Positions 1 through 50,142 of a stretch of 50,142 bases of DNA are shown one piece after another. The stretch is from the NCBI GenBank assembly GCA_947457545.1, contig CANGXD010000013.1, forward strand, positions 1-50,142. Direction: 5' to 3'. A program made the position numbers and the translations under genes. The number at the start of each line of letters is the position of its first letter. Positions within the stretch are counted from its first letter, which is position 1. The stretch comes from Gemmatimonadaceae bacterium. Lineage in GTDB: Bacteria; Gemmatimonadota; Gemmatimonadetes; Gemmatimonadales; Gemmatimonadaceae. The notes beneath the pieces are model-generated. The model was not told the origin of the DNA. It did not search any database and saw nothing but the letters and a program-made list of their open reading frames with translations.

Positions 1-852
1 ACCCCCGAAAACTTTTCGCTCATTGCGCAGCAGGTGATGGTGGTGGGCGTACTGGCCATCGGTCAGACACTCGTCATCCTCACTGCCGGCATCGACTTGT
101 CCTGCGGGATGCTCATGGCGCTCGGCAGCGTGCTCATGACGCTGCTGGGCAGTCGCGGCGGTATGTCTCCGGTGGCAGCCATTGCGTTGGGGATCGGTGC
201 CACGACGTTGGCAGGCACCATCAACGGGCTGCTCGTAACGCGAGTGAAGCTGCCGCCGTTCATCGTCACGCTCGGCACCATGAACATCGCGTTTGCGCTG
301 ACGCAGATCGTCTCGCGCTCGCAGACCGTCACCGACCTCCCCCCGTTGCTCACCGTGTTGGGCAACACCATGCAAGTGGGGAGTGCGCGCATCGCGTACG
401 GCACGGTGCTCATGCTCGCGCTCTACGCCGGCGTGTGGTGGTTCCTGCGCGAAACCGCCGCGGGACGCCATGTGTACGCGGTGGGCAACAACCGTGAGGC
501 GGCTCGCCTGTCGGGGATCAATACCGAACGTGTGTTGCTGGCGGTGTATGCGATGGCCGGCTTGCTGTACGGCCTGGGGTCGCTGCTCGCCGTCGCGCGC
601 ACCGGCGTTGGTGACCCGCAAGCCGGTCAGACGGAGAATCTCGACACCGTCACGGCGGTCGTGTTGGGCGGCACCAGTCTCTTTGGTGGTCGTGGCGTCG
701 TGCTGGGATCGCTCGTCGGCGCGCTCATTGTCGGCGTCTTCCGCAACGGGCTCACGCTCATGGGTGTGTCGTCGGTGTATCAGATTCTCGTCACCGGTGT
801 GCTCGTCATTCTTGCGGTTGCCACCGACCAGTGGTCGAGGAAGGGCGCATGA
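1..852 (+). CDS. Sugar ABC transporter permease, RbsC family (5' end outside window)
   Basis: Inner-membrane channel subunit of a ribose/sugar-type ABC importer. The frame is open from base 1, so the start lies upstream; 283 residues are visible. Family marks are the IDLSCG motif near fragment residue 31, the cytoplasmic loop GRHVYAVGNNREAARLSGI that contacts the ATPase, and LGGTSLFGG after it. Several hydrophobic helices run along the whole fragment. Its stop codon overlaps the ATPase start as ATGA (849-852), so the two are translationally coupled. The binding protein is not in the window and may lie upstream. The family is clear; the substrate is inferred only as a sugar. Confidence 0.9.
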   Translation, partial: TPENFSLIAQQVMVVGVLAIGQTLVILTAGIDLSCGMLMALGSVLMTLLGSRGGMSPVAAIALGIGATTLAGTINGLLVTRVKLPPFIVTLGTMNIAFALTQIVSRSQTVTDLPPLLTVLGNTMQVGSARIAYGTVLMLALYAGVWWFLRETAAGRHVYAVGNNREAARLSGINTERVLLAVYAMAGLLYGLGSLLAVARTGVGDPQAGQTENLDTVTAVVLGGTSLFGGRGVVLGSLVGALIVGVFRNGLTLMGVSSVYQILVTGVLVILAVATDQWSRKGA

Positions 853-1631
853 GCGTCGCGCACAATACGGCCGCGGTGCTGCAGGCCCGCGGCCTGCGCA
901 AGCAGTACGGTCAGGTCATCGCACTCGACGGCGCCGACTTCGACGTGCGGGCCGGCGAAATTCTGGCGGTCATTGGCGACAATGGTGCGGGAAAGTCGTC
1001 GCTCATCAAGGCGCTCTCCGGCGCACTCGTGCCCGACGCGGGCGAGCTGTTGCTCGACGGCAAAGCGGTCACGTTTTCCTCCCCTGCCGACGCGCGCGCG
1101 GCGGGTATTGAAACCGTGTATCAGGATCTCGCGCTCGCACCGGCGATGAGCATTGCCGAGAATCTGTTCTTAGGGCGTGAGCTGCGGCGGCCCGGCGCGT
1201 TGGGGTCGGTGCTACGCTGGCTTGATCGTCCGCGCATGCAGCGCGAAGCAGCAGACGCGCTCGCAGCGCTTGGCGTACGTGTGCGCGCCATCACGCAGGC
1301 GGTCGAGACGCTTTCCGGCGGCCAGCGCCAGGGTATTGCAGTGGCGCGCAGTGCGGCCTTCGCACGCCATGTGGTCATCCTCGACGAGCCCACGGCCGCG
1401 TTGGGCGTGCGCGAAAGTGGCATGGTGCTCGATCTCATCACGCGTGTGCGCGACCGCGGGCTGTCCGTCGTGCTCATCAGCCACAATATGCCGCACGTAT
1501 TCCAGCTGGCCGACCGTATCCACATTCAGCGGTTGGGAAAGCGCGCCGCGCTGGTCGACACCACGAGCATCAGCATGACGGACGCGGTGGCCATCATGAC
1601 GGGCAGTCTGGCGGTGAGTACGCCGAACTGA
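849..1631 (+). CDS. Sugar ABC transporter ATP-binding protein, single domain
   Basis: ATPase that powers the permease encoded just upstream. The start chosen is ATG at 849, which overlaps the permease stop and follows the purine-rich GAGGAAGGG; a GTG at 831 in the same frame is less likely. In the 260-residue product, Walker A (GDNGAGKSS) is at 43-51, the signature LSGGQRQ starts at 155, and Walker B with DEPTAAL has its Asp-Glu at 179-180; the switch His lies in SHNMPHV. RbsA-type partners usually carry two ATPase domains (about 500 residues), whereas this one has one, as in FrcA-like systems, so the active complex probably uses a homodimer. Confidence 0.9.
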   Translation: MSVAHNTAAVLQARGLRKQYGQVIALDGADFDVRAGEILAVIGDNGAGKSSLIKALSGALVPDAGELLLDGKAVTFSSPADARAAGIETVYQDLALAPAMSIAENLFLGRELRRPGALGSVLRWLDRPRMQREAADALAALGVRVRAITQAVETLSGGQRQGIAVARSAAFARHVVILDEPTAALGVRESGMVLDLITRVRDRGLSVVLISHNMPHVFQLADRIHIQRLGKRAALVDTTSISMTDAVAIMTGSLAVSTPN

Positions 1632-1736
1632 GTTCCACCGCTCGCGGGCGATTGCGAGCAGCGCGCGGCACTCCCATGTTCAAGCGCATTGAGTGCGGTC
1701 TCCCGCCGTGCTGTGCGTCCTCCCTCCCCGTGCCTT

Positions 1737-2777
1737 ATGCGCCGACTGCTCCTGCTTGCTGCGCTCTCCGCGACATCCGTTGTCGCCGAGGCGCAATCGT
1801 CACCGACCATGCCCGCGGTGAACGACCGCCCCAACCCCTATCGCACGGTCGAAGGCTGGGCCAAGCTCCCCGAGGGGCGCACATGGGGCTCGACGAGCGC
1901 CGTGGCCATCGACAAGGACGGCAAACATATATGGGTTGCCGAGCGGTGCGGTGTGAACAACTGCGCCGCCTCTGCGTTGGCTCCAGTGCTCAAGTTCGAT
2001 CAGAGCGGCAAGCTCGTGGCATCGTTCGGCGCCGGGATGATTCTCTCGCCGCACGGTATTCACGTGGACAAAGACGGCAACATCTGGGTGGTCGACTGTG
2101 CCTGCACGCTGGGCGCGACTCAGGCACCCACCGGCAAGGGCCATCAGATCCACAAGTTCAGCCCCACCGGCAGCTACCTCATGTCACTCGGCGCGCCTGG
2201 TGGCGGAAAAGACAGCGCGTTCTTCTGGCAACCGAACGCCGTAGTGACCGCGAACAACGGCGACATTTATGTGGCCGAAGGACATTCCTCGCGCGCGGGT
2301 TCGAATGCGCGCGTGCTGGCCTTCGACAAGAGCGGTAAGCTGCGCAAGAGCTGGGGCAGCTTCGGCAAGGGCGAAGGGCAGCTCGATCAGCCGCATGCGC
2401 TGGCCATCGATTCCAAGGGGCGACTGTTCATCGGCGACCGCGGCAACGATCGCATTCTCATCGTCGACAAGGATTTCAAGATCCTCGACACGTGGTACCA
2501 GTTCAGTCGTCCCAGTGGCATCTGGATCGACAAGAACGACGTGCTCTATGTGGCTGACAGCGAATCGGGCTCGGTGAACCCGCCGCACGGCGCGTGGACG
2601 CGCGGCATTCGCATTGGCAGCGCGCGCACGGGTGAAGTCACCGCGTTCATTCCCGACCCGGAGACGAAGCCTGCCAACACCAGCAGCGCCGAAGGTGTTG
2701 CCGTTGATGCTTCGGGCAACATCTTCGGCGCTGAGGTCGGGCAAAAAGCGTTGAAGCGCTACGAGAAGAAGAAGTAG
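1737..2777 (+). CDS. Secreted NHL-repeat six-bladed beta-propeller protein
   Basis: Predicted periplasmic or secreted propeller of 346 residues. ATG 1737 gives a clean Sec signal peptide (MRRLLLLAALSATSVVAEAQ); an in-frame start at 1689 would add 16 residues without signal character. Repeated blade motifs follow the NHL pattern: PHGIHVDKDGNIWVVD, PNAVVTANNGDIYVAE, PHALAIDSKGRLFIGD, PSGIWIDKNDVLYVAD. The family includes peptidylglycine alpha-amidating lyase-like propellers and bacterial proteins of unknown function. It converges on the PQQ dehydrogenase gene with 12 bases between stops. The fold is clear; the ligand and any enzyme activity are not. Confidence 0.8.
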   Translation: MRRLLLLAALSATSVVAEAQSSPTMPAVNDRPNPYRTVEGWAKLPEGRTWGSTSAVAIDKDGKHIWVAERCGVNNCAASALAPVLKFDQSGKLVASFGAGMILSPHGIHVDKDGNIWVVDCACTLGATQAPTGKGHQIHKFSPTGSYLMSLGAPGGGKDSAFFWQPNAVVTANNGDIYVAEGHSSRAGSNARVLAFDKSGKLRKSWGSFGKGEGQLDQPHALAIDSKGRLFIGDRGNDRILIVDKDFKILDTWYQFSRPSGIWIDKNDVLYVADSESGSVNPPHGAWTRGIRIGSARTGEVTAFIPDPETKPANTSSAEGVAVDASGNIFGAEVGQKALKRYEKKK

Positions 2778-2789
2778 CGCGTCGCGCGG

Positions 2790-4988
2790 TTACTTCCGCG
2801 GCAGCTTGAGCGCGACGAGGCTCGTATTCTCTTCGGCGCCGGTTGCAAAGACGATGTACTGACGGCCCTTGTGCAGGAACGTCATGGGCACGGCGGTCGT
2901 CTTGGCCGGAATCTGTACCGCACCAATCTGCTTGCCGGTTTTCTTGTCGAGGGCGAACAGCTTGGGCGGCTCACCCGGCAACCCACCGCTGCGGCCGGTG
3001 CCGTAAATCACGAGCGTCTTGGTGGTCATGGCCTGCGCCTGTCCACGACCACCGAGGGGCGGCAGCGTGACGCCGGCGAAGAGCGGATCGCGGCTCGTCT
3101 GCTTGAGGAAGCCGGCATTGGGCATCCACCAGGCCTTATCGCCCGTCATGAGGTTGTAGGCGGTAATGCCGCCGTACTCCTTGGGCTTCGCGATGGAGAT
3201 GCCACCGATGTTCGACCCGCTGGCGCGACCCGCGAAACCGACGTTCTCGGGCGGCTTGTAGCCGGCGGGCGCCGGCAGCGCGCCCAGCAGGCCGCAGTTG
3301 TTGGCCGGTGAGCTGTACGCGAACTCCGAGCACGGATCGTTCTGCAACGCGGTCGTGCTGAGTCCCGTGATCGACGCGACGTAAATCATCCCCGTTTCCG
3401 GATCGATCGTGGCGCCACCGTCGATATTCACCCCGCCACTCGCACCGGGCGCGTACCACGCGCACTTGTACCCGGTCGCGTCTTTCCCGTCGTTGGCGGC
3501 CGGCGGAATGTAGTACGGTCCCATGCGGCACTTCTTCGCGAGCGCGAGTGCCGAATCCCGAATAGCGGGCGTGTAGTCGATGAGATCGGATTCCACCAAC
3601 CCCTGCTGCGAGTACGGCGCCGGCTTCGTGGGAATGGGCTGCGTGGGCGCTGAAACTTCGCCCGGAATGCCGCTCTTGAGGACCGGCGTTTCCGGCATGG
3701 GCCAGATGGGCTGGCCGGTGATGCGATCGAAGACGTACAACCATCCCTGCTTGGTCGGCTGCGCGACGATCTTGCGCGGCTTGCCATCGATAGTCACGTC
3801 CATGAGGTTGGGCGCCATCGGCGTGTCGTAGTCCCAGATGTCGTGATGCACCATCTGGAAGTGCCACTTTCGCGTGCCCGTGCGCACGTTGAGCGCGACG
3901 AGTGAATTGCCGAAGAGGTTGTCGCCGGGACGATGTCCGCCGTATTCGTCCATGAGCGGCATGCCTACCGGGATGTACACCAAGCCCGCTTCTTCGTCGG
4001 CTGCGTACGGCGCCCACGCATCGGTCTTGCCGACACCCTTCGTACCCTGCTTGGAACCGTTCTTCCACGTATCGGCGCCGAACTCACCGGGCTGCGGCAC
4101 GAGGTTGAACTTCCAAAGCAAGCGGCCCGTGGGAATGTCGAAGGCGCGAACGGTCCCAATGGGATTCGTCGCGCGAATGGGGTAGTAGCCATGAATGGAC
4201 GAGTTGCCCACGATGAGCACATTCCCCACGACCATCGGCGGCGAGCTCGCCGCGATCTGGCTCAGAATACCCACGGTCCCATCAGCGCCGATTTTGCGAA
4301 TGGGATCCCAGGTTTCGCCGGGCTTGGCCTGACGATAGGGCGCGGCGTCAGAGATGACGAGCGGCCCCGAATCATCCACGGCAAGCTTCACCATGGGATA
4401 GCCGAGGCCTTCCATGAGATCGACGACGCCGTTCTTGCCGAACAGCGGATCGGGCTTGCCGGTCTTCGCGTCGAGCGAGACGAGGTGATAGCCGGGCGTG
4501 GTGACGAGCACCCGTTCTTTGCCGCCGGCGTTCCAATACGCCAGGCCGCGACCTGCGAACTGCCGCGGCGCCTTCTGCCAGCGAATGCCTTCTTCGAGGC
4601 GATACATCCACAACGTCTCACCCGTTTCCGGATCGAGCGCCGTCACCACACGCCGCGTGGTCGCGACGGTATACAGGCGTCCGTTGGCGTACAGCGGCGT
4701 CGTGCGATAGTACTCGTCCTTGCCGAATGCTCCGCCCTTCCATTCCCACGCGACCGCGAGTGAGTCGAAGTTGGACGCATTGATCTGATCGAGCGGCGAG
4801 TAGCGCGTGCTCCACTGGTCAGCGCCCCAGTGCCGCCATTCGCCAAATGCATTGCCGCGCTCGAGCTTGGGCGGCGGGCCCTTGGCCATTGGCGCCTGCG
4901 CCGGAAGGGTGCCGGCGAACATCGCCAGCGCCGCGCCGACCGCAAACGAGTGGACCGTGGACACGGTGAGGGAACGTCGTCCGATCAT
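2790..4988 (-). CDS. PQQ-dependent dehydrogenase (quinoprotein beta-propeller)
   Basis: Periplasmic quinoprotein of 732 residues, expected to oxidise an alcohol or sugar and pass electrons to a cytochrome c. The start at 4988 follows GGAGAA and gives a Sec signal peptide ending near AGTLPAQA. The N-terminus WRHWGADQWSTRYSPLDQI is typical of glucose/alcohol quinoprotein dehydrogenases, and repeated blades such as LDPETGETLWMYRL, FDIPTGRLLWKF and LNVRTGTRKWHFQ follow. There is no CxxCH, so it is not a quinohaemoprotein. Its ATG overlaps the stop of the upstream HupE-cytochrome c gene (ATGA), pointing to that protein as electron acceptor. The substrate cannot be read from the sequence. Confidence 0.85.
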   Translation of the reverse strand: MIGRRSLTVSTVHSFAVGAALAMFAGTLPAQAPMAKGPPPKLERGNAFGEWRHWGADQWSTRYSPLDQINASNFDSLAVAWEWKGGAFGKDEYYRTTPLYANGRLYTVATTRRVVTALDPETGETLWMYRLEEGIRWQKAPRQFAGRGLAYWNAGGKERVLVTTPGYHLVSLDAKTGKPDPLFGKNGVVDLMEGLGYPMVKLAVDDSGPLVISDAAPYRQAKPGETWDPIRKIGADGTVGILSQIAASSPPMVVGNVLIVGNSSIHGYYPIRATNPIGTVRAFDIPTGRLLWKFNLVPQPGEFGADTWKNGSKQGTKGVGKTDAWAPYAADEEAGLVYIPVGMPLMDEYGGHRPGDNLFGNSLVALNVRTGTRKWHFQMVHHDIWDYDTPMAPNLMDVTIDGKPRKIVAQPTKQGWLYVFDRITGQPIWPMPETPVLKSGIPGEVSAPTQPIPTKPAPYSQQGLVESDLIDYTPAIRDSALALAKKCRMGPYYIPPAANDGKDATGYKCAWYAPGASGGVNIDGGATIDPETGMIYVASITGLSTTALQNDPCSEFAYSSPANNCGLLGALPAPAGYKPPENVGFAGRASGSNIGGISIAKPKEYGGITAYNLMTGDKAWWMPNAGFLKQTSRDPLFAGVTLPPLGGRGQAQAMTTKTLVIYGTGRSGGLPGEPPKLFALDKKTGKQIGAVQIPAKTTAVPMTFLHKGRQYIVFATGAEENTSLVALKLPRK

Positions 4989-6823
4989 GGGTTCTCCATA
5001 CGTACACGAAAGCGTGAATCGTGAGACCTGCCGAACTGCCTGATGCCGAACTGCCTGATACCGTCCTGCGTCGTACTGAGCTGCTGCGGTGCGCGCGCGC
5101 CGACGCCGCGCCCAACCGTGGAGTCGACACGCACCGACTTGAGCCACGCGGGTTCCGCGTTGAGCTCCGTCCGTCCGGCGGGCATGCCGTTGAGCTTGAG
5201 GATATAGGCGGTGACCCACACGTACTCGTCTTCGGTGAGCGTACCGGGCGCCGCTTTGGGCATCGCCTGACTCACGTAGTCGAAGAGGTCATACAACGGC
5301 CGCCCGAACCACTTGAGCTGGAAGGCCGTGCCCTGATGTGATGCCGTGGTGTGACACCCCAAGCAGTTGCTGGTGAACACTTCGCGCCCCTTGGTCGCCT
5401 GCTCTTGCGTATACACACCGGCCATGGTGGAACGCGGCTGCGCAACGCTGCGCCTCGGCGACAGCATCAGCGCGCCAAGCGAGAGCGCGACCAGCGCCGC
5501 CGCCCGTCGCGCGATCGGGTCTTTGGAAATGCGTGCCACGACCCCACCCAGCACCCACGCCACACCCGTCAGGACGAGCAGCACCATGAGCACCCGAATG
5601 GCGGTCAACACAAACGCCGCATCGAATGACGGCATCGCAATGTCGAATGCACGAAAGTCGGCGTATCGATTGCCGGTCCAATGCCACGCTTCGTGCGCAA
5701 TGAACGCCGATCCGACGATGACCGCCGGACGCTCCGGCACGCGACGCAGCAGCAAATCGAGCAAGGGGATGAGCATGAGGAGCACGCCTACCTGAGCCAG
5801 TTCGACACCGAGGTTGAAGGCCAGCAATGAAGTGAGCACATGCGGTCCCGCAAACTGCAGCGTGTCACGCAGCGCTGTCGAGAAGCCAAACCCATGCACC
5901 AACCCGAACACGAACGCCACCAGCCATCGCTTCTCGATCTGCGGACCAAGAATGTTGGATACCGCCATCACCACAATGGACAGCGCGATGATCACTTCGA
6001 CGAGTGGGGCGAACCACCCCACATCGGGCGCCAAGCCCAAGGCGCTCGCGATCAGCGTGAGGGAGTGCGCCACGGTGAACGACGTGACGATTCCCAGGAG
6101 CGGCCGAAATTTGCGGAACGGGAGCACGAGGCAGAGCAGAAAGAGCAGATGATCGAACCCGCCGAGCATGTGCTGCATGCCTTCAATGACAAACAGTCCG
6201 GCGGCATGCCACCAGCGCGGGTTTACCCGGACGGATCCCGGATTCCCCGTAAAGCTGTAGCCGCGCTCGCTCCCATCTTCGTTCACGAGCGTGAGCACCG
6301 TGGTGGTGTTCACGCCGAGGTTGGCCCACGTGGGTTCGATAACGAGATCGCGCACACGCGCCCCGATGGGGACGTCGAGCTGGACCTCCAGGCGAAGTTG
6401 ACCGTGCGGAATGCCACTGACGTTTACCGGCGGCATGGTGGCGAGCGCCGCGAGGGCGCCGCCGTAGGTCGAGAACGCGCGATCGCTGGGGAGCGTGACG
6501 CGCACCGCCATCACGCGCGGTGTGGACAGCGTCGTGGCCCCATCGCGCAGCGTGAGCGCATCGGCAATCCACAGTTGCGCGGCATCACGCAGGAATGGCT
6601 GCGCTTTCGACAGGTCGAGCGCGTCGTTGGCGAGTACTGGGAAATCCACGTCGCGGATAGCGTCCATGGGCACCTGCACCAGCAGGCGTACACGGTCACT
6701 GCCGGGAGCGACCCAGGCGCGCACACCGACGTGACGCGGAATCTCGTGGGCGACCGCAGCGCGAACCGGCAGCAGTGACGCCACCAGCATCGCGATCGCG
6801 GCCCATAAACGACCGAAGCGCAA
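4985..6823 (-). CDS. HupE/UreJ-type membrane protein fused to a C-terminal cytochrome c
   Basis: A fusion of about 612 residues. After a signal peptide and a periplasmic domain of roughly 170 residues come about seven membrane helices carrying conserved His in GGFDHLLFLL, FTVAHSLTL, FGLVHGFGFS and AHEAWHW, the pattern of the HupE/UreJ_2 family linked to metal uptake. A further helix resembling a signal peptide (ARRAAALVALSLGALML) precedes a monohaem cytochrome c domain with CLGCH near residue 487 and a likely distal Met in AMPKAAPGTL. The start is uncertain: TTG at 6823 is given, with GTG 6877, TTG 6862 and ATG 6790 as alternatives. The last residues are encoded by a 15-base tandem repeat. 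It overlaps the PQQ dehydrogenase start. Confidence 0.75.
   Translation of the reverse strand: MRFGRLWAAIAMLVASLLPVRAAVAHEIPRHVGVRAWVAPGSDRVRLLVQVPMDAIRDVDFPVLANDALDLSKAQPFLRDAAQLWIADALTLRDGATTLSTPRVMAVRVTLPSDRAFSTYGGALAALATMPPVNVSGIPHGQLRLEVQLDVPIGARVRDLVIEPTWANLGVNTTTVLTLVNEDGSERGYSFTGNPGSVRVNPRWWHAAGLFVIEGMQHMLGGFDHLLFLLCLVLPFRKFRPLLGIVTSFTVAHSLTLIASALGLAPDVGWFAPLVEVIIALSIVVMAVSNILGPQIEKRWLVAFVFGLVHGFGFSTALRDTLQFAGPHVLTSLLAFNLGVELAQVGVLLMLIPLLDLLLRRVPERPAVIVGSAFIAHEAWHWTGNRYADFRAFDIAMPSFDAAFVLTAIRVLMVLLVLTGVAWVLGGVVARISKDPIARRAAALVALSLGALMLSPRRSVAQPRSTMAGVYTQEQATKGREVFTSNCLGCHTTASHQGTAFQLKWFGRPLYDLFDYVSQAMPKAAPGTLTEDEYVWVTAYILKLNGMPAGRTELNAEPAWLKSVRVDSTVGRGVGARAPQQLSTTQDGIRQFGIRQFGRSHDSRFRVRMENP
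5029..5058. repeat. 15-base perfect tandem repeat inside the HupE-cytochrome c gene
   Basis: TGCCGAACTGCCTGA occurs twice in a row at 5029-5043 and 5044-5058. Read on the minus strand it encodes the repeated RQFGI near the protein's C-terminus, after the cytochrome domain. The repeat length is a multiple of three, so gain or loss of a unit keeps the frame open to the overlap with the next gene. Confidence 0.9.
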
Positions 6824-6993
6824 CGATTGTCTGGACAGGGGGGAAGAGGCGGGTAGCTTCAAACACGTCAGGTCCACTCGATCTGGCGCGGGCGTCACCG
6901 TCTCCCTCCCACGGTGCGCAACCACTCGAAAATACCACCATCGCGCAGGTTGCACACGGGCCTGCGCACCTCCCCGCCCCCTTGGAGTACGCA

Positions 6994-8175
6994 ATGCCGA
7001 GGTTCCGTCCCACGATGCGCTGGTCGCTGCTGGCCGCCGGCCTGGTGGCCCTCGCGGCCGCACAGACCACCCTGCAGGCCTTCGACCGCCAAACGGTGCA
7101 GGCGCCGAAGTTCGAGGTCGATCCGCTGTGGCCCAAGCCGCTCCCCAACCACTGGATTCTGGGCTCGGTCATCGGCGTCGGCGTCGACAGTCGCGACCAC
7201 GTGTTCATCATCCACCGCGGCGATTCCACGCTCAATCAGCGGACGGAAGCCGGTGCCGACGGCAATCCCAAAATCGGGGAATGCTGCCGCTCCGCGCCGC
7301 CGGTGCTCGAGTTCGACCCTGCGGGCAACCTCGTCAAGGCGTGGGGCGGACAGGGGGCCGGCTACGACTGGCCCGCGTCCAATCACGGCATAGCCATCGA
7401 CGACAAGGACAACGTGTGGATCGGCGGCAACGGCGCCATGGATTCACAGATCCTCAAGTTCTCGCACGACGGCAAGTTCCTCGCGCAGTACGGTGCGCCC
7501 AAGCAGGCGGCCAACAGCAACGACACGTCCCACTTTGGTCGCGTGGCCAAGATTACCTTCGATGCCAAGGCCGGCGAGGCGTATGTCGCCGACGGCTACG
7601 GCAACAAGCGTGTGGCCGTGATCGACGTGAATACGGGCCGCATCAAGCGCTACTGGGGTGCCTACGGCAACAAGCCCGACGACGCGCGCCTGCCCCCCTA
7701 TGATCCCTCTGCACCGCTGGTGAAGCAGTTCCGCAATCCGGTGCACTGCGCCGAACCGTCCAACGACGGGCTCGTCTACGTGTGCGATCGTCCGAACGAC
7801 CGCATTCAGGTGTTCCAGAAAGACGGCAAGTTCGTGAAGGAAATTCAGGTCGCCAAGGAAACGCGTGGCGACGGCTCCGTGTGGGATATCGCCTTCTCGC
7901 GCGACCCGCAGCAGAAGTACCTGTATCTGGCCGACGGCAAGAACGAGCGCGTGTACGTGATGGACCGTCAGTCGCTCGAAATTCTCACGTGGTTCGGCGA
8001 CGGTGGCCGTCAGCCCGGCCAGTTCTTCGCCGTGCACAGCATCGCCAGCGACTCCAAGGGCAACGTGTACACGACGGAGACCTACGAGGGCAAGCGCGTC
8101 CAGAAGTTCCGCTACAAGGGCATTGGCGCGGTCCCGCGCGGCTCGCAGGGCGTGGTGTGGCCGACGGGGAAGTAG
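6994..8175 (+). CDS. Secreted NHL-type beta-propeller protein
   Basis: Predicted exported propeller of 393 residues. ATG 6994 follows TTGGAG at a suitable distance and gives a signal peptide ending near AAAQTTLQAF; upstream in-frame starts would run through the divergent HupE-cytochrome promoter region. Blade motifs are visible as NHGIAIDDKDNVWIGG, KAGEAYVADGYGNKRVAV, SNDGLVYVCDRPNDRIQVF and QKYLYLADGKNERVYV, with HSIASDSKGNVYTTE near the end. It is divergent from the HupE-cytochrome c/PQQ dehydrogenase operon, while a second propeller gene converges on that operon from the other side. The function is unknown; amidating-lyase-like propellers are the nearest named group I recognise. Confidence 0.8.
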   Translation: MPRFRPTMRWSLLAAGLVALAAAQTTLQAFDRQTVQAPKFEVDPLWPKPLPNHWILGSVIGVGVDSRDHVFIIHRGDSTLNQRTEAGADGNPKIGECCRSAPPVLEFDPAGNLVKAWGGQGAGYDWPASNHGIAIDDKDNVWIGGNGAMDSQILKFSHDGKFLAQYGAPKQAANSNDTSHFGRVAKITFDAKAGEAYVADGYGNKRVAVIDVNTGRIKRYWGAYGNKPDDARLPPYDPSAPLVKQFRNPVHCAEPSNDGLVYVCDRPNDRIQVFQKDGKFVKEIQVAKETRGDGSVWDIAFSRDPQQKYLYLADGKNERVYVMDRQSLEILTWFGDGGRQPGQFFAVHSIASDSKGNVYTTETYEGKRVQKFRYKGIGAVPRGSQGVVWPTGK

Positions 8176-8212
8176 CGCTGTAGCAAAGGCGGTTAACAGC
8201 CTGACACGGATT

Positions 8213-8287
8213 AAACGGATCGAGCGGATGAACGCGGATAAAGCCTTCAAAAAATGAAGGATCCGTGTTGATCCGCTCGATCCGTTT
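8213..8287. terminator. Long intergenic hairpin, probable bidirectional terminator
   Basis: A 17-base arm (AAACGGATCGAGCGGAT, 8213-8229) is exactly complementary to 8271-8287. The stem continues through 8230-8239/8261-8270 with one mismatch and one G-U pair, then CCTTC/GAAGG (8244-8248/8256-8260) around an AAAAAAT loop; 8240-8243 bulge out. The arms contain degenerate CGGAT units about nine bases apart starting near 8205. T residues follow on the plus strand (8285-8290). It sits between convergent genes ending at 8175 and 8350, so it can end transcripts from both sides. Confidence 0.75.
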
Positions 8288-8349
8288 TTTCCGCGTCCAG
8301 CTTTTACGGAGCCATGCCCACTAAACCGAGCCTAGAGGCGCGCCTGGGA

Positions 8350-8823
8350 TCAGGGAATCACACCCTGACACTCGATCTCCACTTTGCCGCCCGGTACCAC
8401 GAGCGCCGCAACCACGACCGTGGAGCGCGCCGGCGGATTGCTCGGGAAGAACTTGGTGTACGCCGAATTCATCCCCTGAAAGTCTTTCACGTCGGTCAAA
8501 AAGACGGTGCACTTCGTGGCCGCGGCCGCGAGGGTCGTCCCCGCCGCTTTAAAGACCTTTTCGGTGCTTTCCAGCGCCCGCGTGGTTTGCCCCGCGATGG
8601 TCGTATCGGTGGGACTGGTGCCGAGCTGGCCCGACGCCCAGAGCAATTTCCCAACGCGGATGCCCGGGCTGAGCGTAGCCGTGATGCGCTGTCCCTCACC
8701 AACCACCGTTTGGCGCCCCTCTGCCGCTTGTGCGGAGAGTGGGGCGGCAGCGAGGATTGAGAGAGCCAACGAGGCGACCGTCATGATGGCGGCGGTCTTC
8801 GTGGAACGGCGCATACGATGCAT
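8350..8823 (-). CDS. RidA (YjgF/UK114) family protein with a signal peptide
   Basis: RidA proteins hydrolyse reactive enamines and imines made by PLP enzymes and are normally cytosolic. Here 157 residues include an N-terminal Sec signal peptide (hydrophobic stretch ending LSAQA, about 32 residues), so the product should be periplasmic. The start at 8823 is supported by GGAGG seven bases upstream. The RidA core is present: LLWASGQLGTSP, then PPARSTVVV with the substrate-binding Arg at 133, and KVEIE with the catalytic Glu near 149. Both residues needed for imine hydrolysis are therefore kept. The substrate outside the cytoplasm is unknown. Confidence 0.85.
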   Translation of the reverse strand: MHRMRRSTKTAAIMTVASLALSILAAAPLSAQAAEGRQTVVGEGQRITATLSPGIRVGKLLWASGQLGTSPTDTTIAGQTTRALESTEKVFKAAGTTLAAAATKCTVFLTDVKDFQGMNSAYTKFFPSNPPARSTVVVAALVVPGGKVEIECQGVIP

Positions 8824-8890
8824 CGCATTTCCTCCGGGAAGAGCGAAGTGGTGTGTTTACGCGTGAGCAACTCAGGGAGCTACGGCCAAT

Positions 8891-9136
8891 ATGCCCATCT
8901 TTGACTTCGTCTGCACCTCCTGCCAGCACAGCTTCGAAACGCTGGTGCGTGGCAGCACCGTCCCCACCTGCCCGGCCTGCAACAGCACGGCGCTCGAAAA
9001 GCAGCTCACCCTGCCCGCCATCAAGACGTCGGGCACGCAGGCCAAGGCCCTGCAGGCCGCCAAACAGCGCGACAAAGCACAAGGCGCTGAGCGTATGCAC
9101 GCCCAGCGCCAGTACGAGCTGTCACACGACGACTGA
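8891..9136 (+). CDS. FmdB-type zinc-ribbon protein
   Basis: A small cytosolic protein of 81 residues. The N-terminus MPIFDFVCTSCQHSFETL is typical of the FmdB regulatory zinc-ribbon family, with zinc ligands C8, C11, C27 and C30. The rest (about 45-81) is a charged, probably helical tail rich in Gln, Lys and Ala. An AGGGAG sequence lies upstream of the ATG. FmdB was named from a formamidase operon, but the role of the family is poorly established. It is divergent from the RidA-like gene and converges on the ankyrin gene, with five bases between the stops. Confidence 0.85.
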   Translation: MPIFDFVCTSCQHSFETLVRGSTVPTCPACNSTALEKQLTLPAIKTSGTQAKALQAAKQRDKAQGAERMHAQRQYELSHDD

Positions 9137-9141
9137 AGCCG

Positions 9142-11070
9142 TCAGCAGCTCTTGCACTTGTTGGAATTCTTGGCCCCCAGCTTGACCAGCAAGTCCACCG
9201 TTTCGAGGAAGGGTGGAATGCGCTGCACGGGCCCGTTGGCCATGTCGGCGGTCGTCTGGCCGCGGCGGCTCAACGCCTTCACATCGGTGCCCTTGCTGAT
9301 CAGATACTGAATGAGCTCGTTGTCACCACGCGCTGCCGCGTGGTGCAACGGATTGTAGCCGTTGTGATCACGGGCATTCGGGTCGGCCTTGATCTCCTCG
9401 ATCAGATACTTCACGGCTGGAATCCACGCGTCCGGCGCATGCCGATGCGAATTGGCTGCAAAGCCTTCGCCGTAACCCACCCCTGACGCCGCGTGAATGG
9501 GATACACGCCCGGGCCGCCGTCGGGAATGGGGGGCAAGCCCGAGGGATCAGCGCCGCCCGCCGCGCCTTCTTCGGGTGCGTCATCGCCCGGCAGGCGCCC
9601 AATGGGCTTGATGGTGGGGATCGTCGGATCGGCCTTGTACTGCACCAGCAGCTTCATGGCTGGCACATCGAGCCCGTAGGCCGCACGCCAGAACGGCGTC
9701 GCCCCCACCGTGTTCACGCCCAGCAGGTCGAAGTTGTACGACATGAACCACAAATGCTTCTTGAGCCGCACGTTCGGATCGGCACCCGCCTTGAGCATCA
9801 TTTCCATGAGCTCGAGGTGCGAGATCTTCTGCTGCATCTGCGCGGTAGGCTGCGGATAGAGCGACTTGGGGGCCCACTGCGTGTTGATCACCGCGTACAG
9901 CGGCGTGGCGCCGGCATCACTCGCCAGCTTCACATCGGCGCCCTTCTCCATGAGCACGCGCGCCATGTCGAAGCGCCCGTTGATCGTGGCCATGAGCAGC
10001 GGCGACGTATGGTCGCCTTCGCTCACGTGGTTGATGTTGGCGCCGGCCGCGAGGAGGCGCAGCATCACGTCGTCATTACCTTCGCGCACGGCGAAGAGCA
10101 GCGGCGTGAGTCCACCCTTGTTGCCGATCAACTCCCCGTACGACGGGCCACGCTGCTGAAAGCCGGTAGCGGGACGCGCTGAGTCGCCGGAGGCGCGCAC
10201 GGCGCCGGCGGCGGGTGCAGAAGCGGGCGCAGCAGCGGGACGTGCCGGTGCGGTGGCGGTGGGCGCCGCAGCCGCAGGCTTCGCCGCAGGCGTCGTTGAC
10301 GCAACGACGGGGACCGACGGCGCCGGCGCCGATGCCGCAGCCGCCGGCGTGATGTTCGGCGTGACGTTGCTCGGCGCCAACGGCGAGTCCGCCGCTTTGA
10401 GTGCCGCCACGCGACGACCGCGCGCGACGAGCACGGTACGGATGTCGCGCTCCTGCTTCGGGATGTCATCGATCTTCGACGCCGCTTCGAGCCCCGCGCC
10501 CGCCTTGATGAGCACGTCGACGGCGGCCACGCGATTGTACGCCGCCGCCCACATGAGCGGCGTCTGCCCCCACGCGGTTTCGCGGATGTCCACCGGCACA
10601 CCCTTCGCCAGCAGCGCCTGTACACTCTCCGGATTGCCGTTACCCGCCGCGAAGTGCAGCGCCGTGGCACCACCAGTGCTGGTCGCCGCCAACGGATCGG
10701 CACCATTGGCCAGCAGCAGCTTCACCAGCGCCGCCCGTCCATCGCGAGCCGCCAGATGCAGCGGTGTGTAATTCCCGTTGCGCGTCATCGCATCGACGCG
10801 GGCTCCGGCATACACCAGCACCTGCGCCGACGCGAGATCGCCGCGCTGCGACGCCCAATGCAGCGCCGACATGCCGTCGGGCTGCGACGCGTTCACGTCG
10901 ACGCCCTGCTTGATGAGCACGCGTACCTTCGACGTGTCACCACGCATGACGGCGTCGGCCAACGGCGTCTCCGTGGGGTTACTGCGCGCCGCCGCCAACA
11001 ACAGCGTCGTGGCACAGAGCGCGGCTCCCATCATGGCACGCATGCGCGCGCCGGACGGCCCCTTAGGCAT
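9142..11070 (-). CDS. Exported ankyrin-repeat protein
   Basis: 642 residues with a signal peptide (hydrophobic MMGAALCATTLLLAAARS). Ankyrin repeats form two blocks, about 35-190 and 310-635, shown by repeats such as DGMSALHWASQRGDLASAQVLV, here visible as the consensus G-TPLHxAA. The blocks are separated by an Ala/Pro/Thr-rich linker (about residues 235-310, bases 10140-10370). The start codon lies inside the end of the DUF1552 gene with an 8-base overlap, so it is the last gene of the DUF1592-DUF1552 operon. Ankyrin arrays bind proteins; in this context it may scaffold the two upstream products in the periplasm. The C-terminus ends in a Cys pair (CKSC). Confidence 0.85.
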   Translation of the reverse strand: MPKGPSGARMRAMMGAALCATTLLLAAARSNPTETPLADAVMRGDTSKVRVLIKQGVDVNASQPDGMSALHWASQRGDLASAQVLVYAGARVDAMTRNGNYTPLHLAARDGRAALVKLLLANGADPLAATSTGGATALHFAAGNGNPESVQALLAKGVPVDIRETAWGQTPLMWAAAYNRVAAVDVLIKAGAGLEAASKIDDIPKQERDIRTVLVARGRRVAALKAADSPLAPSNVTPNITPAAAASAPAPSVPVVASTTPAAKPAAAAPTATAPARPAAAPASAPAAGAVRASGDSARPATGFQQRGPSYGELIGNKGGLTPLLFAVREGNDDVMLRLLAAGANINHVSEGDHTSPLLMATINGRFDMARVLMEKGADVKLASDAGATPLYAVINTQWAPKSLYPQPTAQMQQKISHLELMEMMLKAGADPNVRLKKHLWFMSYNFDLLGVNTVGATPFWRAAYGLDVPAMKLLVQYKADPTIPTIKPIGRLPGDDAPEEGAAGGADPSGLPPIPDGGPGVYPIHAASGVGYGEGFAANSHRHAPDAWIPAVKYLIEEIKADPNARDHNGYNPLHHAAARGDNELIQYLISKGTDVKALSRRGQTTADMANGPVQRIPPFLETVDLLVKLGAKNSNKCKSC

Positions 11071-12451
11071 GAGCGTTCAGGTTGAGGACACCGTTGCTGT
11101 CGCCGAACGTGGTCACATCGTCGAGGCCAAGCGTATGCATCATGCTGAGCATCGCGTTGGCCATGGGGGTGCCGTCGGCCGCCTTGATGTGCGTATTGCC
11201 GGCGAGACGATTCTCCGCCTTTCCGAGCAGAATGAGCGGGCAGCGACGATGGTTGTGCAGGTTCGAATCGCCCATGGGCGATCCGTAAATGATCATCGTC
11301 TTGTCGAGCATGTTGCTTTCGCCTTCCTGAATGCTCTTCAGCTTGTCCAGGAAGTACGGCAGCATCGAGACGTGGTACTTGTTGATCATGTTGAAGTCGC
11401 GCACACCGCGTTCGGTGCCACCATGGTGCGACGCCGGGTGGAACGGCTTGTCGGTGCCGCTCTCCGGATACGTCCGGCTGGATCCGTCGCGCCCCATCTT
11501 GAACGAGAAGACGCGCGTAATGTCGGCGGCGAACGCCAGCGCCTGAATGTCGAACATGAGCTTGACATGTTCGGCAAACGAGTCGGGCACACCGGCCGGT
11601 GCTTCCGGCATCTCGCGCACTTCACCACTCATGTTGCGGGCTTCCACGCGCTGAATGCGGCGCTCCACCTCGCGAATGTCGGTGAGGTAGCGATCGAGGC
11701 GCACCTTGTCTTCGGGGCCGAGCATCGCCTTCATCGTCGACATTTCTCCCGACACGAAGTCGAGAATGCTGCGACGTGTCCGACGACGTTCGGCACGCTC
11801 GGCGCTCGTACCACCCACGCCGAACAACTTCTCGAAGGCCACACGCGGATCGCGAATGACCGGCAGCGGCTCCGTGGGCGACGCCCAGCTGATGGAGTCG
11901 GTATACACGCACGCGTAGCCATACGCGCAGCCACCCGCCTGATCCACGTTCTCGATGCAGAGCTGCATGGAGGGGATGGGCGTGTCCTGCCCATAGCGAC
12001 GGGCATACATCTGATCGAGCGAGGTGCCCACGCGCACATCCGAGCCTTCCGTCTGGCGCGGATGCATGTGCGTGAGGAACGTCGCGCTCGACCGGAAGTG
12101 GTCACCCCCGATCTCGTTGGGCGAGGTGGGCTCCGCTTCGCGCACGTCGGTGTTGCTGATGATCGTGAGGTAGTCACGATACTGTTCGAGCGACGTGAGG
12201 GCGGTGGGCGACAGGTCGTACTGGCTGCCCGTAGCTGCGGGCGACCAGAGATTCATCTTGGCGCCCCACTCGTTGCAACCGGCCGCGCCGTGGACCATCT
12301 CGATGGCCACAAGGCGCGGGGCCTGCTTGGCAGCGCCGAAGGCGCCGCGGCCGGTGGGAATCATCGCGTCGAGATACGGCAGGGCGATCGAGGCGCTCAT
12401 CCCCTGCAGGAACTGACGGCGCGGCATGGCCTTTCCGCTCAGAAAATACAT
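11063..12451 (-). CDS. DUF1552 domain protein with Tat-like signal
   Basis: 462 residues matching the DUF1552 family, which is found next to DUF1592 proteins in Planctomycetes, Acidobacteria and related phyla; its biochemical function is not established. The N-terminus has MPRRQFLQGMSASIALPYLD, a twin-arginine type signal, suggesting export in folded form. Recognisable segments are MVHGAAGCNEWG, the central FKMGRDGSSRTYPESG and the terminal MIIYGSPMGDSNLHNHRRCP with conserved Asp, Asn and His that could bind metal, reminiscent of the alkaline-phosphatase/sulfatase-like DUF1501 group. It lies 33 bases after the DUF1592 gene and overlaps the ankyrin gene. Confidence 0.85.
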   Translation of the reverse strand: MYFLSGKAMPRRQFLQGMSASIALPYLDAMIPTGRGAFGAAKQAPRLVAIEMVHGAAGCNEWGAKMNLWSPAATGSQYDLSPTALTSLEQYRDYLTIISNTDVREAEPTSPNEIGGDHFRSSATFLTHMHPRQTEGSDVRVGTSLDQMYARRYGQDTPIPSMQLCIENVDQAGGCAYGYACVYTDSISWASPTEPLPVIRDPRVAFEKLFGVGGTSAERAERRRTRRSILDFVSGEMSTMKAMLGPEDKVRLDRYLTDIREVERRIQRVEARNMSGEVREMPEAPAGVPDSFAEHVKLMFDIQALAFAADITRVFSFKMGRDGSSRTYPESGTDKPFHPASHHGGTERGVRDFNMINKYHVSMLPYFLDKLKSIQEGESNMLDKTMIIYGSPMGDSNLHNHRRCPLILLGKAENRLAGNTHIKAADGTPMANAMLSMMHTLGLDDVTTFGDSNGVLNLNAHA

Positions 12452-12484
12452 CGGTCGGTCTCCGGGTCGTGTGAAATGCGGGGA

Positions 12485-15067
12485 TCAGCGGCTCCGGCCA
12501 CCAGCCGGAACAGTCGCAGACGTGGACGGCGTGCCGGGCACAGCTTGAGCAACCACTTTCCGTGACCGGAACGCGTCGCTCTTTACCACGCCGACGATGA
12601 AGTCGTTGAGCTTGTAGTTGTTCACGCGCGCCGCCGCCTCGATACGACGCACCGTCGGCGCGTCGTACCACTCCACGCGACGGCCAAGGGCATACGCCAT
12701 GAGATTCTGCGTAAACGAGCGCATGAGCGGCACGGGACGCTTGAGCATGGCCTGCTGCAGTTCGGCCGGGCTCGTGATCTTGGTGCCGTCGTAATAGTCA
12801 CCGCGCGTGTCGAGCGGCGCCCCATTCTCGCGAATGCGCCAGCGCCCCATCACATCGAAGTTGTCGAGCGCGAGTCCGATGGGATCGATGAACTGGTGGC
12901 ACGACTTGCACGTCGCGTTGGCGCGGTGGATCTCCATGCGCTCGCGCGTGGTGAGCAGCCGGCCTTCCTTGGCGCCCTCGGTCTTCTCGAGATCGGGGAC
13001 GTTCGGCGGCGGCGGTGGCGGCGGCGATCCCATGAGCACTTCCATGACCCACTTGCCGCGCAACACCGGCGACGTGCGGTTGGCGACCGACGTGAGCGTG
13101 AGCACGCTGCCATGTCCGAAAATGCCGCTGCGCGGCGAGCCGGCAGGATAGTTCACCTTGCGGAACTCGTTACCCACCACGCCGGGCATGTCGTAGTGGC
13201 GCGCGAGCGATTCGTTCACGTAGGTGTAGTTCGCCGTGAACAGATCGAGCAGGCTCTTGTTCTCACGCACGAGATTGTAGAAGAACAGTTCCGTCTCGTG
13301 GCGCATGTCGATCGCCAGCTGTTCGCGGAAATCGGGGAACTGGTTGGCATCGGGATGCACCAGATCGATGTCCTGCAACCGCAGCCACTGCGACGCAAAG
13401 CGCGTCGAGAGCGCCTCACTGCGCGGGTCGGCGAGCATGCGCTTGGTCTGCTGCACCAGCACCGTCGTGTCGTTGAGGCGGCCCGTGCGCCCCAGCGCAA
13501 TCAGCTGCGAGTCGGGCGGTGCGCCCCACAAGAAGAACGACAAGCGCGACGCGAGGTCGACGCCATTGACCGCTACGCGTCCCTTGGCCGCCGTCGGCAC
13601 TTCTTCGATGCGGAAGATGAAGTGCGGGCTGGAGAGCATGGCCTCGAGCGCGCTGCGGATGCCGAGTTCGAAGCCGCCTTCCTTGGCCCCTTCGTCGTAG
13701 AACGACATCAGCCCCTTGAGATCGTTCGCCAACACGGGCCGACGATACGCCTGTGTACCGAGGCGCGAGAGAATGCGCTCGGCGCAGGGGCGCGCTTCAA
13801 GCGCCGACATGGGACGGCAGCTGAAAATGCGACGACGGCTCGGCGTGTCCGACACACCGGTGGGGTTGAACGGGCCCGTGACCGCGAAGTTCTGAATGTG
13901 CGCCTGCACCGTGATGCCCGCCTGCGCCCCAATCTGCGTGTCGGCGATGCTATGTCCGAGCGGCGTGATGTTGTCGTTGACCGGGCCTTCGAAAGTGCGC
14001 ACGAAGGTCGCCGAGATGCGCTGCGGGCCGGCGCGGATGGGGATGGGCTTGGTCTTCATCTCCATACCCTGCGGGTCGGCCTGCGACATGCCGCGATCGA
14101 CTTCGAGAATCGCGGCGCGCTCACCGTTGACCGACACTTCGATCTTCTCGTCGAATGGTGCGGTGCTCGCGAACAGCTGACCGGTGGGAATGGCGTGCAG
14201 CGTGACGGTGAACACGTATTCGCCATCGGCCGGGAACGTGTGCGTCACCGACGCACCGCCACGCGTGCCCATGGGCGCGCCCTCAACTTGATCGAGCTGC
14301 GACGCGAGACGCGCAATCTTGTAGGTGCTCGTCGAGACACTCGCCTTGGGGTCGCCAACCGCCAGTCGGCTGATTTCGCTTGCCGCATCGAGGTATGAGT
14401 CGAGCAGCGTAGCCGACGGCGTTTGCACGTCGGCGATGTTGTCGAAGTTGGCGCTCTTGGTATCGAGCGGCAGCCACGAATCCGCCTTGATATCGACCGC
14501 GAGCACGTCGCGAATCGCGCGCTCGTACTCCGCACGATTCAGGCGCTGAAAGGCGCGCGTGCCCGGGTTGGGATCGGCGGCATAGCGCGCGTCCATCGTG
14601 CGCTCGAGCGTTTCGAGCAGCACCTGCAGCGTGTCACCGCCCGGCTTCGCGCGCCCCGGCGGCGGCATCATGCCGGTGCGCAACTTGTTGATCATCTTCT
14701 CGGCCACTTCGGGCGCCGTCTGCCCGATGGTGCTGAGATCGAACGCTTGCAGCGACAGGTTGCCCTGCTTGCGCTGATCACTGTGACAACCGGCGCACGT
14801 TTTCTTGACGACGTCGCCGAGTGCGGCCGGCGTCATGGTGGCGGTTGCCGGCTTGATGACCGGGTGACCGACGCGCCGACTCGCGCGCGTGGTCGACTCG
14901 CGCACGGGATCGGTCGCACCGTTTACGAACGAGAGATCGTACGACACCGGTGTCGACGCCACAGGCGCGCGTTCACCGGTGATGGGCGTGTCGTCGTTTG
15001 GACGATCGACCAGAGCCACGGTGAGCAACGCGAGACAACCAGTACCAGCGGCTACCAACGACTTCAT
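12485..15067 (-). CDS. DUF1592/DUF1588/DUF1585 (planctomycete-type) exported protein with two haem c motifs
   Basis: 860 residues. The start at 15067 follows GGAGG by seven bases and gives a signal peptide (MKSLVAAGTGCLALLTVALV). Domain order from recognisable motifs: cytochrome c-like segment with CAGCH at 91-95 (PSCyt type), DUF1587 (RAFQRLNRAEYERAIRDVL), a carbohydrate-binding-like beta region (about 260-400), DUF1595, DUF1592 (RLSFFLWGAPPDSQL), DUF1588 with a second haem motif CKSCH at 720-724 and FIDPIGLALDNFD, and DUF1585 at the C-terminus. These proteins are widespread in Planctomycetes and Gemmatimonadota with unknown substrate. It heads an operon with DUF1552 and ankyrin genes; a redox role is inferred from the haem motifs. 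Confidence 0.88.
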   Translation of the reverse strand: MKSLVAAGTGCLALLTVALVDRPNDDTPITGERAPVASTPVSYDLSFVNGATDPVRESTTRASRRVGHPVIKPATATMTPAALGDVVKKTCAGCHSDQRKQGNLSLQAFDLSTIGQTAPEVAEKMINKLRTGMMPPPGRAKPGGDTLQVLLETLERTMDARYAADPNPGTRAFQRLNRAEYERAIRDVLAVDIKADSWLPLDTKSANFDNIADVQTPSATLLDSYLDAASEISRLAVGDPKASVSTSTYKIARLASQLDQVEGAPMGTRGGASVTHTFPADGEYVFTVTLHAIPTGQLFASTAPFDEKIEVSVNGERAAILEVDRGMSQADPQGMEMKTKPIPIRAGPQRISATFVRTFEGPVNDNITPLGHSIADTQIGAQAGITVQAHIQNFAVTGPFNPTGVSDTPSRRRIFSCRPMSALEARPCAERILSRLGTQAYRRPVLANDLKGLMSFYDEGAKEGGFELGIRSALEAMLSSPHFIFRIEEVPTAAKGRVAVNGVDLASRLSFFLWGAPPDSQLIALGRTGRLNDTTVLVQQTKRMLADPRSEALSTRFASQWLRLQDIDLVHPDANQFPDFREQLAIDMRHETELFFYNLVRENKSLLDLFTANYTYVNESLARHYDMPGVVGNEFRKVNYPAGSPRSGIFGHGSVLTLTSVANRTSPVLRGKWVMEVLMGSPPPPPPPNVPDLEKTEGAKEGRLLTTRERMEIHRANATCKSCHQFIDPIGLALDNFDVMGRWRIRENGAPLDTRGDYYDGTKITSPAELQQAMLKRPVPLMRSFTQNLMAYALGRRVEWYDAPTVRRIEAAARVNNYKLNDFIVGVVKSDAFRSRKVVAQAVPGTPSTSATVPAGGRSR

Positions 15068-15132
15068 CCCCGGGCCTCCAGGCGCAGTCGGGTGTGGTCG
15101 GGTGGACGACGCAGGAGGGATCGCGGCGTCCG

Positions 15133-15161
15133 AAAATACTCTATGCTGAATTACGTGTAAG
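15133..15161 (-). promoter_or_regulatory. Candidate sigma-70-type promoter for the DUF1592 operon
   Basis: On the minus strand CTTACA (15161-15156) and TATTTT (15138-15133) are separated by 17 bases, matching four of six positions of each consensus hexamer. The implied start of transcription, near 15126, gives a leader of about 58 bases to the ATG at 15067. This is the most AT-rich patch between the two divergent genes. Confidence 0.4.
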
Positions 15162-15301
15162 ATCGTGAAAGCGTTCGTCTTACGGAACACCTAGCCAGCA
15201 AGTTCATTACCCGACGTGCCTCAGCGCTTCGGGGTGCTGGTCCGTTGCTTGTGCAGGATTCCTTCCCTTTGCCTCCCCTACCCCACCTCGGAGGACACTT
15301 C

Positions 15302-16285
15302 GTGCGTTCCCGCCTGCTGTTGTCGGCCACGGCGACCCTCGCCCTCGGCTTGCTCCCCTCGTCGTCTGCGTCCGCGCAGCAACGGCTCAACCCCGTCATC
15401 GATCTGGTCGCGGCCAACAAGCCGGTGTTCGGGCTGTACGCCCCCGCCAACCGGCGCCCGCGCCCGGGTCAGCCGGCGCTCCCCGCCGACTCGCTCAAGT
15501 CGATGAGCCAGCTGGCCGCCGAAGCGCTGGCCTACAAGCGGCTCGACTACCTGTTCGAAGGCACCATGGAGTACAACTTCGAACAGACGTTTCCGCTATT
15601 CACGGAATTCGCCAAGGCCATGGACACGGGCGGTGCGCTCTCCAAGGGGAAGAACCCGCGCTTCTCGCATCCCATTTTCGTGAAGACGATGGAGATTGCC
15701 CCCGACCCGGCGGCCGCGGTGGCGCGCATCGGGAAGCAGCTCAACGAAGGGGTGAACGGCATCGTGTTCGTCGACGTGCTGAATGCAGCCGAGCTTCGTC
15801 AGGGGATCGCTGCGCTCCGCTTCAAGTCGAAGGGCGGTACGCGTTCGGACGATGTGGGCAACGCGCCAGCGCGTTGGGGCATGAGCGAGAAGGAGTACAA
15901 GGAGCGCGCCGACTTGTGGCCGCTCAACCCCAAGGGGGAGCTGTACAACTTCACGATCGTGGAGAGCAAGGAAGGACTGTCGCACATTCGCGAGATTGCC
16001 GCGGTGCCTGGTGTGGGCGTGCTCTTCCCGGGTGCCGGGACGCTGCGTGGCGTGTTCACCACGACCGACGCGAGCGGCCAGCGCAAGTTCGACGAAGCGG
16101 CATGGGAAGCGGCGATTCAGTCGGTGCTCTCGGCGTGCAAGGAGTACAAGGTGCCGTGCGGGTACCCGGCCGGCGCGCCGGACATCGAGAAGCGCATGAA
16201 GGAAGGGTTCAGCGTGTTCGTGATCGGCTGGGGCGACCAGGGGTTCAAGGCCGTGGACTTGGGTCGGGCGGCTAGCGGGCGCTGA
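15302..16285 (+). CDS. Secreted HpcH/HpaI aldolase-like protein
   Basis: 327 residues. GTG 15302 is chosen because GGAGG lies seven bases upstream and the product begins with a Sec signal peptide ending SSSASAQ. The body resembles the HpcH/HpaI aldolase (citrate lyase beta-like) TIM barrel: KPVFGLYAP, FVKTMEIAPD, NEGVNGIVFVDVLNAAEL, and FTIVESKEGLSHIREIAAVPGV for the strand that supplies the metal-binding Glu. The following GPxDL signature, whose Asp completes the metal site in HpaI, reads FPGAGTLRGVF here, so that Asp appears lost. Family members are normally cytosolic. It may be a relative with changed chemistry. It is divergent from the DUF1592 operon. Confidence 0.75.
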   Translation: MRSRLLLSATATLALGLLPSSSASAQQRLNPVIDLVAANKPVFGLYAPANRRPRPGQPALPADSLKSMSQLAAEALAYKRLDYLFEGTMEYNFEQTFPLFTEFAKAMDTGGALSKGKNPRFSHPIFVKTMEIAPDPAAAVARIGKQLNEGVNGIVFVDVLNAAELRQGIAALRFKSKGGTRSDDVGNAPARWGMSEKEYKERADLWPLNPKGELYNFTIVESKEGLSHIREIAAVPGVGVLFPGAGTLRGVFTTTDASGQRKFDEAAWEAAIQSVLSACKEYKVPCGYPAGAPDIEKRMKEGFSVFVIGWGDQGFKAVDLGRAASGR

Positions 16286-16547
16286 CACTGCGGTTGGCGT
16301 GGCGGCTGGTCGGCCCGGGCGGGGTACCCGGCCTGTCGCGCCACTTCGGGGGTGGCCGGGCGCCTAGGCTCGCAAGGCTCGCCGGCGCCGGCGTCACCCC
16401 CTCAGACGCGCGCCAGACCGGGCACCCCGCCCGGGCCTCCTGACTTGTCGTATCGCCGCATTGCGCTTGCGGCACACGCCGAACCAAGGAGGCCGGCCGA
16501 CGATGCGGACCATTCGACGCCCCCGCCCACGACCACGACAACGCAAA
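16286..16547. other. Intergenic region with a long imperfect inverted repeat
   Basis: No credible gene lies here. GGCCCGGGCGGGGTACCCGG at 16312-16331 is complementary to 16418-16437 with one mismatch, enclosing about 86 bases that hold further GC-rich self-complementary segments such as GGCGCC at both ends of a shorter stretch. It starts about 26 bases after the aldolase-like gene and could be its terminator, but no T tract follows; a decayed repeat element is the alternative. Confidence 0.5.
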
Positions 16548-16579
16548 AGCGGCCGCCAGACTCTCGTCTGACGGCCGCT
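16548..16579. terminator. Terminator hairpin between aldolase-like gene and SusD
   Basis: AGCGGCCG at 16548-16555 pairs with CGGCCGCT at 16572-16579, with an inner AGAC/GTCT pair closing a TCTC loop. AAAA on the left and TTTT on the right flank the stem, giving U tracts to transcripts from both strands. It lies 20 bases beyond the SusD stop and is the likely end of the susCD transcript. Confidence 0.75.
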
Positions 16580-16599
16580 CCTTTTGCTACCCTAACCCG

Positions 16600-17976
16600 T
16601 TACGGGTTGCGGTCGATGCACCCGCCCGGCGCCTTCGGATTGTTCTGTTCGTCGAAGGGGATGGGAAGATTGACATCGTTGCCGTACACACCGGCCAACG
16701 GCGACGGCAGGTTGCCCGTCGGGAATACCGTGTTGGCCGCACGACCGTACTGCCGCACGAGACGACGGAGGTCGCCCAGACGGTGGCCGGTGAGATAGAG
16801 CCACTTGGCCCGCTCCTCGAAGAGCAGCGAAACGGCGGCTTCCTGCGTGGCGGGCGCCGAGCCCGCCAACGCGGGCATGGCCGGCGAGATCGCCGTGGCG
16901 CGCAGGTTGTTCAGCCCTGCGAACACCGCTTCACGATCGGCCGGCGTGTCGCGACGCAAACGTGCCTCGAGTTCGATGAGGCGCGCCTCGACGCCGTTCG
17001 CCACCACGGCTCCCGTGGAACGGTCGTACTTGAGCTGCGTGGGGAGGTTGCGGCTGGAGCCGTTGAACCCCGTACGCGTGGATGCCACCCACGGGATACG
17101 CGGATCGGCGGGCGTCGTCAGGAAGGCGACACCGTTGAGCCCCTCGCCGCGACCGTTCGCGTCAGGCAACACGATGGCATAGCGGGAATTCGCCACCGTC
17201 AGCGCGTTCCACATGCCATTCTCCTGGCGAGGCGACGCGACGGAGTGCGCCGTCACCCACGCGAAGGTCGTGGGCACCGCCGCCACGGCGGCCGCGGCAT
17301 CGTCGAAGCGACCCTGGTTGAGCAGCACACGCGCACGACCGATACGGGCAATGTTCTGCACGCGCGCGTCAGTGCCGGCACTGGCCAGCGCCGAGTCGAA
17401 GCTGGCGAGGGCGCGGGCGTAGATCTGCACCGTGGTCTGCGGGGTGCCGAACTCGGTACCCGAATCGGTCTCCTCGGAGAACGGCACGCCGGAGCAGTAC
17501 GCTTCGGCGAAGAACGTCTCGGTGAAGCCGCGGACGCCGTACATCTCACCGATGTTCTGCACGGGCGTTGGCGCCACCTTGCGGAGCACGTTGATCGTAC
17601 GCGTCGCGCCCGCCCGCACACGATGCAGGTTGCGGTAGAACGTGTCCATTTCGGGCAGATTGTTGTTCATCGCCCGCTGGTTCGGAAAGAGGCGGCCGTC
17701 GAACGTATCCGTGGAGTACAACTCGTCGGACACGTTGCCGGTCACGACGATCATGTTCTCCAGACTGGCGTTGCCGCTGTAGACGTTCTGGAAGTCCGCG
17801 ACCACGCCCAACCGCAGCGGCCCAGCGCCGGCGGTGGTGGCATAGTCACCAACATTGAGGACGTCGGGATCGGTGATCTCGAGCGTATCGGTGGAACAGC
17901 CCGCCGCCACACCGACGGCGAGGAATGCAGCACTCGCCGGACGGATGAATCGACGAGTCACGAATGGGAATCGCAT
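16600..17976 (-). CDS. SusD/RagB-type outer-membrane lipoprotein
   Basis: Surface nutrient-binding lipoprotein that caps the SusC channel encoded just upstream. 458 residues with a lipobox ending VAAGC (lipidated Cys27) after MRFPFVTRRF. The N-terminal region LEITDPDVLNVGDYATT and the helical repeat region (about 60-230) follow the Gemmatimonadota/Bacteroidota SusD pattern, and the C-terminal stretch LLFEERAKWLYLTGHRLGDLRRLVRQYG is the conserved SusD end. The gene starts 19 bases after the SusC stop, so they form one operon. There is no glycoside hydrolase or sigma/anti-sigma gene nearby, so the substrate (glycan or peptide) is open. Confidence 0.88.
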   Translation of the reverse strand: MRFPFVTRRFIRPASAAFLAVGVAAGCSTDTLEITDPDVLNVGDYATTAGAGPLRLGVVADFQNVYSGNASLENMIVVTGNVSDELYSTDTFDGRLFPNQRAMNNNLPEMDTFYRNLHRVRAGATRTINVLRKVAPTPVQNIGEMYGVRGFTETFFAEAYCSGVPFSEETDSGTEFGTPQTTVQIYARALASFDSALASAGTDARVQNIARIGRARVLLNQGRFDDAAAAVAAVPTTFAWVTAHSVASPRQENGMWNALTVANSRYAIVLPDANGRGEGLNGVAFLTTPADPRIPWVASTRTGFNGSSRNLPTQLKYDRSTGAVVANGVEARLIELEARLRRDTPADREAVFAGLNNLRATAISPAMPALAGSAPATQEAAVSLLFEERAKWLYLTGHRLGDLRRLVRQYGRAANTVFPTGNLPSPLAGVYGNDVNLPIPFDEQNNPKAPGGCIDRNP

Positions 17977-17995
17977 AGAAGCGTGCTCGCCTCGA

Positions 17996-20900
17996 TCAGA
18001 AGTTGAAGTTCATGCGGAACGTGAAGTAGCGCATCGGCGGCGTCGAGAAGAACTCTTCGTTACCGCGCGCGTCGCCGTTGCCAACGGTGGTTTCGGGGTC
18101 GACACCCGTGAACGGCGTCCAGACGCCCAGGTTACGGCCGGTGAGCACGACATTCCAGCGCTCGGCCTTGAGGGCCTTGGCCCAGCTGTTCGGCATCTGA
18201 TACGACATCGAGAGCTCGCGGAAGCGCGTGAACGACCCGTCTTCGTAGAAGCCGGTGAAGATCGACGCGGCGGCCGCGACGGCCTTCGCCTGCTCTTCGA
18301 GCGGCGCACCGGCGTACAAGCCCTGGCAGGAGATACCGGCCTGGCACTGGTGGCGCTTGGTGTTGTTGAGCTTCTTCATGCCCCACTTGGAGTCCATCTG
18401 GCCCGAGATGCGCAGCTTGCGGCCGAACAGTTCGAGCGAGGGGGTGAACGCCACTTCGCGCGTGGGGAAGCTGGGTCCGATGAACGTGTTGTTGCCGTAC
18501 GTCATCTCACCCGCGACCAGAATGCCGTCGCCGTTCGCGTCGTTGTACGTGTACGTGCGGCCCCACAAGCCATACAGCGGGAAGCCCGGCGAGTTGAGCT
18601 GCGTGTTACGGTTACCAGACGGAATCGGGCTCACGCCTTCACCGAGGGTGATGAGCTCGTTCTTGTTCGTCGACCCGGTGAGCACGAAGTCGAAGCCGAG
18701 CTTGTCGCTCGAGATCACCTTCTGGTTGTACACGATTTCCAGACCGGAATTGCGCACGTTGCCGATGTTCTCGAAACGCGACGTCACGCCGGCAATGGAC
18801 GGAGCCACACGACGCTCGATGAGCGCGTCGGTGGTGTTCTTGTCATAGTACGTGAGCTCGACATTCGACTTGCCATCGAACATGGTGAGGTCGAAGCCCG
18901 CTTCCGTTTCGGCCGAATACTCAGGGCGGAGCGTGGAGTTACCCAGCGCGCCGAGCGTCACGCCCGGCTGATCCGCCTGTCCGGAGATGGTTGTAGCGAA
19001 CGGCGAGAAAAAGCGGAGCGCGTCGGTCGCGCCAGGGATCTGGCCGGAGGCACCGTACGTGGCACGCAGACGCAGCGTGTTGATCCAGGTGGTGGTCGGG
19101 AAGAAGCCCTGGTCCGACACCACCCACGAGGCGCCGACCTTTGGATAGTTGACGGCGCGGAAGTCCTTACCAAAGGCGCTGGCCGCGTCGCGGCGCACAC
19201 CGGCGGTAATAAAGAGCTTCTCGTTCACCGAGAACACCTGCTCGAGGTAGTAGCCAAGCGTACGACGCTCATCGAACGACTGCGACGCGTTGCGCACGGC
19301 GGCGGCCGTAATGGTGGTCGCGCCCGGGGGCAACGACTGGCCGGTGCCTTCCGACTGACCGAAGGAGTTGCGGATGTACTGCATACCCACGGAGGTCTTC
19401 GAGTTCAGCCACGGGAACACCTGCTTGTTCGCCGTACCACCGAGATCGACCGTCTGCTGGTTGATTTCGGCGCGGTTGGCGCTGATCTGGCCAACGCGAT
19501 TCACGCCGAGAATGCTCTGATCGAACAGGTTGATGCCGAGATCGCTGCGCGACGTGAAGTCGGAACCGATCGTGGCGCGGGTGGTGAGCCAGCTGATCGG
19601 GTTGTACTGCAGCTGCACGCTGTTGATGAAGCGGTTGATCGACTGGCTGGTCGTACGCGAGAGGATGTCGCCCATCGGGAACGCGCGATAGCCGAGCAGC
19701 TTGACACCACGGCCGTCGACCAGGTCTTCACGCCACTCACCACCGAGCATACCGACCATGAGGCCGTTGCCGTTGTCTTCATTCTGCGGAAGGCGCTGAC
19801 GGCTGTTGATGTAGCTCGTGGAGACCAGCAACGTCGCCTTGGGGGTGATCTGCGCCGTCACGTTGGCGCGCAAGCTGTTGCGATCGAGTGCGTTCGGGCG
19901 AACCTGACTGGACGGAATGCTCGAAACACCCCGTTCGGTCTTCAGGCGGTTGATTTCGATGTCCGGCATCTTGTAGATGCCCGTTTCGACTTCCGTTTCG
20001 CCGGACACGAAGAACTGCACCTTTTCGGTGCCACCCGACACCTGCATGCCGTACTGCTGGCGGGCGCCCTGATCGACCGGCGACAAGCTGTCGATGAGGA
20101 ACGCGTTACCCACGCGAAGGCTGTCGGCGCGGCAGATGGACGCCGCGATCGAGATGGCGGGGCAGCGGACGCGCGTACCGGCCGCGGCGCCGCTGAGCTG
20201 CGTGCCCCAGCCGTAGTACATGAGCGGGTACGTGTTCGGATCGGTGATCGCACCGTTTTCCGTGTACACGTTCCAGCGGGTCTTGCCCGCCTTGCCGCGC
20301 TTGGTGGTGATGTTGATAACGCCGTTGGCCGCTTCCGTGCCGTACAGCGTGGCCGCCGAGGGGCCCTTCACCACTTCGATGTTTTCGATTTCCTCGGGGT
20401 TGAGGTCATCGAGACGCGAGGGCGTGGAACCACCGACACCGATGGAGGAGCTACCGGCGTTAGCGGTCATACGCACGCCGTCGATGATCACGACCGGATC
20501 GTTGGAGAGCGACAGCGACGCCTGACCGCGAATACGGATACGCGAACCGGCACCCGTGGCACCCGCCGACACGACCTGCACACCGGCCGCACGGCCGGAG
20601 AGCAGCTGGCCCATGTTCGACACCGGCAACTCCGCGACCTTTTCGGCCACGGCGATCTGCGTGGTGGCGTTGGCCAGTTCGACCTTACGCTGCTGGCCCG
20701 TCACCGTCGTGACGACGGCAGACAGCGAGAAGGCAGCCTGCGTGAGCGCCACGTCCTGTGTAACAGGCGCCGTGCCGCTGATCGTCACGGTCACCTTCTT
20801 GGCTTCGTAGCCAATGCGACTGATTTCGAGCACAACCGCCCCGCTCGTCGGGACGCGCAGGGTGTAGCGGCCGTTTTCCGCGGTCAGCGAACCGACCTGC

Positions 20901-21064
20901 GTGCCTTGCACCAGCACGCGGGCCTGCTGGATCGGCTGCCCGGTGGCGCCGTCGGTCACGCGACCGGTGACGGTGCCACCGGCGCCCTGTGCGGACAAGG
21001 AGGGCGGCGTTGCCAGTCCCACGGCCGCCACGACCGCAAGAAGTGATGTGGCCAGACGGCGCAT
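17996..21064 (-). CDS. SusC/RagA-type TonB-dependent outer-membrane transporter
   Basis: Energy-coupled outer-membrane channel of about 1022 residues. A signal peptide (MRRLATSLLAVVAAVGLATP) is followed by a carboxypeptidase-regulatory-like domain (VTGRVTDGATGQPIQQARV), the plug with VVIIDGVRM and IENIEVVKGPSAATLYGTEA, and a long 22-strand-type barrel ending in aromatic YFTFRMNFNF. ATG 21064 is preferred for the signal peptide; ATG 21148 has a better ribosome site (GGGGAG seven bases upstream) and would add 28 residues. It is paired with the SusD gene. The 612-base stretch upstream suggests a long leader or a regulatory region. Confidence 0.9.
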   Translation of the reverse strand: MRRLATSLLAVVAAVGLATPPSLSAQGAGGTVTGRVTDGATGQPIQQARVLVQGTQVGSLTAENGRYTLRVPTSGAVVLEISRIGYEAKKVTVTISGTAPVTQDVALTQAAFSLSAVVTTVTGQQRKVELANATTQIAVAEKVAELPVSNMGQLLSGRAAGVQVVSAGATGAGSRIRIRGQASLSLSNDPVVIIDGVRMTANAGSSSIGVGGSTPSRLDDLNPEEIENIEVVKGPSAATLYGTEAANGVINITTKRGKAGKTRWNVYTENGAITDPNTYPLMYYGWGTQLSGAAAGTRVRCPAISIAASICRADSLRVGNAFLIDSLSPVDQGARQQYGMQVSGGTEKVQFFVSGETEVETGIYKMPDIEINRLKTERGVSSIPSSQVRPNALDRNSLRANVTAQITPKATLLVSTSYINSRQRLPQNEDNGNGLMVGMLGGEWREDLVDGRGVKLLGYRAFPMGDILSRTTSQSINRFINSVQLQYNPISWLTTRATIGSDFTSRSDLGINLFDQSILGVNRVGQISANRAEINQQTVDLGGTANKQVFPWLNSKTSVGMQYIRNSFGQSEGTGQSLPPGATTITAAAVRNASQSFDERRTLGYYLEQVFSVNEKLFITAGVRRDAASAFGKDFRAVNYPKVGASWVVSDQGFFPTTTWINTLRLRATYGASGQIPGATDALRFFSPFATTISGQADQPGVTLGALGNSTLRPEYSAETEAGFDLTMFDGKSNVELTYYDKNTTDALIERRVAPSIAGVTSRFENIGNVRNSGLEIVYNQKVISSDKLGFDFVLTGSTNKNELITLGEGVSPIPSGNRNTQLNSPGFPLYGLWGRTYTYNDANGDGILVAGEMTYGNNTFIGPSFPTREVAFTPSLELFGRKLRISGQMDSKWGMKKLNNTKRHQCQAGISCQGLYAGAPLEEQAKAVAAAASIFTGFYEDGSFTRFRELSMSYQMPNSWAKALKAERWNVVLTGRNLGVWTPFTGVDPETTVGNGDARGNEEFFSTPPMRYFTFRMNFNF

Positions 21065-21616
21065 CACAGGCGCGCGGAATGATGTGGCGTGTGGTGGCGA
21101 GCAGCCTCGCTCGCCACGTGCGAACGCAGCGGGTACGAACAATCGCATCTCGTGACTCCCCATCTCAGGATCACCTGCCGGCCACACGATATTGTGACCG
21201 GCCATGACATGACCCCAACGCCCCGCTCCACCAGAAGGGGAGACGGTCCGTTGGTCATGCCACTTTCAAGCGCAGAGCCAGACAGCGCTCCGCAAACTCG
21301 TGTTGTTGCCGGACGGCCCACGTGCAGGACGTCGTGGCGATATGTCGGGAGCGTACGCGGAAGACGCGCGCGCAGTGAGGCGGGAGTGATGCGGTTGATG
21401 TACAGCGATGTCCGCGGCACGCACACCGGAACGGTCAGGCTGCGCACACAAACGGTGCAGCATGCCAACAACACGATTCCGGAACAACTGTGACGAAACG
21501 CGAACGGGAGGGACGCTACGACCGGCATTCCATGCTGTCAATACTTTTGCGCACTTCAAAGCGTTAAATCCCACAGATCCGTGCACAAAAGTTCCCGCCG
21601 TCGAAATTCACAACAA
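21065..21616. other. Gene-free region upstream of susC
   Basis: About 550 bases between the SusC start and the cytochrome c terminator. I see no supported gene; open frames here lack a ribosome site and known similarity. It holds the susC upstream signals, including a possible ribosome site near 21157 for a longer SusC start and a candidate promoter near 21513-21541. The 21530-21620 part is clearly more AT-rich than its surroundings. Confidence 0.5.
21513..21541 (-). promoter_or_regulatory. Candidate promoter for susC-susD
   Basis: On the minus strand a perfect TTGACA (21541-21536) is followed after 17 bases by TAGCGT (21518-21513), which matches only three of six -10 positions. The implied leader would be roughly 440 bases. 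The evidence is the exact -35 hexamer and its location in the AT-rich patch. Confidence 0.3.
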
Positions 21617-21651
21617 GAAAGCGGCCCCCGGCGTCACCGGGGGCCGCTTTC
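21617..21651. terminator. Perfect 15-bp terminator hairpin after the cytochrome c gene
   Basis: GAAAGCGGCCCCCGG (21617-21631) and CCGGGGGCCGCTTTC (21637-21651) are fully complementary around a CGTCA loop. On the minus strand the stem ends the transcript of the cytochrome c gene whose stop is at 21677, with a TTGTTGTG tail following. The stem would also insulate susC from that gene. Confidence 0.8.
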
Positions 21652-21676
21652 ATGACCAGCGAGGCTGCGACAGCCG

Positions 21677-22135
21677 TCAGGGCGACGGTGGCGCCGGCGG
21701 CAGGATCAGCTTCACCGTGGCGAGCGCCACCGAATCCGGGGTGAAAGGCGCTGCGCCCGGCGTGAGGCCATTCAACTTGAAGATGTACGCCATGGCGGCC
21801 GCATAGTCTTCCTTCGGCAGCGAGCCAGGATTGCCGTCGGGCATCGTCGTCCGAATCTGTTCGAACAACGTGAAGACCGGCTGCCCGGCCCACTTGGTGC
21901 GGAAATCCGCCCCGGTCACGTCTTTCGACTCGTGGCACTCGGAGCAGGTCTTCGTCCAGACGGCCTGTCCGGCCGTCGCCTGCGAGTCGCTGTACATCGG
22001 CACCGTGTCTTTCCCGTCCCGCAGGGCATAGCCGGGGGCGAGAGGCTGCTGCGCCGTGATGCGCGCCGCCGCGAAAACGCTCGTCGCCACGACGCCGAGC
22101 AGGAAAAGTCCGGAGAATTTGGAAGTGCGAGGCAT
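21677..22135 (-). CDS. Small monohaem cytochrome c
   Basis: 152-residue exported cytochrome. The signal peptide ends near AARITAQQ; CSECH at 64-68 binds haem and a Met in RTTMPDGNPGSL is the likely axial ligand. The C-terminal part AAAMAYIFKLNGLTPG matches the corresponding VWVTAYILKLNGMPAG of the HupE-fused cytochrome domain elsewhere in this window, so the two are related; this type often sits beside PQQ dehydrogenases. Here it is divergent from a Tat-exported flavoenzyme, 107 bases apart, for which it may be the electron acceptor (inference). Confidence 0.87.
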   Translation of the reverse strand: MPRTSKFSGLFLLGVVATSVFAAARITAQQPLAPGYALRDGKDTVPMYSDSQATAGQAVWTKTCSECHESKDVTGADFRTKWAGQPVFTLFEQIRTTMPDGNPGSLPKEDYAAAMAYIFKLNGLTPGAAPFTPDSVALATVKLILPPAPPSP

Positions 22136-22242
22136 AGCAGAGGAACGTGCGAGGAAGGCATTTCGCTGGCAAGGCCCAACGATCTACCTGGAACGGGGCC
22201 GTGCGCATTGCGAGCCCGCCGGTTGACCGACATTTTCGGCGA

Positions 22243-23709
22243 ATGGACGCTTCTGATACCCCGGATGTTCCCGAGTGCCTCACGACGCCGCATCCTGCCG
22301 GCGAGGACACCCGCCACCTGGACGTGCCGCCGACGGACGCCGCGCTCCCTCGCCGCGATTTTCTGCGCATCGCCGGCGCCAGCGCCGGTGCCCTCCTCGC
22401 CACCGGCTGCGCACCGCCAGTCGCCTTTCCGGCGGCACCCGCCAAAGGCGTTGAACGCGGACGCGGCACCGCCGAGAGCAGCACCCATGTCGTGATCGTC
22501 GGCGCCGGCGCCTGGGGGGGATGGACCGCGTATCACCTCCGCACACGCGGCGTGAAGGTCACCCTCATCGACCAGTACGGCCCGGGGAACTCCCGCTCCA
22601 CCAGTGGGGACGAGACGCGCGGCATCCGTTCGTCGTACGGCGACCGCGCCACCGGCGAACTCTGGACGCCGTGGGCACGGACCGCGATCGGACGCTGGAA
22701 GCTCTTCGAGGAGGAATGGGCCAAGCCCTTCCGCACTTCGTTCTTCCACGAAACCGGCGACGTCATCATGCGCGCCACCCGCGAGCCGTTCATCACCAAG
22801 ACGATCGACCTGTGGAAGGCCAATAACGTCCGCCACGAAGTGCTCACCGGCGACGAAGCGCGCAAGCGCTGGCCTGTCATCAAGGCCGATGACATCACCG
22901 TCGCGATCACCGAGCCCGATGCTGGCGTCGTGCGCTGCCGCGCCGCGACGCAGGCAGTCGCCGCCATTGCCCAGAAGCTCGGCGCCGAACTCGTGATCGG
23001 CCGGGTGCGCCCCGGGCCCATCGTGAACGGGAAGATGGATGGCGTGATTCTCGACAACGGCACCGTCATCCGTGGCGATGCCTACGTATTCGCCTGCGGG
23101 CCGTGGCTCCGCAAGCTGTTTCCGTACATGGAGAACCGGGCGCGTATCCCCATTGGACACGCTCTGTACTTCGGCGTGCCGCAGGGCGACACACGCTTTC
23201 AGTTTCCCAACCTGCCGAGCTTCAACTTTCCGGGCGTCACCGGGTGGCCCATGCTCCCCGTCGACAGCCGCGGTTTTCGCGTGCGTGGCGCGATCGCGCC
23301 GCCGACGCCGCCGGCGCCGCCGGCAGGTACCGCCGCACCGACACCCACACCGGCAGCGGCCGACCCGACGCTGCAAGATCCCGATCTCAGCTCACGGTGG
23401 ACCAATCAGGACCGCGTGGATGGCGCCCGACGGTTTCTGGCCGCGCGATTTCCGATCCTCGCCAACGCGCCGCTGCTCGAAACGCGGGCCTGCCACTACG
23501 AATCGAGCGTGAACCAGAACTTCATCGTCGATCACGTCCCAGAGACCACGAATGCGTGGATCGCCGGACTCGGTCAGGCCGAAGGGTTCAAATTCGGACC
23601 CGTCGTTGGCGACTACATCGCGCAGCGCGTCGTCGGCATCAACGGCGACCCGGCGCTCAAGAAAGCCTTCGCGCTTCCCACCGAACAGTACGACCGGCCG
23701 CCCGGTTGA
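22243..23709 (+). CDS. Tat-exported lipoprotein FAD-dependent oxidoreductase (DAO/sarcosine oxidase-like)
   Basis: 488 residues. A twin-arginine motif (PRRDFLRIAG, Arg37-Arg38) is followed by LLATGC, a lipobox with Cys56, so the folded flavoprotein is probably anchored to a membrane on the outside. The Rossmann motif GAGAWGG begins at 87 and the DAO fold continues with VTLIDQYGPGNSRSTS, DAGVVRCRAATQAV and the C-terminal FIVDHVPETTNAWIAGLGQAEGFKFGP. It most resembles N-methyl-amino-acid/sarcosine oxidases. A Pro/Ala/Thr-rich insert of about 35 residues interrupts the substrate domain near 350-385. The start at 22243 is chosen because upstream residues lack signal character. The next gene overlaps the stop by one base. 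Confidence 0.85.
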   Translation: MDASDTPDVPECLTTPHPAGEDTRHLDVPPTDAALPRRDFLRIAGASAGALLATGCAPPVAFPAAPAKGVERGRGTAESSTHVVIVGAGAWGGWTAYHLRTRGVKVTLIDQYGPGNSRSTSGDETRGIRSSYGDRATGELWTPWARTAIGRWKLFEEEWAKPFRTSFFHETGDVIMRATREPFITKTIDLWKANNVRHEVLTGDEARKRWPVIKADDITVAITEPDAGVVRCRAATQAVAAIAQKLGAELVIGRVRPGPIVNGKMDGVILDNGTVIRGDAYVFACGPWLRKLFPYMENRARIPIGHALYFGVPQGDTRFQFPNLPSFNFPGVTGWPMLPVDSRGFRVRGAIAPPTPPAPPAGTAAPTPTPAAADPTLQDPDLSSRWTNQDRVDGARRFLAARFPILANAPLLETRACHYESSVNQNFIVDHVPETTNAWIAGLGQAEGFKFGPVVGDYIAQRVVGINGDPALKKAFALPTEQYDRPPG

Positions 23710-24032
23710 TGCGGCGCATTGTGCTGGTCACGCTGGCCCTGCTCTTCTTCGCCTACGAGCAGTGGTCGTTCTACACGTGGATGCAACAGCACGGATCCGT
23801 CGCTGCAGGGCTCAGCCACGCGTGGATGACGTTGCGGCAAGACCCCATGGTCTTCATGGCCTGGAACGACATGGGAGTGTTCACGGCGCTGGTCCTGACG
23901 TGGCTCTGGCGTGATCTGCGCCGCAGCGGACGCTCGATGCTCTGGTGGCCCGCCACGCTGTTCATGGGCTGTCCGCCGTTACTCGTGTATCTCAGCAATC
24001 GCCCCGAGAACGCCACCGGGTCGACGGACTGA
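23709..24032 (+). CDS. DUF2834-like small membrane protein
   Basis: 107 residues with about three hydrophobic helices: an N-terminal one (RRIVLVTLALLFFAYEQW), a middle one (DMGVFTALVLTWLW) followed by the charged loop RDLRRSGRS, and a C-terminal one (ATLFMGCPPLLVYLSNRPEN). The arrangement and the ending fit the DUF2834 family, which has no assigned function. Its ATG overlaps the flavoenzyme stop as TGATG, so the two are coupled; it could be a membrane partner. It converges on the MBL hydrolase gene with two bases between the stops. Confidence 0.75.
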   Translation: MRRIVLVTLALLFFAYEQWSFYTWMQQHGSVAAGLSHAWMTLRQDPMVFMAWNDMGVFTALVLTWLWRDLRRSGRSMLWWPATLFMGCPPLLVYLSNRPENATGSTD

Positions 24033-24034
24033 TT

Positions 24035-24988
24035 TCAGTAGCGGAGCGTTTCCCCGTGCCGCAGCACGCGGAAGCGCTCCGCAGAGATGCCGCGCGTCGC
24101 CAGCGCGTTGGCAAGATCGATGGGCGGCTGGTCCAGCGGTTCGTCGGTCAGTGCGAAGGTCCCCCAATGCACACCGATTGCCTGCTTGGCGCGCACATCG
24201 AGCATGACCTGCACGGCCTCGTCGGGGTTCACATGCTGCGCCTTCATGAACCAGCGCGGTTCATAGGCGCCAATCGCAATGGCCGCAGCGTCGAACGGTC
24301 CGTGCTTCTCTCCAATGCGCGAAGGCGCCTGCGAGTACCCCAAGTCACCGGAGAACCAGAAACGAAAGGAGGGATGCAGCACGACGTAGCTGCCCCACAA
24401 TGACTTGTTTCGATCGAATCCCGAACGATTCGACCAATGCTGCACGGGTTCGAAGTGCACGGTGAGCGACTGTGGCAAGGTGGTTTCGCTGCACCAGTCG
24501 AGCGGCTCGATGTGCGGTCGTACGCCGCGCGTGGTAGGCAGGTTGCGCGCAAACCACTGCTCGGTGCCGCGCGGCACGATGAAGCGCGGCGCGCCCCCAG
24601 ACTGGCGGGCGAGGGCTCGGACCGACGGCCGATCCAGATGATCGTAGTGATTGTGCGACAACAGCACCGCGTCGATGGACGGCAGTTGTTCCAGGGTCAG
24701 CCCCGGCGGCTGATGCCGGCGCGGTCCGGCGAAGCGCACGGGCGACGCCACGCGACTGAACACCGGATCGAAGAGCAGATTGGCCCCGCCCATCTGCAGC
24801 AGCAGCGACGAATGGCCTATCCACGTCAGAGACGGATCGCTGCGATTGGCATGGAGAAAATCGAGAGCCGGCGCGACCGGGCGCAGCGGCGCCGCTGGTG
24901 GTCGCGGCAACCGCGCGCGGGCGCGCTGCCACATCCAGCGGAGCACCGCTTTCCCGCTGGTCTCGATGCCATGCTCAGGCGTCGGCAT
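24035..24988 (-). CDS. MBL-fold hydrolase, NAPE-PLD/UlaG-like
   Basis: 317 residues, metallo-beta-lactamase fold. The zinc motif LSHNHYDHLD (HxHxDH) is intact, preceded by LTWIGHSSLLLQMGGANLLFD typical of the NAPE-hydrolysing phospholipase D / YtnP-like group; further likely ligands are in FSGDLGYS and VHWGTFALTDEP. The family cleaves phosphodiester, lactone or amide substrates; which one is unclear here. No signal peptide is evident, so it is probably cytosolic. ATG 24988 lies within the end of the PepSY gene (14-base overlap); ATG 25009 is an alternative. It is probably co-transcribed with the PepSY gene. Confidence 0.85.
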   Translation of the reverse strand: MPTPEHGIETSGKAVLRWMWQRARARLPRPPAAPLRPVAPALDFLHANRSDPSLTWIGHSSLLLQMGGANLLFDPVFSRVASPVRFAGPRRHQPPGLTLEQLPSIDAVLLSHNHYDHLDRPSVRALARQSGGAPRFIVPRGTEQWFARNLPTTRGVRPHIEPLDWCSETTLPQSLTVHFEPVQHWSNRSGFDRNKSLWGSYVVLHPSFRFWFSGDLGYSQAPSRIGEKHGPFDAAAIAIGAYEPRWFMKAQHVNPDEAVQVMLDVRAKQAIGVHWGTFALTDEPLDQPPIDLANALATRGISAERFRVLRHGETLRY

Positions 24989-25499
24989 GCCGCTCACGCT
25001 TCTTGGCACGCGCCCGGAACGGTAGCAGGAACAGATAGATCCCGGTCACCCACAATCCAAGCACCACGACGGCCGATGGCAGAAACACCCAGAGCTTGGC
25101 GATCTCGTGAAACCACGAGCCATCGTGCATCTGCTCGATGAGATCCGACCGGCGGTAGGCCGACTGCAGCACCTTGCCTGAGGCAAGATCGACTTGCACT
25201 TCCCAGTGATTGACGGCCGCCACTTTCACGATGCCTTTCCCAGGGCGCACGTCGAGACGATCGATGTCGTCCCACGAGCGGATCTCCGTCTGCGGCACGG
25301 AGCTCGCCGCGTCGAAGATCTGCTGCATGCTCACGCTCGGCACCCTATTCGCCGTACGCTGCTCCGCCGGCTGCACCCACGTAATCTGTTTCTTGAGCTG
25401 CAAGAGCAGCCCCGTGCCCAGCACGACCAGAAAAGGGAGCGCCGTCGCAATGGCGCCCCACCGATGCAGCTTGCGGTTCCAGATACGAAAGTTCGGCAT
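24975..25499 (-). CDS. PepSY-associated transmembrane protein
   Basis: 174 residues with an N-terminal helix (WGAIATALPFLVVLGTGLLLQL), a periplasmic PepSY-like domain of about 100 residues (VAAVNHWEVQVDLASGKVLQS), and a C-terminal helix (LWVFLPSAVVVLGLWVTGIYLF) with a basic tail. HRWGAI and FHEIAKLW are typical of PepSY_TM proteins, many of which act with ferric reductases or iron-siderophore systems. This is a short two-helix version. It overlaps the MBL hydrolase gene downstream. The function is not known. Confidence 0.8.
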   Translation of the reverse strand: MPNFRIWNRKLHRWGAIATALPFLVVLGTGLLLQLKKQITWVQPAEQRTANRVPSVSMQQIFDAASSVPQTEIRSWDDIDRLDVRPGKGIVKVAAVNHWEVQVDLASGKVLQSAYRRSDLIEQMHDGSWFHEIAKLWVFLPSAVVVLGLWVTGIYLFLLPFRARAKKRERHADA

Positions 25500-25544
25500 G
25501 ATGCATGAAAGTACACATCAGCACGGAAATCGTTGAACAGCGCT

Positions 25545-25637
25545 CACGGAGGCACGGGAGAAACTGAGGCCCCGGAGCCTACCCCACGGGAATCGTGAAG
25601 TAGGCTCCGGGGCCTCCCAACCTTGGATGCCTCCGTG
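25545..25637. terminator. Nested inverted repeats downstream of the tricorn-like gene
   Basis: An inner perfect 16-bp pair (25566-25581 with 25601-25616, starting GAGGCCCCGGAGCC) encloses a 19-base loop. It is enclosed by an outer perfect 10-bp pair, CACGGAGGCA at 25545-25554 with TGCCTCCGTG at 25628-25637. The location, 40 bases after the tricorn stop and 45 bases before the PepSY start, suits a terminator; the double-nested form could also extrude as a cruciform. Confidence 0.7.
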
Positions 25638-25676
25638 CGAGCAGTTCTGCTGACTACCGAACTTCAGCGGTCAGGT

Positions 25677-28600
25677 TCACTTCCCGCCGCGACGTCCCCA
25701 CACGGGTGCCGTCGGTTCGGTCTTGAGCCGATCGTCCTTGTACGTGCCGAGCAGACGCATCGCTTCCTGTGTGGCGCGCTCGAGCTGGGGATCGCGTCCA
25801 CCAATCACGTCTTTCGGGAAATTCTCCACGTCGATGTCCGGCGCCACCCCTTCGTTCTCGACGGCGAACTTGTTCTCGCGCGAGAAGAAACCGAAGCGCG
25901 GTGCGATCATGGAGCCACCGTCCACGAACGGCGGCGTGTCCGTCGTGGCCACGAGGCCACCCCATGTGCGCGCTCCCACCAGCGGGCCGAGCTTGCGACG
26001 CTTGAACATGTACGGCATGAGATCACCGCCAGATCCGGCCATTTCGTTGATGATCATGACCTTCGGGCCCCAGATGCCGTTCGCGGGGCTCGTGAACGGA
26101 TACCGTTCGCCGACGGGATTGTTGAAGTAGCCGTCGTAATCGCGACCGAGCAGGTCGACGATGTAGTCGGCCGCCGAGCCGCCGCCGTTGAAGCGTTCAT
26201 CCACCACGACGCCTTGCCGGTCCTGCTGCGCGAAGTAGTAGCGATTGAAGCTCGTGTAGCCCGGCTGTCCGGTGTTGGGGAGATACACATAGGCCAGCTT
26301 GCCGTTGGACACGCTGTCCACGTAGCGACGGTTCGATTCCACCCACGCGCGGGTGCGCAGCCCCTGCTCGTTCGCGAGCGGCAACACCGTGATGGTGCGC
26401 GCGCCTTGCATATCGGGGCGACTGTTCACGGTGAGCACCGTCTGACGGTTGGCCGTGCCGTCGAGCAGACGATAGATGTTGTCCGGCGCCCGCAGCTCCA
26501 CGCCGTTGATGGCGAGGATGTAATCGCCGCGCGACACGTTCACCCCCGGCGTTGCCAGAGGCGCACGCAACTCGGGGTTCCAGCTTTCCGCGTCGTAAAT
26601 GCGCGCGAGACGATAGCGGCCGTTCTCCACCGCGAAGTCGGCACCGAGCAGACCACCGCTGCCGTTCGGCACTTCCGGATAATCGCCGCCGCGTACGTAC
26701 GAGTGCCCGATCGCCGTTTCGGCACCCATGTTGTCGATCAGGTAGTTCAGATCGGCGCGGTGATTCACGTGCGCGAGCAACGGCTCATACACCTTTTTCA
26801 TGGCCGGCCAATCCGTGCCGTGCAGATTCTTCACGTAGAAGTTGTTGCGCTGATTGCGCCACCCTTCGTTGAAGATCTGACGGAACTCCTCGCGCGGATC
26901 GATATACGCCCGCAGCGCCACGTTGAGACGCCCCTGCCCCGCCTGCGGAATGGTGCGGTCGGCATCCACGAGATAGAGCCCACCCGCCTGTCCACCCGTG
27001 CGATACAGCAACTTGCGTCCATCGGCACTCACGGTGAACTGCGCGACACCCATGGCGAACGGCGTGGCACGACGCGCCGAGAGTTGGAACCGATGCAACG
27101 TGTTGCCGCCGCCGGCGCCCGGCCCGCCGGTCGTGCCGGTCGCGGGCATCGGCTCGAGGAAGAACACGGTCCCTGCAGGTCCGGCACGCAGGCCGGCATA
27201 GTCGCGCTCGATGAGTCCCTGCACCGCCACGATGCGCTGCTGGATCCCGTCGAAATCAATGCGGATGGGACGCGGCGCCGCAGGCATCGCATCACCCGCG
27301 CGCGCACCAGCGGCCGCGCTGTCTGGACGCGCACGCGGAGCCATCGGCGCCGCCGTACTGTCGCGCGGTGCGCCACCCGTGCGCGCAGCTTCTTCGTCGC
27401 TCTCGGGAAGCAACGGCGACGGCTCAGACTTGGATAGAATGGCCATGTACAACGCGCGCGTTTCCGGACGGTCGTACTTGGTCATGTCGAGCAGCGACGA
27501 GTTCAGCGCGAAGTTGGTGCTCGCGAAGAACCACAGGTACTTGCCGCTCGCATCCCACGCCGGGCTCGTCACATCCGCGAGACCATCGGTGATCTGCTTG
27601 ACGGCGCCGGTCTCCACGTCGTAGACGAACAGCGCACGGAACAGCGACTTGAGACGCTTGGGATACGCGAGATAGCGCGAATCGGGGCTCCACACCGGCA
27701 CGACCGAGCGATCCGCCATGAAATACGGATCGGTGTCGGCCACCTTGGCATTACCGGTCGCGATGTCCACGAGCCAGATGCGGAAGTGCGAATCCTGAAA
27801 CGCGATCGTGCGACCGTTCGGCGACCACGTGGGGAAATACGGACGGCTCGGCTCGGGCAGCGAGATGGTGCGCTTGGCACCCAACCCATCCTGCGGCGCG
27901 ATCACAAGCTGATACTCACCCGACTCATCGCTGAAGTACGCCACACTCTTTCCGTCGGGCGACCACACCGGCGAGATCTCCGCTGCGCCACCCGTGCGCG
28001 TCATGTTCCGCACGTCACCCTTTTCGGCAGGGACAGTGAACACTTCGCCGCGCGCTTCGACGGCGGCACGCTTGCCCGTCGCCGACAGCGCAAGGCTCGT
28101 GATGCGCGCCGACACATCCTTCCACGACGGCATCATCCACGGGAAATCACCGGCGGCGGTGATGCTCACGATCTTCGCCGTCCCGCTCCGCGCGTCGAGC
28201 TCGTGAATGTACCCGGCTTGCTCGAACACCACGGTACTCCCCGCGGCATCGATCGACTTCACATCGAAGTCCTTGAAGCGCGTCACCTGCGTCAGCTTCT
28301 TCGACGACAGGTCATAGGACCAGACGTTCGCCACGCCGTCACGATCCGACAGGAAGTACACGGCGTTCCCCACCCACACCGGGTCCATTTCCTTGCTGCC
28401 CGCAAAGGGCGTGGTGTCGAGCGCGAACGACTTGAGATCGAGAATCCAAATGGGCTTGTTCTGACCGCCTCGATAGTTGCGGCGCTCTTCGTCCCACGAC
28501 GACGGCATGCGATACGCCACACGATTACCATCGGGCGACAGCTTGCCCTGATTGGCGCGCGGCATGGGCATCGCGCTTTCCACACCGCCTTCCGCCGGCA

Positions 28601-29051
28601 CCGTCCAGAAACGCGGCGCGGCATTCGGCGCCCACGTCGCGCGCGGCGACGCGAACATGACCGACTTGCCGTCGGGGGCCCACCCTTGCACCACGTCGGC
28701 CGAGGGGTGCCACGTGAGACGGCGCGGCTGTCCGCCTTCGACGGGCACCACGTACACATCGGTGTTCCCCGCATACTCGGCGCTGAACGCCACGAGCTTC
28801 CCGTCGGGCGACAGCTTGGGGTTTTGCGTCTGCCCTTGAAAACTCGTGAGACGGCGCGCGACACCACCCGCGCGCTCGACGACCCACACGTTGTTGGCGT
28901 ACGCGAATGCGATGTGTTGCGCGCTGACACTCGGTGTACGCAACAGTCTGGTGGGTGACTGCGCGCCGACTGGCGCGGCCAGCGCGGCCATGGCAAGTCC
29001 AGCGACTTGCGTGCGCCGCAGGCGGCGCAGACGTCGGAGGTAGACCTTCAT
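25677..29051 (-). CDS. Tricorn-like S41 protease
   Basis: About 1124 residues, near the length of archaeal tricorn (about 1070). A signal peptide (QVAGLAMAALAAPVGAQS) shows export, unlike the archaeal enzyme. The first ~650 residues are WD40/TolB-type propeller blades (KLSPDGKLVAFSAEY, VWSPDGKSVAYFSDE). Then come a PDZ-like domain (GDYILAINGVELRAPDNIYRLL) and the S41 catalytic domain with VVDERFNGGG and MIINEMAGSGGD, whose Ser should be the nucleophile, ending NEGVAPDIDVE. An Ala/Pro/Arg-rich insert lies near 27290-27380. It probably degrades peptides in the periplasm. The start at 29051 is chosen for the signal peptide; no good ribosome site is seen. Confidence 0.9.
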   Translation of the reverse strand: MKVYLRRLRRLRRTQVAGLAMAALAAPVGAQSPTRLLRTPSVSAQHIAFAYANNVWVVERAGGVARRLTSFQGQTQNPKLSPDGKLVAFSAEYAGNTDVYVVPVEGGQPRRLTWHPSADVVQGWAPDGKSVMFASPRATWAPNAAPRFWTVPAEGGVESAMPMPRANQGKLSPDGNRVAYRMPSSWDEERRNYRGGQNKPIWILDLKSFALDTTPFAGSKEMDPVWVGNAVYFLSDRDGVANVWSYDLSSKKLTQVTRFKDFDVKSIDAAGSTVVFEQAGYIHELDARSGTAKIVSITAAGDFPWMMPSWKDVSARITSLALSATGKRAAVEARGEVFTVPAEKGDVRNMTRTGGAAEISPVWSPDGKSVAYFSDESGEYQLVIAPQDGLGAKRTISLPEPSRPYFPTWSPNGRTIAFQDSHFRIWLVDIATGNAKVADTDPYFMADRSVVPVWSPDSRYLAYPKRLKSLFRALFVYDVETGAVKQITDGLADVTSPAWDASGKYLWFFASTNFALNSSLLDMTKYDRPETRALYMAILSKSEPSPLLPESDEEAARTGGAPRDSTAAPMAPRARPDSAAAGARAGDAMPAAPRPIRIDFDGIQQRIVAVQGLIERDYAGLRAGPAGTVFFLEPMPATGTTGGPGAGGGNTLHRFQLSARRATPFAMGVAQFTVSADGRKLLYRTGGQAGGLYLVDADRTIPQAGQGRLNVALRAYIDPREEFRQIFNEGWRNQRNNFYVKNLHGTDWPAMKKVYEPLLAHVNHRADLNYLIDNMGAETAIGHSYVRGGDYPEVPNGSGGLLGADFAVENGRYRLARIYDAESWNPELRAPLATPGVNVSRGDYILAINGVELRAPDNIYRLLDGTANRQTVLTVNSRPDMQGARTITVLPLANEQGLRTRAWVESNRRYVDSVSNGKLAYVYLPNTGQPGYTSFNRYYFAQQDRQGVVVDERFNGGGSAADYIVDLLGRDYDGYFNNPVGERYPFTSPANGIWGPKVMIINEMAGSGGDLMPYMFKRRKLGPLVGARTWGGLVATTDTPPFVDGGSMIAPRFGFFSRENKFAVENEGVAPDIDVENFPKDVIGGRDPQLERATQEAMRLLGTYKDDRLKTEPTAPVWGRRGGK

Positions 29052-29213
29052 GAAGACGACTCGGGGAGAGCGTGAAAAGGCGGGGCGCGCCACCAGGCAC
29101 TGGCGGCGGTCGCCCCAGATGTTACGCGCGGGACTCGCGTGGCAACAGAGCCCAGTGGGCGACGTGCCTTCCCGAGGCTTCGCCTTCCAGCACTCGCGGC
29201 CAGCGGCGTTCGG

Positions 29214-31046
29214 TCAATACGCCCAGGGAATCCCGTCGCGGGCAGCGGTAAGCACGGCAGTCAGCACGGTCTGCGCACGTTCGATCACCACGCCGTCACC
29301 GGTGCGCCTCGTCCGTTCCAGCTGCACGCGCACGGTGTATTGCTCGCCCGCCGTGAGCCCGGTGACGCCGAATGCCTGCGCCGTCCAGGCCCACCGGCTT
29401 CCCTCGCTGTTGCGCGCCGTACTGTCGAAGGGCACCACAGTACTCCGGACCAAGGTGCCACCGTCGCGCCCCTGGTCGCGGCGGCGGACTTCGATGCGGA
29501 GCTGCGAGGCTTTGGCTGCCCATTGTCGGTAGCGCGGGGGCAGCGAGAGCACGGCCACTGCTCCGGTGTCTGGCAACGTGACGACACCGCGCCATTGCGA
29601 CGCCTGCAGACGGTCGTCGCGGAGCATATCGATGCTGATGATGTCGAGCTGCGGGTTAACCACTTTGGCGTCGCGCAAGTCATCAAACCCGCCGAACTGC
29701 GTTCGCACCGACATCGCGAGATCGTCGTGCGGCGTGATCGTGTTGCTCATGACGATGCCGGTGGCATTCGTCGCACTGAGCGCGCCGTGCGTTCCCCCGA
29801 GGGGGCGCATACGATTGGCGACCGATACCATCCCCAACCCGACACGATACTTATCGTCGAGCGACACGAGAATGGGCGCTGCATTTCGCGCAGCGCGGAG
29901 ATGCCCGTGCACGATTCGCACGACGGCTACCGGATACCTGGCGGCGGCGGTGTACCGTGTCCATACGTCGGCGGTAGCGAACCCGTCAGCATCGAGCACG
30001 CCGTCGGCTCGCATACGCGCCTGCACCTCTGCCAGCGCCAGCGGATCGCCCGTGATGGACTGATACCCGAACTGTGCGCTGTCGCGACGGACGCGCCACG
30101 ACACGCGCCCTTCGGCGCGACGCATAGTGCCGTCCGGCCCCTTGATCGCACGCTCAACGAAAAAGAGCGAATCGGACTGTTGCCGTGTCACCAGATCGAC
30201 GCCCGGTACATCGGCCAGCAATCCGGCGACCCGCTGCACGGAATCCGCATGACAGAACACACCGAACCCGGTCGTCACCCCGTCGACACTGAACGCGATG
30301 TGGTTCGAGGCGGTGATGGCACGTGCAGCGGTAAATCCGTGCGCAGCCAACGCTTCAATGATCGGAACGAACTGCGCATCGAGCCCGCGGTTGTGACCAT
30401 GGTCGGAAAGCAGCACAATCTCCAAGGTACGCCCGGTCCGCGCGCGATATCGCGACTGCAGTTCGGTGAGCTTGGCATCGAGATGATCGAGATACGGGCC
30501 AATCTCTCCCCGCGTATGCTGCAGCGCGTCGGGGCCCACATTGTACAGGTACACGGTGCGTCGACCGCGAGACGAAAGAATATTCTCGATGTCGGTGTCG
30601 ACCTCGCGCCGGGCAACCGGCGATGAGATCAGATACGCGCCGAGATGGTGAAACTTGGTGTCGAAGGCGTAATCCATGCGCTCTTCGTACTCGATCGGGC
30701 TGATGGCCGAGAGCGCGTCGCCGAGCACGGCATTGTGGCGCGTACTGTAGAACACCCGCTGGTACCCGGCAGGCGGATACACGCCAAAGATGGCGTGCCA
30801 GGCCACGTCGCTGATGGACGGGAACGTCGAGATCAGCCGTCCCGGTTCATTGAATGAAGCGAACTTCCCCCGCGCTCGCGCGTCCTGCACATCCCGGTAG
30901 TCCACGCCGTCGAGTGCCAGCACCGCGCGCTGGGGCAGTTCGTCGGGGGGAACGGTACGACGCAGCGGGGTACACGCGGAGGCCGCGATGCTCACCAGCA
31001 CCGCCGCCATCAGCCTGAGCTTGCTCCACCGGAGGGCGAGAGTCAT
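29214..31046 (-). CDS. Lipoprotein alkaline-phosphatase-superfamily phosphodiesterase
   Basis: 610 residues with a lipobox (LVSIAASAC), so likely membrane-anchored outside the cytoplasm. The N-terminal half matches the type I phosphodiesterase/nucleotide pyrophosphatase family: ALDGVDYRDV carries the first metal-binding Asp, FPSISDVAW stands where the nucleophile loop is expected, and EIVLLSDHGHNRG gives the Asp-His metal pair. The last ~170 residues are probably beta-rich and have no family I recognise. It is followed by the tricorn-like gene in the same direction after 162 bases and is divergent from the plug-TonB gene. The substrate is not evident. Confidence 0.8.
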   Translation of the reverse strand: MTLALRWSKLRLMAAVLVSIAASACTPLRRTVPPDELPQRAVLALDGVDYRDVQDARARGKFASFNEPGRLISTFPSISDVAWHAIFGVYPPAGYQRVFYSTRHNAVLGDALSAISPIEYEERMDYAFDTKFHHLGAYLISSPVARREVDTDIENILSSRGRRTVYLYNVGPDALQHTRGEIGPYLDHLDAKLTELQSRYRARTGRTLEIVLLSDHGHNRGLDAQFVPIIEALAAHGFTAARAITASNHIAFSVDGVTTGFGVFCHADSVQRVAGLLADVPGVDLVTRQQSDSLFFVERAIKGPDGTMRRAEGRVSWRVRRDSAQFGYQSITGDPLALAEVQARMRADGVLDADGFATADVWTRYTAAARYPVAVVRIVHGHLRAARNAAPILVSLDDKYRVGLGMVSVANRMRPLGGTHGALSATNATGIVMSNTITPHDDLAMSVRTQFGGFDDLRDAKVVNPQLDIISIDMLRDDRLQASQWRGVVTLPDTGAVAVLSLPPRYRQWAAKASQLRIEVRRRDQGRDGGTLVRSTVVPFDSTARNSEGSRWAWTAQAFGVTGLTAGEQYTVRVQLERTRRTGDGVVIERAQTVLTAVLTAARDGIPWAY

Positions 31047-31131
31047 GATTCATCGTAGCTGCCTGATGCGTCTGCACAAGGCCGCGCGTGCGGCCAGTGC
31101 CGGCGACCTTCCCCCGCGACTCGTTCTTCCT

Positions 31132-32280
31132 ATGCCCAGATTGCTCGCGCTCCGCTGCGCAATGGCGGCAACGGCGTTCGTCGGCTCGGCGCTCTCCGCG
31201 CAGTCCGCGACGGGGACCGGCACGGTGAAGGGCACTGTACTGAGTGCACTGGGGTTGCCCATTGTCGGTGCCCAGGTTCGCCTCGTGGTGCCGAATGGTG
31301 GAACCTCCGCGGCAGTGGAGTCGGATGAAAATGGCGGCTTTGCCGCGGCCCGCGTGCCGTCTGGAACGGTATGGTTGGTCGCCAAGCGCATCGGGTACCG
31401 TCCCGATTCGGTACGCGTGACCGTCGGCGGCGCAGAGCCCACGAACGCCACGGTGCGCCTCGAGCGCATCGCGGTTGAACTCACCACCGTCAAGGTGCTT
31501 GGCCGCCGCGACATCACGGGTCACTTGGCAGGTTTCTATAGCCGGATGGGTTACGGCAGCGGGCGCTTTTTCACGGCCACCGATATCGAACGGCGCAACA
31601 GCACGAATCTTTCTGACATCTTTCGGATGATCCCCGGTCTCCGCATCGAAACGCGTGGATTTCAGAATGTCGTGCGCATGCGCGGCAGCCGCTGCGCGCC
31701 GCTGGTGTGGCTCGACGGCCAACCGCTGTACGCCGGCGAAGTGGATCTCGACGCATTCGACGCGCGAAGCTTTGACGGCGTGGAAGTCTACAGCGGCGCA
31801 GCCAGCGTACCCGTGGAGTTTCAGGGTAATCAACGCATGAGCAGCGCCTGCGGGACGATCATTCTCTGGTCCAAACGCGGTGAGCTGCGCGAAAAGAAAC
31901 GCAAGAAAGACGAGCCGACACCCACCGAGCGCATCACCGCGCTCCTTGAAGGCGGCAGCGCCTTCGTGGTGACCGATGTCGACCTGACGGCGAGCCCGGA
32001 CTCCTTCAATCTCGTGCGCCCCATTTACCCCGACTCGCTCTTCGAAGCACAGACACCGGGACGTGTGCTCGCCGAGTTCATCGTGTCGCCCAGCGGTGAG
32101 GCGGTGATGGAAACATTCAGCGCCGTCACCACCACGCACCGACTGTTTGTCGAGCCGGTACGTCGCGCCGTGCGCGACCAGCGGTTTACCCCGGCGTTCA
32201 AACGCGGGAAGCCGGTGCAGCAGGTCATGCAGCTTCCCTTCGAGTTCGTCCCCGACTCCACCGCACGACGTCGCAAGTGA
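31132..32280 (+). CDS. Barrel-less TonB-receptor plug fused to a TonB C-terminal domain
   Basis: 382 residues. Signal peptide 1-24 (ends GSALSAQ); carboxypeptidase-regulatory-like domain about 30-112 (VKGTVLSALGLPIVGAQVRL); plug domain about 125-255 with IFRMIPGLRIETRG, VWLDGQPLY and FDGVEVYSG; a Lys/Glu-rich linker 251-265; and a TonB C-terminal domain about 295-375 (RVLAEFIVSPSGEAVMETFS, then FTPAFKRGKPVQQVMQLPF). No barrel strands are present between plug and TonB domain. ATG 31132 is chosen for the signal peptide. It has no inner-membrane anchor beyond the signal, so it cannot be a standard TonB. The next gene starts two bases after its stop. Confidence 0.8.
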   Translation: MPRLLALRCAMAATAFVGSALSAQSATGTGTVKGTVLSALGLPIVGAQVRLVVPNGGTSAAVESDENGGFAAARVPSGTVWLVAKRIGYRPDSVRVTVGGAEPTNATVRLERIAVELTTVKVLGRRDITGHLAGFYSRMGYGSGRFFTATDIERRNSTNLSDIFRMIPGLRIETRGFQNVVRMRGSRCAPLVWLDGQPLYAGEVDLDAFDARSFDGVEVYSGAASVPVEFQGNQRMSSACGTIILWSKRGELREKKRKKDEPTPTERITALLEGGSAFVVTDVDLTASPDSFNLVRPIYPDSLFEAQTPGRVLAEFIVSPSGEAVMETFSAVTTTHRLFVEPVRRAVRDQRFTPAFKRGKPVQQVMQLPFEFVPDSTARRRK

Positions 32281-32282
32281 TC

Positions 32283-32732
32283 ATGTTCAAACCGTACTCT
32301 CGCACTGCACGAGCCCGCGCGCTCGTTGGCGCCGGCGTCGTGCTCGCGATCGGCACATCGCCGACAGCCCTAGCGGCGCAGCGCTCCGTCGCACGCCAGG
32401 AAATCGGCAAAACGTCGGTCGGAACGCCCACCCCGGTCTTTCTCGAAACGCGCTCTGTGTCTCGCGAAGGAGCGGTCGTGACGGCCACTATTCGGGTCGC
32501 GCTGGTGCCACCGCTCAAGCACCCGAAGGGCGAGCTGAAGTCATCGCGCACGATCGGCATGTACAACTGCGCGCAGAAAACCGTGGCCACCAAGGAAAGT
32601 TGGTACTATCTCGACGACGCCGGAAAACGTGAGGGCATGCACCGCGTGGTCAAGATCCCCGGCTTCGGACCTGTCGGCAAAGGCTCGGTCGCCGACGTGG
32701 CGCTTACGCATCTGTGCGCCAAGACGCCGTAA
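32283..32732 (+). CDS. Exported surface-adhesin E-like protein
   Basis: 149 residues, with a signal peptide (RARALVGAGVVLAIGTSPTALAAQ begins after MFKPYSRTA). The mature part fits the surface-adhesin protein E family seen in many Gram-negatives: an N-terminal strand pair, KSSRTIGMYNCAQKTVAT with a Cys, SWYYLDDAGK, and a final ADVALTHLCAKTP with the second Cys, which probably forms a disulfide. It begins two bases after the plug-TonB fusion gene, so both are likely made together. The family's function is not settled. Confidence 0.7.
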   Translation: MFKPYSRTARARALVGAGVVLAIGTSPTALAAQRSVARQEIGKTSVGTPTPVFLETRSVSREGAVVTATIRVALVPPLKHPKGELKSSRTIGMYNCAQKTVATKESWYYLDDAGKREGMHRVVKIPGFGPVGKGSVADVALTHLCAKTP

Positions 32733-32765
32733 CGTTCCGGAAGGCGCCGACGATTACACGGTGAA

Positions 32766-33668
32766 CTAGCGTTCGCGTGCCGCAAGCACGACGCCGCCGA
32801 TGACGGCCACCGCGCCCACGATGCCGACGCTCGACAATTGCTCTCCCCAGAGGAAATACGCGGCGATGACCGCCAAGACCGGCTCCAGCGTGGCGATTGT
32901 CGACGCCCGGGACGGGCCGATGAGGCGCAGGCCATTGGCATTCGACAGGTATGCGCCGTAAGTCGCCACGGAAGCGAGAAAGGCGATCGCCGCCCACGCG
33001 CGCCACGTAAACGCGCCCCACTGCACAAAGGGGGCGAGCACAACGGCGCCCGTGGCGAGGGCCCACGACATGACGCGGGCCGGCGCGTTCTTCCCGAATA
33101 GGGATCGACCGAGGAGAAAGTACGCGGCGTAGGCGACGCCGGAGCCGAGTCCCCACGCGACTGCGGCCGGGGTGGCCTGCAGGTCAGCATTGCCGGTAGC
33201 CGGGAATAGGGCGACAAGCACCACCCCGCCCAGCGTGAAGAGTAACGCCGCTGCTTCGCGCGGTCGGACGCGCTCACGGAACACGAGATAGGTGCCGATC
33301 GCGACCCACACGGGGGCGGAGTACAGCAAAATGGCCGAGAGCGCGGCGCCGCCAAGTTGGACACTCTTGAAGTAGGCCACATACAGGCCGGCCACCGCGA
33401 CCACCCCCAACGCCATCGCCGACGCGCGATCACCAGCGCGCAGCGCATCCGCTCGCGTTACCGTCGCGTGGGCGGCAAAGAGCAGTGCGGCGATCGACGC
33501 GCGCCAGAAGGCGACCGTCAGCGGCGCGACCCCTTCTGCAAACGCCACGCGCGCGACAGGCCCCAGCAGAGCCCATTGAAATGCGGCAGCAACGACAAGC
33601 CAGACACCGACGCGACCGGTGGAGGCGCTGCGGCGTGGCGATTTCCCTGACATCGAAGCGGCAGTCAT
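32766..33668 (-). CDS. DMT-family (EamA) transporter
   Basis: 300 residues with ten predicted membrane helices arranged as two EamA repeats (VGVWLVVAAAFQWALLGP... and TPAAVAWGLGSGVAYAAYFLL...). Short charged ends and the segment ATLEPVLAVIAAYFLWGEQL near helix nine are typical of drug/metabolite exporters such as RhaT/YdcZ-like proteins. The substrate cannot be predicted. It converges on the adhesin-E-like gene (33 bases) and is divergent from the multicopper oxidase gene, with 53 bases between starts that must hold both promoters. Confidence 0.88.
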   Translation of the reverse strand: MTAASMSGKSPRRSASTGRVGVWLVVAAAFQWALLGPVARVAFAEGVAPLTVAFWRASIAALLFAAHATVTRADALRAGDRASAMALGVVAVAGLYVAYFKSVQLGGAALSAILLYSAPVWVAIGTYLVFRERVRPREAAALLFTLGGVVLVALFPATGNADLQATPAAVAWGLGSGVAYAAYFLLGRSLFGKNAPARVMSWALATGAVVLAPFVQWGAFTWRAWAAIAFLASVATYGAYLSNANGLRLIGPSRASTIATLEPVLAVIAAYFLWGEQLSSVGIVGAVAVIGGVVLAARER

Positions 33669-33721
33669 GACGTACGTTAACCGATCGAACCGTCAACTTC
33701 GCCTCGGCCACCCCGCCTCGT

Positions 33722-35230
33722 ATGGACCGACGTCACCTGCTTCGCCTGCTTGGGGCCGCTACCGCGGCGCCGTTGTTTGATGGGGTCCCGTTCCTGTCCG
33801 CCTTGGGCGACACCATCGGCGCCTCGCCCAGACCGCGTCTAGCGCGCGCGCCGCTGCGACTGGCACCCGTCGTTCGAGGGCCTGAGTTCACGCTTCGTGC
33901 ACAGGAGCGAGTCGTCGAAATCGCGCCTGGCGTGAACGCCAGAGTATGGTCGCCCGGCGATGGGCCGGTCGGGCCAACGATCGAAGCGCGCGCTGGAGAG
34001 CGCCTCAAAATCCGTCTGGAGAATGCGCTCCCCGAGCACACGATTCTCCACTGGCACGGACTCCGCGTGCCCGAAGCGGCCGATGGCCATCCGCGCCTCG
34101 CCATCGCGCCGGGACAGTACTACGACTACGACATCCCCGTCATCGACCGCGCCGGCATGTACTGGTATCACTCGCATGCGCACCATCGTACGGGCATTCA
34201 GGCGTACCGCGGCATGGCGGGCCTCTTCATCGTTCGTGACGAACACGAATCGCAGTGGCAGCTGCCCGCCGGTGCACACGAGTTACCGCTGCTCATTCAG
34301 GATCGCCGGCTCACCCCCACAGGGGAGTTCGAGTACAACCCGGTGATGCACGAGGTCATGGAGGGGTACTTTGGCGATACGCCGTTCGTGAACGGGATTC
34401 GCCTGCCAATTCACGACGTGGAGACCACCACGTACCGGCTCCGCCTCGTCAACGCCACCACGTCGCGAATTCTCCGGCTCGCGCTCTCCAACGGGGCATC
34501 GTTGCAATTGATTGGTGGAGACGGCGGTCTGTTCGAACGCTCCGAAACCGTGGACAGTATCGACCTCGCTACCGGTGAGCGCGCCGATGTGCTCGTCGAC
34601 TTCTCGAAGGTGCCTGTTGGCCAGAGCGTGTCGCTCGTATCGCAGCCATTCCCTTCCCCGGTGAGTGGGATGGGCATGGGCATGGGCATGGGGCGAGGCA
34701 TGGGCATGGGGCGCATGGGTGGCGGAGGCATTCCGCAGGGCGGTGCGATGACGCTGCTGGAATTCCGCATCGCGCATGCCGTGACGCCGAAGCCATGGGC
34801 GTCACCACTCGCCATGACGCGAACGCCCGCTCCGCCGGAACGCTCCACACGCAGTCCGGCCCGCACTCGCACATTCCGCTTCGACAGCATGGCCATGCAG
34901 CACGCCATCAACGGGCGCGCATTCGAGATGGAGCGTATGGACGTCACGATCCCCTTCGGCGAGACCGAGATCTGGCAGTTCGAAAATGCGTCCGCGTTTC
35001 CCCATCCCGTGCATGTGCACGAGGTGCAATTCGACGTCGTGCAGCGGATCGGCGGGCGAGGACGCATCATGCCGTGGGAACGCGGCCCCAAAGACACCGT
35101 CCTCGTGATGCCCGGTGAACAGGTACGCGTTCGTGTCATCTTCGACGCCTATCGCGGCCGCTTTCTCATGCACTGCCACAATCTCGTGCACGAAGATGCG
35201 GGGATGATGCTCAACTTCGAAGTCGTCTAA
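33722..35230 (+). CDS. Tat-exported multicopper oxidase with Met-rich segment
   Basis: 502 residues. MDRRHLLRLLGAATAAPLF is a twin-arginine-type signal, as in CueO. Copper ligands are present in TILHWHGLRV and YWYHSHAHH (first domain) and in FPHPVHVHEVQFDV and FLMHCHNLVHEDAGMM (last domain), so type 1, 2 and 3 centres look complete. A stretch at residues 315-333 has seven Met alternating mainly with Gly, like the Cu(I)-binding Met-rich insert of CueO, suggesting cuprous oxidase activity and copper tolerance. The segment is encoded by GGGCAT-type repeats. A copper-sensing regulator is not visible nearby. Confidence 0.9.
   Translation: MDRRHLLRLLGAATAAPLFDGVPFLSALGDTIGASPRPRLARAPLRLAPVVRGPEFTLRAQERVVEIAPGVNARVWSPGDGPVGPTIEARAGERLKIRLENALPEHTILHWHGLRVPEAADGHPRLAIAPGQYYDYDIPVIDRAGMYWYHSHAHHRTGIQAYRGMAGLFIVRDEHESQWQLPAGAHELPLLIQDRRLTPTGEFEYNPVMHEVMEGYFGDTPFVNGIRLPIHDVETTTYRLRLVNATTSRILRLALSNGASLQLIGGDGGLFERSETVDSIDLATGERADVLVDFSKVPVGQSVSLVSQPFPSPVSGMGMGMGMGRGMGMGRMGGGGIPQGGAMTLLEFRIAHAVTPKPWASPLAMTRTPAPPERSTRSPARTRTFRFDSMAMQHAINGRAFEMERMDVTIPFGETEIWQFENASAFPHPVHVHEVQFDVVQRIGGRGRIMPWERGPKDTVLVMPGEQVRVRVIFDAYRGRFLMHCHNLVHEDAGMMLNFEVV
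34667..34722. repeat. Degenerate GGGCAT hexamer repeat in the multicopper oxidase gene
   Basis: ATGGGC units recur from about 34670 to 34720, interrupted by GGGGCGAGGC and GGGCGC. They encode Met-Gly pairs (residues 317-332). The unit length of six keeps the reading frame if copies are gained or lost. Confidence 0.8.
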
Positions 35231-35253
35231 TCGTTTTTCGGACGTCCACAAAC

Positions 35254-35288
35254 ACAACGCGCGGAGAGATCATCTCTCCGCGCGTTGT
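35254..35288. terminator. Bidirectional terminator between multicopper oxidase and icd
   Basis: ACAACGCGCGGAGAGA (35254-35269) is fully complementary to 35273-35288 around a three-base loop. It lies between convergent genes ending at 35230 and 35323. TTGTCCTT follows on the plus side and TTGTGTTTG on the minus side. Confidence 0.8.
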
Positions 35289-35322
35289 CCTTGCGCAAAC
35301 GAACGACAGCGGCAGCAAAACG

Positions 35323-36540
35323 TTACGCCATCTTCGCTTGCAGGCGACGATCGATGGCGTCGAGGAAATCTTCCGTGTGCAGGTACGGCGTCTTGCGATC
35401 GATGAGAATGGCCAGGTCCTTGGTCATCTCGCCGGCCTCCACCGCTTCGATGCACACGCGCTCGAGCGTATCGGCGAACGCCGTCAACGCCGGCGTGCCA
35501 TCGAGCTTGCCACGATGCGCCAGACCGCGCGTCCACGCGAAGATGCTCGCGATGGGATTCGTGGACGTCTTGTTCCCCTTCTGGTGTTCGCGGAAGTGAC
35601 GCGTCACGGTGCCGTGGGCCGCTTCGGCTTCCATCGTCTTGCCGTCGGGGGTGAGCAATACCGACGTCATCAGCCCCAGCGATCCGAAGCCCTGCGCCAC
35701 GATATCCGACTGCACGTCGCCATCGTAGTTCTTGCACGCCCACACGTAACCACCTTCCCACTTGAGCGCCGACGCGACCATATCGTCGATCAGACGATGT
35801 TCGTACGTCAGCCCCTTCGCTTCGAACTCCGCCTTGAACTCGTTGTTGTACACCTCTTCGAACAGATCCTTGAACTGGCCGTCGTACGCCTTGAGGATCG
35901 TGTTCTTGGTGCTGAGGTAGACAGGGTAGTTGCGCTGCAACCCGTACGTCAGACTCGAACGCGCGAAGTCGCGGATGGAGTCGTTGAAGTTGTACATGCC
36001 CATGGCGACACCGCCGTCCTGCCCGAACTTGGCGACATCGAACTGCATCGGCTCGCTGCCGTCAGCGGGCGTGTACGTGATCGTGACCGTCCCGGGGCCC
36101 GGCACCTTGAAGTCGGTCGCCTTGTACTGATCGCCGTGGGCGTGACGACCCACGACGATGGGCTTCGTCCACCCTGGCACCAGGCGCGGAATGTTCGAGA
36201 TGATGATCGGCTCGCGGAAGATCACGCCGCCCAGAATGTTGCGGATGGTCCCGTTGGGGCTCTTCCACATCTTCTTGAGGCCGAACTCCTTCACGCGGGC
36301 TTCGTCGGGCGTGATCGTCGCGCACTTCACCGCGACCCCGTACTTCTTGGTGGCCTCGGCGGAATCGATCGTGACCTGATCGTTCGTCGCGTCGCGATGC
36401 TCAATGCCGAGGTCGTAGTAGTCGAGTTCGACGTCCACGTACGGCAGGATCAGCTTGTCCTTGATGAACTGCCAGATGATGCGCGTCATCTCGTCGCCGT
36501 CCATCTCGACGACGGGGTTCACAGCCTTGATCTTGGCCAT
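35323..36540 (-). CDS. icd: NADP-dependent isocitrate dehydrogenase, eukaryote-type
   Basis: Oxidises isocitrate to 2-oxoglutarate and CO2 with NADP+ in the TCA cycle. 405 residues; the sequence follows the dimeric type found in eukaryotes and some bacteria rather than the E. coli type: [40 protein letters not shown] (substrate-binding Ser and Arg), [37 protein letters not shown] with the metal-binding Asp, and [17 protein letters not shown] for NADP. Start at 36540. It lies 128 bases after the asparaginase-like gene on the same strand and ends at a strong terminator, so it may be the last gene of the rpsP operon or have its own promoter. Confidence 0.95.
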
Positions 36541-36668
36541 CTTGGGGAGTGCCGGGTATGTCGGGGGTGGTGGACTGCAGCCGCTCTCGAGGGGCGGCGG
36601 GGAATGTGCGTGCCTTCAAGATGAGGCCCGTAACGCAAGGGGACCAGTGCGCCCCGAGGAAATCGCGG

Positions 36669-37175
36669 TCAGCGGAGCTCGCCCGGCCCTGTCTGCTCTT
36701 CGAACACGCCCACGTTGCGGTTCTTGATCACGTTGTCGGCGGTGAAGTAGCGGCCGTTCATCGCGATGTACACGCCGGGTGGCAACGTCTGCACGAAGCT
36801 CAACGCGCTGCCCAAGTTGAACAACCCATCCGAGCTGCCGAACGCATAGGGCACCATCGCGCCCGTCAACACGATCGTCTTCCCCGGCAGCTGCTCAGCC
36901 AGCACCTGCGCCGTATCGACCATCGTGTCGGTGCCATGCGTAATCACGATCTGCGTTTCGACGGCATCGCGACACGCCTGCACGATGCGCACACGATGCG
37001 ACTCCTTCATCTCGAGGCTGTCGATCATCATGAGCACTTCGACCGAGACATCGATCATGCAGCGACCGCGCTGCAGCATTTCCGTCAGGTGCGTCGCGTT
37101 GAAGTGCAACGTACCGGTGAGCTCGTCGTATTCCTTGTCGAACGTTCCGCCGGTCACGAACACACGAACACTCAT
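36669..37175 (-). CDS. Single-domain asparaginase-like protein
   Basis: 168 residues matching only the N-terminal catalytic domain of type I/II L-asparaginases (usually about 330 residues). Motifs align with the E. coli AnsB active site: FVTGGTFDKEY (Thr11, Tyr16), ITHGTDTMVDTA (Thr82, Asp83) and TADNVIKNRNVG (Lys151, in the place of Lys162). KTIVLTGAMVPYAFGSSDG is also conserved. The C-terminal domain that completes the neighbouring site in the usual tetramer is missing, so either a dimer suffices or the activity differs. No signal peptide. Its ATG overlaps the trmD stop (ATGA), which couples it to tRNA modification and ribosome genes. Confidence 0.85.
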   Translation of the reverse strand: MSVRVFVTGGTFDKEYDELTGTLHFNATHLTEMLQRGRCMIDVSVEVLMMIDSLEMKESHRVRIVQACRDAVETQIVITHGTDTMVDTAQVLAEQLPGKTIVLTGAMVPYAFGSSDGLFNLGSALSFVQTLPPGVYIAMNGRYFTADNVIKNRNVGVFEEQTGPGELR

Positions 37176-38044
37176 TCGTTTTCTCCGGCATCGCCCTGTA
37201 CGGCGTCACGCTCGATGCTCGCGCTCAGGCGACGCTGCTGCGCTTCCGCGCGGGCGCGGGCACGAGCCTTGGCGGCCTTTTCGCGGGCCTTCTTCTGCGC
37301 CTTCTCGGCGGCCCGACGTTCGACATCGGCAATGATGGCGTCGCGCGCCGCGATCTCCGTCTCGCGCGCAGCCCAGTCGGCACGGTCCCGCGCTTCGGCT
37401 TCACGCGTACGGCGCAGGCTTTCGGCGTCGCGCCACGCGGCCACTTTCGCGTGGTCACCACCGATCAGTACGTCGGGCACCGTCACGCCGCGATACTCCG
37501 CCGGTCGTGTATAGCTCGGCGCACTGATGCCACGCCCGAAAAATGAATCGGTTCGTGCGCTCTCGAGATCGCTCATGGCCCCAGGCAGCAGACGTACGGT
37601 CGCGTCGACGATCGCCAACGCCGCGGGCTCGCCACCACTCAGCACGAAGTCACCCAGCGAGAGCTCTTCGGTGGCGAGGTGCGACGCCACGCGTTCGTCG
37701 ATGTCCTTGTAGTGCCCGCACAGCAGTGTGAGCTCGCTGCCAGCCGCAAAGCGCATCGCGTCGGCGTGCGAAAACCGCTTGCCGCGCGGCGACAGCAACA
37801 CGATGGGCGACGTGGCTCCTACCGATTCCACGGCTTCGAAGAACGGCCCGGGCTTCATGACCATCCCGGGACCGCCGCCAAACGGATAATCGTCCACCGT
37901 ACGATGCTTGTCGTAGGTGAAGGCGCGCAGGTCCACGAGATTGTACGTCACCCCGCCGGTTCCGGCCGCCTTGGCCGGAATGCTCAACGACAGTGGCCCC
38001 GCGAAGAACTCGGGGAAGATGGTGACGATGTTGATGCGCAGCAT
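37172..38044 (-). CDS. trmD: tRNA (guanine37-N1)-methyltransferase with extended C-terminus
   Basis: Methylates G37 of tRNAs next to the anticodon and prevents frameshifting. The N-terminal ~215 residues are a complete SPOUT domain: MLRINIVTIFPEFF, YPFGGGPGMVMKPGPFFEA, LLCGHYKDIDERV, LSLGDFVLSGGEPAAL (knot that binds AdoMet), DSFFGRGISAPSYTRP and VPDVLIGGDHAKVAAWR. Beyond it, about 75 residues rich in Arg, Ala, Glu and Lys form a predicted charged helix not needed in the E. coli enzyme. It starts 41 bases after rimM and overlaps the asparaginase-like gene, within the conserved rpsP-rimM-trmD order; rplS, the usual fourth gene, is absent here. Confidence 0.95.
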   Translation of the reverse strand: MLRINIVTIFPEFFAGPLSLSIPAKAAGTGGVTYNLVDLRAFTYDKHRTVDDYPFGGGPGMVMKPGPFFEAVESVGATSPIVLLSPRGKRFSHADAMRFAAGSELTLLCGHYKDIDERVASHLATEELSLGDFVLSGGEPAALAIVDATVRLLPGAMSDLESARTDSFFGRGISAPSYTRPAEYRGVTVPDVLIGGDHAKVAAWRDAESLRRTREAEARDRADWAARETEIAARDAIIADVERRAAEKAQKKAREKAAKARARARAEAQQRRLSASIERDAVQGDAGENE

Positions 38045-38085
38045 GCGCGCGACCGGAAGAAGCGGAAGAAGCGAAGAACCGACGG

Positions 38086-38616
38086 TCAGTCGAACAGGCC
38101 ATCGAGCGGCGCGAACACGATCGTCCGCGTCGTGTCGTCGACCGACAGCACCAGTTCGTCCGACCAGGGCACGAGTGGACGGCCCGTGGGCGTCTCGACC
38201 TCGAGAATGTATCCCTGCGGCGCGTCGTACACGTCGCGGACATGGCCAACGAGCCCCTGCCCGTCCACTTCGACCCGCATGCCAATGAGATCGCCGATGT
38301 AGATCTCGTCCTCATCGGCCTCGGGGAGCACGCTGGGGTCTGCGAGCAGAAAGCGCCCGCGCCAGCCATCCGCGATGTCGCGATCGGTCAGCTCGCGCAC
38401 GCGGACCAGCCACTCCTTGTTCATGGGGCGGCCGTCTTCGACGTGCAGAGGTTGGGTCTCGCCACCGCTGACGAGGTTCCCTTCGCGGTCGCCGGGATAA
38501 AGCACTGCGCCGGACGCGAAAACCGCGTCCGGCGCATCGGTCAGCGACTCGACGGCCCAGGCGCCGCGCACACCATGTGCGCGACGGACCCGACCGACGA
38601 CGATGAACTCGGCCAG
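38086..38616 (-). CDS. rimM: 16S rRNA processing protein RimM, probable CTG start
   Basis: Assembly factor that binds S19 and helps mature the 30S head. The product has the N-terminal RimM barrel (IVVGRVRRAHGVRGAWAVES, here following LAEF) and a C-terminal PRC-barrel (YIGDLIGMRVEVDGQGLVGHV, then PLVPWSDELVLSVDD). No ATG, GTG or TTG lies at the expected place: the only in-frame standard start upstream is GTG 38706, deep inside rpsP, with Ser/Pro/Arg-rich residues unlike RimM. CTG 38616, one base after the rpsP stop and six bases after GAGG, gives 176 residues, the usual RimM length. Confidence 0.88.
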   Translation of the reverse strand: MAEFIVVGRVRRAHGVRGAWAVESLTDAPDAVFASGAVLYPGDREGNLVSGGETQPLHVEDGRPMNKEWLVRVRELTDRDIADGWRGRFLLADPSVLPEADEDEIYIGDLIGMRVEVDGQGLVGHVRDVYDAPQGYILEVETPTGRPLVPWSDELVLSVDDTTRTIVFAPLDGLFD

Positions 38617-38617
38617 C

Positions 38618-38935
38618 TTACGCCTCGCCGGTGGGCATGGCGACGGCCGACGACTGCAGCTTGGCCGCGAGACGGGCTTCGTGACGCGCCTTGATGACGC
38701 CGGCACGACGGAGGAGCGAGCGCACCGTGTCCGTGGGCTGCGCGCCGACGTCCAACCAGTGGTTCACACGATCAACCTGAAGGTTGATGGCGTTGTCACC
38801 ACCGTTGCGGGGCTGATACTGCCCGAGGATTTCAATGAAACGGCCGTCGCGCGGCGCCTTGGAATCGGCAACCACGATACGGTACATGGGGGTCTTCTTA
38901 CGGCCTTCGCGGCGGAGACGGATCTTTACGGCCAT
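38618..38935 (-). CDS. rpsP: 30S ribosomal protein S16
   Basis: Structural protein of the small subunit, 105 residues. [40 protein letters not shown] and the end of the fold [20 protein letters not shown] are diagnostic of S16. Start ATG 38935 with AGAGAA as a weak ribosome site. First gene of the rpsP-rimM-trmD-asparaginase-like(-icd) series. Its upstream leader holds a perfect 8-bp hairpin (38965-38990) and a candidate promoter, which may serve control of the operon. ffh, often found upstream in other bacteria, is not here. Confidence 0.96.
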
Positions 38936-38964
38936 CGGAGTTCTCTCGGACAGTGAGTCAGACG

Positions 38965-38990
38965 GGGTGCCACCACCAACCGTGGCACCC
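38965..38990 (-). promoter_or_regulatory. Hairpin in the rpsP leader
   Basis: GGGTGCCA (38965-38972) is perfectly complementary to TGGCACCC (38983-38990), loop ten bases, ending 29 bases before the rpsP start codon. Ribosomal-protein operons are often controlled by such leader structures, but I do not recognise a known class. Confidence 0.45.
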
Positions 38991-39054
38991 AACGGGCTCC
39001 TCGCACCACCGGCGTTTCCGGCATGCACCCGTGCCCCCAGAAGGGGAGCCTTGC

Positions 39055-39084
39055 AAGCTAACCACAGCAGGGGCCGCGATTCAA
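39055..39084 (-). promoter_or_regulatory. Candidate promoter for rpsP
   Basis: On the minus strand TTGAAT (39084-39079) and TAGCTT (39060-39055) are 18 bases apart, four and three matches to the sigma-70 consensus. The transcript would start near 39048, giving a leader of about 113 bases that contains the hairpin at 38965-38990. Confidence 0.35.
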
Positions 39085-39302
39085 GGTGACACCGCAGTTC
39101 CCCCGCCCCTGCCGTCTAAAACCCTGCCGTCTGCGCACTCGGCGCGATGCCGCAGAACCACGCCGAGACGGCGGACGGCAGGAGCCCAGACGGCAGGGAC
39201 GGGGGAACGGCAGGAGCGGGGGAACGGCGGACCGGGGGAACGCGCGCCCCACAACAGCCCGTCTCCCGAAGCCGTACATTGGGCAACCTCCATCCCCCAC
39301 CA

Positions 39303-41039
39303 ATGCCCGACACGGTCCGCCCACCCCGCCCGTTCCGCCCATTCGTCCGCTCGTTGACCCTCGTTGCCACCCTCACGGCAACCGCGGTCGCACAACCCCC
39401 GGCTCGCCCCAGCAGCGCCGTCGAAAGCACAAGCGGCATGGTCGTCTCGGCGAGCGCCATTGCCAGCCAGGTGGGGCGCGACGTGCTGGCCAACGGCGGG
39501 AATGCTGTCGATGCCGCCATTGCCACGGGCTTCGCGCTGGCCGTGACCTACCCCACCGCCGGCAATATTGGCGGCGGCGGGTTCATGGTCATCCGCTTCC
39601 CCGACGGCCGGGCCACCACGATCGACTTCCGCGAACGCGCGCCGGCGGCCGCGACCCCGGGCATGTTCACCGACAGCACCGGCGCTTATTCGTCGCGCAT
39701 TCACCATCGCTCACATAAGGCCGTCGGGGTGCCGGGTACGGTCGCGGGCTTCGACCTCGCACACCAGAAGTACGGCAAGGTGAGCTGGGCCAAGCTCGTC
39801 GACCCGGCCGCACGCATGGCCGACACCGGCTTCATGGTGCCCACCGGGCTCGCCGCCTCGCTCGGCAATCCGCGCCTGCAGGAACAGCTGTCGGCCTACC
39901 CCGCGACCATCGCCGCCTACTATCGCAATGGCAAGCCGTATGCGGCCGGCGATCGTATGGTGCTCAGCGACCTGGGCAACACGCTCACGCGCATCCGTGA
40001 CCTGCGACGCGACGGCTTTTACAAAGGCACCACGGCACATCTCCTGACGGCCGAGATGCGCAAAAACGGTGGCCTTATTACGGAACGCGATCTCGCCGAG
40101 TACGTCGCGCAGGAGCGCGCCCCGGTCCGCGGCACGTTCAAGGGCTACGAGATCATCACCATGCCTCCGCCGAGCAGCGGCGGCGTCGCGATGATCGAAA
40201 TGCTCAACATCCTCGAGGGCGTCGACCTCAAAGCGGCTGGACACAACTCGCCGCTCTATCTGCATTGGCTCGCCGAAAGCATGCGCCGCGCCTTTCGCGA
40301 TCGCGCCATGTTCCTTGGCGATCCCGACTTCACCAAACCGCCAATCGATAAGCTCACGAGCAAGGCGTACGCGGCCACGCTGCGCAGCTCCATCGACCCG
40401 CTCAAGGCATCGCCGTCATCGCCGGCCGACGTGGCGCAGGGCTATGAAAGCGACGAGACCACGCACTTCTCTGTCGTCGACAAGGACGGCCTCGCGGTGT
40501 CGGTCACGTACACGCTCGAAGCCGGCTACGGACTGGGCGCGGTCGTCGAAGGCGCCGGTTTCCTGCTCAACAATGAAATGGGCGACTTCAACGGAAAGCC
40601 CGGCCTCACCGATAGCACCGGTCTCATTGGGACCGCGCCCAACGTGGCGCAACCCGGCAAGCGCATGCTGTCGAGCATGACGCCGACGATCATCGCCAAA
40701 GACGGGAAGTTGGTGGCCGTGGTCGGCAGCCCGGGCGGGCGCACGATCATCAACACGGTCATGCAGGTAGTGCTCAATCTCACCGCGTTCGATATGCCGG
40801 CCCAGTTGGCCGTCAACGCTGGTCGCGTGCACCATCAGTGGCTGCCGAATACACTCACCGTCGAGCGCGAAGGCTTCGACTCAGCCACCATCGAGGCCGT
40901 GCGCGCCAAGGGGCATGTAGTGCGCGTTGGCACCCAGCAAGGCACCGCGCATTCGATTGTCATTGACGCCAGAACCGGAAAGCGATTGGGTGCCGCCGAC
41001 CCCCGCGATCGGGATGCGGGGGCGGCGGGCCACAACTGA
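39303..41039 (+). CDS. ggt: Gamma-glutamyltransferase
   Basis: Periplasmic enzyme that cleaves or transfers the gamma-glutamyl group of glutathione and related peptides. 578 residues; ATG 39303 gives a signal peptide (VRSLTLVATLTATAVAQP). The N-terminal part has VLANGGNAVDAAIATGFAL and the DFRERAP motif that binds the glutamyl carboxylate. Autocleavage before Thr386 in ETTHFSVVDKDG would give subunits of about 385 and 193 residues; GAGFLLNNEMGDF and SMTPTIIAKDGKL plus PGGRTIINTVMQV complete the small subunit. It converges on the DUF2911 gene. The upstream region shares no operon partner. Confidence 0.95.
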   Translation: MPDTVRPPRPFRPFVRSLTLVATLTATAVAQPPARPSSAVESTSGMVVSASAIASQVGRDVLANGGNAVDAAIATGFALAVTYPTAGNIGGGGFMVIRFPDGRATTIDFRERAPAAATPGMFTDSTGAYSSRIHHRSHKAVGVPGTVAGFDLAHQKYGKVSWAKLVDPAARMADTGFMVPTGLAASLGNPRLQEQLSAYPATIAAYYRNGKPYAAGDRMVLSDLGNTLTRIRDLRRDGFYKGTTAHLLTAEMRKNGGLITERDLAEYVAQERAPVRGTFKGYEIITMPPPSSGGVAMIEMLNILEGVDLKAAGHNSPLYLHWLAESMRRAFRDRAMFLGDPDFTKPPIDKLTSKAYAATLRSSIDPLKASPSSPADVAQGYESDETTHFSVVDKDGLAVSVTYTLEAGYGLGAVVEGAGFLLNNEMGDFNGKPGLTDSTGLIGTAPNVAQPGKRMLSSMTPTIIAKDGKLVAVVGSPGGRTIINTVMQVVLNLTAFDMPAQLAVNAGRVHHQWLPNTLTVEREGFDSATIEAVRAKGHVVRVGTQQGTAHSIVIDARTGKRLGAADPRDRDAGAAGHN

Positions 41040-41070
41040 CGGGCGACGCGTGGAGCGCCGGCTCCGTCGG

Positions 41071-41649
41071 TTACTTGACGACGAAGCCGGCGACGGCCTT
41101 GTACGTGTCCCACATGATGGCGATTTCGCCGCCCTTACCGGCCGGCTTCACCTGAATCTCCATCTTCTCGACGACGGCGTTGTTGCTCGTCACCGTCATC
41201 GGAATACGAACGAGATCCTGCTTGGCGTCGTAGGCCGTGCCCCACTGCTTCGTCTGCTTGTTGATGATCAGCTCCCACTTGCCGTTCTCTTCGATCTTCG
41301 TGAACAGCGTGTAGGTGCCGGCCGGCACGAGCTTGCCGCCGAAGTCGAGCGCCTTGCTGGTGGTGATATGCGTGGCTTCGTTCGCACCCGTACGCCACAC
41401 CATGCCCCACTTCATGTCGCCGAGGCCGTTGAACAGCACGCGGCCACGCTTCGACGGGCGGCCGTAGTTGACGCTGATTTCGGAGCCGGCAACGGTCGTC
41501 TTGAGCGAGTCACGCGGCGAGGCCGGCGCCTTCTGGGCGCCACCCATCTGCATGCCACCCATGCTCCCCTGAGCGGCGGCAGAGACGGACAGAAGCGAAA
41601 CGGCGGCGAACGCAATGGCGCCGCGGAGCAGCGAACGGGAGATCGTCAT
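41071..41649 (-). CDS. DUF2911 domain exported protein
   Basis: 192 residues with a signal peptide (GAIAFAAVSLLSVSAAAQ) followed by a Met/Gly-rich stretch (GSMGGMQMGGAQ). The DUF2911 fold is recognised by ISVNYGRPSKRGR, VWRTGANEATHITTS, LVPAGTYTLFTKIEENGKWELIINKQ and MWDTYKAVAGFVV. The family is common in Bacteroidota and Gemmatimonadota and has no known function. It lies 132 bases after the TerB gene on the same strand, with a GC-rich hairpin (about 41698-41714) in the gap, and so probably has its own transcript. Confidence 0.87.
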   Translation of the reverse strand: MTISRSLLRGAIAFAAVSLLSVSAAAQGSMGGMQMGGAQKAPASPRDSLKTTVAGSEISVNYGRPSKRGRVLFNGLGDMKWGMVWRTGANEATHITTSKALDFGGKLVPAGTYTLFTKIEENGKWELIINKQTKQWGTAYDAKQDLVRIPMTVTSNNAVVEKMEIQVKPAGKGGEIAIMWDTYKAVAGFVVK

Positions 41650-41781
41650 GGTCGGAATTGAGGGCTGGGATGAAGAACGGGACGGCGCCTGAAGACGCCG
41701 CCCCGTACGGGCGGTGTATGAGAACGCCGCCTCAATTCTATCACCGCGAGCAAGGCAGAGGTTCCCACCCCGCCCGGGGCA

Positions 41782-42231
41782 CTATTCCGCCGACTTCCTC
41801 GCCTGCGACAGGTAGGCCGGCTCCAGCTCGAGCAGATTGGCCATTTTCCGGATGAGATAGGCCTCCTGCTCGTCAAAATCCCCGTCGGCGAGCACCACCT
41901 GCCACATCAGCTCCGCCAGCACGATGCGCTGGCCGACGTTGTACTCCTTGACCACCTGACGGGTGAACACGAAGTGGTCGACCGCATCGCGGTTGGCCGC
42001 AGCGGCCTCCGCCAGGAGTTCTTTGGCGCCGGCCGCGTCGACACCGAAATGCCGCTGCATGATTTCCAGAATGCGGTGCTGCTCTTCGTCGCTGAACTGG
42101 CCATCGGCACAGGCCAACTCCACGAGCAGCGCGCAGGCGGCAATACGCACATCGTGCGGATGCACCCGCGAGTGCGCCCCCGCGGATCCGGGGACGCTGT
42201 CGCTCACCAACCGTCGTAGTGCTTCGAACAT
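41782..42231 (-). CDS. TerB-family protein
   Basis: 149 residues, predicted cytosolic and all-helical. Two acidic loops, ACADGQFSDEEQ and VLADGDFDEQEA, are the paired metal-binding-like motifs of the TerB tellurite-resistance family, separated by the helical RQVVKEYNVGQRIVLAELMW. No other ter genes are near, so a true tellurite phenotype is doubtful; lone TerB proteins are usually linked to membrane or stress roles of unknown nature. It starts 18 bases after the sortilin-like gene stop and is probably co-transcribed with it. Confidence 0.88.
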   Translation of the reverse strand: MFEALRRLVSDSVPGSAGAHSRVHPHDVRIAACALLVELACADGQFSDEEQHRILEIMQRHFGVDAAGAKELLAEAAAANRDAVDHFVFTRQVVKEYNVGQRIVLAELMWQVVLADGDFDEQEAYLIRKMANLLELEPAYLSQARKSAE

Positions 42232-42249
42232 GATCGTCGTGACTCCGCC

Positions 42250-45200
42250 TTACATGCGGCGCTGCGGCCCGATCGCGCGATCGAGCTTGGCCTTCACCGC
42301 TTCCAGCTCGAGGCGCAACACGTTGTAGCGATCGAGGGCATCCTTACCCACCTTCTGGTCGGCGCGAGCCGTCATGCCCGCGAGGTAGGTGATGTGCGCC
42401 TGCAGCCCCGGCTTGCCGTAGCGGATGGGCTGGGTGTTCACCACTTCACTCACTTCCCTCACCTGCTTGGCCGTATCGGCTGCGGCACCGGTCGCGCCCT
42501 TGTACTTCTGCTCTGCGGCACGCACCCGCGTGAGCAGCGCGTTCACGTCCGCCACCATCTCGCGCATCTTCACGTTGTGGGCGAACTGCGCCTGCAGGTC
42601 GGCTTCGGTGGTGCCATCAGCCGCCAGACGCGGATCGATGCGCACGCGAAGCGGCACCGTCTCCGTCTGTCCGGCAATCATCACCTTGGCCGTATACGTG
42701 CCCGGCGGCGCCGCCAGGCCGTTCTGGTGCTGCATGTTCCACACGAAGCGGTTGAGCCCCGCCTTCTTGGTGACGAGGTTCATCGTCGGGCCCTCGGCCA
42801 CCAGCGGCGCACGACCACCACGACCGGCAAGCATCGCCTCATCGGGCTCCTCGTCTTCACCACCACGACGACGCGGGGGCGCCACCGGTGCCACACCACT
42901 CTTGAAGCTGTTCACCACCTTGCCAGCCGCATCGGTGATCTCGATACGCACCGTATCGCTGAGTTCAGCGGGCAGATAGTAGTCGATCGTCGGCCCGAGA
43001 AGCGACTGCGCCACGTTGGTCTTGTAGCCATCGCGCGGACGGAACACGGTCGCCGGAGCACTGGTCGTCGTCGGACCGATCTGCTGCAGCGGCGCGATGT
43101 TGTCGAGAATCCACGCCGCACGGCCCTGCGTCGCAATCACGAGATCGCCGCGGTGCACGCGGATATCGTTGATGGGGATGATCGGCATGTTCAGGTTGAA
43201 CGGCTGCCAGTGTCCACCATTGTCGAACGAGATGTACAGACCGAACTCCGTACCCGCGTACAACAGCCCTTCACGCACGGGGTCTTCACGCACGACGCGC
43301 ACCGGGTTGTCGGCGGCAATGCCGTTGCTGCCGTCGGTGAGCAGCTTCCACGTCTTGCCGTAATCGTTCGTGAGGTAGATGTACGGCTTGTAGTCGCCGA
43401 GCAGGTAGCGATAGGTGGCGAAGTACGCCGATCCCTTGCGGTGCGGCGAGGCATCGATCCACGCCACACGCCCGCCGTCGCCGAGTCCCTTGGGCGTGAT
43501 CCGCGACCACGTCTTGCCGTCGTCGCGGGTGACGGAGAACGGGCCATCGTTGGAACCGGTCCAGATGACGCCCTTCTCGAGCGACGACTCCGTGATGGCG
43601 TACAGCGTGCTGTAGAACTCCTCACCCGTCACGTCACGCGTGATCGGCTGGCCGCTCCCGCCCTGACAGCACTTGGGGAACGCCGTCAGATCGGGCGAAA
43701 TCTTGTCCCAGGACGCGCCATTGTTGCGCGAGCGGTGGAGGTACTGCGAGCCGTAGTAGATGACCTTCGGATCGTGCGGCGACGTCGCCATCGGCGTCGT
43801 GCGTTGCATGCGGAAAATCAGGTCGCCACCGTCGTTGCCGTACAGCGACTGCGCGCCGATCCAGTAGTTCTTGATCACGCCCGCCTTGACGTTCATGACC
43901 GAGTACTGGCCCTTGCAGTTGCCGTGCACGAGGTTCTCGTCCGACGGATGCGGAATGATCGGACCGGTTTCACAGCCGGGCCCCACACGCACCGCCGACA
44001 TGTTAAACGGGTTGTTCATGCTCGGCACGATGTACGTGCTGTTGTCCTGCTGTGCCATGTACAGGTTGTACGGGAACGCATTGTCGAGCCACACGCCGTA
44101 GAACTCGGCCGTGGGCTGGATATCCTGCGAGCTCCACGTCTTGCCACCGTCGAACGACACGTTCGCGCCACCGTCGTTCGACTGCACCATGATGTTGGAA
44201 TCTTTGGGATTGATCCAGATATCGTGGTTGTCGCCGTGCGGTGTGCGGAACGGCGTGACCGTCTTGCCGCCGTCGGTGCTCTTGTAGAACGTTTCGGCGC
44301 CGCCGTACACGACATCGGCGTTGTTCGGATCCGCGCCGAGCGACGTGTAGTAGAACGGGCGCGTAATGAGACCGGGCGTGCTATTCACCTGCTGCCAGCG
44401 CTCGCCGCCATCATCGCTGCGATACAAACCACCCCCCGGCAGCGCTTCGACGAGCGCGTACAGCCGCTGCGGGTTTGCGGCGGTCACCGCGATGTTGCCC
44501 TTGCCCGTGAGTTCGTTGGGGAGGCCGGTGCCGCGAATGTTCTTCCACGTTTCGCCGCCGTCGGTGCTCTTGTAGAAGCCGCCTTCGCGCGAACCGGAGA
44601 TGATCGACCACGGCTTGCGCTCAATGCGGTTCATCCACGCATACACGACATTGGGATTGCCCGGCTGCAGCTCGACATCCATGGCGCCGGTGCTGTCGCT
44701 CACGTACAGCGTCTTCTTCCACGTCTTGCCACCGTCGACCGTCTTGAAGACGCCGCGTTCGTTGTTCGGCTTGAAGATGTCGCCATACGACGCCACCCAG
44801 ACGATGTCCGGGTTGGTGGGGTGAATGCGCACCGCACCGGTCTGGCCGGCGTTGTACAGGCCACGGAATTCCCACGTCTTCCCCGCATCACCCGAGCGGT
44901 AGATGCCACGCCCCGTGGACACGTTGGAGCGCACCCCGTCCGAGCCGGTGCCGAGCCAGATGATGTTGGGATCGCTTTCCGCGACGGCCACCGAGCCCAT
45001 CGACCCGACCGGCACCTTGTTGTCCGTCAGGGGCTCCCAGCTTTCGCCGCCATTGGTGGTGCGCCAGAGTCCACCGCTGGCCACGCCCATGTAGAAGGTC
45101 TTGGGCTGCGACGGGACGCCGGTGACAGTCGTGACGCGACCGCCGCGGGAATGGCCGACGAGGCGGTACGACATGCCTCGGAATAGCGTCGGATCCACCG

Positions 45201-45336
45201 AGGCCATCATGGGCGCCTTGGGGGCGGCGGCGGGACGGGCGGCGGCAGCGCGGGCGGCCGGTCGCGGGGCCTGTGCCACCGCGAGCGCGGGAGCGAGGCC
45301 GAGCAGAACGAGAGTTGCCGAAACGGAACGGCGCAT
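42250..45336 (-). CDS. Secreted sortilin-like (VPS10/BNR repeat) beta-propeller protein
   Basis: 1028 residues with a signal peptide (SATLVLLGLAPALAVAQA) and an Ala/Pro-rich segment. The body (about 55-760) is made of BNR/Asp-box blades: GGLWRTTNGGESWEPL, GIYRSGDAGKTWEF, GVFKTVDGGKTWKKT, GGFYKSTDGGETWKN, GLYRSDDGGERW, as in sortilin/Vps10 and glycosidase-like bacterial proteins. The C-terminal part has an Ig-like strand-rich domain (VRIEITDAAGKVVNSFKSG, RFVWNMQHQNG) and a helical end (about 930-1028). The family is abundant in Gemmatimonadota and Acidobacteria; often labelled glycosyl hydrolase, but no catalytic residues can be named. TerB follows it. Confidence 0.87.
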   Translation of the reverse strand: MRRSVSATLVLLGLAPALAVAQAPRPAARAAAARPAAAPKAPMMASVDPTLFRGMSYRLVGHSRGGRVTTVTGVPSQPKTFYMGVASGGLWRTTNGGESWEPLTDNKVPVGSMGSVAVAESDPNIIWLGTGSDGVRSNVSTGRGIYRSGDAGKTWEFRGLYNAGQTGAVRIHPTNPDIVWVASYGDIFKPNNERGVFKTVDGGKTWKKTLYVSDSTGAMDVELQPGNPNVVYAWMNRIERKPWSIISGSREGGFYKSTDGGETWKNIRGTGLPNELTGKGNIAVTAANPQRLYALVEALPGGGLYRSDDGGERWQQVNSTPGLITRPFYYTSLGADPNNADVVYGGAETFYKSTDGGKTVTPFRTPHGDNHDIWINPKDSNIMVQSNDGGANVSFDGGKTWSSQDIQPTAEFYGVWLDNAFPYNLYMAQQDNSTYIVPSMNNPFNMSAVRVGPGCETGPIIPHPSDENLVHGNCKGQYSVMNVKAGVIKNYWIGAQSLYGNDGGDLIFRMQRTTPMATSPHDPKVIYYGSQYLHRSRNNGASWDKISPDLTAFPKCCQGGSGQPITRDVTGEEFYSTLYAITESSLEKGVIWTGSNDGPFSVTRDDGKTWSRITPKGLGDGGRVAWIDASPHRKGSAYFATYRYLLGDYKPYIYLTNDYGKTWKLLTDGSNGIAADNPVRVVREDPVREGLLYAGTEFGLYISFDNGGHWQPFNLNMPIIPINDIRVHRGDLVIATQGRAAWILDNIAPLQQIGPTTTSAPATVFRPRDGYKTNVAQSLLGPTIDYYLPAELSDTVRIEITDAAGKVVNSFKSGVAPVAPPRRRGGEDEEPDEAMLAGRGGRAPLVAEGPTMNLVTKKAGLNRFVWNMQHQNGLAAPPGTYTAKVMIAGQTETVPLRVRIDPRLAADGTTEADLQAQFAHNVKMREMVADVNALLTRVRAAEQKYKGATGAAADTAKQVREVSEVVNTQPIRYGKPGLQAHITYLAGMTARADQKVGKDALDRYNVLRLELEAVKAKLDRAIGPQRRM

Positions 45337-45466
45337 GCGTCAGGGAGGGTTAGAGGTGCAGCCGCGGGGGGCGAGGCTTCTGTAAAGCTTACGTCCGTGC
45401 GGCCGTCGTGTTGAGCGGTGGGCGGCAATACCGGTGGCCGGCGCTGCCGCGCTGTGCTGTCGCGTC

Positions 45467-46483
45467 CTACCGGGCAATCGCCCCCGCCTCGATCCCCTTG
45501 GCAAGGTCGAACACCTGCCCAACGGCGCCCACCACACAGGTGGACCGGTCGAGCCCCAGCGTTTTGCGGAAACGGTAGACCACCTCGACTCCCGTGCAGT
45601 GTGCGCCGATCAACTGGCGCACGCCGGCCGCCTTGAGCCGCTGTTCCGTCCAGACAAGCGTCTCTTCCGACGCGCCAAACAGGTGAATGCCGCCGATGAG
45701 CGCATGGACCGGCGCCGGTCGCACACTGTCCCGTGCATGATCGATGATGTTCACCACACCTGCGTGGCCGCAGCCAGTAAGCACCACCAGCCCCCGGTCC
45801 GTGTCGAACACCATCGACATATCCTCTGGGACCGTGTCTTCGAGCATTTGCGATCCGACCTTCACGAGGGGCGGACGCGACTGCGGATTGGGCGAGCCCC
45901 AGTTGCGTTCGTTATGCCGGCGCGGCACCGGGCCGGTCAACCACACGCCAGGATAGAGCTCGGTGGGCTTGGCATGTACCGCAAAGCGGCCGCCGGTTGC
46001 TTCGTATAGCGGACGAAAGCGATTCATCGCGTTCAAATCGTCGTTGCTTCCGCTGCGCAGTCGGGGGGCGAAAATACCGTCGGCCACGTGCGCGTTTCCC
46101 AAGGCATCGGCACGCTTGGCAGCAAGTTCCGTCCGCAAGGGCACAAGGCCGATCGTGTGATCACCATGGTTGTGACTCAACACCACGTCTGGCACCGTAT
46201 CCAGCGCCACCTTCAACTCACGCGCATTGCGTGCGACGACATCCTCGTGTGCACCCGTATCGAACAGAATGCGGCGACCGTCCACCTCGACCAGCGCGGC
46301 GAATCCCCATTCCCCGATGCCGGCGTCGGCCAGCATGGTGGAGAGGATCGTGATGCGCAGCTGGCTCACCTTACGGCGGGGCGCGATGCTCGGCGCTGCT
46401 CCGCTGTGCAACAGCGACGGCATGACTGGGAGTGATAGACCGGCAAGGGTCAGCTGCCGTACAAGATTACGCCGGGAGATCAT
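45467..46483 (-). CDS. Tat-exported MBL-fold hydrolase
   Basis: 338 residues. The start MISRRNLVRQLTLAG (46483) gives a twin-arginine-type signal. The MBL fold has ILFDTGAHEDVV, the zinc motif LSHNHGDHTIG, LTGCGHAGVVNII and GAHCTGVEVV; this arrangement is that of the group near the methanopterin enzyme beta-ribofuranosylaminobenzene 5'-phosphate synthase, where many exported bacterial members have no known substrate. It starts 39 bases after the stop of the amidohydrolase, so the two exported hydrolases form an operon. Confidence 0.85.
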   Translation of the reverse strand: MISRRNLVRQLTLAGLSLPVMPSLLHSGAAPSIAPRRKVSQLRITILSTMLADAGIGEWGFAALVEVDGRRILFDTGAHEDVVARNARELKVALDTVPDVVLSHNHGDHTIGLVPLRTELAAKRADALGNAHVADGIFAPRLRSGSNDDLNAMNRFRPLYEATGGRFAVHAKPTELYPGVWLTGPVPRRHNERNWGSPNPQSRPPLVKVGSQMLEDTVPEDMSMVFDTDRGLVVLTGCGHAGVVNIIDHARDSVRPAPVHALIGGIHLFGASEETLVWTEQRLKAAGVRQLIGAHCTGVEVVYRFRKTLGLDRSTCVVGAVGQVFDLAKGIEAGAIAR

Positions 46484-46522
46484 GGGGTTCGAGAGGTGTG
46501 AGAAGTGCAAGAGAAGATCGGA

Positions 46523-48148
46523 TTACTGCGCGCGCAACGCCCGGCCCGGACTCGCGAGGTGCTGGCCGTCGCGGAGGGCGACTACCCCGTTGACCACTAC
46601 CGCAGCGATCCCGGTGGCGTACTGGAAAGGATTGGCAAACGTGGCGGTGTCGGCGACCGTATCGGCGTTGAAGACGACGACATCGCCGGCCATGCCCACC
46701 GCCAGTCGTCCGCGATCACGCAGATGTACCCGGTCGGCGGGCCGCGCGGTCATCTTGTGAATCGCATCGGCCAACGTCAACGCTTTGCGCTCGCGCACGA
46801 AGCGCCCCAGCACGCGCGGCATCGTCCCCGCACCACGCGGATGCGGGCTGCCACGTCGAGTCGGTCCGTCAATCGCAAAGCCACCGCCGTCGGAGCAGAC
46901 CATGCCGTACTCATGGCCGAGCAGGCGGTCGAGGTTGGCCTCGCTCATCGCAAAGCCGAGCATCCCCACATCGACATTGTTGCGACGCAGCAGCCCCACG
47001 GCAGCGACGTACGGGTCTTCTCCACGGGACATCGCCCACGCCCCCAGCCGCTTCCCCTCCGCATCGCGGTCCTGCGGGTTGCTCACGCGCGCAATCTGCA
47101 CGTTGTCCCATCCGCCGATGACATCGACTTTGGCCAGCGACTCGGTGCGAACGCGGGGGGCCGTCGCCGGGTCGTCGAGGCGACGGAGGAAGGCCGTGTC
47201 GCCCCCGTCACGCGCCCACACCGGAAACAGGTTCGTGAGTCCCGTCTGATACGCTTCGTACGGGTAGACGTCGAACCAGGCGTCGATCCCCGCCGCGCGC
47301 GCGTCGCGAAGCCGCGCCAACGAGGCGTCGATCTTGGGCCAGTTGCGCGTGCCCTGCTGCTTGAGATGCGAGATCTGCAACGGACACCGAGCCCCGCGCG
47401 CGACGGCAATGGACTCGTCGATCGCCTCGAGCAGCTCGTTGTCTTCGTTGCGCATGTGCGTGGCATACGGGAGGCGTCGCGACGACAAGGGACGGCAGAG
47501 CGCGATGAGTTCGTCGAGTGAGGCGAAGGCCCCCGGCGTATACTCCAGCCCCGTCGACGCGCCACAGGCACCCTCCTGCACTGCCCGTTCGACCATCGCC
47601 GTCATGCGTGTGAGTTCGTCGGCCGTGGCCTTACGGTCATCCTCGCCGACCACGGCGCCGCGTACCGTACCGAGCCCGATCATGGACGCCACGTTGACGG
47701 ACGGTTTCAGGGTGTCGAGCTCACGCGCCCAGTTCGCGAACGACTTGGCCTCGCTGCCGGTGAAACGCGAACTCCCGTCGGCACCAACGACAATCGTGGT
47801 AATCCCCTGACGGATGACCGACTCCGCGCGCGGGTCCTCCCGCAGATTCCCGTCGCCGTGTGAGTGGATGTCGACGAAGCCTGGCGCCACCACGAGCCCC
47901 CGCGCATCGATTTCTTCGCGGCCGCGGTCGGGCAGCGTGGCCGCCATGGCGCTGATGCGCCCGTTACGAACGGCCACATCCAGAACTCGGCCGTCTCGCC
48001 CTGTCCCATCGAACACGGTTCCACCGCGCACGACGAGGTCATGGGTCGCTTGACCAGACACTGGTGTGGCGGTTGTCCAGACGTGCCCCAGCGGGACAGC
48101 CGCAACCGCTAGCGTCCCCTGCTTTACGAAGCTCCGCCGTGTAGTCAT
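46523..48148 (-). CDS. Tat-exported N-acyl-D-amino-acid deacylase-like amidohydrolase
   Basis: 541 residues. MTTRRSFVKQGTLAVAAVP is a twin-arginine-type signal. The amidohydrolase family is shown by LVVRGGTVFDGTGRDG, GLVVAPGFVDIHSHGDGNL (metal-binding HxH), STGLEYTPGAFAS, YATHMRNEDNELLEAIDE, LQISHLKQQG, VCSDGGGFAIDGPT (catalytic Asp) and RGRLAVGMAGDVVVFN. These fit D-aminoacylases/N-acyl-D-glutamate deacylases, which free D-amino acids from acylated forms, perhaps from cell-wall debris. The start at 48148 is chosen for the signal. First gene of an operon with the Tat-exported MBL protein. Confidence 0.88.
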   Translation of the reverse strand: MTTRRSFVKQGTLAVAAVPLGHVWTTATPVSGQATHDLVVRGGTVFDGTGRDGRVLDVAVRNGRISAMAATLPDRGREEIDARGLVVAPGFVDIHSHGDGNLREDPRAESVIRQGITTIVVGADGSSRFTGSEAKSFANWARELDTLKPSVNVASMIGLGTVRGAVVGEDDRKATADELTRMTAMVERAVQEGACGASTGLEYTPGAFASLDELIALCRPLSSRRLPYATHMRNEDNELLEAIDESIAVARGARCPLQISHLKQQGTRNWPKIDASLARLRDARAAGIDAWFDVYPYEAYQTGLTNLFPVWARDGGDTAFLRRLDDPATAPRVRTESLAKVDVIGGWDNVQIARVSNPQDRDAEGKRLGAWAMSRGEDPYVAAVGLLRRNNVDVGMLGFAMSEANLDRLLGHEYGMVCSDGGGFAIDGPTRRGSPHPRGAGTMPRVLGRFVRERKALTLADAIHKMTARPADRVHLRDRGRLAVGMAGDVVVFNADTVADTATFANPFQYATGIAAVVVNGVVALRDGQHLASPGRALRAQ

Positions 48149-48197
48149 GAAAGGATGTGAAACAGGGGTGCGCCCAAAAGGCCAGCAATTCCTCAAA

Positions 48198-48227
48198 TTG
48201 GCACGTATGCGTGCAGTGCGTTAGGCT
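48198..48227 (+). promoter_or_regulatory. Candidate promoter for the SulP-carbonic anhydrase operon
   Basis: TTGGCA (48198-48203) matches five of six -35 positions; TAGGCT (48222-48227) lies 18 bases on and matches three of six. It is in the 132-base divergent gap, about 55 bases before the SulP start. Confidence 0.25.
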
Positions 48228-48280
48228 CCCCATACCTGACCGCGTGCTGTCAGACCGATGGCCTCCCCCCTGCCCCGCGA

Positions 48281-49864
48281 ATGTCACTCCCCAGCGCAGC
48301 GATCCCTACCGGATCCCCGTCCGCGGCCTCACCGCTGTTCGCCCATTGGCGCGACGATCTCCCAGCCTCGCTCGTGGTGTTTCTCGTGGCGCTCCCGCTC
48401 TGCCTGGGCGTGGCGCTCGCCTCCGGCGCGCCCCTGCTGTCGGGGGTCATAGCGGGTGTAGTCGGTGGCATTATCGTGGGCGCCATCTCCGGCTCCCCAC
48501 TCATGGTCAGCGGGCCGGCTGCTGGGTTGACCGCCATCGTAGTGGCGGGCATCGCCCAGGTAGGCGGATTTCCGCGATTCCTGCCCGCGGTCATCCTTGG
48601 CGGTGTCATTCAGCTGGCCCTCGGCGCTGCCCGTGCGGGTGTCATCGGCTACTACTTCCCGTCTGCCGTCATCAAGGGAATGCTGGCCGCCATCGGCCTC
48701 ACGCTCATTCTCAAGCAGATCCCGCACGCGGTGGGCTACGACGCCGATTTCGAAGGCGACATGGCCTTCGTCGATCCGTCCGGCGAGAACACTTTCAGCG
48801 CCCTCAGCGCTGCGTTCAGTCAAGTGCAGCCCGGAGCCATCGCGGTCGCGGTGCTCGGTGGCGCCCTCATGCTCCTGTGGCCGAAGACGCCCATGGCGCG
48901 CATCAAACTGCTGCCAGCGCCGTTGGCGGCGGTCGCCGTTGGGGTCGGCCTGAACGAACTGCTCAAGGCGCTCGAGCCGAGTTTCGCCATTCGCGGCACT
49001 CACCTGGTATCGTTGCCGGCCACCGGCGTGGGAGGACTTCTCTCGCAGATCGCCCGCCCCGATTGGAGCGCCCTGCGTGACCAACAGGTGTGGATGCTGG
49101 CCGCCACGCTCGGCATCGTGGCCAGTCTTGAATCGCTCCTGAGTCTCGAGGCCACGAACAAACTCGACCCGGAAAAGCGTGACGGCTCGGCCAACCGTGA
49201 GCTGTTCGCGCAGGGCATCGGCAACATCGTGTCGGGCTTCTTCGGTGGCCTGCCTGTCACGGGCGTCATCGTGCGCAGTTCGGCCAACGTCGATGCCGGT
49301 GGTCGTACGCGGCTGTCGGCCATCTCACACGGGCTCCTCCTGGTTGTGGCGGTGCTGTTGCTCGCCCCCTTGCTCAATCGGATTCCGTTGTCGGCGCTCG
49401 CCGCGGTTCTCCTCGTTACCGGTTTCAAGCTCACGACGCCGGCGCTGTGGAAGAGCGCGTGGTATCTCGGACGATCGCATTTCATTCCGTTCGCGGTCAC
49501 GATCATCGCCATTCTCTTCACCGATCTGCTGCGCGGCATTGGTATTGGGCTGGTGGTCGGCATCGGGTTCATTCTCGCCGAACACATGCGTCGTCCGGCA
49601 CTCAAGAAGGTGAGTCCGCCCGGCGCGATTCTTACCCGGTACGAGCTTCCCGACCAGGTGACCTTTCTCAGCAAGGCCAACCTCATGCGCGTACTCGACG
49701 AGCTACCGGCGGGGTGCCGCGTGGAAATCGACGGGCGCAAGACGTCGCGCTTTGACTACGATGCGCTCGAAGCCCTGCTCTCGTTCCGCGAAACGGCTCG
49801 GACGCGGAACATCGATTACCGCCTCGTGGGAATTCCCGAGACGAACCTTACGCCCGCACACTGA
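48281..49864 (+). CDS. SulP-family anion transporter, likely bicarbonate
   Basis: 527 residues with 10-12 membrane helices: DDLPASLVVFLVALPLCLGVAL is the SulP start, LMVSGPAAGLTAIVVAGI the conserved substrate region, and ESLLSLEATNKLDPEKRDGS and ELFAQGIGNIVSGFFGGLPV the second core repeat. A short C-terminal STAS-like domain follows (about 455-520, DYDALEALLSF). Neighbouring carbonic anhydrase, only ten bases downstream, points to bicarbonate as substrate, as in BicA-type transporters; sulfate cannot be excluded from sequence alone. Confidence 0.9.
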   Translation: MSLPSAAIPTGSPSAASPLFAHWRDDLPASLVVFLVALPLCLGVALASGAPLLSGVIAGVVGGIIVGAISGSPLMVSGPAAGLTAIVVAGIAQVGGFPRFLPAVILGGVIQLALGAARAGVIGYYFPSAVIKGMLAAIGLTLILKQIPHAVGYDADFEGDMAFVDPSGENTFSALSAAFSQVQPGAIAVAVLGGALMLLWPKTPMARIKLLPAPLAAVAVGVGLNELLKALEPSFAIRGTHLVSLPATGVGGLLSQIARPDWSALRDQQVWMLAATLGIVASLESLLSLEATNKLDPEKRDGSANRELFAQGIGNIVSGFFGGLPVTGVIVRSSANVDAGGRTRLSAISHGLLLVVAVLLLAPLLNRIPLSALAAVLLVTGFKLTTPALWKSAWYLGRSHFIPFAVTIIAILFTDLLRGIGIGLVVGIGFILAEHMRRPALKKVSPPGAILTRYELPDQVTFLSKANLMRVLDELPAGCRVEIDGRKTSRFDYDALEALLSFRETARTRNIDYRLVGIPETNLTPAH

Positions 49865-49874
49865 GCGCCTACGC

Positions 49875-50142
49875 ATGGAAAATTTCCGCAAGATCATTCA
49901 GCACAATCGTGAGTGGGCGGCGGCCATGAAGGAGGCCGATCCCGAGTACTTCGAAAAGCGCGCCGCCAAGCAGGAACCGCATTACCTGTACATCGGCTGC
50001 TCCGACAGTCGCGTCCCGGCGAACGTGGTGACCGGGACCGAACCGGGCGAACTGTTCGTGCATCGCAACATCGCCAATGTGGTGTTGCCGAGCGATCTGA
50101 ACGTGATGAGCGTGCTGCAGTACGCCGTCGAAGTGCTCGATG
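49875..50142 (+). CDS. Beta-class carbonic anhydrase (3' end outside window)
   Basis: Interconverts CO2 and bicarbonate. 89 codons are visible from ATG 49875. The N-terminus MENFRKIIQHNREWAAAM and the active-site segment YIGCSDSRVPANVV, with zinc-binding Cys and the Asp-Arg dyad, followed by GELFVHRNIANVV, are those of the beta class; the remaining His and Cys ligands lie beyond the window edge. The HRNIANVV and SDLNVMSVLQYAVEVL segments resemble the group related to E. coli Can/eukaryotic beta enzymes. It is translationally close to the SulP gene. Confidence 0.93.
   Translation, partial: MENFRKIIQHNREWAAAMKEADPEYFEKRAAKQEPHYLYIGCSDSRVPANVVTGTEPGELFVHRNIANVVLPSDLNVMSVLQYAVEVLD

Follow-up and report, generated by a model that had tools for sequence, protein, structure and literature searches.

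A predicted exported protein of Gemmatimonadaceae that joins a barrel-less SusC-type plug to a TonB C-terminal domain

The window analyzed here, a stretch of 50,142 nucleotides from a member of the Gemmatimonadaceae (GenBank contig CANGXD010000013.1), encodes a protein of 382 amino acids in which the NTE and plug of a SusC-type receptor are followed, without a barrel, by a TonB C-terminal domain (TonB_C). This protein is one branch of a family of barrel-less plug proteins in Gemmatimonadota, not a lone oddity. Since some relatives are encoded next to SusC receptors, a role in nutrient import as a helper or regulator not described before is conceivable.

Domain architecture

The features of the gene and of the gene coupled to it are the following:

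31132..32280, + strand: gene for the NTE-plug-TonB_C protein, 382 amino acids (ORF, Pfam, homologues, dN/dS)
31132..31200, + strand: predicted signal peptide, residues 1-23 (conserved A23/Q24, cleavage probably before Q24)
31213..31482, + strand: NTE, or carboxypeptidase-regulatory domain, residues 28-117
31480..31506, + strand: TonB-box-like segment LTTVKVLGR, residues 117-125, degenerate (alignment with a solved SusC)
31546..31878, + strand: barrel-less plug domain, residues 139-249 (Pfam and fold matches)
31693..31695, + strand: Cys188 codon TGC, proposed disulfide partner of Cys240
31849..31851, + strand: Cys240 codon TGC, proposed disulfide partner of Cys188
31879..31980, + strand: charged linker, residues 250-283, where the barrel would be (sequence)
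31981..32259, + strand: TonB C-terminal domain, residues 284-376
32277..32732, + strand: exported protein of the Protein E fold (Adhesin_E), coupled downstream gene, starting with GTG at 32277 or ATG at 32283

The SusC-type NTE, the TonB-receptor plug and TonB_C each score above their own Pfam cut-off, and the folds agree, with 6z9a_B, Fiu, FyuA and OprC as matches for the plug. A first-pass annotation, made from the letters and reading frames, had proposed a receptor plug and a TonB C-terminal domain on one exported barrel-less protein, and these results bear it out; the TonB_C match, on which it had staked that reading, is significant. No outer-membrane beta-barrel family was found in the protein with Pfam. 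The SusC/RagA profile TIGR04056 covers it with only its first 87 of 981 positions, and the reading frame stops at 32280, past TonB_C. Pfam and the alignment also revealed no Pro-rich spacer of the TonB type, the corresponding stretch being occupied by the NTE and the plug. The N-terminus is hydrophobic and is followed by a conserved AQ that can be read as a cleavage site: A23 and Q24 are each present in at least 90% of the family alignment, and Q24 in 94% of the TonB_C-tailed homologue set. A scan for sigma-70-type promoters between 30900 and 32900, which is little informative for Gemmatimonadota, gave 0 matches against 0.2 expected.

Between the NTE and the plug, LTTVKVLGR aligns with MVDEVVVTG of a solved SusC. 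The segment is degenerate when set against, for example, LEEVVVTG and LNEVITTG in the SusC proteins linked to relatives of the gene; the box of the window's own SusC, LSAVVTTVTG, is likewise divergent. The latter receptor, a full-length SusC/RagA protein, is encoded on the minus strand at 17996-21205, about 10 kb from the NTE-plug-TonB_C gene, and the gene next after it (16600-17976) has a weak TPR match only and is perhaps SusD-like.

Conservation and family spread

An orthologue with at least 52% identity was found in 27 of the 30 genus genomes searched, some of them clipped by contig ends; genome G007 gave none, and G008 and G018 gave only a relative at 37%. In comparison with the two nearest orthologues (94%), the whole gene has a dN/dS of 0.07-0.09 and the TonB_C part values of 0 and 0.054. 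The missing barrel could in principle mark a degenerate receptor fragment or a sequencing artefact, and the first-pass annotation had itself considered a frame error. We give this a negligible chance: the breadth of orthologues and the low dN/dS exclude a frame error, and together with the TonB_C-labelled homologues described below they rule out a decayed receptor or an artefact.

Two protein searches at E 1e-3 returned 406 and 426 homologues, of which we considered the best 120 each; since accepted lengths were 0.55-1.75 times that of the query, full receptors could not appear among them. Within the best 120 of 406, a precomputed TonB_C label was present on 88 and absent from 32, and the unlabelled homologues that were aligned (P0071, P0094 and P0099) extend through the TonB_C region like the rest. 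Among the matches listed, the named sources were Gemmatimonadota (or "bacterium") only, and the annotations included "TonB family protein", "energy transducer TonB" and "carboxypeptidase regulatory-like domain-containing protein". In a search restricted to 200 genomes of the phylum Gemmatimonadota, the family profile (E 1e-20) matched 167, mostly through the NTE-plug part and irrespective of a barrel; among the matches listed, those reaching the TonB_C end all belonged to the window's own family. The genus genomes also hold barrel-less plugs that end right past the plug, without TonB_C, and at one locus (G000:C98:81-3406; L182, L184, L190) three genes of this type are adjacent.

A cysteine pair in the plug

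Of 80 TonB_C-tailed homologues, 69 carry Cys188 together with Cys240 and 11 lack the pair; in no case is just one of the two there. The 11 genes lacking the pair fall into two clades, with 4 and 7 members, so that independent joint changes are few, about two, and a Fisher test on the pairing overstates the evidence. In an HMM comparison of plug rows, some of which are one gene met twice in overlapping loci, both cysteines occur in 22 of 23 barrel-less plug rows, the remaining one being clipped by a locus end, and in both TonB_C-tailed rows. The first position is empty in 13/13 receptor rows, where the alignment stopped short of the second. We suggest that Cys188 and Cys240 probably form a disulfide that staples the free plug. 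It had been proposed earlier that the protein might plug other receptors; this seems unlikely, because those receptors own a plug and that of the window protein probably has an extra disulfide.

A TonB-box-like segment, a plug and TonB_C follow each other in that order on one chain, and one could imagine them working in series, with TonB pulling on the box-like segment, the stapled plug transmitting the force and TonB_C holding or pulling the TonB box of a SusC. The joint gain or loss of the cysteines would fit a plug that stays folded, and relatives are encoded together with SusC. However, the box is degenerate, and the cysteine pair is absent in those same 11 homologues, some of which lie beside SusC (L279, L280). 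We regard such a periplasmic relay as quite improbable. If true, individual SusCD importers of Gemmatimonadaceae would be encoded together with an extra, exchangeable link of the Ton energy chain.

TonB_C and the Ton system of the genome

TonB_C is conserved about as strongly as the plug (mean frequency of the commonest residue 0.563 versus 0.581 over 81 rows), and residues near its end are among the most constant (V362 1.00, Q364 0.97, F372 0.99). Over 76 residues it shares 43% identity with the C-terminal domain of the genome's own TonB (L082, a frame of 245 amino acids), which has a membrane helix and a Pro-rich spacer; ExbD genes are present too. With an anchored Pro-rich TonB and ExbD at hand, the genome does not need the NTE-plug-TonB_C protein as a motor link. 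This conservation, the low dN/dS of the domain and its closeness to TonB argue for a protein that works at the TonB contact.

TonB_C also occurs in other settings in these genomes. Small exported-looking proteins with a signal-peptide-like start and TonB_C only were seen in four genus genomes, at a single locus each (L072-L075). A membrane protein (L084/L096, G029:C1:4489711-4490271), which we take to resemble an M56/BlaR1-type peptidase, has two tandem TonB_C domains; the first is 45% identical to the TonB_C of the window, compared with 43% for the real TonB. From Bacteroidota, fusions of M56/BlaR1-like proteins with TonB_C or plug domains are known.

A soluble protein with both halves of the contact, its TonB_C close to the genome's own TonB, could also be an inhibitory decoy, as the first-pass annotation had proposed beside an adaptor, damping import either by occupying TonB boxes with TonB_C or by occupying TonB with its box and plug, and the occurrence of other exported proteins with TonB_C only would fit this. 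Yet one half would suffice for either effect, while all domains are conserved together, and the location of relatives immediately in front of one SusC points to a partner of their own, not to a general damping of import. We consider a decoy unlikely.

Linkage of relatives to SusC and SusD

A relative at 31-35% identity sits just upstream of a SusC gene. The 80 plug-TonB_C genes that we fetched are no random sample, having been retrieved with two queries, the window protein and a SusC-linked relative. A SusC on the same strand starts less than 600 nt downstream in 22 of the 80, a figure biased upward because the queries included the SusC-linked relative; another 9 have a SusC within 5 kb, 6 lie less than 1.5 kb from a contig end and have none, and 43 have none. 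With 51 Plug matches in the 4.7 Mb of genome G028, or one per ~92 kb, the chance of a SusC neighbor is about 0.3% per gene, as an order of magnitude. SusC linkage occurs at three points of the tree: the linked genes (23 rows, one a tandem copy) make up one clade of seven, 15 of the 19 rows in another clade, and a single gene. At one locus (L280:5957-12982) a single SusC/SusD pair is flanked by two plug-TonB_C genes on the same strand.

Pfam reported the NTE and plug only for five linked receptors. With NCBIfam, these five and five further neighboring receptors, 10/10 scanned (L054-L058, L253, L263, L268, L271, L280), score above the curated TIGR04056 cut-off as SusC/RagA proteins of full length. 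For 18 of the 22 linked genes the stretch fetched includes a SusD-like match; for the remaining four it stops 2.7-3.6 kb downstream. When four SusD-like proteins were scanned with Pfam, two exceeded the SusD_RagB cut-off and two fell just below. At 10 loci of the large SusC-linked clade the upstream genes belong to one family, of which one scanned member is GDSL-lipase-like.

As a control, we looked at 17 loci with barrel-less plugs lacking TonB_C, some overlapping and with flanks of ~1.5 kb. A SusC is nearby in 2 of the 17, both times divergent; it may therefore be the plug, and not TonB_C, that is linked to SusC.

The downstream gene in the genus

No SusC was found within 5 kb of the gene in the window's own clade (0/16 genus loci with long flanks). 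Its stable neighbor is a different one. The product of the downstream gene has the Protein E fold; its likeness to the Haemophilus protein E family (PF16747) lies in the fold, with 16% identity, and its adhesin role is putative. A homologue adjoins the orthologue on the same strand in 24 of the 27 genus genomes that have one, the exceptions being contig ends in G002 and G013 and a missing gene in G009; at the long-flank loci the pair is present in 15/16 and absent in 1/16. Beyond the genus clade, the loci fetched yielded no protein-E gene. The adhesin-E-like gene had been put forward as the partner of the protein: it holds as a stable neighbor within the genus, but we dropped it as a general rule for the family, 22 of whose 80 genes lie upstream of SusC instead.

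Two observations concern the surroundings. The protein-E-like gene of genome G006 (L035:10550-11003) matches in two frames near residue 45, through an assembly error or a broken gene. On the other side of the NTE-plug-TonB_C gene, 29214-31046 encodes a protein of 610 amino acids without a Pfam match at 0.001, a homologue of which lies upstream on the opposite strand in 10/16 long-flank genus loci.

The stable protein-E pairing and the lack of a SusC in this clade would fit a reuse of NTE, plug and TonB_C without TonB function, as binding or scaffold modules outside the cytoplasm; in the window's clade these would act, perhaps on the cell surface, alongside the partner of the Protein E fold. 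The degenerate box and the TonB_C of small exported proteins point the same way. Against such reuse, relatives at three points of the tree are linked to SusC, and V362, Q364 and F372 stay conserved. We see it as possible, though on the unlikely side.

Proposed role

Our preferred reading, held tentatively, is that the protein is exported, most likely stays in the periplasm and assists TonB-dependent (SusCD) import by way of contacts between TonB_C and TonB boxes. Its N-terminal two thirds would be a copy of the periplasm-facing part of SusC (NTE, degenerate TonB box and plug), the plug staying folded outside a barrel through the putative Cys188-Cys240 disulfide, and its C-terminal domain a copy of the receptor-binding domain of TonB. 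Most likely the protein would sit at the junction of TonB and SusC, where TonB_C could pair strands with the TonB boxes of receptors, and its occupancy of a box would modulate when the anchored TonB engages the receptor; the NTE-plug part might confer partner specificity or bind the periplasmic face of the receptor.

This accessory role draws on the architecture and folds, the purifying selection, the covariation of the cysteines, the SusC/SusD linkage of relatives and the protein-E-like pairing. Weighing against it are the lack of a SusC beside the gene in the window's clade and at 43 of the 80 loci overall, the choice of queries behind the 22 linked genes, the control plugs near SusC, the degenerate box and the small number of cysteine changes.

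TonB coupling is described as a two-party contact between an anchored TonB and the TonB box of a receptor. An exported protein family that unites the two halves of this contact, is conserved throughout a bacterial family and in part lies next to SusCD importers would bring in a third party. A free-standing, probably disulfide-locked plug would also offer a handle on plug folding and on the NTE.

Comparison with known systems

The order of NTE, TonB-box position and plug is common to the window protein and SusC-type receptors (e.g., BT1763, in the part of PMC7782687 consulted), and the family profile aligns with the SusC homologue 5t3r_D over 34-257. The window protein differs from these receptors in lacking the barrel, in the appended TonB_C and in the cysteine at the first position of the pair, absent from all the receptor rows. 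For SusC, the consulted part of the same source places the NTE before the TonB box, calls its function unknown and suggests a role in TonB specificity (PMC7782687). With the TonB energy transducer of the genome (L082), the protein shares the C-terminal domain (43% identity over 76 amino acids), whereas it has no Pro-rich spacer and instead has a signal-peptide-like N-terminus and receptor domains.

MxcH-type siderophore receptors (NF038079), known to us here from the profile, seem to join a TonB_C-like domain to a receptor as well, because the first 90 profile positions match TonB_C, if weakly (16.1 bits against a cut-off of 925, E 0.0022). There the TonB_C-like domain comes first, in a protein of receptor length (792), whereas in the window protein TonB_C comes last and there is no barrel. 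The barrel-less CarboxypepD_reg-plug proteins of Gemmatimonadota have the same NTE-plug module and the cysteine pair (22/23 rows) but end no more than 16 residues past the matched plug, without TonB_C, and their N-terminal frames are often longer. Among the titles and abstract openings listed by searches of the open-licence literature we did not find a barrel-less plug with TonB_C as a stand-alone exported protein, its paired cysteines or its SusCD linkage. The domains are all known; what appears to be new is their combination in one stand-alone exported protein.
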